Assembly: GCA_028554795.2 (NCBI GenBank)
Contig: CM068832.1
Span: 86,638,511 to 86,702,510 of the forward strand
DNA length: 64,000 bases
Source of the DNA: Sinohyriopsis cumingii
Lineage: Eukaryota; Mollusca; Bivalvia; Unionida; Unionidae
Direction of reading: 5' to 3'
Shown here: positions 1-64,000 of the stretch, piece after piece
Position numbering within the stretch: position 1 is the stretch's first letter
Layout: each line of letters opens with the position of its first letter
Made by a program: the position numbers and the translations under genes
Notes under the pieces: generated by a model
The model's database searches: none
Told to the model about the DNA's origin: nothing
Seen by the model: only the letters and a program-made list of their open reading frames with translations

Positions 1-555
1 CGTGAAAAACAATATGACTATTCCTTTGTGTTAATCGGCTATTTTTCCACACAAAACCATTCCATTATATTCAATTGTACGCCCTGTAATTTTGAAACAG
101 ACAGAACCAGCATGTCATAAAGAAGAAAAACAAACAGTAATGTCGGTAACGTGAATACATTTTATCTGCACATCGTAAGTCTCTATTTCCTCTTGTCAGC
201 GATAATGAGTCAAATTGAGAAAAAAAGGGAAAAAATATTGCATTAATTATATATTAGCCTAGATGTATCTGAGAGAAATCGCCCAGAAGCGCGTCTTCAC
301 ATTGAGAATTCTTACACGAGAGCATTCTAGTTTGTTATAAAGTAAGGCGCACTTGTGCCCTACCATCTTAAACTTAATTGTTTTACACATCATCAGTTTT
401 TTAAATAGATACTCTTTAATATGGTATATCATAAATTGCGAGCAAGAAGTCAGGAATAATATGATTTCAACGACAACATTTGCTTCCAATCTTATTAATT
501 TGAACAATCTATCTCATTACCAAGAAGGTAGTGTATACATTATGATGCAGAGAGC

Positions 556-808
556 TTTGTTGTTGTTGTTGTGGGGTTTAAAGCCATTTTTCAGCACGCG
601 ATAGGCTATACATGGCGGCCAGTATTAATGGTGGAGGAAGAACCCGGGAAAACGCCGGAAAGAACCACCGACCCACGAGAAGCTACTGGCAAGCTTTCTC
701 ACATACCCACATTGGCTGAATCCTAGACTCGAACCGACGCAGACAAAGGTGAGATGGCAGTGATCCGTAACGAAGAGCGCTTTAGACCACTCGGCCACTC
801 GGGGCCCC
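556..808 (-). mobile_element. tRNA-headed SINE (family 1) with 13-bp target-site duplication
   Basis: Read on the minus strand the element begins with a tRNA-like head: an A-box-like GTGGCCGAGTGGTCTAAAGC, then a B-box-like GGTTCGAGTC. An unrelated body follows, ending in a short (CAA)n tail seen on the plus strand as tttgttgttgttgttg. The 13-mer tgatgcagagagc lies immediately on both sides (543-555 and 809-821), a perfect target-site duplication as left by LINE-driven retroposition. The head resembles a class II (Leu/Ser-like) tRNA, but the extra sequence between boxes makes it a SINE and not a tRNA gene. A 5'-truncated relative is at 47035-47244. Confidence 0.85.
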
Positions 809-821
809 TGATGCAGAGAGC

Positions 822-1924
822 ACACAGACAGACGTTATGACATATCAATATTACGAGCCAATCTAAGCCGATACCGTTGGGACATTCAGTACCAAGGAAA
901 TGCGGAATACATTTTTCATGCCATATTATAAAGGAATCCTTCACCAATAAATATGCGTCAAAACATGTTGCTTTGTTGCAGTTTGCTTTAACAGGAAAAA
1001 ATGCATGCATTATTACAACTTTGTATTTACAGATGTATATAGTATTAATTGGAAAAGTAATTACAACAACTGCTAGGGATATAAATAACTGTATTTCGAT
1101 TGTTGTTTCTTGGCGTTTGTCAAAATAATACAGTTGTTTTAAGACATGTCATTTAGCCACAATTTTGCTACAATAATGGTGGGTTTTTTTTTATATTGCT
1201 TCCTTAATAATGTTCCTGTAAATATTTTGTCTCTGACAAAACTTTCTCTAAATTCCTAAATAGTGTGTTTGTGTAAAATACTATATATTCCGAGAATAAA
1301 ACCAATCTATTCTGAAACTTATTTTCTAGAAAGATATAGGTATGATCTGGCTAAAATACGATGTATTATGTTTGTACTAAAATTCATCGATCTTTCTTAA
1401 GACTTAATGTAAGATATTCCACCAAACTGTTTGGCCCTAAATGGCTCATCATATTACAAGCTTTTGATACACATTTGTGAAAGTGAGACTGTTGTGTCTT
1501 ATTTATCTGACCCAAACACCTGCTACAAAGAATCATTCCAGCCCCACAATACTAGCAACGTCTATAATACAATGTCTTGAGGATTATGTAAGTTACGAAG
1601 AACGTCTGCTTCAAAAGTAGTCCATGTTACCGTAAAGTGTAATCAATGTTGCCCATTTTAACGTCTGCTCTTACGAAATGGATATTCTAATGTGTGTGGA
1701 AAGATCAACCAATGAGTGTTTACGCTGATCTGAAATGTTTGATTTCCATGAAACGACTGCATTCTGTATTCTACACACGAGGTGAATGGATGCACAATAT
1801 ATAATATATGCTTTGGTCACAGGTATATACAAATTAAATGAAATATTAAATTAAATATAATGTGTGACTTATTCGAATCGTTTGTAATTTTATTTTGTCT
1901 CATGGCTGTGAACTTTAATGTTCT
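822..1924. other. AT-rich intergenic DNA, nothing assigned
   Basis: Reading frames are short and of ordinary AT-rich composition. I see no protein similarity, RNA gene or ordered repeat here. Confidence 0.5.
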
Positions 1925-2310
1925 TGAATGAAGAGCATTGTTACCTGCATAGGCTCGTTAAAAAAGTAACAAGAAAGAGTGAAGACAACATGCTTTGTAC
2001 AAATTAAAACATACTTTATTTCCCAAAAAGCAAGGTAAAATTGTTAAAAGAAACTTACGGTTCTAAGAATAATTGAATAATTAAATAAGTAGAAGTCATA
2101 ATAATCAAACGTCCCAATTAAACTGAGTTCGATTCCAGACGAAATCCTAATGGACATCGGCGACGTATGCTGTGGTTAGTGTCGTACTGATGAGTCAACA
2201 GTTCATTGTTGAATAACGGAATATACAATTCAAGTGTTTGAATTCTGTGCAAATTCGATAACTGTCCTTGTCCAAGAATTTCCGGGGTAATATGATCTCT
2301 TGAAATCAAA
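1925..2310 (+). repeat. Dispersed repeat, copy 1 (partner at 25418-25790)
   Basis: The order of blocks agtaacaagaaa, gtgaagacaaca, gctttgta, cttac-gtt-taagaat, gagttcga-tcc, gacgt-tgct, tactgatg, ttgttgaa and ccttg-ccaagaattt is the same as at 25418-25790, in the same orientation with small indels. I see no coding capacity, terminal inverted repeats or tail, so the class (LTR fragment or MITE-like) is open. Confidence 0.6.
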
Positions 2311-2504
2311 ATAATAAGATCAAAAACAAAATAATTAGCAAAAATCTGCTCACAGCATAAAATACTTATCTTCCCAAGTGCTAAAGCAAGTAATTAATAT
2401 TCTTTTTTCAAAACATCAATAATAAATCTATCTACCAAGTAAAACGGATGACCGGATGAGTGCCAATACACTGAAAAAATGTAATTGATGCATGCGTAGT
2501 ATAT

Positions 2505-2810
2505 GGGGCCACCCTAGCGACAATGGGAATTAGCATTAAAAACACCCCTGGGTAAGATTAGCGACAATGGAAATTTAACATTAACCACCCTGGGTAAGAT
2601 TAGCGACAATGGAAATTTAACATGGGCAAAAAACCCTGGGTAAGATTAGCGACAAGGGAATTTTAACATGGGCAATGGAAATTTAACATGGGCAAAAATC
2701 CCTGGGTCACACTGGGGACAAGGGAATTTAACATATGGAAATTGAACATGGTTAGTCTGTATAGCGTCAAGGGGAATTGAACATGGTGAGACTGTCTAGG
2801 GACAATGATG
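2505..2810 (+). repeat. Degenerate minisatellite, about 7 units of 35-50 bp
   Basis: Units built around ccctgggtaagattagcgac followed by aatggaaatttaacat repeat head to tail. Some carry an inserted gggcaaaaa segment, and later units decay to agcgtcaaggggaattgaac. The centre is most regular (about 2570-2700) and the edges most diverged. Confidence 0.75.
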
Positions 2811-3139
2811 GTAGAGGGTCAAACACAACAGAGACAGAGACATACATACACTAGTACAAGCGTGAGATTTATATATAAAGCATTACCAAGACCTGAAATC
2901 TTGCTGGAGTGTTCAAAAATTTGCATATTTGTAATGATGCTATAAATAGCTATAATCAAGGAAATGTTCAACGACAAAATGGATGTGACTAAAAGTAACG
3001 CTAAAATGACGAAATTGTCCCAGAATGTAAAGGAAAATAAACATATCCCCGAAAATTAAGTTACAATGGTTTAGACTAAAATGGATAAAATTAGTAACTA
3101 CTTACAATATCAACTTGTGTGACGATCGTGGATAAACAC

Positions 3140-3340
3140 CCATGTATCTATTTATAGCTATAATCAGCTAAAATTCATATGAAATCCCACTATCTATTTA
3201 TACTACAACTTGTGGGTTATTCCTTTGGAAAATCCCACTATCTTTTTATAGCCTCAGCTTGAGTGACGTTCCTGTTTATGAATTCTAGCACATATGTATG
3301 GCTACAACCTATGGAAATCCCAAGTCCATATTTATAGTCT
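3140..3340 (+). repeat. Degenerate short repeat of aaatcccactatctattta type
   Basis: The motif (g)aaatccca-tatcta-tttata recurs about four times at roughly 50-60 bp spacing. It is too diverged to call exact unit borders. Confidence 0.4.
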
Positions 3341-3499
3341 CGAAATTTCCAGCGTCAGTGACGTCACTGTACTGAACACTAGGGGATAAATGTCAACCGT
3401 GTTGCAAGTGGCTGACCTGAATACACGTTACTGCAGGTAAGTAGGTAGAATGTATCTGATAGGGATAAAGTGAGTTTTTATAGGGACAAACAGAGACCA

Positions 3500-3565
3500 A
3501 TACACACACACCCACACACACACACAACTTACGCGCGCAGACATACGCACACACACACACACACT
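3500..3565 (+). repeat. Imperfect (CA)n microsatellite
   Basis: Alternating CA runs are interrupted by cccac and cgcgcag. Frames over this stretch are Val/Cys or Thr/His repeats and are not genes. Confidence 0.85.
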
Positions 3566-3599
3566 GCCTCTTACGTTCTTCTTCTCTCTCACTGAAATC

Positions 3600-4769
3600 G
3601 TGCGATCGTTTCATCTCGATTGCTGATTCAGAAATGATTTAACCAAGTTCATTCTCTCCATATATACCCTCTCTACCTCTTGTTGTCACAATGACTTGGT
3701 ATATTTCACAAGGGCAAGTGAAAGCCAAGCATATAGGAGCCCAACGACAGCGGTGCGTCTTAAACACCTCATGCATCTTGATGACCCTTTGATTCAAACC
3801 CTACCACGAAAGAAAAAATTTGCAAGAAAAAAACCCAGACAATTGGTGCCTTCAAGAGAGCTAGAGACGCCGGCACTGTATCGCTGGGACACGTACGTAC
3901 TCCAGAAAACTACGCCACTCGACAACGTTGTCTCCTTCTCTCAGTCACTTCTACTTTGTCGCTGAATACATTCTACCAACCCTGTTTTAACACACGTTTC
4001 TTCATCTGATATTTTTAAAAAATATACTAAACGCATTTTTAAAAGAACTACCCTTTTTCGATAGCAGTGACGCGTCTCCTCCTGCTGTTACCACTGTTGC
4101 TGCACAAATATGATCTTTCCTTAAAATCAAAATATGAGACAGAGCAAGTAAGTTGTGAAGTTGAGCGGAGGTGTCTAAACAACAACTGTCAAGCCCCTAT
4201 GTTCCATTTCTGTTTGTGATAATAACTTGTGATACTTCACATTTTCTAAAGTGGAAATCTTTACAAACCGTACAAAAGTTATATGACTTTGGCTTCTGAC
4301 AGTTGTACAGACTCTTCACTTTATAAGTGTCACGAGAAAATAGTGTATCCAAGTTTTACCATTTTCCAAAACACCCACACACTTGCAACGTGACCAGAAT
4401 CTGTACTTCTTTATTTGTGGATATCCAACAGACCCGTCCCAGCATATATAGCTGGTTAAGAACTGTAGGAATATCACCTCATTTTTTTCAGAAATATCAA
4501 AGCTTTTGTGTGTATCTTCCCTGTTCCACCCTTTATTAGTGCTTAGGTATATTCCCTAAAAACACAAACAGTCTGATCAAACCGAACTGAATTTCTGGAC
4601 ACTGTAAACTACAGAAAATAAAATCACTTTACAATAACACGTAATGGAATTTAAAAATATTTTAGCCTTACAAACAAACAAGTAAACTAAATCAAAATAC
4701 ATAATAGCGTATAGAACTGGAAGATACAGCTATTGGTTATTATTGTATTATAATACTATAATACATCAA

Positions 4770-4770
<1 letters not shown>
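3600..4770. other. Intergenic DNA with one unsupported frame
   Basis: A frame at 3696-3965 is basic and low-complexity, with no family resemblance or splice context. I treat the whole stretch as intergenic. Confidence 0.4.

Positions 4771-4774
<4 letters not shown>

Positions 4775-4847
<73 letters not shown>
4775..4847 (+). repeat. (AT)n microsatellite, 73 bp
   Basis: Uninterrupted alternating AT. Confidence 0.97.
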
Positions 4848-4849
<2 letters not shown>

Positions 4850-5216
4850 ATTGTCTCTTATTGAGTATCTTAAACATACTGTAGATAACTTATGAATATA
4901 TCAAGTTATTTATTAGACTTGCTTCAGATTTATTTTAACAATGTTCATTACAAAGAAAACTAAGTAGTTTAGTCACTTCAAAGGACCCATTTATATGGTT
5001 GAATGTGAAGTATGTTGACCCAGTACTACTCATTTGTATTGTAATATTTGCGATTGTATTTCTTGATCATTTATTATCACGAATTTGATATAATCGATGA
5101 TACCTTTGCTTAAGAGAAGATAACGTCAGTTAAACATTGCATGCATACAGGCATGTTGATAAGTAAACTTTAATATACAAATTTCGTATAAAAAATGAAG
5201 CCCTCACTAACTGAGC

Positions 5217-5246
5217 TTATTTATATTTTAGGTCATACCCTGAACG
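5217..5246 (+). promoter_or_regulatory. Probable 3' splice acceptor of a 5'-UTR intron
   Basis: A T-rich tract ends in ttatattttag (AG at 5230-5231), and 15 nt of leader precede the ATG. The same layout at the 57.4 kb paralogue supports a shared 5'-UTR intron. The upstream exon was not found. Confidence 0.5.
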
Positions 5247-5755
5247 ATGAGGTGGTCACTTCTAGTAACTACACTTGTTGCGTTCGATTCAATCCAAACC
5301 CAATATGACATTAATACTACACAACTTGGTCTGCATGTACCACTAGATGGAGAGACCAAAACAGATTTCACGGCTGGCTATACCAAATGTCCGCCAGACA
5401 ACACGTGCGGTTATCATCACGAACCAAAAATATTATTGGTGGTACACGGACTATAGTGACGGGTGGGGTTAGTGTTGCACTGATACTTGCATAATTGAAG
5501 ATAGAGATTACTATTGGTGTCCATCTGGAAATACATGGCAACATTAGGGTGGTTAGAGAAAGAAACACATACATGTAGCATGCACTATGAAGAAGGAGAA
5601 AATGGCTATCATTGTTGCTTTGTATATTTGAATGGAAACTGTGGCTATTGTTGTGTTGCACCGTCTTCGGCATGCGTAAACATGGTGAGAGCTATACCTG
5701 GTGTTATATCATTGGTTATTTAACGCATACCGATTGGCAGAATTGTACAAATTAA
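5247..5755 (+). pseudogene. Broken paralogue of the secreted Cys/Trp-rich repeat protein at 57428
   Basis: The frame opens with a signal-peptide-like start (MRWSLLVTTLVAFDSIQT) and keeps the first Cys region, with KCPPDNTCGYHH matching KCRSDNKCGYHG in the better copy. It is then damaged by a shift near 5430 and by stop codons. In other frames the remaining blocks appear in order: YYWCPSGNTWQ near 5510-5540, CSMHYEEGENGYHCCF near 5578-5625, NGNCGYCC near 5632-5657, and a C-terminal block ending in a Cys two codons before the stop at 5753-5755. Two Trp codons of the repeat (TGG) are TGT here, so WC becomes CC and RWGYC becomes NCGYC. Exactly 15 nt separate the ATG from an intron-acceptor-like ...tttatattttag, as in the other copy. 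Several lesions make a functional product unlikely. Confidence 0.75.
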
Positions 5756-5877
5756 GAATGACAGAACATGTTAATAAACTGACAAATACCGCTAAGATAT
5801 ACAAAACCAAAGTAACTACATCGACCTTGATGCTCATATATGATTGTCTATCTATCTTTCTGTATGTCTGTCCATCT

Positions 5878-6057
<180 letters not shown>

Positions 6058-6391
6058 GAAGAAGCGTTCAGTAAATGCTGATCTAACTGCACGGAATTAT
6101 AGACGTTTGTGTTGTCTTTTATCTCGATCATATATATACTCCATGACTTTCATGATACATATAAAAGTTTGCATAAGTGTGCTTAAACACCTTTTCTTTA
6201 TAAGGACATTTATAATTTCAGCTGAGCAGACGAAATTAAACTTGGCATAAAATAAAACGAAACATTTTTTGTCCAACCTCAATACCTGATATTTGTGATC
6301 TTGTAGTTACCACTCGCCTTGCCACTCGTTATAGTATTATATATTTTTTTTTTCTTTCTACCACGCAAGGATATATATTGTGTATTAACGG

Positions 6392-6394
<3 letters not shown>

Positions 6395-6448
<54 letters not shown>
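6395..6448 (+). repeat. (TA)n microsatellite
   Basis: 27 uninterrupted TA units. Confidence 0.97.
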
Positions 6449-6450
<2 letters not shown>

Positions 6451-8890
6451 GTAACGTGTTTCTTATCAATCCGTTCCAAAATCGTTAACTCTTTGACAGA
6501 CCATACAGTGTCAGTAGCACGACGTTGACCACACCATCTCAGGGTACACTTGTATATAGATACGGAACAATTTTTTTTCCGACTGACTGTAACTGTGCCT
6601 GAAGTACATTCATTATCTGAGCAACTTGAGATAATCTGCTATAGAATGACATTAGCCAGCCCTAATCCAATTGGGCACGTGATTTACCGTTGAATGCAGA
6701 TATGACTAACGAACATCGCGCACTCATTTATGAGATCGCTCTGTACTTAGTTCTTTTCATCCGGGATTGCATTAACAATTCCTACGTGGACTGATGGCCT
6801 GTTCCTCAGCAATACTCAATATACAAATCAGTTCCAGTGAATTGTATCTGTAATTTTGAAAATAACGTTCGTGGTGTAAATAATAAAGATGTCTGCACAT
6901 GTAAGTCCAATTTTGACCTATCTTTGATATTGTTAAAATCGCTCCCATATACTTTAATAAAGTGCTGTATAACACGTTTTTGAACCGAGCTATTAATGAC
7001 TCTCTCATATACATCTATATTAATGTCATCTGTATTTTACATATTCGACTTCCTAAATGTGTTATCAAATGGTCTTGATCACTGAAACTGAAACTATAAG
7101 GTTGTGTACTAAAATTGTCTAAGAATATATCTTGGTTTCTAGTTGTCTGTCTGTCCGGTCTGAAAAGGTCTTTTTTAGCAATACAATCAGTCATTTTGGA
7201 ATCATTTTAGGCCGAGTTGGGGCTTCTTGATCAGACTCAAATAGTGAAAATGGAAGCTTGAGTAGAAAGAGCAGTGGTTCCGTTATGTTATGATTGTTAT
7301 GGCTATCACTGCCCATGCTCACCTTTAATCTAGCATTTGCCAGAGGTGGCCCTCCGAAGGAAGAATGATAAATGCTACTAAATGTATCTATTCACATTGA
7401 ATAACGTTGGAAAATTAGTTGAAAATGTCAATGTTGAACATTTTATATCGTTTTGGAGGACACATCATCATCGAAGATTATCTCTCTTCCTCAATGTCAT
7501 GCTGCTGGTAACTAATTTCGCTTACGATATATAATATTAAAATAGTAACAATCATGACTGAGTTCATATATCAAGCTGTTAGATGGAAACGTTGAGTTTT
7601 ATTATGTACAATGTTATCATCACTGATAACAGATTAAGGTGGTTTGCCAAATTATTATACATACCTCGATCTCAATAAAACGGTAAATCTAGGTGTAACA
7701 TGCTTAGGTTAAAGAAAGATTTGCAAACACGTACTACATATTATATCAATAGGTAAAGGAGATCAAAATAATAAACTTTGTCGCATGGAAACCCTGTGGA
7801 AAGATTTTCACTTCAACTTCCAAATATATCCACGTTTTTAAAAAAAATTGTTATTGACTTCAGGTTACATGGTAACCCCTGAGCACATATCAACGTAAAA
7901 AGCATACATGTACACGTTTTGACCGACGCTCCGGTCATGCACAAAAATAGTTTGTATCCTAATTTGAAGGTTTTGTTTTATAGACCAGAATTTTGAAAAC
8001 AGTATATGCTGATTATGTCCTAAATGTGAACGTACTGAATCAATATGTTCAGTTTTTAAACGTTTAATGGACCAAATTTCTAACTTCACAACGTGAAAAC
8101 GTAATTTTGCTTGTATTTGTTTCCATAATTATCTTAGACAAATATATTATATAACGAAACAATATTCGTTTGACCACTCTCATTTATTCGAAACTTATGA
8201 AATTCATGATATTTTATCTCTCATTTTGCAATCACTACATATGCTCATAGCATAAACATTCCCACCCATATTCCATAGACCATCTAAATGTTTGATAATA
8301 AAATCTGCAAATTAATATGGTAAGGAAAGTCAGTTCAATTACAAAGATGTCAAGTGAATAATTGAAATTATTTAAACATTTGTATACGAACATTATTATT
8401 TAAAATGGCATTAACATTTTTGAAGGAACAACACTTGCAAATGACCGAGCTGGTCGTTAGAACCTACTAAAAGGAAAACATTTTTTTTATCAGTATTAAA
8501 GTCCAAGGAAATTATAACGTTTGGATATAAAAAAAACAGTGTATATTGGAAACGTATGCACATTTCACTTTGAAAGGTACTTTTGTATATTTTTTTATAT
8601 TGAAATGTTAGATGGGCTTTGATAACATAGATAGGAAACAGTGAGATTTTATCAATGACTGAAGTTTTGTATACAATACATATCTCTCTAGCTCAATGAT
8701 TCTGTAATTTGTTAATTATCTTTATCTTAGCAATACAAAAATACCTTTTTTACATTTAATATACTTTATTTCATTATTTATAGATACTATTCTACTGAAG
8801 GTGGAATCAATATGTATAACTGTCAGTTTTATTTGTGGCATTTTTGCTACAAAGGCATTTATTCCTCATTACAGTCCGTCATGTGAAATA
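6449..8890. other. AT-rich intergenic DNA, nothing assigned
   Basis: Only short chance frames with no motif. No repeat structure stood out by eye. Confidence 0.5.
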
Positions 8891-8893
8891 CCT

Positions 8894-9005
8894 CCATCAT
8901 TCCATCCGTCCATCCATCCATCCATCCATCCATACATTTATTCATACATTGATATATACATACATATATAAATGCATACATAGATGCATGCATACATACA
9001 TACAT
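8894..9005 (+). repeat. (CATC)n/(CATA)n tetranucleotide tract
   Basis: CATC units at 8909-8931 grade into degenerate CATA/GATA units up to about 9005. Confidence 0.9.
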
Positions 9006-9009
9006 TGTT

Positions 9010-9940
9010 ATTTATATTTGATTTAATTTATATTTGATTAGTATTAATTGTCAGCTTGTTGGTGTTATATTGTTTATTTTGTTTTGTAAAATTCCATTAC
9101 ATACTTTTGTAAGGTAATTTTATTTACTGGATATGTTATTTACAAGAAATTCAGATCAGTTGTAAACAAAAAATACTAATATTTAAACTTTGTTTCTAAA
9201 AGCTGACCCTAATCATGTTTCCTGATTGATAGTAAACGACTATTTTTAATACTTATAAGTCATTCTTAGTGTAGCATATCTAGAGTGAAATCGATTTTGT
9301 ACTGGGAGTACGTGACTTTAGACATGTGAATATCCTCTACTTTATTATTTCGCAGTTCTTGTTTTACCGGAATTGCGAATTAGCCATATTTAATAGTGAT
9401 GCTTTGAGAAATAATTTCAGTTGGGATTTTAAAACACTTATACATCAAGGTGAATTTTCTGTTGAGACCAGTTGGAGTTCAATCTGAAATTTTGTTCAAA
9501 TTAGTTTGATTATAAGAGATTTTTTTCTCTCTGGGAATATGTAAGTGCTCATTCAGAATTCTCGGACTAATACAATTATTGACATTTGATTTGGAATTAA
9601 AAACTGGAATATTATTATCTGTCGTTCAACATGGAACTGTTGATTCATCAGTACTATTCTGACTACAGCATTACGTCATACATCATCGGTTTTCATTTTA
9701 GATTCTCGTAGGAGCTCGAATTTAAATTCTTTAGAACATATTGTTACTAAGACTTCGCCCTTTTAATTCCTGGATTATTCTTGGATTAATTTTGGAATTG
9801 ATTCTTAAAATAGTAAGTTCTTTTCCTCATACTGACCTTGTTTTGCTAGGGAAATAAATTATTTTTAAATTTTACAAAACTTGCTGTATTCACTTTTTTC
9901 TTGGTGTTGTTTATTGGAGCCTAAACACATAACAACATGC
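9010..9940. other. AT-rich intergenic DNA, nothing assigned
   Basis: T-rich sequence without open frames of note. Confidence 0.5.
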
Positions 9941-9986
9941 ATATATACGTACATAGATACATACAGGCATACATACATACATAGAT

Positions 9987-10180
9987 CCATTCCGGTGGTC
10001 TAGTTGTTAGAGTGTCAGCCTGCGATGCTGGAATTAGCGGGCTCTAACCCCTCCATTCATACCATAGACTTATCAAAATGGTACAAGCGTGCTGTCTGCT
10101 TTCGTACCGAATGTACATACATGAAATCGTTTTGAACATTTTCGAATGCAATGGCTGTATATGAAAGCGACATTGTTTGC
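9987..10180 (+). mobile_element. SINE family 2, head and part of body, old copy
   Basis: An A-box-like ccggtggtctagttgttagag, an anticodon-arm region and a degraded B box are followed by the family body signature cataccatagactta-caaaatggtac. These line up with 49501-49600 of the intact copy. The element enters directly from a CATA microsatellite. The 3' half (the gggacatcatgc block) is missing or unrecognisable. Confidence 0.7.
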
Positions 10181-10249
10181 CTGGCAGCAAGCAAGTAAAA
10201 AAGCCATTGAAGGAAATAAAAGATGTTTCCACTTTAAATATTTGGATTT

Positions 10250-11455
10250 AATGGAAGAATTTAATTAATCGATATTATATGTAAATAAATTTTATTTTGT
10301 TTGCACGTACTCAATATTCATGCAAGTGGCGCACTGTAATTAGCCGCGTGACCGTGACCTTTCACTCAAATACGTCTAACATTCTTTGCAAACGACGCAC
10401 TTAAGTCTAAACAAGTAGTATGCAAATCTAAAATAAATCCCGCAAAACCAGGAATAATGCAGTTTATTACTTTTCTTAGATTTTACTATTATATAATTAT
10501 AATAGATAATGGCATATAATACTTCTTGTGACCTCAGTTACGGACGCCATTATTATTCCAGCATGCTTCCGATTTCACGGTCATGTTCTAGCTTGGCCAT
10601 CAGAGCTCATAGGACTCAACATATTCAAAACCTAAGATTGAAGCTATGCTTATTCAATTTCCTTCTATTTTGTTTGAACATTTCCTGTTAAGGCTGTTAA
10701 GGCACGCATGTCTACCATGCAAATGAAATTGCAATGTGAAAACAAGCTAAGTTTATCGAGCTCCGCATACAAGCGAGTTTTAAAATTTAATATCTGTTGT
10801 CTAAGATTTGCATTATGCAATTACTTACTTGCAACATATTTTCCTGAACTAATATTGCGATACGTAAAGGAGGTCTAATTATACAAATAAATTGTATTGT
10901 CAATTTAACCGATTATAACAATTAGGTAAATTCCATTCAAATAAGATCGTCGAACGGTTTATTTATTGCCGTAAAATTGCTTATTGTTTTTCAATAATTT
11001 TTTGACGAGTTTTAATAGAAAAGTTAGCATCGATAACATTATTAATAAGTAAAATCAATTTGAATTTAAATTCTTTCTAGGTTTTCCAAATTCATAATGA
11101 CGTCTCGAATTTAAAAATATGCATATGCATCAGAACCACATTAGTGCAGGCTATAGAACACATTACCAATGCTATAGCAATGGCAGTAACCAGAGCCAAG
11201 TTGCCAGACTGGGACGAGTGTTGATGGCTACAGTTCTGACAATGGGCGTCGCTCGGCATGGAAACTATATGCATATGAGCCCTTAATAATTCTTTTATTG
11301 AAAAAGCGATTTTCCTGGGTAAAACAAATGCACTACACACATACAGCTGAATAAAAGAACCATGTGTCCTAAGTTCTGCTCTTTACAAATATATGATGAG
11401 TATTTTTTCCGCCGATCGTCACCGTATGAATACAAATGTTTCATGAGTGGAACAC
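10250..11455. other. AT-rich intergenic DNA, nothing assigned
   Basis: No convincing frame, repeat or RNA gene. Confidence 0.5.
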
Positions 11456-11457
<2 letters not shown>

Positions 11458-11496
<39 letters not shown>

Positions 11497-11510
11497 CACA
11501 CACACACACC
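11458..11510 (+). repeat. (AC)n microsatellite
   Basis: Alternating AC with one CG interruption. Confidence 0.95.
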
Positions 11511-11539
11511 TACCTTGGTCGTAATAATGGACATTTAAA

Positions 11540-11655
11540 ATTTACCTACAAATGTACTTAATTTGAAAATGAATGTTTTGTTCTCGTGTTTTACAGATAC
11601 CGCTAATATAATATCACATACAAATTTTTTCCTATTATATTTCTGGAATACGTTT

Positions 11656-11695
<40 letters not shown>

Positions 11696-11800
11696 GCACA
11701 CAAACACACACACCCACGCGCACGAGCATGGTCATAATTATGTGCATGGAAAATTTACTTTCAAACGTGCTTAATTTGAAAATGAATGTTTTGTTATCGT
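11540..11800 (+). repeat. Second (AC)n tract inside a local duplication
   Basis: (AC)n at about 11655-11714 is flanked on both sides by a near-identical segment: taatttgaaaatgaatgttt with ttgttctcg at 11560-11590, and again at 11772-11800. The upstream (AC)n at 11458 is likewise followed by ggtcgtaataatggacatttaaaatttac, which resembles ggtcataattatgtgcatggaaaatttac at 11729-11758. The unit (AC)n plus flank of about 230 bp is therefore duplicated in tandem. Confidence 0.65.
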
Positions 11801-12277
11801 GAGAGTCATTGAGTTAGCTCTTCTTTGATATCTTATACACTTTTGTTACATTTATATTTCATTTAACTTAACTTGTTTATTGTCGTCGATCAAAGGAAAA
11901 AGGTCAAGACCACCTGTAGTATGTATTCATATTCGACATGGTAATTGATGATGTCAATAGCTTTAAAGGTTTTGTACTCAGCGAGATTTGATATCATTTG
12001 CTGACTTCTTGTTTCAAAATGAAGGGAAAAGCGGAACTGTGAACGATTTTCTCGATGAAGAGAATTAAAGAGAGATATTCAACGAATTTGTCACTCAGAT
12101 ATCTTGTATAGCACTATATACAATTAGAGGTACAAACAAGATTAAACAACCAGAAAAATAACCAAACAGCTTAAACTATTAATTTTACGGATTAAATCAA
12201 TAATGATTATTTTTTCTCAACACGGTTAGTAAAAAACATTATAATTAAGGTCCAGATAAAAGAGAAAGACGAAATCC

Positions 12278-12279
<2 letters not shown>

Positions 12280-12358
<79 letters not shown>

Positions 12359-12395
12359 TAGATAGATAGATAGATAGATATATAGATAGATAGAA

Positions 12396-12464
<69 letters not shown>

Positions 12465-12500
12465 TAGATATATATAGTGATATATAGATAGATAGATAAC
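12280..12500 (+). repeat. (TA)n/(GATA)n compound satellite
   Basis: Two long TA runs are separated and followed by GATA units. Apparent Tyr/Ile-repeat frames here are not genes. Confidence 0.95.
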
Positions 12501-12539
12501 TGGAAGGGAGAGAGACGATCCAAACAAATTGTCCTTATA

Positions 12540-13080
12540 TTTGAAGCCAGGATTAATGATTTCTTTGATCTGGAGTTGAGACTGTAAAAGAGTTACTTAC
12601 AGTTAAGTTCATAGGTGTTTTCAAATTAAGTTGTCTGGATTCGTTCGTATTTATACACGGGTATGCTGTCTTATATTTATTTCTCACTCTTACAAGCTAC
12701 ATGACATGCTAAAAATGCCCTAATTTGAAGTATTATAACTGTTGTAACTTTCAGTTCCATTGTTAGGTCTTAGAAAAACGCAGTTTTATAGTTTTAAAAG
12801 TCTTGAAGATATCAATCATTTAACTACAATAGTTAATTATTAATGTGAAACAAGAGAAGAAGGAAACAATCTTTTCATGAAATAACATCAACATGTCCTA
12901 CGTAAATTATTGGATATTATTCGTATCCATTTATTAGTATGAGTAATACGTTATAGTTTAGTTAATTGTGATCAACGTTCAGGGCTTTTCATGACATTGA
13001 CTTTATGCTAGAGTAGACAATATCATAAACATTTAACCTTCAAACATTTTATTATACTTTGATCGGAGTTTGCAACCTAT
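12540..13080. other. AT-rich intergenic DNA, nothing assigned
   Basis: No supported feature. Confidence 0.5.
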
Positions 13081-13111
13081 CCATGGTCTCTCGGCCTTAG
13101 ATCCCATGTGC

Positions 13112-13245
13112 ATCTAAAAAGTCATAACCTCAAGGCTTTTCACCCGTTCAAGCTTAACAATTGATAACATCACGACCTTTCGCGGATACACACTTAACAA
13201 ATCATAACCTCTCGGGTTTTAATTCATACACACTTAGTCTTAAAA
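13112..13245 (+). repeat. Three degenerate units of about 45 bp
   Basis: The motif tcataacctc...ggctttt...acacacttaacaaa recurs three times (cataacctcaaggctttt, gataacatcacgacctttc, cataacctctcgggtttt). Confidence 0.45.
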
Positions 13246-13259
13246 TATCCCTGTCGTTT

Positions 13260-14461
13260 GGTAGCATTTAACTGACCTCAAACATACTTTCAACATCCTT
13301 TATACAGAACGTCCTGGGAGTAAGGATAGGGGTATAAATGAGTTATACCATTGCTTAGAATTAACCAATCTATCAACTACGTCCAGAAAACTTCTTCATG
13401 GATAATGTTTACGTTCGACAAAAAAGTTTAAATCATTTTTAGAACAAATAAGCATTGTTATGCAAATTCAAATTTAGACATCACTTTCTACTAAACGGCC
13501 TGGCATGATATTTCTAAAAAATGGAACGGATCGTTGCACTTACAATTTTACATATTTTCCGTTGTCTTCGCGCTCTAGAAATGTATCAAGTTCAGACCTC
13601 TATTTTCTACGTTTTATCCCTGGAAACAAGTTCTTATTATATTTTAAAGGTGTATTCACTTATATAATCTCTTTCAGAAATATTTTCTTTTGCCGGAATG
13701 TAGTTTTATAATTCATTCATTTCAATAGATTTCCCCTGGTTTTCTACTCATAAATGAAAATGTTTGATCCAACGTCTCTTATGAAATATGAAACGGAATT
13801 CCTACGAATTCTGGGCAAAAAAGATTTCCATCCGCAATCCTTAAGAAAACATTTTTTTCCAGCTCTTGAATTACTAGCATGATTAATATGAATTTTATTT
13901 ATTTTTGTTTCATTCATTATTAATGATAAGTTTTGAGAAAGTTGCGTCTGATGCAGACAGGGGTTGTTTTCTTATATGTGTTATATTGTTTATCCAAACT
14001 TTCTCGCTGAATGATTTGTGATAATGGTTTTATTTGCAATCATTTCTGATTGTATCCGTATTTTTATTATGGGGCTGCATTTCTTTTGTTTTGTTGTTTT
14101 CTTCTTGTATTTTAAATCTCCAGGTTTTCATGTACCTCCCTGCGGGTGCGATTTGCATTTTTTACTTTCCAGACCTTTTCCGACAAGAATGGAGCAGGCT
14201 GACAAAACTTGAATTCGATCACTGCACAATCATCGATATTATATCCGGAACGTTTCATTTCACCGTGATTGTTGATTTAATTTTTCTATTTGGCCTGTTT
14301 GATAAAATTTTATCCATTATAGTTCTAATTGGATATTTAATATGTTTTCCCACATTTGAGCTACGTCATGCAAAGCTTATGCTATGCAGTACATTTTCGT
14401 TAAACTCCACGAGGGAGGTATTCGGTAAACATTATTTAATTAAAAGTTGTCATATGTTATC
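13260..14461. other. AT-rich intergenic DNA, nothing assigned
   Basis: A 193-codon frame starting at 14034 runs from T-rich intergenic DNA into the hAT terminus. It is a chance frame. Confidence 0.5.
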
Positions 14462-14749
14462 GCATAGAACACTGATTCTCAAACAGTGTGCCGCCAGAGA
14501 TTTGCAGGTGTGCCATGGGAGTTTTGAAAAATATTTAAAATTACTAGCGTTTAGAAACCTTGAATATATCGACAAATTAGATGGTAAATCAATGTCGCAA
14601 AAGTTAAAAATGTAACATCTAAAAACGCAATCTCTGTCATTCATTGGTTCCATTCGTAACGCGAGACATGTGCGAGATCTCGGGTGAACTCTATAGCTCT
14701 AATTATAATAATAGTCTTATAATAAATACATGCAGCCCATTATGCAATG

Positions 14750-14895
14750 TTCTCGAATTTCCCACGCTAAAATAACAAATACACGACCTAACAAATCAGA
14801 CCGCTACATTTGGCCGCTTGGGGTGCAGCTATACAACAATCTCGTATTTTCCACGCTAAAATAATAAATACACGACGTAACAAATCAGACCGTTC
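14750..14895 (+). repeat. Two-copy tandem repeat of about 88 bp in hAT 5' region
   Basis: tctcgaatttcccacgctaa and tctcgtattttccacgctaa each begin a block ending in acaaatcagaccg. A single duplication of about 88 bp explains both. Confidence 0.75.
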
Positions 14896-14942
14896 CATTC
14901 CAACTTTGATTCTTATAAATAAAGTTTGTTCATTGTTTAGCT

Positions 14943-16738
14943 ATGGAGAAATACTTCAGTCTGAAACTCTGGAAGAGAAACTGTTAAATGAAAAGCAAGG
15001 AAGCCAGCGAAAGTACAAAGAAGATTACATCGAGTATGGTTTCATCGCTTCGGATCTGAAGATGCTCAATTGCCATTCTGTCTGATCTGCAACGCAGTTT
15101 TGTCGAACAAGGCGCTTGTTCCCAGTAAATTGAAGAAACACTTGGAAACAAAACATCCAGCTGTAAAGGACAAACCAAAGGAATACTTCGAAAATCACGT
15201 GGTTCAACAAATTAAACAAGCTAAGAAACTTACGAACTGCATGAAGCTGAACGAAAAGGGATTGATTGCAAGTTATAAGTTCGCTAAGGTGTTGGCAAAG
15301 CGTAGGAAAGCGCATAAAGAGGCTGAATCAGTCATTGCGCCAGCATTAGGAATTGTCGTTGAAACTATGCTTGGAACCGATGCTGCCGAAAACGTAAAGA
15401 AAATTCGTTTGTCAAATGACACGATTTCGCGCAGAATTGACGACTTATCGTCAGATTTAAAGGATCAAAATTCGAAGCACCTGACGACGAATTGTCTCTG
15501 CTGTGGTCTCTTCGAGTTGATGAATTTACAGACGTTAGTGGAAAAGCTCAGCTGCTGGCTTTTTTCGATTCATAAAGGATGGAAACTTCGTGAACGAGTA
15601 CTTATTTTCCAAACATTTGGAAACTACGGCGAGACGCGAAGACATTTTCCATTTGGTGAATGAAAACATTTTGCTCTTCAGCCTACAGTGAAACAACTGT
15701 GTCAGCGTTTGCACCGATGAATGTCTTTCCATGCAGGGAAGAAATAAGGGATTCGTCACTCTCGTGAGCCAAGAAAATCCAAACATGTTAGTTGTTCACT
15801 GTATGATCCACATAGAAGCTCTCGCCTCCAAATCTTTGCCTAAAGATTTGGAGTCTGTTCTGAGCCAAGTTAGTCAAGGCGTAAACTTCATCAAAGCTCG
15901 ACCGCTTCTATCTCGACTTTTCTCTCAACTCTGTGAAGCTATGGATTCAGACTACACATGTCTGCTGCATCATACCGACGTTCGTTTTACTTTCAAGGAG
16001 AAAAATGTTAAAGCCTCTCGTCCTTCTCAAGATTGAAGGGATTTCCTTCTTGGAGGTTGAAAAAACAAACTTTGGATTCTCTGTTCATGACGAAATCTGG
16101 TGGCTGAAGGTTCAATTTCTCGCCGATTTATTCAACAAATTAAATTCGTTGAATTTCAGTCTTCAAGGACCATCGGAAAACATCATCACTGCAAAATCAA
16201 AACTGAAGTCATTTGATGAAAAGTTGTTGCAAAGTAATGTCTCAAAGGGAGTCCTCGACTGCTTTCCTACTGTCAATGAATCTCATTCAAACAAAAAAAT
16301 CATCCTTGAAATTCAAGACACACTGAGAGACCTACAAACGGCACTGATCATTACTTCCACATCATATGCAAGCGATGAATATGGATGGGTGATCAATCCG
16401 TTCGGAAACAACGAAACTACAAATCTTACAACCGAGGAATAAGTAAAGCTCATTCATTCAAAAAAAGATAAAAATTTTTTCAGTCAACATTTCTCGAAAA
16501 GAGCCTGGAAAAGTTTTGCATCTCAATCAAGAAGTCATAGCCTGCAATCAGTTCAAAACCAATCAAAGTAATTCTGCCATTTGTGTATTCGTGGTTTTGT
16601 GAGTTTGGATTGTCAGCATTGACTGAAATCAAATCGAAAAAGAGAGAGACGCGTCTTAAAATCGACGAAGAAATGCCGACTTTGGAGCCTCGCTTCAATC
16701 TCATTTGCTCTCAAAAGCAGGCACATCCTTCACATTAA
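14943..16738 (+). pseudogene. hAT transposase relic (BED finger, ZBED5/SCAND3-like)
   Basis: Domains lie in order across changing frames. DYIEYGF is followed by a BED-type zinc finger (CLICNAVL... with KKHLETKH, about 15085-15150) and a KDKPKEYF linker. The catalytic-core start is TDECLSMQGR near 15715, followed by HCMIHIEALASKSLP (about 15798-15842, the family's C-x2-H-x-EALA block) and LLHHTDVRFTF near 15962. The helical WLKVQFLADLFNKLNSLN block is at about 16100-16155. The C-terminal dimerisation tail runs RFNLICSQKQAHPSH to a stop at 16736-16738, which is the usual end of this family. At least four frame changes or stops (near 15060, 15480, 15690 and 16440) inactivate it. The first catalytic Asp survives in TDE. 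Family transposases are about 600 residues, so the relic is near full length but broken. Confidence 0.88.
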
Positions 16739-16879
16739 ATTTAAAATTAAATATATATGTAAAAATAAATAAGGTTTTCACCACAAAAATTGATAAATCT
16801 TTTCATATGTGCCCTGAAAATGTTTAGCTCTTTTTGGTGCACCGCAAGACAATAAGTTTGAGAAACACTGGCATAGAGG

Positions 16880-17290
16880 CACACAACATAATTTTCCTTA
16901 GCGTCGAGGCACATAATTGGTTCCCATTCAACACAGTTTACAGTAAACATGTTTCATTAAACAGTATGCAAAGCCATGTAAATTAGTAACATTTAGATGA
17001 CACTTGGGAAGATATGCAATGTTAAAATAACTTGATATTCCATGTTAAGTATTCCTTTAAGGATCGTTCATGGATAATATACACCTTTATACATTTTTTT
17101 GATTCAGCCGAAATATATGATCTCGACAGAATATCCACTTTTCATGCGCATTGTTAAATACGGCCAAGTGTTTGATCCGCATTATTTTCTAGGTCGTAAT
17201 AGTTATTTTGTGTCCATAGTGTTGTTCACATGCCGATACCTGAAGATGGTTTGGTGACCTTTACAAGATTCAATTACATCAATGTCTTTT
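16880..17290. other. AT-rich intergenic DNA, nothing assigned
   Basis: No supported feature. Confidence 0.5.
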
Positions 17291-17319
17291 GATTACATTT
17301 ACCAACCATACCGTTTATA

Positions 17320-18075
17320 TTTTTTTGCAGAAAATATCCAGCCGATTGGAACTATTTATGATTATACTAGATGTAAAGTTTTTATGCTTCTTTCAGAAGA
17401 CATTTGTTATGTGTGACTGCAATGGCAGCATTTACGGTATGAAACCGGTACATTACACAATTAAATCAATAAGAAATGATTCGGTAGATACCGTTTATAT
17501 CGCCATGGTGGCAAATGCAGTGCAGTTATACTGCTGGAAAGTGCCTGGAAACCATAGTTCGACTGGCCTAAGGTGGCGTAGTTTAGATAGTTCTCTGATT
17601 TAAAGGACAATTGCATAGTTTCTACTGCCAGAACTGTTGGCAGTACGGAAACCTAACGAAGAGAGGCCGTGCGGGTGTGCGGTTGGTGGATATTCGGCAG
17701 GTTGTGAGATCTGTGGTCTTGAACTGATTATAGTAATATGTATGTATAGAAAGGACACGTCGGGCTATCTAATTTACAACAAAAGTTGTATGGAAGTCTT
17801 TGTGAATTTGGGGTAAACGTATGACTTCTAGCGGGAATCGCGTTATGGTTTGACACCGATCTGTCAAGTAAACATCCCTGGCTTGTAACAATATATATAA
17901 TTAATGAGATTGTTATGGTTGTGATAGTCCAGCATACAGTGGTGCTTCTAAAGGAGATCCCAACACGATTCTAATTGATGACATCTATGTAAACGGTATA
18001 ATTGGGAGCTGATATTTATATGGCGGCACTCAGTGTTGCCTCATGTACTTTGACGGCGATCTTTTATTGTTTCCG
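17320..18075 (+). pseudogene. Possible EGF-like and SRCR-like domain scraps
   Basis: After acceptor-like T-rich tracts ending in gcag (17332) and ttcag (17396), a frame reads CDCNGSIYG. At about 17664-17720 another frame reads RPCGCAVGGYSAGCEIC, an EGF-like Cys/Gly spacing. At 17932-18005 a third frame reads AYSGASKGDPN followed by TILIDDIYVNG, which looks like the SRCR signature (G-x-G-x-I-x-LDDV-x-C-x-G) with the Cys lost. Just upstream, GSLCEFGVNV (about 17790) could be the SRCR strand with its first Cys. The pieces are in different frames with stops between them. This could be a dead receptor-type gene or coincidence. Confidence 0.25.
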
Positions 18076-18079
18076 TTAT

Positions 18080-19130
18080 AGATTTTATGCTACTCTGAAG
18101 TACATGATAGATTTCCTCGATCTGATCTGATCTTGTTGAAATTCGAACGACGTTCCCGTCTGGGAATACCAGTGCATTATTAGCGTCTAATCCACCATGA
18201 GTTTCCTGATATTTGACCAACTATAATAAAGTCGTAATTGTGCAAGTGTGATCTTTAGTAACCGACCGTTAGATGCCTTTATCGGAGCTGGAAATCCAAT
18301 ATCTCATTCAGGCTGCGTTGACGTCGCTAATATCAGTGTCGTCGTTGTGTTAGCGACAATCTGCTTCAGTGAGGCATGTTAGTCTGCGGCCATTATTATA
18401 TATGTGGCCAACCTAAATGTGGCGTTGGAAATGTGGTTGTGTGGATGGTCGCGTTCTTGTGATACAAATAATACATATCCCTGATTGCAGCAAATTCACT
18501 ATATGATATTACATCACCATTTAACCCCGCTGCCATAATCGATTATATATTTCTACATATTTGTGTCTCCGCCCAGTTTATTTATGTGTTTATATAATTT
18601 TGACCGGCACATATAGATAGTTTTTTCGCGATAATATTAAGGTTACTCTAGCAATCAGTAAGGATACCGTATGTACATCATTGTTGATGACGATATTACG
18701 TCTGCAGTATTGTATTGTTTTGTCATATGACCCTCGACGATTTTTTTTCTGTGGTGCCTACCACGCACATTCTTACTTAAATCTGTAAGACTGCGTGCGA
18801 TTCATCCTCGCGTTATCTTATCAAAGTGTTGCAGCGACGAATATCAAGACACATGGTATACTGCGCTGTGGTTATTTTTTGTTTTCTGGATCCAATACTG
18901 TGCTATGGTAAATTTGTTTTCAAAACTGTTCAGGCTTCTTTCCTGGTGGTTGATCTTGGAGCCTAAATGTGGTGCAAAGGTTTAGTACCTAATGAGTCCC
19001 TAAATATTGTATTTCTTCTTCACAACATAAAATGGTCTGTAACTGTCAATGGTGCAGATCTCAGAGAAAGGCAGATGATGTTCAACAAGAAAACTCACAA
19101 ACAAAGCTCCTGAATTGGTCGCATGCAGCA
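18080..19130. other. Unassigned DNA, less AT-biased than surroundings
   Basis: GC content is visibly higher than in neighbouring stretches, but no frame of length or motif could be supported. Confidence 0.4.
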
Positions 19131-19139
19131 CTTCAGTAG

Positions 19140-19450
19140 GTGGCTTCAATTATTCTAGAGCTCAAGTTTTCCATTGAAGTCAGAATGGATAGTAACCAGT
19201 GCCTGTAATTTTCCATTGAGGTCAAGATATACCAGTATGGGCGAGAAGAGCACAATGTACTCGAGACAGCAAGTTTGGATTGAAGTCATTATGGACAGTA
19301 ACCACTACCAGTAATTTTCCATTGAGGTCAGAATAGACCAGAGTGGGAGAAAATCACATAATGTTCACGGGACAGTAAGTTTGCGTTGATGACTAAATAA
19401 ACGGTAACTAGTGCCAATAATTTTCCGTTGAGATTATAACAGAGTCCATA
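19140..19450 (+). repeat. 106-bp minisatellite, about 3 units
   Basis: The block (gt)aattttccattgaggtca lies at 19205 and 19311, with a diverged third copy at 19417; both steps are exactly 106 bp. Between them recur agacca/ataccag-gtggg, a-cacaatgt-c and cagcaagttt. Confidence 0.85.
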
Positions 19451-19961
19451 TACAAATTAACATTGATCGGAACATATCCTTTTGATAATAAATTATAATT
19501 TTGTTTCTTCCAGACAGACTTACATACAAGGCTCTCAATACAATTTTGTAACCAAAAATGTTGCATTTTTGGGGGGCGCGAAAGGAGAATGTCTTAATGT
19601 GGGGGGTGGGGTGAAAATCGACACCATACTTAATTTGGGTGGGAGACCTACTCTTGCTACTTAATGGGGTAGTCCCTTACAATTGCAGTAGCCTATATTA
19701 CAAGAACTATTTTATTGACTCAGTCCTTAAAAAGCTAAGATGTATATGGACATTATAATCACAGACGCCATTTAATGACTCAAATGGGCTTAAAAACCCT
19801 CCAAAATACAAACTGTTTTATTACCCATGTTGTTAAATTTTACTGTTACTGGCCACATTAGAGGTTTGAAAAACATTCTTTTGTAGCTTTTGTAACTTAT
19901 TTGACCACATCAATGAGGTTAACACTTCGGGTGTTGCATTGCATTCAGTTAGAGAACTTGC

Positions 19962-20645
19962 GGGGGGGGGGGGACACCAGACAGATGCCCCCCATTTCCC
20001 AAAAAGTATAAAAAGTATTTTATGTTTCTTTGTTTCCCCCTCAGATATGTTGTATGTTCTATTTAAACAGAATTTTGTGTAAAAAATTTAAATCTAAATT
20101 TTGATGGGGTATTTATTTTTCCCTAGTGCTATCTAAAGGGTCGTTCGTCCGAGCCTGGTTTAATTCAAAATTGCTCGAAGACCTTTCGCTTGAAAATTTT
20201 GTGACCTTTGCTAGAGGTCACCTAAGTCTCAGTGTTTGCTATTTGTATTAGTGTTATATTGTGTGTATGCTATATTTTCTGTATGTTTGAGACAGCAAGT
20301 ATAAATCAAGTTTTGTCCCAGTAGTTTTATTTCAAATATTTGGATTTAGATTCCATTTTAATTCATTTTATGTTATTTTCCGTTAATTTATTTTCAATTT
20401 AGAATTTTAGTGATCGGAACGGTGCGATATGTTAGGTTTGAAAAAAAATTATGTTGTTTCATTCGAGTATTAATATGTGTCGTTCCTCGCAAAAAGTTCT
20501 AGAATTTAGAAATAGGTAGGCTTTGTTCGATTCAAGATCCACACTTCTTTATTCTCATTGATTTCTCCTGAATCGAGTTAGGCCTCCTTTTAGTATTTTA
20601 TTAAATTGTTTCTTTAAAAAAATCCTAAATTGTTTGTATAACTAT
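19962..20645 (-). mobile_element. LINE 3'-end fragment (copy 1) with C-tail
   Basis: On the minus strand the element ends in GGGGCATCTGTCTGGTG-type sequence followed by 12 Cs, seen on the plus strand as G12 then acaccagacagatgcccc. Inward from the tail, shared blocks such as ttttga-ggggtattta, gtgacctt-gc-agaggtc and tatattttctgtatg match the 3' UTR of the larger copy at 20790. It is a 5'-truncated insertion lacking the reading frame. The inner boundary is approximate. Confidence 0.7.
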
Positions 20646-21984
20646 AGGATTGTAGATTGGTCAACCATACAGTACGGGAGCTGCATGGTTTAAGACAAAG
20701 AAGGGGTCAGTGGGGTATTTACTATGTATTAGTCTCTATTCGTATTTGTGTTTCTGTTTTGTCTGTTTATGTTCTATATTTTTTTTTTTGGGGGGGGGGG
20801 GGGGCACCAGACAGATGCCCCCTCACCAAAGATAAAAGTGTTTCATGTATTTCTGAAGCCTCCGATATTTTGCTTGTTTTCTAAGTTTGATAAAGAAATT
20901 GGTACAAACGTTTTCAAAATTTTGACGGGGTATTTACATTCCTAGTGTCTTCATTAGGTTTGGTCTTCCGAATAGGTTTCTATCACCTTGCTCAGAGTTT
21001 CTCTCATATTTTTTGTGTGACCTTGGCTGGAGGTCTCTATATCCCGTGTGTGCTATTGGTGAGTATGTTATATGTTGCTTTTGCTATACTTGTATCCGTG
21101 TAGGGATAGCCTTCTATATCAAGTCTGTACCCAGTTGTTTTACGATCCTTATAACCTGGATCTTATGAGTTTTATTTTAATTTATTTGATTAATTTATTT
21201 CAATTTTGAATTTTTTGCGAAGTGACGATGCATTAAAAAAAGAGAAAAAGAAAAAAACTATTGTTTTAGTGTATGCTATAATAGTGTGTAGCACTTCGCT
21301 TATAATGTTAAGCCAGGGTCAGCTGTGTTCTAGAGAGCTCCATATTCCCTTTATTTTTCCATACTTCACTCCCTCGAACTTGGCTACCTTTTATTAGATG
21401 TTTTATTTCCAAATAATCGCTAAATACTTTATCTCCCGTTTGGGTTATCCTGTACAGCAGAGTGACTGTACGGGTGTTAGTTATGTTTGCGACACAAAAG
21501 GTTATGTTTTATTTTGGTTTGTAAGTCCCCATGTCCTCCATGCGGGTGTTTTCCGGACTCTTCTATAGGCCTGTTCACTTCGAGTAGCGCCATGTGACTT
21601 AGCCCCATGGTTTCCTCGTCTCGTAATTTCCCCACAGGAGGTCCCTGTCCTTTCTCCTTAATTTTCCACAGAGAAATGATTAAAAATATTAATTTTCAAA
21701 ACAAAAGGTTTTATGGAAAAAAAGAATTTCAAGTATCTGCTTATCGTGAGGTAGCCGGGGCAAAGACCCTTTTGGGTAACTACCACTATTGATAGTTCTC
21801 ATTGCCCCCGCCTCTCACCCCTTTTAACTATTTTTTCCCTATAATTATTATTTGGCCACAGGCCCTCATAGTTGCAACGATGGAATCAGTAATTCTGTAT
21901 AATATTATTTAGTTACAGTTTCCATCTAAGTATAAAATATTTTGGTGTTTGTATTTATCCATTTTATTTATTTCAGTTATGACT

Positions 21985-23995
21985 TTTGACCTATTAGTTT
22001 TGGAGTTTGCGCATTGTGCCATAACATTGAATTTTGAAAATGGTCTTTTTTAGAGAGCGGACATTTTTGCGGTACTCTCGCCATGTGCCGTCTCACTGCA
22101 ACCTCTCCTGTCAACCACGCATTGTGCATGTATTTGAAGTAGAGGCTTTGGATTTTCAGGGAGCCTAGTTTATTCCAGTGCCCCCATTCTCTTCTCCAGT
22201 TTATGTGTATATTTTCTTTTTCTCTTATGCTTTTAATGCCCTTTGTCGTATCCTATCTCATCCAATTATCAGTCAGTTTTTCTTCCCTATTCCAGAGCTC
22301 CTTTTTGTCTCTATATTTTAATAGTTATTCTTTTATATTCCTTTGATTTCTGGGTATTTCCAATTGTTTGGTTAACTTATTATTTCTATATATGTCCCTC
22401 CTATTTCTTAATGTGAATCCATAACGGTATATATAGATACCGTCCCATGGAGATTGTGGTTCTGTTCTTAATCTTTTAAACCTATTTAAAATATTTGAAG
22501 CTGAAAGTAATACCGGGCTGGGGAGTGCAACCCCCCCCCCCCCCTTTCCTTAGCCTTATATAATGTTACTTTATTTATATAGTCTAGTTTAAAATCCCAC
22601 ATGTATTTTATTATACGTTTATCTATTGTATTTAATACTTTGTTACTAATATCTATAGATTTTAGTATGTAATTTAGGTGTGCATACATGTATGTTTTTG
22701 CTACTTGCACTATTTCCATAAGGCAAAGTGGCGATAGTGCCCAGATGTTCACATTTTTTTCAATTGCTTGTTTTATCTGTCTACATTTTTCCTTCTCTTC
22801 CTCTTCTCCAAAGTAAATTCCCAATGCTTTGACCTTTCTCTTAATCAGGTGTTGGGGTAAACCTGGATGGTTTCCTCTCCAGCTCCCTCTTTTAATTATT
22901 TCGGTTTCGTCATGATTAATTTGAGATCCTGATGCTTTTCCAAATTTGTCGAATTCCTTGATCAGGTATGTATATATGTAAATGAATATGAATCCTTTAT
23001 AAAGTCTGTGCAATCATCAGCGTGCTGCATCATTTTAACTTCTTCTTTTATGTTTGGTATTTTGATGCCTTCAATGTCTTTGTTTAGTTTAATGCTTATG
23101 CTTAAGATTTCAATTGCTATTACATATAATAGCATAGATAGTGCGCAACCTTGTTTCACTGATCTTTTAATTTCAAATTTACCTGTTTTTGCTCCATTTA
23201 CCTGTACCCTTGAGGTTATTTTGTTGTACTGGATTTTGGTCCATTTTTAAAAGTTGTTTCCAAATCCAAATTTCTCTAGTACTTTTTTTATAGAGTTGTG
23301 TTCCACTCTGTCAAAAGCTTTTTCCCTGATCTTAAAGTACCATAGCAACTTTTTGTCCACTGTCACTTATATGTTCAATAATAGTTTTAATACTTACTAT
23401 ATTGTGTCGTATATCTCTGCCTTTTGGGCCACATGTTTGGTTGATATTTATAATTTTCCCCATTCCGTTTTATTCTATCCGCTAAAATTTTGCTTAATAT
23501 TTTATAATTCGTGTTAAGGAGGGAAATGGGCCTCCAATATTTTAGTTCTTCTCTATCTCCTTTCCCTTTGTATAGTAAGGTTATTAACCCTTCCCTCATG
23601 CTTTCTGTCATTACATCATCTCTAAGTAAAATATTATTGTACAACCATTCCAAAATGGGCGACAACTCACCACATAATTTTATGTAGAAATCGGTGGTGA
23701 GTCCATCTCCCCTGGGGATTTTCCTTTAGTAAGACTTTGAATACTTTTCACTGTTTCTTCTTGCGAGATGAAATCATAACATATGTCCTTATGTTCTGAT
23801 GATATCATCTCGCACTGGATATCTCTTAGATACTCTTCAATTTTGTCGTCAGCAATTCCCTGCGATCTGTATAGATTAGTGTAGTATTCTTCAAAGTGTT
23901 TTAAGATTTCAAGCTTATCGGTTGTTTTCTTATCTACATTAACTTTTGGACTATCCATAATTTTTCTCCCCCTCTCCTAATTTCTTCACGTTAAT
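21985..23995 (-). pseudogene. LINE reverse transcriptase ORF2 relic
   Basis: On the minus strand, in order: HFEEYYTNLYRSQG (end of the linker after an endonuclease domain that is missing here); SIQSLTKGKSPGE (RT motif 0/1 region); LITLLYKGKGDREELKYWRPISLLNTNYKI (about 23500-23600, given as its recognisable N-terminal RT block with YWRPISLLN); and GCALSMLLYVIAIE (normally GCPLSPLLF), followed by QHADDCTDF where the family has Y/FADD. Then come ALGIYFG, a thumb region with NTIDKRIIKYMWDF and KAKERGGGGL. The C-terminal part has KCPLSKKDHFQNSMLWHN (about 22030-22085), matching the Cys/His finger of L1/Tx1-like elements with one Cys lost. Frameshifts near 23160-23390, 23010 and 23670 and stops below 22486 inactivate it. 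Confidence 0.88.
22525..22552 (-). repeat. Homopolymer C tract (G on coding strand) within LINE ORF
   Basis: A run of Cs on the plus strand at 22530-22543 falls in the KERGGGGL segment of the RT relic. It is probably slippage of Gly codons and is unrelated to the 3' C tail. Confidence 0.7.
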
Positions 23996-24499
23996 ATAAT
24001 CGTTCTGCTTTTTGTAGATATGTGTAAATTTTCCTGCCCTTATTTCTTATGCTCCATATGGGGTGTTTTTCCAGTTAGAGAAAGTGCCTTCTTGTGTATG
24101 TACACGTATAAACACACAAATAAATACTAAAGTATAGACATATATAAATTGCTAATATCGTAAATAAACAATAATTATTTAATGAGCTTGCAAGAAAGAA
24201 CTAGTATTATTGAAGAACATTGTTAAAGGAAGGAAGGAGTGAATTTTTGTCATAAATCCCACCCCACCTTTGAGGCCAGAAAAGTTTTTGCTAAGAATTC
24301 AGACTAACACCCTGCCATAATTGGGGATTTACTTCCCAGTCGGATGCGATGCATGTGGGGTGTTGTTGAAACGATATTGATTCGAGGTAATTACAGCTAA
24401 TACTGACCTGGGGTGATATACTATAATCCGGATATATAGCCAACATTTATTTATGGATGTCTATCACAATAAAGGTATAAAAGTTTACAGATTAGTCAA

Positions 24500-25375
24500 A
24501 AGCTATAGGTGAGGGACATGAGACTTTCTCAAATAGTGGAGACCACGCCCCATGCAGAACCAACCCTGAGAGAACTCGCCCCCTGGATAACTCGCCCCTT
24601 TGGAGAACTCATCCTGTGTCAGGAGAAGTTGCACCATCATGGTCAGAGAAATCTCCCCATTGCATCTAAAGATGTCACCCCAATGATCATATATACTAAT
24701 TTGGAGATGTCGCCAAATGATGGTTACCATTTTATTTGATCGCCTCTTGAACTATTCATTTATCTAATTAAAATTATGTTTTGTCATGTTTCAAATCAGC
24801 ACTCAGTTTCAAACAAAATCCCTCCCCCTTTTTCATTACAAGTGTCTACTTAGGTCCTATATATGTAGAACTATTATTACAGCAATCGCGGAATCGATGT
24901 TTGCTGTAGATGATGCTGTGTAGTGCTGTTACCATTGTGAGGCGTTATATCAGACTAGTTTGTCTAACAATTAGTTTGTCTAACAATTACCAAAACTGAG
25001 ATGATATAATCATCTGTTTGGTGTCCAAAATGGTAAACAATTCATACAGCCCCGTATGTTGCATCACATATCAGAATTTGTATAGGTTCAAGATTTCCCT
25101 CATTAGTTTTGTCTCCGTCATTTAAAAACAGTCCCTTCGTTGTAAATGTTATTTCTTAAATGAACGCCATTATTTTCAATGGAATTTATTATCCAACTCT
25201 TATTTTAGCGATATCTAAATTGTATCACCGAGTACTCGTTTTATTAGAACCAAATCTGGGTTAGAATAATGGAAATATGTGGGGATTATTTGAAAGGGTA
25301 CACTCCGTCTGTTCATCCACTGACTTCACTGACGTGCATCAGAATCCCATCTCCCAATTAACTATATGAAATGCT
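24500..25375 (+). repeat. Dispersed repeat of about 0.9 kb, copy 1 (partner at 29870)
   Basis: Shared ordered blocks with 29870-30590: short gagaactcgcccc-like units, gtgtcagg, catatatactaatttgg, taccattttatt, caagtgt-tacttaggtcct, gcggaatc, catcatatatcag, and the end block cactccgtctgttcat...acttcactgac-tgcatcag. Coding capacity is nil. The first 150 bp also contain local (a/g)aactcgcccc reiterations. Confidence 0.75.
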
Positions 25376-25417
25376 TACTGAGTTGTAAAAACGTTTGTTC
25401 AGAATTACCCCATTACA

Positions 25418-25790
25418 ATTGTTACGTGTTTAGGCTCTTATAAGCAGTAACAAGAAAAAAGTGAAGACAACAAGCTTTGTAACATATAACATATAACTTA
25501 TTTCCGTAATAATAAGGAAACAAACTTACTGTTTTAAGAATTAAATCCAAACGGAACCAAAAATTATCCAAGAATTAAAAGTTAGAAATCCTAGTAATAA
25601 AATATTCTAATGAATTTGAGTTCGAGTCCCGACACAAATCCAAAATGAATGTGGAAGACGTTTGCTATAACCGATGTAATACTGATGCATCTACAGTTAT
25701 TTGTTGAACCATATAAAATAATTTTCCGGAGTTTGAATTCCGAATACAATTTCAATAATTATCCTTGCCCAAGAATTTTTTATGAACACT
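25418..25790 (+). repeat. Dispersed repeat, copy 2 (partner at 1925-2310)
   Basis: Same block order and orientation as the 1925 copy. It lies directly after the 24500 repeat, so the two families are joined here but separate elsewhere. Confidence 0.6.
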
Positions 25791-25799
25791 TAAATATTC

Positions 25800-26930
25800 C
25801 CAGGGAAAATAATGAATAATGAATTTAAGCTCAAACTGGTCACAACAAAATTAACACGTCTAAGTGTTTAAAAGCCCCACTGACTAAATTCTTTATAGAG
25901 AAAAGTTATACACCAATTTAAGACGCAAAACAGATTCCCGGATGAGATTCAGGTGACCACTTTCTAAAACAAGATAGAAGCTTTACATCACGTGCTCACA
26001 TTACAGTCCAGTGCAGCCTATATTTGACTCTATGAATCACACAATCGAAATGAATAAAAAAAATAAGTTGTTAACTGATTTTGAATCAAGGTCAGGAACG
26101 AGGTCAGCATTAAGATACAAAGTTCTAATATTAGGTGTTTATTGAAAACCAGTCAGGTCAAACTCATTTCTGGAAAATGTCTAATTCCAGCAAATAAAAT
26201 GACAAAAATAGCATGTAATGGAATAATAAAATAATTAAAACAAACAAACAAACAATTAAATTAAATTAAATCAAATATTAATTTAATCAAATATACATAG
26301 CACAACATATTACCAAGCACACTTACATGGTCTTTCATTCTTCGAGAAGCAAACAACACAATTACAGACAGGGCCTGATTATTCAGTAACCACACTAAGC
26401 ACGTGCTTCCAGAACAAAATCAAATTAATTATTGATGATACAACTGAATGAATTATATATGACAATTTCGATTTGCATGTAGGAGTACGTTGTTTGTCTT
26501 TAACTTTTAATATATTTTAAGTTACACTTTTTGTAGTAAATGGGGGGGGGGTAACAAATATTTTCAGTGTTTAGGGCCCAGGAGGGTCTTACTCTGGCAC
26601 TGATTGCAGATACGATAGTGTACATCATAAAGGCACATGTGTCAATAAGAATTGGGACACACGTCCATAGGATTCATCAAAACAGCTCACAACTTGAGAG
26701 ATTTTAGTTAATGAATGAATGATATAAAATTCCTTTGAAGATAAAGCTTGTTCTCAAAATAATTTTCTTAACATAATAGATTCCATTAAATGTATCCAGT
26801 AAGTGTGGGCATATAATAATAGGTATGTTGGAACCATTTTTATAAATGCAGGAATGATTATGGCAGAACTATGTTTTAATGTCTTTTCACTTCATGAAAC
26901 TCCGTGTAACAAATGTAGCAAATAGCGCAA
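25800..26930. other. AT-rich intergenic DNA, one G10 run
   Basis: Contains (aaac)n near 26240 and a ten-G run at 26542-26551. That run lacks the caccagacagatg signature, so it is not a LINE tail. Nothing else assigned. Confidence 0.5.
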
Positions 26931-26936
26931 TAAAAA

Positions 26937-27255
26937 TGTTTGTGTGTGGTTTTGGATCATTAGCTAACTGTAACAATTTCAGTCATATCGCTACGTAGTC
27001 TACAATGTATAGCAATGTCAAGCGCTGGAGCATCATGCTGCACACACGTAGCATCATGTCCCATCTAGTCACATTATCCTGACACCAGGCAGACAGTCCT
27101 AAAATTATCATCTTGATGCTGAGTTCCAATCAAAGCAACTGTTATTAACATTTGTAAAAGCCGTTGGTATGTCACGGCTGGGTGTCGAACCCGCGGCATC
27201 CCGCAACCGAGGCGTACGCTCTAACCACTCAGCCCACCGGAGTGGTCCGTATAGA
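26937..27255 (-). mobile_element. SINE family 2, full-length copy
   Basis: On the minus strand: A-box-like GGTGGGCTGAGTGGTTAGAG, B-box-like GGGTTCGACACCC, body blocks GTGTCAGGATAATGTGAC and GGGACATGATGCTACGTGTG, TAGCGATATGACTGAAAT, and a tail GATCCAAAACCACACAC. These match 49501-49819 throughout. No unambiguous target duplication was seen. Confidence 0.85.
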
Positions 27256-27299
27256 AAGTGTGATACATGTAAGTATTTTGTATTAAATGGAGAGAGTGG

Positions 27300-28900
27300 C
27301 ATTTAATTGTGTCATGATATATTTTTTTTCTAGTTACGGCTATCATCCCTTGATCATCCACGTGTATGACAATAATTTTTTGCTACTTATTGTTTAAATC
27401 AGGGTTCACGCGCGGGTATTAAATTCTGGGAAAAGACTTAAAATTGAAAATTGCTTTCCAAGCCTTGAAAATGTCTGGAAAAATTTCAAAATGACTAAAA
27501 AGTCTGGAAAAAGTCTTAAATTATCTTTCTTCCCGAAACCGGAAACGTCCCTGCTCTTGTCGGAGTTCTTCGGATGTCATTGTAGAACGGAACATCTTAA
27601 AGCGAGTATAGCGATAAATTCGCGGGAGAAGGCCACGCAATTTTTTATGTTGTTTGCTGACTCGTTGATGATTAATCTACCTTTACCATCTCATGGATTA
27701 TTTCAGCAATTTAAGTGTTGAACTAGTGAGTGTTCTTTTTAATTTCGTTGGATTTTACTTGACTTTGATATTCTTATACGCTCGTTAGCTGGCAAGACAA
27801 GAACATTAATTCTTCCCGGCATATGGGTCCGTACAAATGTTAATAATTCCAACAATATGTCATAAAATTGAGTTCATTCGCACAAAAACACATTTTTTGT
27901 TTTGATAAAGCGATCAGTTATGCCAATTAATCAGATGATACACACGTGTTGTTATTTATTATACTTAATGTATTAGAGATGTTGGGTAGAACTTTTGTGT
28001 AATGTATTTTCGAGGTTATACTTGAACTTGTATTTATAAATAACGCATGATATCTAGAGACATTGTTAAGCTGATTTAATTTAAAATTGTACGGTTTAGT
28101 ATATGCAGAAATAAGTTAAATTTAAATTCTTTTGAATAAAAGAAAACCCATTCATGGCTTTTTTTATCGATTCTGAATACTGGCATTATAGAGAGGGAGA
28201 CAATTGATTTGTACGTATCGCTTTATTCCAGAAGTCAAATAATCATAAATATTTCGAGAGAACTGTGTGACATGATCTTCTCTCGCACTCTCTGATTTCG
28301 CAATTTAAAACTGCTTCTTGAACTGTATGATGTTGCTCAAAACTGATTAGGATTAATAAATAAAAGTACACTAAATTGACATTCAAAATTCAATGTTGCA
28401 ATATACACAAGTTAAATAATAGAAATGCAGATTTACTGTAATAATAAATTAGTGGATAACTTGTACAAAATGAAAGAGTGAACGAGGAATTCTTCAAAAA
28501 TTTTGTCCACGTGACTGGAATCTTTGTAGAATTGTGTAAGTGTTTAACGTAACTAATTGTCAGTTCGTTTATATTTTTTCATTATTTGTAAAGATATAAA
28601 AACTGACCAAAGCTATCTTATATAAATTTCATTCTGAAGTGGCAACTTATGTTACTAAATTATGATTTCATATTTACATATACATGTACAAGAACGATTT
28701 AATGAGTTTGCAGTCTTTTAAGTGTAAGATATAAATTCAACTTTTGTATGACTCATCATTAAGGTATTTTATGAAATAAATGATTGTGAAAGGTTACTGA
28801 AAAATGGTAGAGAAAAACGTTAAGAAATATCAGAACGATGTAAACGTAAATTTCTTATTAAAAGTGAAAATATTTATATACTACCATATGTAAGATATAT
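27300..28900. other. AT-rich DNA; possible degenerate TIR near 27402
   Basis: cagggttcacgcg at 27402 starts a stretch rich in (aa)gtctggaaaaagtctta. A similar taagtctggaaaaggtctta lies at 29566-29586. A decayed DNA transposon between them is possible but no transposase is visible. Confidence 0.3.
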
Positions 28901-28904
28901 CATG

Positions 28905-29470
28905 ATTTCAGCTTGAAATAACCACGAGGTTAAGGTTGTGCCAAAAGTGACCAAAGACAAATATTAAAATGGTGGATGGTTCTTGTGTTTGGATGCATGC
29001 TGCGAATTTATTGAAGCGATATCATAAAGACGAGTTCAAGTTTGAATTCTCCACACAGAAATTATGCATAAAACATAAAAGTTCAAGAGCACCATATAAT
29101 CTCAACATGTCTGTGCATAAGAATACATTATTTGATACAAACATAGTGGGGAGGGGGACACTTGATATAAATGCACAGAAAGGCTTCCTAAGTAACTGGA
29201 TCATAGGAAACGTCTATTGATTCTTATCGCTGAATGTTCACCCTGCGTTTATATATAACCACATGAAAGAAATATACAACGGTCAGCTTGAAATAACATG
29301 AGGTCAAGATTTTACAAGTGACCAAGAAAATATTAAAAATAGTGGACGGTGCACGTGCTCAAATGCTTCCCGAGAATTTACCGGAAGATATGTCATGAAG
29401 ATGGGTTCAGTTTTAGTTTAAGCACACTTGAATTATACAGGAAACATTCCATTTTGAATCATTTTTGAAT
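28905..29470 (+). repeat. Two-copy tandem repeat, about 370 bp period
   Basis: The block cagcttgaaataac...gaggt-aag...aagtgacca...aatattaaaa...ggtg-acg starts at 28911 and again at 29283, followed by matching gaattta-cg-a-gatat-atgaaga. A diverged tandem duplication explains both. The 83-codon frame in copy 1 is not conserved in copy 2, so it is not a gene. Confidence 0.7.
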
Positions 29471-29762
29471 TGCGAAGATGTCATCCCGTGTTGCTATAAT
29501 TACAGATTAGGTTACTAAACTTATCACATGATTAAGACTGGAAAGTTTTATTTTTTGGTTTGGATAAGTCTGGAAAAGGTCTTACATCTTTTTCTAACTT
29601 TGTGGCGGGAATCCAACTAAACTAAACGTTGTTGCAATTAACAGGTTTGTCCGAGAATAATATAGCAATGGTAACGGAATACACTACATTGTTATAGAAA
29701 AGTCAATGTTGCAATGGCACGAAATCACAAGATACACCAAATAATCTAAGTAAAAGAGAAAT

Positions 29763-29870
29763 GGAAAGGTTCAACATTTTATAAATTGAATAGGTTATTA
29801 AGTTGAAGAGAAACAACAATGAATAAGATGTAATGTGTTTACAACGTCTCCTGTGTCGTCTAAAACATAC
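29763..29870 (+). repeat. Direct repeat flanking the 29870 unit (left)
   Basis: aggttcaacattttat-aatt, ttgaag, aacaatgaata and tacaacgtct occur in the same order at 30966-31055, about 1.2 kb downstream. They bracket the 0.9-kb dispersed repeat like long terminal direct repeats. Confidence 0.6.
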
Positions 29871-30590
29871 ATCCAAATGCTTGAATAGTGGAAAACTCGC
29901 TCCATGAAGAATTCGTCCCAATGAGAACTCGCTCCATGTATATCGTATCCCCGGTGTCAGGGGAATTCGCCCGATGGTGGTTGGAGAAGTCGCCCCAAAG
30001 ACCATATATACTAATTTGGTTATGACACTCCATGTTGGGTACCGCTTTATTATCTAAACCTTTGAGTTGTTATATTTCCTTACTGAGATTATAATTCATG
30101 ATATTTAACATTCACACTGAAATTCGTATATAACCCCCTCCTCTTCCATTCAGTATCAAGTGTTTACTTAGACCCTGTATAGGTCGGATCACTATTCTTT
30201 GTCATTGCGGAATCACAGTTTGTTGTTTTCGTTCTTGGTATTTAGTACTGTCACCATGGTCATCTGTGTGGTGTCGACGACTATAAAACTTTCATCCCCA
30301 TTTATTACATCATATATCAGGCTATTTTATAATTTCAAATTTCCCTCTTAAACATTCTCTCCATCAATTAAATACAGATCCTCCATTATAACTATTTGTT
30401 TAACTATTTTATTTAAAAGAACCCGGCAATTTTGAATGTAATTTAATCTTTGCCTTTTTTTAGTAATATCTACCAATACGTTTATTTTGTTAAAACAAAC
30501 GTTCGTTAGAATACCAGATATATGATGGGATAATATGAAGTCTTCACTCCATCTGTTCGTTCATTAACTTCACTGACTTGCATCAGCACA
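29870..30590 (+). repeat. Dispersed repeat of about 0.9 kb, copy 2
   Basis: Aligns in order with 24500-25375; see that entry. The ends are bracketed by the direct repeats at 29763 and 30966. Confidence 0.75.
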
Positions 30591-30965
30591 CACACCCTAA
30601 ACATCACCATCAACTACTTCAAATATTTAGTGTGGTATCAAATAATGCAATGCTTCTGGTTTGAAACATGCCGTTATCACCTGGACATTCTGATCAAAAT
30701 CATAATAATTCTGGACACTCGGAATACTTCCTTTGCAATTTCATGACACAAGTTATTTCGGTCTATTCGCCGTATGTCTCTGAAAAGATATAATGTTTAT
30801 ACACCGAGCTATGAAACTGAATACATAACTTATTCTCATTCTCTCAGAATTGTTAACTAGGAACTAGGTAAGGTTTAAAGTCGCTTTTAGAAAATTCAAT
30901 GTAATTGTGCCACTAAGGGATGTTAAGCAGACCAAACCAATTTTGTGTTTTTTATTTAAAAAACC

Positions 30966-31060
30966 TGAAAAGTTCAACATTTTATCAATTTAATAATTTA
31001 TTATGTTGAAGTCAAAGAACAATGAATAGTATGTAGTTTATACAACGTCTTCTTTATGGC
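30966..31060 (+). repeat. Direct repeat flanking the 29870 unit (right)
   Basis: Partner of 29763-29870, judged visually similar but diverged. Confidence 0.6.
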
Positions 31061-31429
31061 CAAACAAAATTTCTGCAAAACTTAAAACAGATCATGCACC
31101 CAGGAATCTGCACAAGCAGCAAATTGACAACTTAATTAGCAGACCATAATGTAGGTGTCAGATAACTTGTAAAATTAGAAACTTGGATGAAGGTGCAATA
31201 TTGTTATCAGGTAAACCATTGTATATTTTAATACAAAATATTTATTTGGGTCATTTTTAAAAATAAATTTTACAAAAGTGTTTATGGGCTACTAGTTCAA
31301 GCAGGTCATTGGATGTGTCTTCATATTTCAGTGTTAAACCACATTTACATATGCATTTAAAATACAAATGTCGTTTATTTTTGGTACATATTATTTTAAT
31401 TACCTAAATAAAAAGTAATATATTACGAA

Positions 31430-31515
31430 AATCTGGGGCAATTCCTCCAGATAAGTAGAGGTGATTTCTCCTTGGGGCGAGTTCTTCATGTATCATTGGA
31501 CGGGGGAGGGCGAAT
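31430..31515 (-). repeat. Inverted fragment of the 24500/29870 repeat
   Basis: On the minus strand this reads GAAGAACTCGCCCCAAGG with flanking AATTCGCCC, as in the start of the family. Confidence 0.5.
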
Positions 31516-31519
31516 TTAT

Positions 31520-32425
31520 ATTCACATAAACAATATTAATTTAGATGTTTCTGCACTAATCATCTTGAGTGTTGCTTATAAATATAGTAATTTCTCGTAC
31601 ACTATTATTGTAGGGATCATTTCCTTCCAAATTACACGAAATACATATAAGATTACATTTTTCCTTCAAGCCTTCCTACTTCATACATCTGTATAATTTC
31701 TGCATTTTATAATATAATGCAGATGATTAAATATCGATTAATTTCATGACAGCCAAAGAGTATAAAATTCAATAATTGCGATTAGTTCACCAATCATTTT
31801 GAAGAAATGTATTTTATTAAATTTGAAACGGAATACTAATTTTGAATAGATTACATAACATTATTCTTTATTACTTAATTAATATTTTATTTTGACATTA
31901 AATCTAAGTATGAAGCTTGTAGCAAAGTGATCTTTTTGCAACAATAATTATCATAATTACAAATGAATATGAATTCTTTAAAACAATTAAATATTACATT
32001 ATATTATACTATAAAATAGAAGGAACTCAGAACAAATGTTGCGAAAATATGAACTTTGCCGATAAAATCTCAAATATTAAAATGTGCCTATTCTTTAAAA
32101 AGGTTTACGAACACATACGATTCTTACCTGTAAGGAAAGACAGATTTATTCTGATTCTCAACGAACGAACTAATTCTTCGGAAGCTTGTTCTTAATTTTT
32201 GAACGTTATATCACGACCAAATATGGAGATTCGTCAAGATGATAGTGTTTGTTCATTTCAAATCAGAACAAGGCTCCCATCACTTCTTTACTGAACCGTC
32301 CTTGTATGAGTACGTGATAATACAGACCATTCTGCCGCATGAGTCTGTTCGTTTCGAAAAACGCGTGATTCTCTATTGCCAGAATAATTCATACTGCCCT
32401 GTATTTGTTACGTGTATTTTGTTTT

Positions 32426-32430
<5 letters not shown>
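31520..32430. other. AT-rich intergenic DNA, nothing assigned
   Basis: No supported feature. Confidence 0.5.

Positions 32431-32431
<1 letters not shown>

Positions 32432-32499
<68 letters not shown>
32432..32499 (+). repeat. (TC)n-(TA)n compound microsatellite
   Basis: TC run to 32478, then TA. Confidence 0.97.
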
Positions 32500-32609
32500 A
32501 CCTGACATTTATTCCATATATTTCGAGTTGTTCTCTATTTCCCATTGTATTTATTGTTTACGAAATCTACATACATATATATGTCCACGCATACATACAC
32601 ATATATGCA

Positions 32610-32615
<6 letters not shown>

Positions 32616-32675
<60 letters not shown>
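32616..32675 (+). repeat. (AC)n microsatellite
   Basis: About 29 AC units. Confidence 0.97.
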
Positions 32676-32676
<1 letters not shown>

Positions 32677-32679
32677 TGT

Positions 32680-33300
32680 TTCTCACTTTACTTTATTTCT
32701 GGGTAGTTTTCAGATGTTATTAATATCAATGTCGTTAAAAATATCATGAAGATGGACATAGCTTTGGCGGATAGACTATTTCAAAAACATTTTTTGAATA
32801 AGCTAGTTTCTTATCATTTTATATAAATCCATGGGAAATCAGTCAGTGATCTTCCGATCATTGGAAAGTAATAAAACTAGTAAGTTTGCCTTGACTCCTT
32901 TTCTCACTATTCACGGTTCTGATTGTCAGCGTTTGAAAGGCATTTGATGTCATGCAATAGTAATTATGGAAATCTGCAGTTGTCATTTTGTTAGAAAAAA
33001 ATTTAATTATTGTTTCCTCCGGATAATTCCATTTAATATCTTTCAACAATACTTTCTGATGTACTTCTCCGAAAAAGCCCCAATGTTGTGAGAGGTACTT
33101 TCTGCAACATGTAAACTGGGGTCTCATGCAATTTTCTACCTCTGGCAGTTTAATCTAGTCTGCCATAAAAATGTGCTTTTACACGCTTGCTTAAATTTTC
33201 TTTCTATCACCTCAGTTTTAAATGGGCTGAGAGATATTAGAATTATATACCACTTCCTTATATACATACGGATATTTATACATACAAACAGAAACACGCA
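32680..33300. other. Intergenic DNA with one unsupported minus frame
   Basis: The 89-codon minus frame at 32858-33127 has no recognisable motif. I do not call it. Confidence 0.4.
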
Positions 33301-33305
33301 CAAAT

Positions 33306-34318
<1,013 letters not shown>

Positions 34319-34319
34319 G

Positions 34320-35180
34320 TAAATTAGTAATACGATCCATCTCTCAATAACCAGAGTATATTACTAACGAAGTCAGATTTCAAGATAAACTTATTATGAT
34401 GACATATTTTTACATTATTCAAAACACGTATAGTCTCATTAATTATCCAAACTTTAATAAATTATCATTTACCAATATGGTGGATGCACTATATTAAAAA
34501 ATGGAAAGAAAAAAGATAATGAAAGAAGGGTGTGTCATTTTGCGCAAACACACTCATTTATACTGAAAAAATTCATTTGAATGATATGTTATTGTTGTAT
34601 TAAATACAAATTATGTTGTGCTGTATTGACAAACATACGTATCAATCTTCGTGCTACTGATGAAATGATAATGAATGTAGTTCACAAAATAAATATAGTT
34701 TAACCTTAAAGTTGAAAATGCCTTAAGTGATTTCACTATTTTTTATCGTTTTAATATCTTTTTGTAGTTCTGCGCATGCTAATAATTAATATTGTCTTTA
34801 TTTTATATCAATATTCATTTGATTATATACCAGTATTCGAGTTTTCTTTTGTTTATGTATTTTTTTATATGTATCAAGTTCTTGGTTTACCAAGTGTTTT
34901 ATACGACAACTGAGCCAATGGCACTGAGGGCCTATCACGAAATCAGTCTAATCAAAAACGACTCGGCCAATTAAATACTCTCTCCGCGATTAATGTAATG
35001 GCAATGTGGCTGTAATATTCTTTTATCAACGATCATTTCATGTTTTAATCTTTGTATTTTTTATTTCAACAGTCATTTACTATAATCCCAAATTAAGTTA
35101 TACAGTGTATAATCAACAGCTTGAAACTGTCTTTGTCCTGTTGTTTTTAACTGATTTGAAGGTAGCACGTGACTAACGGT
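34320..35180. other. AT-rich intergenic DNA, nothing assigned
   Basis: No supported feature. Confidence 0.5.
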
Positions 35181-35184
35181 ATGG

Positions 35185-35330
35185 CTGAAGTGCGGAAAAG
35201 TGCGACACGTTACGAAAAGTTGCGAAAAGGTACGACAAGTCAAAGTAAAATTTGTGAAAAATTAAAACACTTATGAAAAGTTGCAGAAAGCTACAAATAC
35301 TTACGAAAAGTTACAGCAAGCTGAGAAAAA
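35185..35330 (+). repeat. Degenerate 10-12-bp repeat (acgaaaagttgc type)
   Basis: Variants of tacgaaaagttgcgaaaag recur about ten times (cggaaaagtgcgac, acgaaaagttgc, atgaaaagttgcag, acgaaaagttacag). Confidence 0.6.
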
Positions 35331-35339
35331 TATCACAAT

Positions 35340-37364
35340 GACTCAGCTACTCCTCTTAAAAATTAACATCATAAGCGAATTCCTAATTTCGGTCGATAAA
35401 AGTTCAAACAAATTCATTTTCCCGACGATTTTAAATTACAACAGGTATCTTTGCATGGACGGGCGCTGCATGGGTTAAATGAAAGGAATTGTTCTTCAGT
35501 ATTTTTAAGGAGGTACCTATAGTACAGAAATGAATAAAGAGATAAAGCTAATCGTCTGATATATCTGATGCTTAGGTTTGGCAATTTGTTATTTTCAATT
35601 TTGAATGGATGCTTCATATGTATGAAAAGAAACAGCTAGAAAAAATGTATAAAAATAACTCGCAAGCAACCACACTACAAGGCTCGTCGTTGCTACCAAC
35701 ACCGAATTTCCCAAATTAATTAATCCATATTTATGGCTATCAAGCACACACTAAAAACGTAAACTGGTCAAAACATCACATTAAATACTCGCCCCCGCAA
35801 AATAACACAGTTCCGGTCAACAATACCCCATGCACTTCATTCAGTGCATTTAACATAACCTATGAACCCCATAAACATCAGCGGCCTTAGTGATATTTGA
35901 TTTTTCCACCAGGGAACTGGATAATGTAGTGGTTAAAAACACATCTTGAATATTATCTACTTTTTCAAATGCTCTGAACGTCGAAGTAAGCAAGAGTTAG
36001 CGAAATTTCAGTTTAGTAAACATTCTTATTCTAGTGAATTACTGCAAAAAGCAAGAACTAAATGAAGTTAATTGATAGGAATTAAATATAATTGTAAAAC
36101 CAATACATTATACCTGTCCTAAATGATATGTAATATTAATTCTCGGCGGGTGTATTATCAATGATTTAAAAGACGATTGCAAATGTAGAGGTCACACATA
36201 GATCTATTATGTGAACTATATTGAAAACAAATACATGAACTAAATAAATAGCATGTAAAAAACCTAATTTAACCTTTTTATTTTAAAGTTGGAAATCTTT
36301 GTAGTGTAGGCGACATATTTTTGAAATTCGATCGTGTGACAAGTGGGTTCAATTTTGACGAGTTCGAGTGTGCAATGCGGTCAATTGAAATGAATTCGCT
36401 ATTATCATATATACTGAAATCAGTTTGGATCTAATACTGATCTAGTTGTCGAAGTTTGTAAGTGTAGGAATGTTTTTATGCAAAAGGAAAAGTTTACAAA
36501 CACCAGTGAAGCCAGTACTGAATCTAAACTTTCAAAGTCTAACGCGTGAATCTTCTTTACATCCTACGGTTCATAAACCAAGTTAGGTATTCATATTTGT
36601 ATTTCACGTTTGTATATCAATGCTCACTAATTCATGAAAATCTATATTAAAGAGGCTTGATAACATGTTCATGTACACGAATTGCATTCAAATATATTTT
36701 AATGCATTTAATATGGTCTTATTAATTTCACTTGACTTATGCTTACACATCATTTGAGTTCCTTGAATCACAAAATACAAATCAAAATTGTTAATAGTTT
36801 ATGTTTAGAAGTATACTGTTCTACAAATTAATTCTAAAATTCTACTAAGTTCGTGAGATGGCAGTTTGATTAATAACGTATGTTGATATAAACATGCAAA
36901 TGCATTCTTATCATATCGGAATGTGTGGAAGCAGTGTTTTATATATTTATTATTATTTAAGTTATCATCCCCATCACATCAGAATGAGCGAAAGTAAAGA
37001 GTCTTGTCAGTGTCTAAATGTCAAGATGATGAAACATTATTTTTATATAATTACATTCTTTCCTTCAAATTATTCCTAAGGCATGCTTTTCTCGAAACTT
37101 GTGTGCCCCATAAAGCATGTGTTAAATGCCATCAATGATGTTTTTGATCAGCAAGCAGATCGTGAGAGTGACCAGAAGTATTTATACGTCCATATTTAGT
37201 CTTATTTTTCGGAAAGGAATAAATCTGACTCATCCATTTAGATGATCTAGATAAATACTGGTATACTTTCAAAGATCCAAATGTCTCCTTTTCACCATTA
37301 TCCATTACAAATTGTGTAAATATTAGGATAACCAAATTAGTATCGTGACAGTCAGCCTTTCAGA

Positions 37365-37401
<37 letters not shown>

Positions 37402-39840
37402 GCTTCCTTTGATCGGTTTTGCTTAGCATTTACCATCATTCTTAGTGTAAACATACCTTGACGATGAATCATATTTGTTTAGGTTATTTACCCTTTATCT
37501 TTTATCATTATTTTTATACATCACTAATTATCAATGAGTTGAACTTTATCATTGATTATGGAGGCCAAAAATCGATAGGACACAGTTCAAAACTATATTT
37601 GTTATATGCTCCTTTCTTTCTCCGATAACTTTACTTTGTCAGAATCGTTCAAAATTACCCGATGCTGAATTCACGTGCAAGTACATATATTGCATTTAAG
37701 TGCATAAAGGAACTACTTTCTATTGTAAACAAACATTTGACGCAGACGCCAGTACTTTTGATTTGTAAACAATTCATGTAAACTCGAGTAAGAGGCGCTT
37801 TACGTTGTGGTTGTTTAAATTTGTTTATGAATGAACTAAAACAGATGTTTCGTGGACTGCCACATACCAGCTGCTTTGACACATTCCGCGTTAAATGTGT
37901 TAATATAATGTTTCGGATTTAGGCTAGCTACAGTAAACAATAGACGCAAGAAAGGGTCCTTACAAATAAATACAAGTGGTAGGTCATATACTGTCTTATT
38001 TAGCTGGTGATAAGAATGGCAAAAATACACTTACATCTTTACAGATTATAAATATTATATGTTTATTTTAAAACTTAATAATCCTGCTCCATTTTAATCC
38101 CGCAGACTAGAATATACCTTTCCTCGTATTATTTTTATGGCGCAATTTGACATGTATTCAACTTAGTTTCCAGCTTAAATAGTACAGCCACATAGATCTT
38201 CCATCTTTTGCTGGACGGGGCAAATACAACGAAACAGTAGTAGGCACCTGAATATCGTTTCAAATATTGAACATCGTTATGAATAATACAGTTTTAATAG
38301 TATCATCAAGTTATTTCTTAGCGTTAATGCTGTGTCGAGTCATTTATGAACAATTATTTTGCATAGATAACGTTTAGTTTGTATTTCAAATGTTCATTAC
38401 CGGCATATGTGCCTCTGTCCGAAGAAGAAGAAGAAGAAGAAGAAGGCATCCAGATTTTGATGAGCCAGAAGACGCTCCACTATCGTTACATTTGTCCAAT
38501 GGTAGGAAAGCCAAGTTAAAAGACACATCAAGTACATCAGCAGCATAATTATTATAATTAAACTTTATCATGTTGAACAAAATAAATGCACTACTGCGAC
38601 TGCCATTCAGTCAGAGAGCTTTGTATAGAAGAAGTCAAGACAGTAACATAATGTCAATTTTATAAACATCGCGCTGTTATTCGATCTGGTTTAGATATTC
38701 ATACACTTATTGGCAAATTGCTGATACGTAATGCAGGGTGGGCACCGCTATGATATAAGTATACAGGGCCATGGAATACGCTTGATCAACAGCTTCATGA
38801 AAAAAGATAATCCATTACCTGTACAATAATCTTATAATTAGGTTGATGTAATTGCAATGAGATTTGGAGAACGATACAGCAGAATCTGATGAAAATATAC
38901 TTGATGAATTTAAAGATATTAAACCATCTGGGATGCGAGAAGGCTAGTGCAGAATATTATTGGAACAAAATATAAACTAGGACTCCGAGAGTGCTGACTC
39001 AGAATTTGCCGTTGGGATGTTAGTATGCTGGAGTCGGAATTACAATGATCTAAACATATTTATCAAAAGAGAGGTCATCGCATAAGCCTTGTGCCTGTTA
39101 TTAACAAAACAAGAAAACGATAATTACTACACTGCACAATATTTTGACAATAACATAAATTAAACCTAGTAAGCTATGAAGTGACCATGGCGTAGGGATT
39201 TTCAATGCACAGTTTCTAAAGCAAAATCATATTGAACAAAACATGACAGGAAATGAGGGAAATAGTGTTGTTGTCGAGCTTTGTAATCGCTCGCTCACAG
39301 GAAAGATCTATAACCATTCCGCAAGTAATATACTAACACATATGTTGATGATATGCCGCAGATGGTATTGAACTGATTCATATAATCGTTTAATTTGCCA
39401 AGAAGACTTTTGTTGCTAATTAAACATCCTTTACATATCGCAATATTCGGTCAGGAAAAATATGTTGCAAGTAAGTCATTTCAGCATACAAATCTGAAGG
39501 CACGGATTTATACTTTAACGTTTGCTTATCTACAGAGCTCGACAAACTTAGCTTGTTTACACATTGCAATTTCACTTACATGGTACACTTGCGTGCCCTA
39601 ACATGAAATGTTCAACCAAAACAGATAAATCTTGAATGAGCATAGCTGTAGTCCTATCGTTTGAATATGTTGACATCCCACGTGCTCCGATGGCCATTCT
39701 AGGGCATGAGCAGTGAAATCCAAAGGACATTGTAACGATGATGGCGTCATGAACTGAGTTTATAAGAACCATTATATGCAGGTTATTGGCACATTCAAGA
39801 CAATAGGCACATATTCATTCTTGGAATTTATTTGATATAC
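35340..39840. other. AT-rich intergenic DNA with two small microsatellites
   Basis: Contains (CT)n at 37370-37399 and (GAA)n at 38421-38445. The (GAA)n stretch opens an acidic frame (poly-Glu, then FDEPEDAPLSLHLSNG) around 38420-38510 that is soon closed by stops. I do not recognise it. Nothing else is supported over these 4.5 kb. Confidence 0.45.
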
Positions 39841-39849
39841 CACAGGAAT

Positions 39850-41640
39850 CATTTGGAACTTTATTTGTTTGGACAAGTAATATACCTTCTAAGACTATTT
39901 TGAATTTCATTAAAAATACGGTAAGTTTTTTAAGTTGACAATATTTTTATAAGGAAATGCATTATTTGTTGAATTTCACAAAACTTTTTGGTTTTCGTTC
40001 TTGTCTGTTACTTAAAGTCCTGAGAATAGTTTCACATTCGTGACTAAGATATTAAATTATAAAAGAAAATTAAATCACCTCTGTTCAGAGAAGAATTTGC
40101 CCTACAACTGACGGAAACAAAGGACATTTTTGCAGTACAATAGTTACAGGGAGCTAATATTTCTTATTATGTAATAAAATTCCAACTCAAAATAAAATTT
40201 GTCTATTTCAACCGTTCCAAAATCAAATAACACCAATATCCGGTCACTAATGCATTAGATCTGGAATATCTGCATCCAACAATGATCCCTTCACATAAAT
40301 ATCCAATGCCTGGAATGCTTAGTAATGAAATCAACACACATTAGGTTAAACAATTTTAAAGATTATAATCAGTATAATTAACCACTATATAACCAGTATA
40401 ATCTAACACGAGATTAAGGTGTGACGTCACACTGTAGTGGAGTGTTCAGATGAGATCACGTCTTAACTAATGATCATCTGTAATAAAGGAAAGTTGTCCT
40501 TGAATTATATTTAGTATAAAAAGATCTACTTTTAAATTTGGCTAGTTCTATAGATGCACATTAGTAAATTCAACTGGCAACTCTATGTTTACGCGCAATA
40601 AACAAAATGTTTATCAGCTGTGTTAGAATAAACGAAATTATTTCTTGTCTCTCTGAAATATTTCCACTAAATACAAGTTGACCCAATCGTAATCGGTTAA
40701 TGATTTAATATTAGAATTATGAATCACGTTGACTAATCTCAAAATTTTGTTCGCCAAGGCCCTCAGACGCTAGAATCGTTAAAAATATTGAATATTTTGA
40801 ATATTTCATCATTGCCCATCTGCGATTTTGTACGTATGTTCAGGAGAGGATAGACATTATTGTTGCACCCGGAGTTTTTCCATCTGGAGTCTTCACTAGC
40901 AAGATAGGATTTGGCCTCATACTGATTTAAGGATGTAAATTTTCCATATTTGATAAATCTAACACCTGGTTTATAACGTACCTTCATTGAAAGAGATTGA
41001 GCTTATGCAATGTCTGTTTAATCTGGCAGGTTGTCAACCTTGTCAACGTTGGGATACGTTTTTTCTTCCAACAGCCTCAACATTTGTTCCTGTCGATATC
41101 AACATCTTGATTATTAATTTCAACAATTAGTTTCTGAAAGTTTGTATCACAAAGTTCCTGTTCTAACTCAGCTATTTCATCATAGGAGCAAATTTTCGTG
41201 CTCTTATAATGTCTCGCTGCATTCGTGGATGAAATAGTTGTAGAGTCACTGTTTCAATATACTTTAGTTAGAACCCTGGCTGACACTCCCTGTTGCCGTA
41301 CTCAAGATGATATTGATATGGAAACATGGTAAACTGCCTCGAAATGGATGAACATAAAATAGATTATCTATGAGTTTGGTGGATTATACATGAGTTTGGC
41401 TGACCTGGATTGGCTGATAATAAAAGTTAGATATCGGTGAAAAGTATCTTTTGAGAGCTTATCCTATTTGCAACTGACCAAACATAGACACTGTTTTATT
41501 CACTTGTTATTTACTTACTTGAGTATGGAAGACTCGTTAATGAAATCCGCACCGGACTCTTTGGTGCGGTATTAAAAGTATATGGTTCTTACACATGCAG
41601 ATCCAGAAACTGCCGCGGCTCAAAGTGTTGGCCTTATACA
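39850..41640 (-). mobile_element. Gypsy-derived repeat, unit A
   Basis: This segment is homologous along its length to 51690-53885 (unit C). Matching blocks in order: ttgatgaatttacaaaactt-type; gagctaat-tt-cttatta; gcattccaactc-aaat-aaattt-type; atccggtca-taat; ctggaatatctgcatcca; cacgagat-a-ggtgtgacgtcac; RT N-terminus (minus); and ccggactctttggtg-ggtatt. The shared organisation, including a reverse transcriptase cut at the same place, points to one amplified element family. Confidence 0.75.
40785..41045 (-). pseudogene. Gypsy reverse transcriptase N-terminal scrap (unit A)
   Basis: The minus frame aligns with the unit C fragment: VDNLPD at 41040, KVRYKPGVRFIKYGKFTSLN, then a counterpart of the SPWA-x-VLV-x2-DGT block (YEAKSYLASEDSRWK) and CNNNVYPLLN, the position of the family's C-x-DYR-x-LN. 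Everything after this (palm, catalytic YxDD, RNase H) is missing. By itself it would be unrecognisable. The identification rests on unit C. Confidence 0.55.
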
Positions 41641-41644
41641 AATT

Positions 41645-41698
41645 CTAAGAACCAGCTTCATTTGTAAAATTCTCGACTCTATCAGTTAAGGTTTAACA

Positions 41699-41729
<31 letters not shown>

Positions 41730-42485
41730 CATACATAGCCGCAAACAAATTACTATTTCTACTCAAGCATGTCTTGTGTATTCAGTATCTATTTGAAGAC
41801 TGTCTTTGCCATGTGATTTGTATTCGATATATTGGTAAGTAGTTGTTTGCCATGTGATGTGCAGATAACTAGACAGATAAGGATATAGACAGATAGATAG
41901 ATAGATAAGGATAGGGTCAGACAGATAGATCGACATATAAAAGATAGAGACTTATTGATTGGTACATATACATACAAATAAGGATTGAGACATATACATA
42001 TGCAGATAAATATGTAGAGAGATAGATAGGTAGATACATAGAAAGCAAATCTAATAAATCTTTCGCTGATTGATATTTGATTGACGTGTGTAAGTGCAAC
42101 TCAGTGTTAATGTACCTGAGATTTGTTGTAATAAAAATGATTAACATAATAACATACCTTCCTTCTTGACTTGATGTTCCGCTGTTGGGACACGTTTTGT
42201 GAGGAATTCGTTTCTGAAGCTCTAATTGTATATTGTCAAATATTTTTAGTATCAAGCCATACTTGGAATGTATAGTGTGAGACACAAAATCGTAGTGATA
42301 TATATATTGATGATAATTCCATCTACCATAGCAATTGTTATGTGAATTTGCATGCAAGTGAGAGGAAAACCAAACCTAATCAATCCGAGAGTGAACTTAA
42401 CGAGAACAGTTGTAATCCAACCCATTTAGAAATGTTACCCCAGTTGACCTAAACTGTGGTGTGGCAAGTGGAAGGTTTTGAAAGA
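41645..42485. repeat. Spacer between inverted units, with (CATA)n and (GATA)n
   Basis: (CATA)n at 41701-41738 is followed by degenerate GATA units at 41850-42045. The remainder is unassigned. Confidence 0.7.
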
Positions 42486-42489
42486 CTTG

Positions 42490-43260
42490 ATTAATTCAGT
42501 TCCGTTTGTTAACACCGTGATATTAAAACTTCCGTAACTTCAAATTTCTGAATGCTCATACTCAAACTTATTTTTATCAGTATAGACACGTCCTTGATGA
42601 CAGAAGTTGTATAGAGACAACAACATGAGCCGCGGAAGTTTCTGGACCTGCATGTGTAATAACTATATATTGTCAATACCGCACCAAAGAGTCCAGTGCG
42701 GATTTCATTACTAAGTCATCCATACTCAAGTCTGCAAATAACAAATCAATAAAACAGTATATCTATTTTGTCAGTTACAAATTGGATAAGCTCTCAAAAG
42801 ATACTTTTCACCGATATCTAACTTTTATTATCAGCCTATCCTGGTCAACCAAACTCATATATAACTCACACATAATCTATTTGATGTTCATCCATTTCGA
42901 GTTCTAACTAAAGTCAATTGAAACTGAGACTCTAGAACTATTTCATCATCCACGAATACAGCCAGACATTATACGAGCACGAAAATTGGCTTCTTTGAGG
43001 AAATAGATGAAATTAGTACAATAACTTTGCGATACAAACTTTCAGAACAAAATTGTTGAAAGTAATGATGAAGAATTTTATATCGACGGGAACAAATGTT
43101 GAGGCTGTTGGAAAAATGATGTAGCGAAACCTTGAATAGACACGATGGACAGCCTGCCAAATTAAACAGACATTGCGCAAGCTTGATCTCTTTTAGTGAA
43201 GGTACGTTATAAATCAGGTGTTTGAATCATCAAATATCTTACCTTAAGTACATTTTTAAC
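42490..43260 (+). mobile_element. Gypsy-derived repeat, unit B (inverted)
   Basis: On the minus strand it reads CCGCACTGGACTCTTTGGTG and CATGCAGGTCCAGAAACT, matching 41552-41610 of unit A. It extends beyond it with TCATCAAG and GAACTGAATTA, as in unit C at 53740-53870. A plus-strand scrap of the RT N-terminus (DGQPAKLNRHCA, then GTL-IRC) lies at 43147-43230, opposite in direction to units A and C. Confidence 0.7.
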
Positions 43261-43374
43261 TGAGTAGAGTGCAGATTGGTTATTCGAACCTCAGAAGCTA
43301 TTGACAATTAGATACGTTCAATTTGGAAACATCATCGAGAAGATTAATTTTGGTGTCTTCATTAAAAAAAAACA

Positions 43375-44175
43375 CTTCTCTTTTAACAACTTCAGCAGCC
43401 CACGTACAGTATGTCCAGAAACTTGTTCAAAGGGACAAAATCATAAACATTCTTGAAATGATTCCCTAACAGTAAACAATAGTGAAAGAATGCCTTAATC
43501 CCATTCTTTCTCCGTATCAAAATAATATTTCCGAATAATATTTTTCAAAGTTTGATTAAATCTTTCTAAAATCCCTTGGCTCTCATGGTGATAGGCAAAA
43601 GATTTGAATTGGTGGGTGCCAAATTGGTACATAACTTGCTCGAATATTCCACCCAAAAATTTGACCCATGATCAGATTGAACATGTTTGGGAAGGCCAAA
43701 CTGAGTAATAAAAATATGTATGAAAGCTTTTCCTATTGTTTTAGTTTTAATATTCCTCAAAGGAAATTACCTCTATGAATCTTGTTGACGCGCACATTAT
43801 GGTCAACAATTAGTGGTTACCTGTCTTGGTCTTAGATATGGGAACTATACAATCAACCATTTTTCTGCTAAATGTTTCGTCAAATGCAGAAATACAGGTG
43901 AGCCTTAGATATCGTCTGTTTGGGTTTTCCTACCATTTGATTAGCGTGAAATGATCTGCCGTATTTATAAATATCACTTTTAACTTTAAGTTTTGTGTCA
44001 ATAGAAGTGATTCAAGAGCTTGTAGCAAGTCTCAATAATACCTAAATGACAAGCCCAGACTTCAGTTTGATAGATCACTGACCACTCGTCACCAGTAGGT
44101 ACCTCAGGTTGTCTCCATTTTCTTATAATAATCTCTTTTCTAATGGAATAACAAACAGGTACTTCAGTGCTCATG
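43375..44175 (-). pseudogene. Ty3/Gypsy integrase remnant
   Basis: Minus strand, in order across frames: WACHLGIIETCYKLLNHFY (zinc-binding HHCC region with GHLG-like block, about 44000-44060), then the weak KWLIVIVPYLRPRQ where the family has IVDCVGPLPK (first catalytic Asp lost). NIKTKTIGKAFIHIF follows, then TQFGLPKHVQSDHGSNF (second catalytic Asp kept, about 43650-43710). KDLIKL-KIL is where the family has ERFNQTLKN (third catalytic Glu changed). The downstream stretch is LLLGNHFKNVYDFVPLNKF, the usual A-x-R-E-S-Q-x4-FSPFELVF block. Multiple stops. No matching RT was found immediately upstream. It directly abuts inverted unit B. Confidence 0.85.
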
Positions 44176-44179
44176 TGTC

Positions 44180-44809
44180 ATGATCTCTTGCTGAATTATA
44201 GTAATATAATTTCAGGTTTGAATTCAGTATATATTCCAGGTAATGTCTTTGTACAATAATTTTTTTCAGAGAAAATTCGTATTTCCAGAGAAAATAATCA
44301 CTTGAATTAATAATTTGAAGAAAAATAATTCAACTCAACTGTGACAGCGTAATGAAAATAAAAAATGCTACATAGTAGAACACGAATGACCTAGTCATCA
44401 CAATCAGAAGATTATATAGTTCTTTACACGACCTCAAGAAACAATTAGCATTTACGAAAAAAAAATCACCTAATGAAAAACAACCTTCAAGAATATGTCT
44501 AAAGTACACAAAATTGAATCTATCAGCTGTACAATTCACTTAGGAAAGTCTAAAACCCTGACTCAAATAAATATCTTTACTTCTTTTATTAATAACAATT
44601 CTAACATTAAACTTACAAACATAGAGAATAACACAGAAATATATTAGTTGATTACATGAAGTGAGTTAAAAAATGTCCGTAAAGTCAGCCAGAAATGAAC
44701 TCAGATTTGGACAAGGTCAAGTTCAGCATACAATGTTACATTACAATAGGATGTATTCAAATTACAAAACCTTTAAACTAAGAAACAAACCAATAAATCA
44801 AACATGTCT

Positions 44810-44812
<3 letters not shown>
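44180..44812. other. AT-rich intergenic DNA, nothing assigned
   Basis: No RT or LTR recognised upstream of the integrase remnant. Confidence 0.45.

Positions 44813-44815
<3 letters not shown>

Positions 44816-44883
<68 letters not shown>
44816..44883 (+). repeat. (AT)n microsatellite
   Basis: 34 AT units. Confidence 0.97.
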
Positions 44884-44886
<3 letters not shown>

Positions 44887-45250
44887 ACCCAAGTCTTTGT
44901 GTATTAGACATTTTATTATGTCTGTTTCATTTTCTCTGCATTTAGTATTAATGGATGATTTATTTCGTTCATGGTTCTCGTTGCCATCGTTATCGCTGTA
45001 AATGGTTAGAAAATACAGATATGGACTATTTTTAAATATCAATAAACTCTGCAGTCAAAGTTTTGCTCTTGATTTGATGGTGACTGTTGAAACGTTTTAT
45101 ATATGTTAAGGCTTTACACCATAATATTAAGAATAACTACAATCGGGGGAGAGGGCAAATTCCTATATGAGGAACAGTTACTTTGACTTGGGGTAGACGC
45201 TTGAGAAAAACGCCATGAAATCTTTTTCAAGTTCACATCTGCAGGTTATA

Positions 45251-45251
<1 letters not shown>

Positions 45252-45320
<69 letters not shown>
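45252..45320 (+). repeat. (AT)n microsatellite
   Basis: About 34 AT units. Confidence 0.97.
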
Positions 45321-45322
<2 letters not shown>

Positions 45323-45329
45323 TGGTTCA

Positions 45330-46075
45330 TATAATTGCAACATGAAAGTTAATCTTCAAAATATGATGTCATAACAAGGTGAATAATAGAAAAAGACGGG
45401 ACTTATCTGATTTCATAAGAAAAATTGATGCTCGTCTCATCTGGTGATGGTAAAATTCCAGTGTTTGTCAAAGCAATTCTGTCTGTGATATACTTAAATA
45501 AAGCCTTGCCTAGTTAACATCATTACTTTTCGTGCGTTCTATGCTTCACAGTTTAGCTTCTTAACCAAATAACTACGTGCCTCTCACACAAACAAACTAT
45601 GCGGTTCATTTTTAAACATTCACTTCATCATCATCTGATTTATAAGGATTTTGGCAGGCTGGAAGGTTCAGTACTTGAAAAAGGGTATAGTGCAAATATA
45701 TGGAAAAAATTTGTGCAATTAATCCTGTAAATAAGCAATTTAAATATTATATTTAATTACTAGACAATCACGAGGATTCAGAATATGTGCATATCAAGCA
45801 TTTTACTGAAAACAGATGACCATCTTTTTCCATTAGTGCCTTATTATTTAACCTTATTCGAACTTAAGCTACGTCTCTTGGCTGGCACTTTTTTATCCTT
45901 TCAAAAGTCAACCAAAATCCTGATCTTCGGTGGTCAGCCGCAAAACAATGCCAGGAGATTTCTCAATTTGATTATTTACGAATAACAGTATAAATCTCTC
46001 AAACAATCTAAACTAATGCGGAAATAAGAAAATCTTATAATACTATTTAAGTTTCTTTCTGAGGTATCTAATATA
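45330..46075. other. AT-rich intergenic DNA, nothing assigned
   Basis: No supported feature. Confidence 0.5.
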
Positions 46076-46079
46076 TGCC

Positions 46080-46690
46080 ATCCCCGTAAAGGAAAATACT
46101 TGTCGTTATTATCTAAAATGTATTAATTACATTCCAAAACATACAAAGGGAAATATTTATGGTTACTATCTCAAACGTATCAATTACATTCCGAAACCCG
46201 TAAAGGACAATAGTTGCCGTTACGATCTCAAATGTATCTATCATATTCCAAACCCATAAAGAAAAATACTTGTTACTATATTAAATGTATCAAAACTCTT
46301 TACGGAAAGTACTTGTCGTTCCTATTTCAAATGTGTCAATTACATTCCAGAACCGATAAAGGAAAGTAGTTGTCTTTACTCTCTCTAATTTATCCATTAC
46401 ATTCCAAATCCCTTAAAAAGTACTTGTCGGTACAATCTTAAATGTAGCAATTACATTCCAAACCCATAAAGGAAAATGCTTGTTGTTACTATCTCAAATA
46501 TATAAATTACATTCCAAATTCCATAAAGAAAAATACTTGTCGCAACCATTTCAAATGTATCGATTACATTCCAAGACCCACAAAAGAAATTGTTTGACAT
46601 TACTGTCTCAAATGTATCTATTATAGTCCAAACCCGTAAAGGAAAATAATTGTACTTACTCTCTCAAATGGAATGGTACATTCCTGGCAA
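46080..46690 (+). repeat. Minisatellite of about 58 bp, roughly 10 units
   Basis: Units of (ccc)-taaaggaaaatacttgtcgt, then tactatctcaaatgtatcaa, then ttacattccaaa repeat head to tail with substitutions and small deletions. At least one unit (about 46262-46320) is shortened. It ends where a (TGTC)-(TC)-(TA) compound tract follows shortly after. Confidence 0.9.
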
Positions 46691-46778
46691 TAGATGATGC
46701 GTACATTATTTGCGTAGCACCGGACAATCCTTAGAAAACACCAGAGCCATAGAAAAACTACATAGTTATGAGTCGTAA

Positions 46779-46892
<114 letters not shown>

Positions 46893-47022
46893 AACTATTA
46901 GATTTTCAGATATTTTATTTATTGGTGCGAAAACTTCCCTAGATTTCTTTTATTGAGAAATATATACAAAAAGTGGTATATGAAAGATAAACTATTCACA
47001 CTATACATCTATGGTAATTATC

Positions 47023-47256
47023 CCAAATGCAAATGATTATAGTTTCCTTTTCATCTGCCTGCGTGGGTTCGAGTCCAAGGCTCGGCTAGCGTGCGTACGT
47101 GGGAAAGTCTGCCAGTAGCTTTTCGTGGGTCGGTGGTTCTTCCCTGGGTTTTTCAGGGTTCTTCCTCCACCAGTTATATTGGCCGCCATGTATAGCCTAT
47201 CTTGTGCTGAAAAATGGCGTTAAACCCTAGAACAACAACAACAACCAAATGCAAAT
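47023..47256 (+). mobile_element. SINE family 1, 5'-truncated, 12-bp target duplication
   Basis: The element occupies 47035-47244. It starts between the A and B boxes, keeps the B box (gggttcgagtcc), and shares the body with 556-808 (gaaa-gcttgcca-gtagct, cgtgggtcggtggttctt, cctccacca, tggccgccatgtatagccta, tgctgaaaaatgg). It ends in (aac)n. The 12-mer ccaaatgcaaat flanks it exactly (47023-47034 and 47245-47256). Confidence 0.85.
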
Positions 47257-47259
47257 AGA

Positions 47260-49050
47260 CGTGACCGGGCAAATAAACTTCCCGACATAATGGCTATCCA
47301 ACCAGCGACTGACCATTTTACCTCATCATGACCTCATTGGATAAAAACACTGTTTAGTGTATTCCATTACGATGTTCCTGTTGAACGTTCGTTATCCTCA
47401 TTATGATTTGTATAAGAATGTATCATTGTAAGTTATGTCCTATAAATAAAGCAGCATTTCCCATCATTCTTGTTTATATTGAAGTACTATCTTTCCCTAT
47501 CCAAGGCAAATAAGCAATTTTAATCGGTCAATAGCTATTATCGTACTTGTTTTAAGCACTTATCGATACTAAATTGCAAAGAAATATAACTCCCTTGTAT
47601 GTTTATGCATTTTGTCTGATTATATACACTTCTAGACAAAATATTTACAAAGATTACAATATTGTTTCGATGGTTCAAAAAAGTGCCTTTAACAGGACTG
47701 ATGTTTTGCATACCACATTGTCAACATCATTTTCAAAAGGTCCATTTTTGTGCTGTACTTTTTAGTTTTTATTAAATAAAGGAAACAATTCTTTAAAACA
47801 AAGTCATTAATTTTCTCAGTTTGATTTATTGAGAACTACAGCAGAAATCTCTCACAAAACAAAACTTAGTACAAACATATAAAGTCTTAGAAAGTTTATA
47901 TATGTGATTTTTTTTTCTCTCCTAGCAAATGTATTTACATGTGCTATATTTTCCTCTGGGATATAATTATAACGCGCCTGACATGTACATGAATGCAACA
48001 TAAAACGGAATATTCATTTAAAGTGCGATAGTGTAAGCGATTTAATACGGACTTACCGTGATGGGGATGGTATGGTTGTAAGCATGTCGCTTTGATTATT
48101 AGAGACATTTGATATGCAAACTTTACTGAAATGACTCTCTTTAAAATGAAATCAGAGCTGTCACTATGAATGGACATTACTTCTGAAAAGATGAAAGAAA
48201 GTGCTTACAGGCATCAAACTCGAGGAGTCCAGTGTAGCGGATTTCGCATGTTTATCTAACGAGACCTTTCATTGACCTAATGCTTTATTTGGGGTTTTCC
48301 GGATGTCCGCAACAGCAAAGCAATGTTGATGTTTTTTTAACAAGCAAGATAGTTATGCCTAAGGTGTCAACTAAGAAAGAAATCGAAAAATAAAACATGG
48401 TTAAAAACAATTCATTCCGATGGAAAATAGAGCTTTAATTTTCAAATAAAATGAAGCAGATGTACATAGTCTGAAATAGTAATACTATTCAGTAAGCAGT
48501 GTTTTATCTTCCTACTTCACAGTGATCAATTTTGTTCTAACAAACTGAAATGTTTCCATCAGCCATGTTCATTAGCCAATGACCCATGGATACATTTACA
48601 TTATAATAGAATCCTAATCCTGCCATTCAAATTTAAATCAATTCAACATGACGTCATATTGGGAATATATATTGATGGTGATGCAAATACAGCCCACAGT
48701 CAATGGTGAAATTTGCAGATAGCAACTTAAGTGGTGTTGTTGGCATTGTTCTCATACGTCTAATCCCAAACCAAGTTAAGATATCAACGTATAGAAAAGT
48801 GCTCAATTTCTTTTAGGGCTATCTGAAACGAATTCCAAGCAAAACATTTCCCTACAGCGGAATATCCAGTGAAGAAGTAAGGTAAGTTTCTAACGTGAAA
48901 AACTGTGAAATCATTAATAATAAATTGCATTGATTTGAACCATTGATGTTGTTGCATTTGGCTTTGATCAATTATTCCGATGTTAAGCATTTTGAAAAAC
49001 ATTGCAGCTGTATTAACGTTGGCATACACTTGTAAATGTCAATCAAATAT
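47260..49050. other. AT-rich intergenic DNA, nothing assigned
   Basis: No supported feature. Confidence 0.5.
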
Positions 49051-49059
49051 AAATCATCT

Positions 49060-50095
49060 AACTATTTATCTGTCTCTATCCTTATCTGTGTTTCTCTCTA
49101 CCTAAATATCTGAATTTCAGTATATGACTATCTATATACATATATATGTGTATATCCTTACATGTGTATATATCTATCCTTATCGGTCTCAATACATATC
49201 TGTCTCTCCTTATCTGTGTATCTATCTACATATCCTTATATGTGGTTATATTTAACTATATATCTGTACTTGCATATATATCTATATATATGCCTATATA
49301 TGTGTCTATCCCTATATGTCTACATTTTTATATGTCTAACCTTATCTGTCTATCTACCTGGTTATTTGTCTATCCTTATCTGTCAAATTACCTATCTGTT
49401 TATCGGTATATGTGTAATTACCTATCTATCTGTGTATCCTATTATGTGGTTTTATCTACCTTTCCCTATCATTATCTATCTACTTATTTATCTATTTATC
49501 GACCGCTCCGGTGGCCTAGAGGTTAGAGCGTCCGCCTCGGATGCGGGAGGTCGTGGGTTTGATCCCCGGCCGAGTCATACCAATGACTTACAAAAACGGT
49601 ACTAACAGCTGCCTCGCTTGGCGCTCAGCATTAAGAGGTTATTGTTAGGACTGGTCGGCCCGGTGTCAGGATAATGTGACTGGGTGGGACATCATGCTAC
49701 CTGTCTGCGGCATGATGCCCCAGTGCTAGACATCACTATAAACTGCCACATTGCAGACATCGTAGCGATATGACTGAAAAATTGTTAAAGCTACGTTAAA
49801 AATCCAAATCACACATCACATCTATTTATCCCTTTCTTTTCATCTATATACATATATATCTGTCTATCCTTAAATGTGTATCTACCTATCTCTATATATA
49901 TATCTTTACCTATATATGTCTCTATCTTTATATATCTAACGATCTATATGTCATTCGCTATATGCATATCTACCCATCTGTCTGTTTATATCCTTATCTC
50001 TATATCTACCTATCGGTATGTATATCGTTATTTTGGCTATCTATATACATATCTAGATGTCTGTATTATTATATGCGTATCTATCTACGTTACAG
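49060..50095 (+). repeat. Degenerate (TATC)n tract split by a SINE
   Basis: tatctatc/ttatctgtctatc units fill 49060-49500 and resume at 49820-50095. The SINE at 49501-49819 splits one original tract. Tyr/Leu/Ser-rich frames here are not genes. Confidence 0.9.
49490..49830 (+). mobile_element. SINE family 2, intact, 11-bp target duplication
   Basis: The element is 49501-49819. It has an A-box-like ggtggcctagaggttagag, a B-box-like gggtttgatcccc and a family body with gtgtcaggataatgtgac, gggacatcatgctac and cgtagcgatatgactgaa. It ends with aatccaaatcacacatcac, with no poly-A or simple repeat tail. atctatttatc flanks it exactly (49490-49500 and 49820-49830). This is the reference copy for those at 9987, 26937 and 54645. 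Confidence 0.93.
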
Positions 50096-50099
50096 GTTA

Positions 50100-51685
50100 A
50101 AAACAACCCTAACCCACCATTAGCGTGTTTTTCCCATTATTTCTCCAAAATAGTATTAAAAGAACCCGTTTAGTATTAGTATTACTGTATGCGAAGTAGC
50201 ATGCTATACTATTTGTTCACATTCTCTGTCTTATTTCTGGCACTTATAATATTCTTCAAACTTGGGTATCAGGAACTCAGCAGGTATATTCTTCATTGTT
50301 TTCTTCTACTTGACATCTATATATCTACCACTTAACATCCTATATACTAAATCTATCCCGTTCTCTAATTGGTACCTGATAGCTTCCAGACAAGCAATAT
50401 GCACAGGCAAAATATCGATAGTGACTGAATGTTTAGGGTATTAATTTTAATCACGTAGTCAGTACACTTTCGATATTGTGTGTCCAAATCACCACATGAA
50501 AGTATTGTGCCGACACAGTGGACGTTTTCCCTATCCCACACTCTGGAAATGTTTTCGCTTTAAATTACTATCAACATTTTTGCTGCCAGTTTTCAAATCG
50601 ATAATGATAGTAGCATTAGATAAAAGGTTACGTATGTTCTAATGTGGTCTATTTATCCCACTGGGGGTCCTTACCAATAAAACACTCACTGAATCAGTAA
50701 ATATATAGAGGGATCGGAGGAGGGGATCCAGTGACGGGGACAACACTATATTCAAAGGACCGACGTTGTTCAAGCGTTGACTTATATAAAAACATTGATT
50801 ATAAATATTTTAGCAACAATTTCCTGAAGTTCATCGTGCAAGGTGCGTTTGGGAAAAGGTCGCGTACGTCAGAACAGAGCCCAAGTGACTACACACGGGA
50901 TTGTAATGGCAACAAAGATTAAGGGTATAGGTCAATATACAGATAGCGGGGTGGAAGGGATTTTAACAATGGACCTCAGCTTGTGACAAATGTTTTTTAA
51001 TTTCTGCTACTTTTCTGTTTGATTATGCGTTCTGTAATATGTATATTGTGTACGGCCTTACCCAATATGTTGTCAAAAATAATGGCTAGTATTTGCCTGA
51101 CTAGTGACATAAATTTGGAAACAATACAATACCTACCGATATTTCCGTATCATTGTGGATTAAATATTCAGATCGTTATTAGTAGTAAACAGGTTTATTT
51201 CAATTTGAGTTAAAATTATAATCTTGATTCTGACTTTAAAAGCTTCCATATTGACAATTTCCTATTAAGTGGCGGGATATGTGCAGAAAATGATAATTGC
51301 GAGCTAGGTCTGGTAGAGGGGTATTTAATATTGGAGGTATATCATCTTTACATTGGATTTATTTACGTTTGAATTATTCATTCTTGCCGTAGCATATAAA
51401 GTGAATTAGTCTTACTCTTGTGTTCAGTTTAAATGGGTTGGATTTATTTATTCAAAATAGTATTCACTATAATTACAAAGTGCTAACAAAAACATCGTTT
51501 GAAATTATAGCCAATGCAAACTATTATGATTCATCAAAATACTCTAAAACCATTGCCAGTCTCAAGGCTATTGGCACATACGAGACAACATGCACATCAA
51601 CATGTTTAGTCTTGGAATTCTTTTCGAATACGAATGGAATTCAATTGGATCCTCGTCTATTTGGCCGTGTAAAATAACTTTTAAG
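50100..51685. other. AT-rich intergenic DNA, nothing assigned
   Basis: Short frames (such as 50731-50922) have no recognisable motif. Confidence 0.45.
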
Positions 51686-52059
51686 AATATTTGGTATTTA
51701 GTTAACAATCCTGTGAGCTTTTTAAATTTCCAATTCGTATTTTTTTTAAATGAATCATTTGATGAATTTACAAAACTTATTGATTTTCGCTCTTTTCTAT
51801 TACTTAGTTTAAGGCCATATAGTCCTTTCTCGTGCGTTATTTAAATGTTATGTTTTAGGAGTAAATAAACTCACCTCAGTTTAGAAAAGAATGCCGATTC
51901 TCAACTGACTGAACGTTCGTCAACCAGAACACAAGTAAAATAGTTCAAATGAGCTAATGTTACTTATTAGGTGATGCAATTCCAACTCGAAATACAATTT
52001 GTTATGTCAACCGTATCAAATCAAATAACACATATATCCGGTCATTAATACATTAAATT

Positions 52060-52184
52060 TGCAATAAATGCATCCAGTAACAATCATTTCAAATAAATAT
52101 TCAATACCTGGAATATCTGCATCCAGTAACAATCCCTTCACATAAATATCTAATACCTGGAATATCTGCATCCAGTAACAAGCC

Positions 52185-52254
<70 letters not shown>

Positions 52255-52400
52255 AATACCTTAAATATATGCATACCGTAACATAAATATCCAATGCCTA
52301 AAATATCTGCATCCAGTAACAATTCATTCACGTAAATATCCAATACCTGGAATATCTACATCTAGTTACAATTCCTTCAGACATGTATCCTATGCCTGGA
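52060..52400 (+). repeat. 49-bp minisatellite, about 7 units, with (AT)n inside one unit
   Basis: Units of ctggaatatctgcatccagt plus aacaatcccttcacataaat plus atccaatac (49 bp) repeat in register. The third unit is broken at ttcatat by (AT)n at 52189-52252, after which the array resumes with atccaatacc. Unit A has only about 1.5 units at 40261-40320. Confidence 0.88.
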
Positions 52401-52867
52401 ATGTTTAGTAATGAAATTGACACACATATATCTAGTATAATCAAACACGAGATCATGGTGTGACGTCACATTGTAGCGGAGTTTTCAGAGGAGATCACGT
52501 TTTCATTAAGTTCAATCTGTAACTAATTTTATATTGACCTGGAAGGACAGTTACTCTTTGAATTATAACTTAAAAAAATATTTTAAAACTTTGATAGTAA
52601 ATTCAACTAGCGTCATTACTTTTACGAGCAAAATAAAAGAAATTGCTTCGCCTGCATTAGAATGAACGAAATTATTCCTTCTTTTCCTGTTTACTATTTT
52701 CGTTAACTACAAGCTGACGGAGTATCAAAAGGATAATGAGTTAACATTAGATTTGTCAAACTCGTTGAATAATGTCAATCTTTTATTTGCCATTGGTAGC
52801 AAAGGCTGGACACTATTCAAATCTTTTCATAAATTCAATGTTACATCAATACCCATTATAAATTTTC

Positions 52868-53080
52868 AATGAATATTTGGAAGAGTATAGATATCCTTGT
52901 TGCACACGTATTTGTTCCATCTGGATTGTTAACCAACATGACATAACATGCCCATGGACTGATTGAAAGAGGTATTATATTTCTATTTAATAAATTCTGC
53001 ACCTGATTTATAACTTTCTCTCTTTGAAGAAGAGGAAGCTTGTGTAGTCTCTGTTTAAATGAGGGGTTGTCCACCATCGC
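52868..53080 (-). pseudogene. Gypsy reverse transcriptase N-terminal fragment (unit C)
   Basis: The minus frame reads VDNPSFKQRLHKLPLLQREK, then VQNLLNRNIIPLSISPWACY and VMLVNNPDGTNTC. These match the start of Ty3/Gypsy RT: R-x-R-x2-P, hydrophobic-x4-I-x-PS-x-SPWA, VLV-x-KKDGT. The frame ends soon after DGT, before the DYR-x-LN and catalytic YxDD motifs, at the position where unit A is also cut. Confidence 0.85.
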
Positions 53081-53889
53081 TACTCAAGGTTCTGATACAT
53101 CTTTTATTCCTAGATTCTAAATCGAGTTGGCAAAAGTAACACTGCGCGTGTAAGGAAGTTTTTTTTTTTACTTATTATTCTGCAGAAAAAAATGGTACTG
53201 GTCGAAGTCAATGTCTTGGTCATTGATTTTAGCAATTTCGGTCTGAAAGTTTTTATCACATATTTGCTGATATAATTTCAGCTATTTCCTCAAAGGAGAC
53301 TATTGTCATTCTCTTATAACTTGTCGCTGGTTTCGTGATTTCGGACGTGGATTAAACAGTTGCAGAGTCAATATCACTCATTTCAGTTCTAACTCTGGCT
53401 GGCACTCCGCTGCGGTACTCACGGTACTAATGGTATCTAAACATTTTAATTAACCTATAAATGGATGAACATAAAATAGAGTATATAGGAGTTCGGCAGA
53501 CCAGGATTGGTTGATGATAATAGTTACATTTTCGTAAAAACAATCATTTGTGAGTTTATCCTATTGGTAACTGAAACATAAGAGACAATTTCTTTGATGG
53601 ACTTTTAGTAATGTAAAGACTGGAGTTCGAAAGACCCATTCATGAAATTAGCACCGGACTCTTTGGTGAGGTATTGCAATAAAATGGTTGTGTTGATCCA
53701 GAAAATGCCGGGGCTCAACATGGTTGCCTCCTAACATAAACTGTCATCAAGAATGTGTATATACTAATTAATATAAAGTTTGATCATGAGGATTCAGAAA
53801 TTTTAAGTTATGGAAATTTTAATATGATGGTGCTTAAACAAGTTTACTCTAGGAACTGAATTAGTACCATCAGTCCCTTGCTTGTCTAT

Positions 53890-54640
53890 ATAGTCCCACA
53901 TACCACAACATAAATGTTATCCTGGGATAGCACTCCCGAATGCATGGTTTGTCAAATGTTTGTTTTCAAGTACACCCCCTTACTTGACAGTACGTTCACT
54001 TAAAACTTGATTTTGTAGATATACTTATCTGGGAGGGCAATCACAAACGTTATTTGTTTCAAAATATGCTAATCATGGCGTGTGGCGTGGCGTGTTTGTT
54101 ACACCGTCACTGTGGTAGCTGTTGCGTGAGGTGCTTCCAATATGTATTGAAATTATTGTAGATGTTCCACCCAGCTTCGATTTTGGTTGGAAGTTGAATT
54201 AGTGAAAGATAGATGTAAAGTTTCAAGCCCCCAGTCAGCAATGCCGACGGTTAAAAATGGAATGTAAAAAAGGTGGAATTCAGTTAATAACAATTTAATG
54301 ACAATTGAATAATCAATTGATTAAAATTTACCAAGTACTGTCCTTCCGCTCGATCATGTGATAGCCTATTGCGTCATTTGATTTGTAGTTAATTCTTCTC
54401 TCCTATCCCTTTTGCTCTTCATCCCGACACTCTCCAAATTCCTTCGCTCCAGCGGTTCCTCTATAGTCCTTCTCATTCTCCAATTTCTCCTCCTCGAATC
54501 CTTTTCCTCCTCGTCCTCTATACGGACTAGACTTTTTTACTTCCGTCTCCCCTCTTAGAAACTCGGGACTCACTGAACCGGAAGTTCTGTCCCCCTTACA
54601 TCATCCCATGAAAACACAAGGACGGTAAAATATTTTCCTT
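53890..54640. other. Unassigned DNA with a pyrimidine-rich stretch
   Basis: About 54390-54560 is strongly C/T-rich (ctcctcctcgaatccttttcc type). No feature recognised. Confidence 0.4.
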
Positions 54641-54644
54641 GGAG

Positions 54645-54940
54645 CGTCCACCTCGGATGATGAAGATGGTGGGTTCGATCCTCGGCCGAGTCATATAAAA
54701 GACTTACAAAAATGGTACTAAAATCGGCCTCGCTTGGCGCTCAACATTAAGAGATTAGTGTTGGACTAGTCGGTCTGGTGTCAGGATGATGTGAATGGGT
54801 GGGACATCATGCTACATGTCTGCGTCATGATGCCCCAATGCTAGACATCACTATAAAATGCCACACTGCAGATATCGAAGCGAAATGACTGAGATGTTGT
54901 TATAGCTGCGTTAAATATCCAAATCACACACACACAAGTC
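54645..54940 (+). mobile_element. SINE family 2, 5'-truncated copy
   Basis: Starts inside the tRNA-like head (gagcgtccacctcgg) and keeps the B box (gggttcgatcctc), the gtgtcaggatgatgtgaa and gggacatcatgctacatg body blocks, and the tail aatccaaatcacacacac. Confidence 0.88.
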
Positions 54941-54949
54941 GTAATAAAA

Positions 54950-55465
54950 GCATGGTTTAAATTACTGCTCATACATAAATCAATAAATTGAATTACGTTA
55001 GTCTATATTCCTGATCCCGTTCTGCTATACAATATCACAACAATCAGACGTATTATTTTACATTACAACTCATATAAGGTACACAAATATTCAAATACCC
55101 ATGCTCTGATATATCCATACATGCATATTAACTAATCTTACACGCTTCAACCATTGTACAAATTCACGATTCAAGCATGTGTAAAACCTAATATATCATA
55201 GCGAATTACAAAATTACTTCTGACCACAATCTAACAATCTGCATAATTCTCTACATAATATTCAAGGTCATTTCTCACATACTCGAGTAAATTAAACAGT
55301 ACAAAGGTAATTCTACGTACTAAACGATCATATTAATTAGGTATACATACAACACATAGTTAAAATTACAATGCCGTAATATTCTGCAAAATCAAGCAGA
55401 TAACTTACTGACCTTTAGGATGCTTTGTTTTTCCTTCGAGTCTCCTTTTTACGTTTTTCCGCCAA
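54950..55465. other. AT-rich intergenic DNA, nothing assigned
   Basis: No supported feature. Confidence 0.5.
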
Positions 55466-55471
55466 ATTATT

Positions 55472-56115
55472 GGGGGGGGGGGGGTCACCAGACAGATACC
55501 CACCACTAAATATCCAAAAACATAAAAGTGTTCTTATGTGTTGTTATGTGTTTGTGTTTCCCCAGAAGGTTCGTGTCCTTGTATTCTTTTATAAATGAAT
55601 TTTTACCAAAATGTATTTATCAGCAAATGTGTGATGGGATATTTTTTCCCCTTAATGTTCTATAATGTGAAGATCCTATTTTTCCTCTTGATTAAAATTT
55701 TGAAGTTACCCGGATATATTCTATCAGAAGCTACAAGGTCTTTATTTCTTTATACATGATTCTCTTATTGTTGAACATTGCGTTGTATTTACTACCACAA
55801 TCGGCATATTTCTCTTCCAAAGATAAAGACATAAAATTTTTAATATATCATTAGTACATCTAGTATATTGCTTGGGCTTGGCTAGATCTATCAGGTCTCT
55901 CTTTTCCTTTCAATTTCAGCAGATACCCTATGGTACTATCTTTTATTCTCCACTTCTGTGTTATGTTTGTCCATTTCTTGTATGCTGGATTTTCTGAGGC
56001 TCTTTCACAGGTCTGGCCACTTCGAGTGGCGCCTTCTCCAGCATGCAGGTCCCTGGATCCTTATAATTTTGCTAACAATTTATGGAAGGGGAAGTCGAGG
56101 GGAAAAAATAGAAAG
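55472..56115 (-). mobile_element. LINE 3'-end fragment (copy 3) with C-tail
   Basis: Plus strand: G13, then tcaccagacagata-ccc, aaagtgtt, gatgggatattt, and farther in the ggtctggccacttcgagtgg block that matches cctgttcacttcgagtagc at 21570 of the long copy. It is 5'-truncated, with its inner end close to the (AT)n at 56126. Confidence 0.75.
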
Positions 56116-56120
56116 GGACG

Positions 56121-56125
<5 letters not shown>

Positions 56126-56199
<74 letters not shown>
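56126..56199 (+). repeat. (AT)n microsatellite
   Basis: About 37 AT units. Confidence 0.97.
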
Positions 56200-56207
<8 letters not shown>

Positions 56208-57395
56208 GTTTCTTATCCAAATGTAGATTTTCATAATATTCTTCAAATTTATATTTTTATTTCTTTAAAAAATAAACTTAATCAATTAAATAACATTTAA
56301 CCTTATTTGGTAACTGTTTTGCTCGCGTTAGAGGATGGGCTTACGGCCGTTTTATCTTCTTCATTTTCATTTGTTTGTCCGTTCGTTTTGTTTGACAGTC
56401 CCCATGAGATAAGAGATGAGACCGAGGCTCCAGCCCGTACTTGTCGGTGCACACCTCTACGCGCGCGGTGTCCAGTTTAATTTAAATGTTGCGTTTGGTC
56501 ATACTTTTAAAGACAATATCACTTGTTGTGTCGTACCCAATGCAAACAGTTAGAAATTGGCATATCGTCAATTGTTTTAATGTTAATCAGCGCATAGGTG
56601 CCCCTTACCCTCTCTTTCAAGATTATTGTCAAGCCCCATCCGCGAAATTGAAATGCAGGATACTAGATTATCAGAAAGGCAACTTTGTTTGTCAAAATCT
56701 CGATCTTGTCTGTTAACGTTATACTATTTTATTTCTCTGAGTGTTATCATTTAACCGTCGGTTGTGAATTTCATTACATTTCGCAAGTGTTCTGTTTTGA
56801 ATGACTGTTCAATGGTATTTTGATCATTAACCATAGCAGATATGTCTAGACTGACCCAGGTCCGTAATGCAAGTGTTCCTTTGTCAGTGTAGTATTTTCG
56901 CTCTAGATCAAGATCTGGGTCAAATGTTGTATTGCATTTTTGTATTCATACATACTTTAACATTCATATAACATATATACTGTGAAATAATACAGGGAAA
57001 TCATATATATATATGGGGGGTGGGGGTGGGGGTGTTTATGTATGTGCTTGTATGTGCGTGTGTGTATGTGTATCTGTTTTAGGCGAGATAAGTCTGTCTG
57101 TTATACATGCATTCATAGCTACATACATTCATACGCACATAATTACCCGCGAAAAAAATGCTTGCATAAAGATCGACGAATAAGTTTGCTGGTAATCAGG
57201 TCATTGAGTTTCCTGTTGGCCACAGAATGGTTATTTTCTAAGCTGTCAAGTAAATATTACGAGACTAACAATCAGCTGGGAAACAAAATGTGATCATACA
57301 GGGAAGTGAAAATTAAGCAGAGAGTATAAGCTATGCAGGCTAAATACATATGGAACTTCACGATTTATATAAACTGGAAACCCTTGAATAAATGA
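56200..57395. other. Intergenic DNA upstream of the Cys-rich gene
   Basis: A frame at 56486-56716 is unsupported. A g-rich gggggtgggggtgggggt run lies near 57016. The first exon of the 57.4 kb gene should be upstream but was not identified. Confidence 0.4.
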
Positions 57396-57427
57396 TATTA
57401 TTTCTATTCTAGGTCTAACTTGGAACC
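57395..57427 (+). promoter_or_regulatory. Probable 3' splice acceptor of a 5'-UTR intron
   Basis: tttctattctag (AG at 57411-57412) lies exactly 15 nt before the ATG, as at 5231/5247. Confidence 0.55.
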
Positions 57428-57940
57428 ATGATCAAGATGTTACTTGCGTCAATACTACCTTTTGTATGCATTGTGATGTCACAAGCTGATAATAATAATA
57501 ACGAATACGGTGAGCCTTTTCCGAAAATCCCAGAAATCATCGACGACACTATTACCGCTGGAAATACCAAGTGTCGATCAGACAACAAGTGCGGATATCA
57601 TGGTAATACTAGCTATAAATGGTGCTACACTGACAGCAAAAACAATTGGGATTACTGTTGTACTACAGTATGCGGAACTAATGGATATTCATATTTCTGG
57701 TGTCGATCAGGAAATAAATGGCAATATTGTGCTAATGATCTATCCAAAGATGTCGAATGAAGACAATGTCTTCAGACACGTCCATGTGGTCTGCACAACG
57801 ATGAAGGAAACAAAGCCTATTACTGGTGTTATGTTGATTTAGACAATAGATGGGGCTATTGCTGTTCACCGTTTAGTATTTGGTGCTACGTTGGGAGAGC
57901 ATCGTTCAGCACTAAATTGGATTATTGTACAATAAATTAG
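57428..57940 (+). CDS. Secreted Cys/Trp-rich repeat protein, one in-frame TGA
   Basis: A single reading frame of 170 codons runs from the ATG to TAG at 57938-57940, interrupted only by TGA at codon 111 (57758-57760). Residues 1-20 look like a signal peptide (MIKMLLASILPFVCIVMSQA), and an acidic, Asn-rich linker follows to about 45. Three related modules come next: CGYHG...YKWCYTD...WDYCC (55-78), CGTNGYSYFWCRSGNKWQYC (82-101), and after the TGA CGLH...YYWCYVD...RWGYCC (120-146), with a terminal WCYVG...DYC (152-167). The W-C-Y and W-x-Y-C pairs recall fibronectin type II or kringle-like folds, but the spacing fits neither and I do not recognise the family. The module after the TGA keeps every Cys and Trp, so the stop is recent or is read through. 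AATAAA overlaps the final codons. A decayed paralogue is at 5247. Confidence 0.7.
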
Positions 57941-58011
57941 TTGCCAAACAACAGTTTAATAACTGACCTAATCTCCTAAGACATATCAAACCAAGGTATA
58001 TACACTGACGA

Positions 58012-58018
<7 letters not shown>

Positions 58019-58070
<52 letters not shown>
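58019..58070 (+). repeat. (TA)n microsatellite
   Basis: 26 TA units. Confidence 0.97.
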
Positions 58071-58074
<4 letters not shown>

Positions 58075-58075
<1 letters not shown>

Positions 58076-58735
58076 TTGTGTGTGAATGTGCGTGTAATTG
58101 CGCATTTATTCTACATAGCAGACCCCTTGTAATTAAACTTTTCATATCAGATATTGTTGAAAGCTTCGAATGCTAAGTTAATAAACGGATTGAATATTGT
58201 TTAAATGTCTCACACTTTGCGGCAATTGATTTTCCTAATATTCTTTAAAAATAAAAGTGGAAGACAAATGCTATCTGAAGTAGAGAGTTAAAATGTTTCA
58301 TTTGTAAAAGAAAATTGAGTAATTAGTTTCTGAAATAAGGCTAATCACAATTTATGTCCATTTATTTTTTATTCCGTTTTAGATACAGGCTTAAGTCTTG
58401 CTGAATTTCAATCAGAATGTATTGAATTTCGAACACAATTCAGCTTTGCTTTGAAATCACGCTAACCACACACTAAATATTATTATAACAATGAACGTAA
58501 ATATATTTTTTATCAATGAATGCAGCAGAGTTGACCAAATTGTTTTGGGTTTCTCTGTTAGAGAGGAAAACAGTACCATAATAAAAGTATTTTCACCGTA
58601 TTAGATAAAATCCATATGATTATGTTTCAGGAAGCATTAAGACATGAGGACAATATTATTTTCTTTACCGTATCAGAGATAATGTCCATGATATGATAAA
58701 AGCAATATTAAACATATATGTCCTGCTAATAATAA
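58075..58735. other. AT-rich intergenic DNA, nothing assigned
   Basis: An AATAAA near 58180 could serve as an alternative poly-A signal for the Cys-rich gene. Confidence 0.4.
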
Positions 58736-58741
58736 TCATGA

Positions 58742-58773
<32 letters not shown>

Positions 58774-58792
58774 ATAATAATAATAATAGTAT
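58742..58792 (+). repeat. (TAC)n-(TAA)n trinucleotide tract
   Basis: Ten TAC units grade into TAA units. Confidence 0.95.
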
Positions 58793-58799
58793 TAGCGAC

Positions 58800-59465
58800 T
58801 TCGTGATGTTGCCTAAATGGATTTTAAGAACACTTGTTGACCGCTTTTCGCTATATCATACAGAAGAGAAGTTCTGGTCGCATATATACGGTGAGTCAGC
58901 ACACACTCAATTATCTTGACTGTTACAATTATTTCGTTGCCAATAATGGATATTTGTACGATTCATTGTATAATCTGCTATATTAGATATCAGTCACTTA
59001 CTAGCAAATCATTATATACAAGAATACAAAATACTCAAGTAAATAAATACAATCAAATAAATTGTTTTGAATCGTCGAAAGTAATGAGCTTGGGATAAAT
59101 CAACAAACAAAACTGCATCCATATTTTGTTCCAAGTCGATGGAAACAACACGTTTGTTACGTATAGCAATGTCAAATGAGTTATTTACTCAGACTTGGGA
59201 CGAATGATTTTTGTTATATTGCATGGCCACTCTTATAGGTGTTCGAGATGATATAGCTTTTCTCTATCAATGAAATTAAAACCGATTTGGCATTTATAGA
59301 CGTTCGATTAGCTGCTTCCAAAAAATCTCGTCTAATCGTCACCACATTAGGTACGTGCTGGGTATATGTATCGAAAGCCCTATCAATTAGTTAAGATTGT
59401 GATGGTAGATCATAAATTAAACGAAAAATTGGTCTTTAATACACTTATTCAATGTATTTCATGAT
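58800..59465. other. Unassigned DNA beside the viral-like relic
   Basis: Could be part of the relic, but no motif was recognised on either strand. Confidence 0.4.
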
Positions 59466-59468
59466 TAG

Positions 59469-59645
59469 AGGACACGCGCTGTGCTCGTGCTGAGATTCAA
59501 TGCGTTAAACAAGAACATGGTTACCGATCCATTATTGTAATTAGGCTGAAGAATGGAGACAGGTACTCAGACGATATTGATGTCATAGTTAGAGAAAATA
59601 TTAGACCATGTGTCCATTCGGAACCAGTGACATTTAAATTTTTGT
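59469..59645 (+). pseudogene. Unidentified C-terminal frame in the relic
   Basis: An open 58-codon stretch without an ATG reads ...RSIIVIRLKNGDRYSDDI... and ends ...HSEPVTFKFL before TAG. Composition is protein-like and unlike its AT-rich surroundings. It may be the end of a further element gene, converging on the ATPase. I do not recognise it. Confidence 0.35.
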
Positions 59646-60079
59646 AGCATATCTCCCAACATTAAATTCGATCTACTTCAAGTAAAACACAAATGGTACA
59701 TACGTCGCTGATGATATAGAGGTTGACATTAGCAAATTTAATATATGTGGAAAATTGGTTTTGTTAGGAGATATCAATCTTATATGTATGTTGAAAATGA
59801 TTTGATATAAAATAACAATAATGCTAATTGGTGTAAAATTTGCCAGAGCCATCGCAATTTCGGATTGCTTGGTCGAAAATAATACCGGAAATAGTGACTG
59901 AAACGAAATATGTAACATAATTGACTTAGCGTGAGATATAGATTTCAACAAATTGCTTTCGATTTCATAATATTGTACTCATCAGGACGTATCTGTTTAA
60001 CAGTGTGCTACAATCTTTAAGTACCGGGGTCTGACAAACTTACTTAAATGTAAAGCTTGACCATGTTTGACAGTAAAAC

Positions 60080-60765
60080 ATATGGACAAATAAGAGCAAC
60101 ACTATATGCCCTTCCAATTTTGTTCCAAGAACGACTCGGTATCTCGACCGCTGATCATGTAAGTGTATTGTTATAATTCCATGCGGGGTTGACTGAGCCT
60201 GACTAAATACATTTCTAAACTTAATTCTGTCCATATCTTCACTGCACCAAGTCTGACGAATATTTCGCACAGTATGTTTATCAACCCCATTAAACACATC
60301 AATAATATTGCAGTTATCTCTGATCACTTTTGGTATTTGGGTATATCGCTAAGTAACATAAATTACATCTGTGTTTTTATGTCTACCGGATGAAATTGTT
60401 CTCGCTTATTCAGCATTACAACGCCCTATACAACTAAAGTATTAATAAATCCATCAATATAATCTACAGACGGCGCATCACTGATATCTGTAATAAATTC
60501 AATATCATCTTCTTCGTTTTCATCCAACAACTTTGCGTTTTCATTACAGTCTTTCAGTACATCGTAGCATCGCTGGTCATCTACATACGGATCTACTAAA
60601 TACAATTAATTCCATTTCAACCACTTCATTATCAACTTAAGTTTTGAAAAGTGCTTACTAGTTCCGGATGGTCCAATTATAATCATTCGGATATAATTTG
60701 GTAATGCTGGATGATGCTTGACCGGTTATCACTTTTTTGTTGCCGGAAAATCAAATGACATCCAT
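60080..60765 (-). pseudogene. Packaging ATPase relic (A32/FtsK-HerA type)
   Basis: Minus strand: a start near 60765-60759 (MSFDFPATKK in one frame), IRMIIIGPSGTSKH (Walker A region, about 60650-60690), KWLKWN, and VDDQRCYDVLKDCNEN. An acidic segment then leads to FITDISDAPSVDYIDG, followed by NTLVV and a stop where Walker B (hydrophobic-DD) is expected. After that come KVIRDNCNIIDVFNGVD, VRNIRQTWCSEDMDRIKFRN and a PHGIITIHL end block. These match the packaging-ATPase pattern of Polinton-type elements, about 230 residues. Walker A has lost its last Gly and the Ser/Thr after Lys, and Walker B is destroyed by a stop. At least three stops occur. It could not hydrolyse ATP. Confidence 0.72.
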
Positions 60766-60788
60766 GTTGTAGAAATATAATAAACAAT
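60766..60788. promoter_or_regulatory. Very short divergent intergenic gap, putative shared promoter
   Basis: Only about 23-27 bp (AT-rich, with atataataaacaat) separates the opposing start codons of the ATPase and PLA2-like relics. A bidirectional promoter is inferred from layout alone. Confidence 0.35.
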
Positions 60789-61263
60789 ATGGATTTACAT
60801 TGTGTAAAATGCAAGTGGACTAACCACAATTACAACACAAAATAACACATCAGCAGCTACGGGCGAGTGTGAACGATGTGGTACAAAGAAATGTAAGTTT
60901 ATTTCAACAGGCGGATTTATAAAAAAGGGAGGTGATATTGCCGTCCAGTTAACAAAACTCCATGGGCGATCCAGGATAAAAAGACATCTTCCAGGATATA
61001 ATGACTGTGGTCCTGGTGCTCGACTTGATATCAGGCTTGATAACCAAACTCAGACAAAACCTGGTGAGTATCCAGTAAACGCTATTAATAAAGCGTGTCC
61101 CGCTCATGATGTAGCTTATAACAGTAAATATCATAGACATATTGCAAATGAAAAATTAATTCATGCGTTAAATTCCATAAAAAAAATCTTTCAAAGAATC
61201 ATTAGCTAATTGGTGAGTAAGATCTGCAATGAAATGTATGCTTGTATTAGGAGCTGGTAATTA
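60789..61263 (+). pseudogene. Zinc-ribbon plus phospholipase-A2-like protein relic
   Basis: The ATG at 60789 opens MDLHCVKCK; after a frame change near 60810 the second half of the zinc ribbon reads GECERCGTKKCKF, together a CxxC...CxxC ribbon as in DUF5679-type proteins. A Gly-rich linker leads to the PLA2-like domain: LPGYNDCGPGARLDIRL (Ca-binding loop, about 60989-61040) and INKACPAHDVAY (catalytic His-Asp, about 61084-61122), with RHIANEKLIHALN after it. An A8 run at about 61178 shifts frame, and the C-terminal helix ends ...LGAGN at 61263 after one TGA. In Polinton/adintovirus relatives and parvoviral VP1 such domains act in membrane escape. The active-site residues survive but the frame is broken twice. 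Confidence 0.75.
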
Positions 61264-61289
61264 ATCAACCGATTATTATTATAATGGAG

Positions 61290-62090
61290 TCGATTTATAT
61301 AGCCAAGTATGATATTGGAAAGGTATAGCAGCGATTAGTAAACACGCTGAAGCAACAGGTGTCGAACGTTCTACTGCTGAAAAATGGTTAGCACGACAGC
61401 CAATATGGCATTATGCAAATTTATCTACTACGACCTAAAACACTTCAGTACGCTCATTTTGATGTTAGCGTTCCTAATGAAGTTCATCAGGCTGATATTT
61501 TATTTTTACCACATGATATTATTAAAAGTGGTAGACGTCGATTAACGTACAAATATGCGCTAACTGTCGTTGATGTTGCGAGTATATATAAAGAAGCTGA
61601 GCCGTTATCAACAAAGACTGCAACTGAAGTAGCTTCTGTGTTTGAACGAATTTATCGACGTGGTGGTCTTCGATGGCCACAGCTGCTACAAGTTGGTCCT
61701 GGTAAGGAATTTCACGGCGTAGTATCATTGTTGATGAAACGACATAACGTTAAAACACGACAAGGGCATACAGCAATTCATCGCGATCACTCAATTGTTG
61801 AACGATTTAATCGAACACTTCCTGAGCGGTTATTTGAAAATCAGTTTGCGAAGGAAGTAATTTAAGACAAACGATCTAGCGAGTGGGTTGCAAGATTACC
61901 AAGTGTGATAGCTGCATTAAATAACGAAATTTCTCAAACAACTGCCATGAAACCCATCAATGTAGTTACAAAAAATGGAATTCTTTTATACAATAGGCCT
62001 ATTGTTGGCAATGATACAAATAACGTAACGGTTTTGAATAATCAATGTGATCTCCATGATACTAAAGACAATGACTTCTGCATGGTGTAG
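61290..62090 (+). pseudogene. Retrovirus-like (rve) integrase relic of Polinton type
   Basis: An N-terminal helical part is visible out of frame (YWKGIAAISKHAEATG, EKWLARQPIW, 61310-61410). The core is open from 61413 to a TAA at 61863: VSVPNEVHQADILFLPHD (first catalytic Asp), KYALTVVDVASIYKEAEPL, FERIYRRGG, LLQVGPGKEF and IHRDHSIVERFNRTL (catalytic Glu). The second catalytic Asp, normally in the V-D-x-G-x-E/R-F block, is Gly here. Beyond the TAA the same frame continues (EWVARLPSVIAALNNE...) to a stop at 62088-62090. The c-integrase of Polintons is the best match; a Ty3/Gypsy integrase would show different flanking motifs. Confidence 0.8.
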
Positions 62091-62184
62091 GAATATAATC
62101 AAGATTAATACGTTGATTCGACTTACCACGAACGACTTACACGGGTATGCCATACTGCATAACTAGTTTTAATCATGCTATGCT

Positions 62185-62187
<3 letters not shown>

Positions 62188-62266
<79 letters not shown>
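62188..62266 (+). repeat. (AT)n microsatellite
   Basis: About 39 AT units. Confidence 0.97.
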
Positions 62267-62269
<3 letters not shown>

Positions 62270-62270
<1 letters not shown>

Positions 62271-64000
62271 CACTTATATGAAAATTGAGGGATTTTAATT
62301 TCCCTGCAGTATCTATCAGTATATAATTTAATGTTAAAGTATATAAGATTACGAAAATGCCAAGCAACATCTGACCCATTGATCAAGATCTACAAAAGCA
62401 CACTGACAATGAAACTTTTCCATTAAGGACTGAGGTCAGGCTAGACAAATGTACTACGATGAGTGATCAAAACTCTATTGTGCAGTCAGTAATTTAGAAT
62501 ACAACACGTGCAGGACATAATGAAATCAACAATCGAGCTATTACGGTTGAATGATGATACGCAGAGCGATGAAAATATTACAAACTTAACAGATAAGGTC
62601 AAGCTTTTTGGAAAATTAAGTTGTTTTTCTGATAACTTAGTCTCTGGCATTTCGTGGTCGCGGAATGTGCTTAACAAGAAGCTTTACTGAACCGAATAGG
62701 TACACCTATGCGATAAGAAACATGAAAACAGTAGAGGGTATGCGAATTTCTAACTGTTGGCAGTAGGTACGACACATAAATGACATTTTCTTTAAAATTA
62801 TAACCAAACTTAACCTTGAAAGTAAATTTGACCCCATTCAAAGAGGGCAATGGGGCTCCAGAAAATCAACTGGAACCCTGACCAAGGTCAGTGATAACAC
62901 CAGCCATCAACCGAACATAATTATTGTTTCTGTATTGAGCAATAAAGGATTTGTTGTTGCAGGGACACTGTTTGGTCGAAAAGCTAATTTTGATCGTGAT
63001 GCGGGTGATTATGTGTCATTATAATGTTAGACCTTTGACATTTACGATTAACAAACCTTTAAAACCAAAGTGAAAAATGTCCTTTCTGCAGTAGTCTTTT
63101 GCCATGCAACATCTGTGTTGCTAATGATGAATCCATTTAGTGAATTTAATGTTGTCAAATAGTTTTTGTATGACGCCATAATTGGCATATTTTGAGACAA
63201 ATAACAGTCGCGATTGCTATCCCAGATAAGTCAATCTACAAACTCATTTATATGTGAATCTAATGTCAAGTAAGTGGTGAACTTTAAAAACAAACCAGTG
63301 TATTCAGAAAAGGTACCCCAGGGGAAACTTTAAACGAATATACCTTTTTCTTTTGCATTCTTGTACATGTCAGCCGCGTCACAATTATATTAGAGAGGAA
63401 AATATATAGCACCCATAAATGCATTTGATAGGAGAAGAAAATCAGATAAAGAAATTTAATATTCCTAGGATTTTGATTTTGTGAGAGATTGCTACTGCAG
63501 TTCATAAATAATCAAATTATGAAAATTAATTAAGTTGTTTACTTTATTTAAACAAATATTAGAAGTAGAACACATAAACGGATCTTATAAACATGGTTTC
63601 CATAATGTGGCATGCAAAGCATCAGTCTTCTTAAAAGCACTGTTTTGAACCTTCAAAACAATGCTGCAATCTTTGTAAATATTTTGTCTTGAAGTGTACA
63701 GAATCATAGACAATATGCTTAAGCGTACAATAATTTTTTCTTTGCAATTTAATATCCATAATCAGTTAAAACAAGTAGGATAATAGTTATTAGCCAAGTA
63801 AAATTACCTATTTGCCATTGGATAGGAAAAGTTAGTACTGTAATATCAATAAAACTAACGGGTAAAGCTGCTTTAACTATAAGACATAGAGTAAATTATG
63901 TTTCATTATTAATATGTATGACCATAATGTCGATACCGATAACACATAGTGGAATACACTAAACAGTGTTACTATCCACTGTGAGTCATGTTGAGGTGCA
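62270..64000. other. AT-rich intergenic DNA, nothing assigned
   Basis: Overlapping frames on both strands near 62486-62690 are short and motif-free. Confidence 0.45.

Follow-up and report, generated by a model that had tools for sequence, protein, structure and literature searches.

Evidence for a Polinton-type relic with packaging ATPase, zinc ribbon-PLA2 and integrase genes in Sinohyriopsis cumingii

Polintons, also called Mavericks, are virus-derived, self-synthesizing DNA transposons in which the polymerase PolB is the expected partner of the integrase. The catalytic residues of this integrase family form a D,D35E triad. The PLA2 family PF08398 is found also in the VP1 protein of parvoviruses. 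The Polinton gene set is given in PMC4028283, and PMC10294476 lists Mavericks among the DNA elements found in all of the mollusc genomes that it analysed. PMC5803895 describes two Mavericks from Spodoptera whose genes include a protease, PolB, an rve integrase, an A32-like ATPase and CAP, a protein that contains a PLA2 domain. Adintoviruses are defined in PMC11071296 by an OTU-PolB, a recognizable hexon and a chromodomain integrase.

Three broken genes side by side

We analysed a 64 kb stretch of S. cumingii DNA, referred to throughout as the window. An earlier sequence-only reading had placed an ATPase, a zinc ribbon/PLA2 gene and an integrase next to each other, and tblastn of their relatives bore this out: a stretch of 2 kb holds three decayed genes. 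The motifs that had been quoted (a Walker-A-like block, CVKC..CERCG, a PLA2 motif and an rve integrase core) are all present in the sequence. In the left part of the interval no gene was recognized, and three pieces stayed below all Pfam cut-offs (top score DUF2108, 18.2 bits versus 29.6). The features are as follows.

59469..60040, no strand assigned: no recognized gene; decayed element or host DNA (three pieces scanned with Pfam)
60127..60765, minus strand: relic of an A32/FtsK-HerA-type genome-packaging ATPase (tblastn with P0128-P0133; start inferred by eye)
60789..61264, plus strand: relic of a short gene with DUF5679 (zinc ribbon) and a PLA2-like domain, PF08398 (Pfam, tblastn)
61284..62090, plus strand: remains of an rve (DDE) integrase whose type adjoins PolB in contig L001 described below (relatives, alignment A2, tblastn; start inferred from relatives)

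All three genes contain stops and frame changes, as judged by tblastn of relatives, and identity between their main pieces and proteins in the databases is 54-81%. When 16 relatives were compared with the 64 kb window, the best match of each had an E-value from 1.8e-23 to 5.9e-82, and weaker secondary pieces of the same relatives ran from 1e-16 down to 1e-3. As a control, the 4 kb region was shuffled 50 times in blocks of two bases; four relatives used as queries gave a single match at E<=0.01. The inferred start codons of the ATPase and PLA2 genes diverge and are separated by 23 bases (there is a second candidate start for the ATPase 4 bases farther inside). The PLA2 stop is followed after 19 bases by the inferred integrase start, both on the plus strand. 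Such spacing favours a single compact element.

The Walker-A-like block and the VRNIRQTWCSEDMD block are parts of a single broken minus-strand gene with in-frame stops and at least one frame change. Taken together, tblastn with P0132 and P0128 spans the gene in two frames: P0132 is 61% (60755..60399) and 80% (60405..60259) identical to the relic, P0128 57% (60539..60399) and 76% (60405..60127). The Walker A of the relic is degenerate relative to P0132. Of the 7 candidates for a query piece covering 60043-60348, six matched at E<=1 and five at E<=1e-3; the best reached 3.3e-28, with 76% identity over 73% of the piece, and P0131 comes from the freshwater mussel Sinanodonta woodiana. The window pieces of this gene reached no Pfam cut-off when scanned alone, and its identification therefore rests on the relatives. 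Pox_A32 (PF04665) is precomputed in three of the six, and P0128 passes it on a fresh scan (24.5 bits, cut-off 22.8). Through these relatives, the locus contains the A32/FtsK-type packaging ATPase expected of a Polinton.

The CVKC..CERCG motif and the PLA2 motif belong to one broken plus-strand gene. The tblastn pieces reveal one frame change, inspection by eye suggests another near the start, and there is a single internal stop; the gene keeps a 133-residue open stretch that includes the motif residues, and its PLA2 motif still shows the His-Asp pair. The PLA2 piece scores above the Pfam cut-off for PF08398 (30.4 bits versus 23.9). All seven candidate proteins were relatives at E<=1e-3 (best 2.8e-31). 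They are 133-169 aa long, in a search that took in only lengths from 0.55 to 1.75 times that of the query and so would have passed over longer or fused relatives. PF08398 was found in all seven and DUF5679 (PF18930) in five; we call this small Cys-rich domain a putative zinc ribbon, on the strength of its CxxC pairs. The two proteins lacking it are P0001, which starts past the first Cys pair, and P0006, which has a different N-terminus. The pairing of DUF5679 with PF08398 is thus a property of the family and no accident of this locus. The relic ends in GAGN at its C-terminus, as do five of the seven relatives, which suggests that the short length of the protein is real. A structure model of the family was poor (mean pLDDT 51.1, pTM 0.31), only the first 40 residues having a pLDDT of 64-84.

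The sequence-only reading had singled out a zinc ribbon-PLA2 gene beside an integrase as the most unusual association in the window. The pairing is not peculiar to this locus: it occurs in sequence databases, it recurs among the relatives, and the insect Mavericks carry a PLA2 domain together with the ATPase and the integrase, so that the association has already been described (PMC5803895). Literature searches by the domain names DUF5679 and PF08398 found no paper, passages of PMC4061559, PMC3671162 and PMC11071308 contain nothing on a zinc ribbon-PLA2 fusion, and we found no paper joining adintovirus, PLA2 and integrase. We regard the siting of a short zinc ribbon-PLA2 protein between a divergent ATPase and an integrase as mildly interesting.

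The integrase relic changes frame near its N-terminus and has two internal stops. By tblastn, identity with P0008 is 67% for the main piece and 59% for an N-terminal piece. Of 881 candidates for the main open piece, 871 reached E<=1e-3, the strongest having an E-value of 1.4e-57. The best 120 of these 871 were fetched and include proteins from the sea slug Elysia marginata (P0076), the coral Oculina patagonica (P0086, P0122) and two Thiodiazotropha MAGs (P0059, P0064). Across the three genes, the relatives with a named source form a small and mixed set. Scanned alone, the integrase piece falls under the Pfam rve cut-off (21.2 versus 32.6 bits); the relatives P0009 and P0013 pass it. P0009 also resembles the bacterial IS481 (3.4e-15) and IS3 (1e-10) transposases, below the NCBIfam cut-offs for both. 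A PDB sequence search with the integrase returned two retroviral integrases, with E-values of 0.53 and 0.92. According to alignment A2, the relic has a substitution at one position of the expected catalytic triad of acidic residues.

A further integrase, 59% identical to the relic, lies on L001, a contig of 5,112 bp assigned to an Oligoflexia MAG. Tail to tail with it are open frames, one of which matches the polymerase model DNA_pol_B_2 (2e-15); the contig starts inside the integrase. This adjacency links integrases of this type with an element that bears PolB. The rve (DDE) integrase expected of a Polinton is present at our locus, with a relative that adjoins PolB. L001 is perhaps eukaryotic or viral contamination of the bacterial MAG.

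Missing modules, element ends and the rest of the window

tblastn with three PolB pieces from L001 detected no PolB in the 64 kb window, which stops 1.9 kb past the integrase. When all five L001 proteins were compared with the window by tblastn, the integrase alone matched, and hence no PolB relic was found. Pfam scans of twelve flanking pieces recognized no protease, hexon or penton (none above cut-off; decayed genes could escape). The tail piece of the integrase gave no chromodomain match in Pfam or NCBIfam, where decay could mask one. NCBIfam gave no match above cut-off, the best PHROGs match (E 0.0089) was to a family of unknown function, and a scan of GTDB genomes returned one locus. The three genes were not found together on any contig, and the IMG/VR viral contigs gave zero relatives when queried with the genes of this locus or their relatives and with the L001 PolB.

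The relic is enclosed by an inverted repeat of approximately 535 bp.

56467..57001, plus strand: left arm of the inverted repeat, 72% identical to 62298-62835 (BLAST)
62298..62835, minus strand: right arm, pairing with 56467-57001

At the BLAST edges of this repeat there is no target-site duplication and the 12-base flanks differ; the true ends may differ or lie elsewhere. Twenty-six other dispersed or tandem pairs in the window pass the same filter, some of them inverted and of similar length. We set aside the idea that the pair is a terminal inverted repeat because of its level of identity, its unmatched flanks and these other pairs. Since dispersed pairs of similar size occur elsewhere in the window, the two arms are probably interspersed repeats. 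Some stretches of the repeat resemble decayed coding sequence.

Several other parts of the window drew attention. Two minus-strand stretches resemble Polinton integrases. One, at 43504-43893, is a decayed integrase-like stretch with weak similarity (best E 2.7e-4), which looks like an integrase of the Ty3/gypsy retrotransposon type; the other, at 6447-6617, resembles the C-terminal tail in several relatives at a level that is not significant (best E 0.037). An open frame of 110 aa on the plus strand (57428-57760) has a signal-peptide-like start and repeated Cys/Trp motifs, shows no Pfam match above cut-off, and is possibly one exon of a secreted protein of the host. The 197-aa open frame at 15070-15663 (plus strand) presumably resembles hAT/ZBED-type transposase-derived zinc finger proteins, and the 175-aa frame at 22486-23013 (minus strand) presumably the C-terminal portion of LINE reverse transcriptases. 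A SINE-like peptide signature, GGLEVRASASDAGGRGFDPRPSHT, lies at 49162-49605 (plus strand); we assume it to be common in mollusc, notably cephalopod, genomes. Like this signature, the style of the microsatellites in the window has a molluscan, perhaps cephalopod, look.

Nature of the element

Three module genes, each identified separately and adjacent in a compact layout, strongly support a Polinton-type relic. We conclude, with a probability of roughly 0.93, that what lies here is a Polinton/Maverick copy, truncated and inactivated, in an animal genome. As such it is ordinary, one more fossil from a known virus-transposon group. In an intact element, the element's own protein-primed PolB would do the copying and the A32-like ATPase the packaging; the PLA2-like protein would aid passage across membranes, and the rve integrase would carry out insertion into the host's DNA. 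These presumed roles are drawn from what is established about such protein families.

It is unlikely that the locus is an endogenized adintovirus in the strict sense defined above, rather than a Polinton transposon. The packaging ATPase and the rve integrase are module types common to adintoviruses as well, and PMC11071296 places adintoviruses within a broader polinton-like consortium. However, no PolB was found in the window, the integrase tail piece shows no chromodomain match (though decay could hide one), and the IMG/VR viral contigs yield nothing for the genes of this locus or their relatives. Neither of the tested features, PolB and chromodomain, establishes an adintovirus assignment. 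The sequence-only reading had proposed a Polinton/adintovirus-like relic; the three adjacent module genes uphold the Polinton part, and the adintovirus part is not established.

A much smaller probability attaches to separate insertions that ended up as neighbours, such as a parvovirus-derived PLA2 beside an unrelated integrase. PF08398 does occur in parvovirus VP1, the window is rich in other repeats, and all three genes were not seen together on any contig. Against such a history, the gene ends lie 19-23 bases apart, and such close packing characterizes viral and Polinton genomes rather than independent insertions. Moreover, the short PLA2 relatives found in the length-limited search, five of seven with the GAGN end of the relic, are unlike the long parvovirus capsid protein. 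Least probable of all is a host gene domesticated from the element and still functional, for although the PLA2 gene retains its open stretch with the motif residues, stops and frame changes run through all three genes and an expected catalytic residue of the integrase is substituted.

Comparison with known systems

The Polinton/Maverick copy described here can be set beside four systems. Contig L001 has an integrase that is 59% identical to the relic and has PolB as its neighbour, whereas no PolB neighbour was found for the integrase in this window. With the PLA2 domain of parvovirus VP1 the relic has a PF08398 match in common, but its neighbours are of Polinton type and no parvovirus gene was recognized among the scanned pieces. 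Adintoviruses, as described in PMC11071296, share the rve integrase and FtsK-type ATPase modules with the locus; their PolB and chromodomain were not found here by tblastn of the window and by the scan of the integrase tail.

Sf Maverick 1 and 2 resemble the locus in combining an A32-like ATPase and an rve integrase with a PLA2-domain protein. According to PMC5803895, they have eight small genes in tandem on one strand, whereas the ATPase gene is divergent here, and their CAP protein has 258 aa, compared with 133-169 aa for the PLA2 relatives of our locus, five of seven of which bear an N-terminal DUF5679. We tentatively suggest, at somewhat less than even odds, that the locus represents a distinct invertebrate Polinton lineage, with a short stand-alone zinc ribbon-PLA2 gene between a divergent ATPase gene and the integrase gene, unlike the published tandem insect Mavericks. 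If intact copies keep this gene order, they would help to trace the movement of PLA2 among parvoviruses, insect viruses and Polintons.
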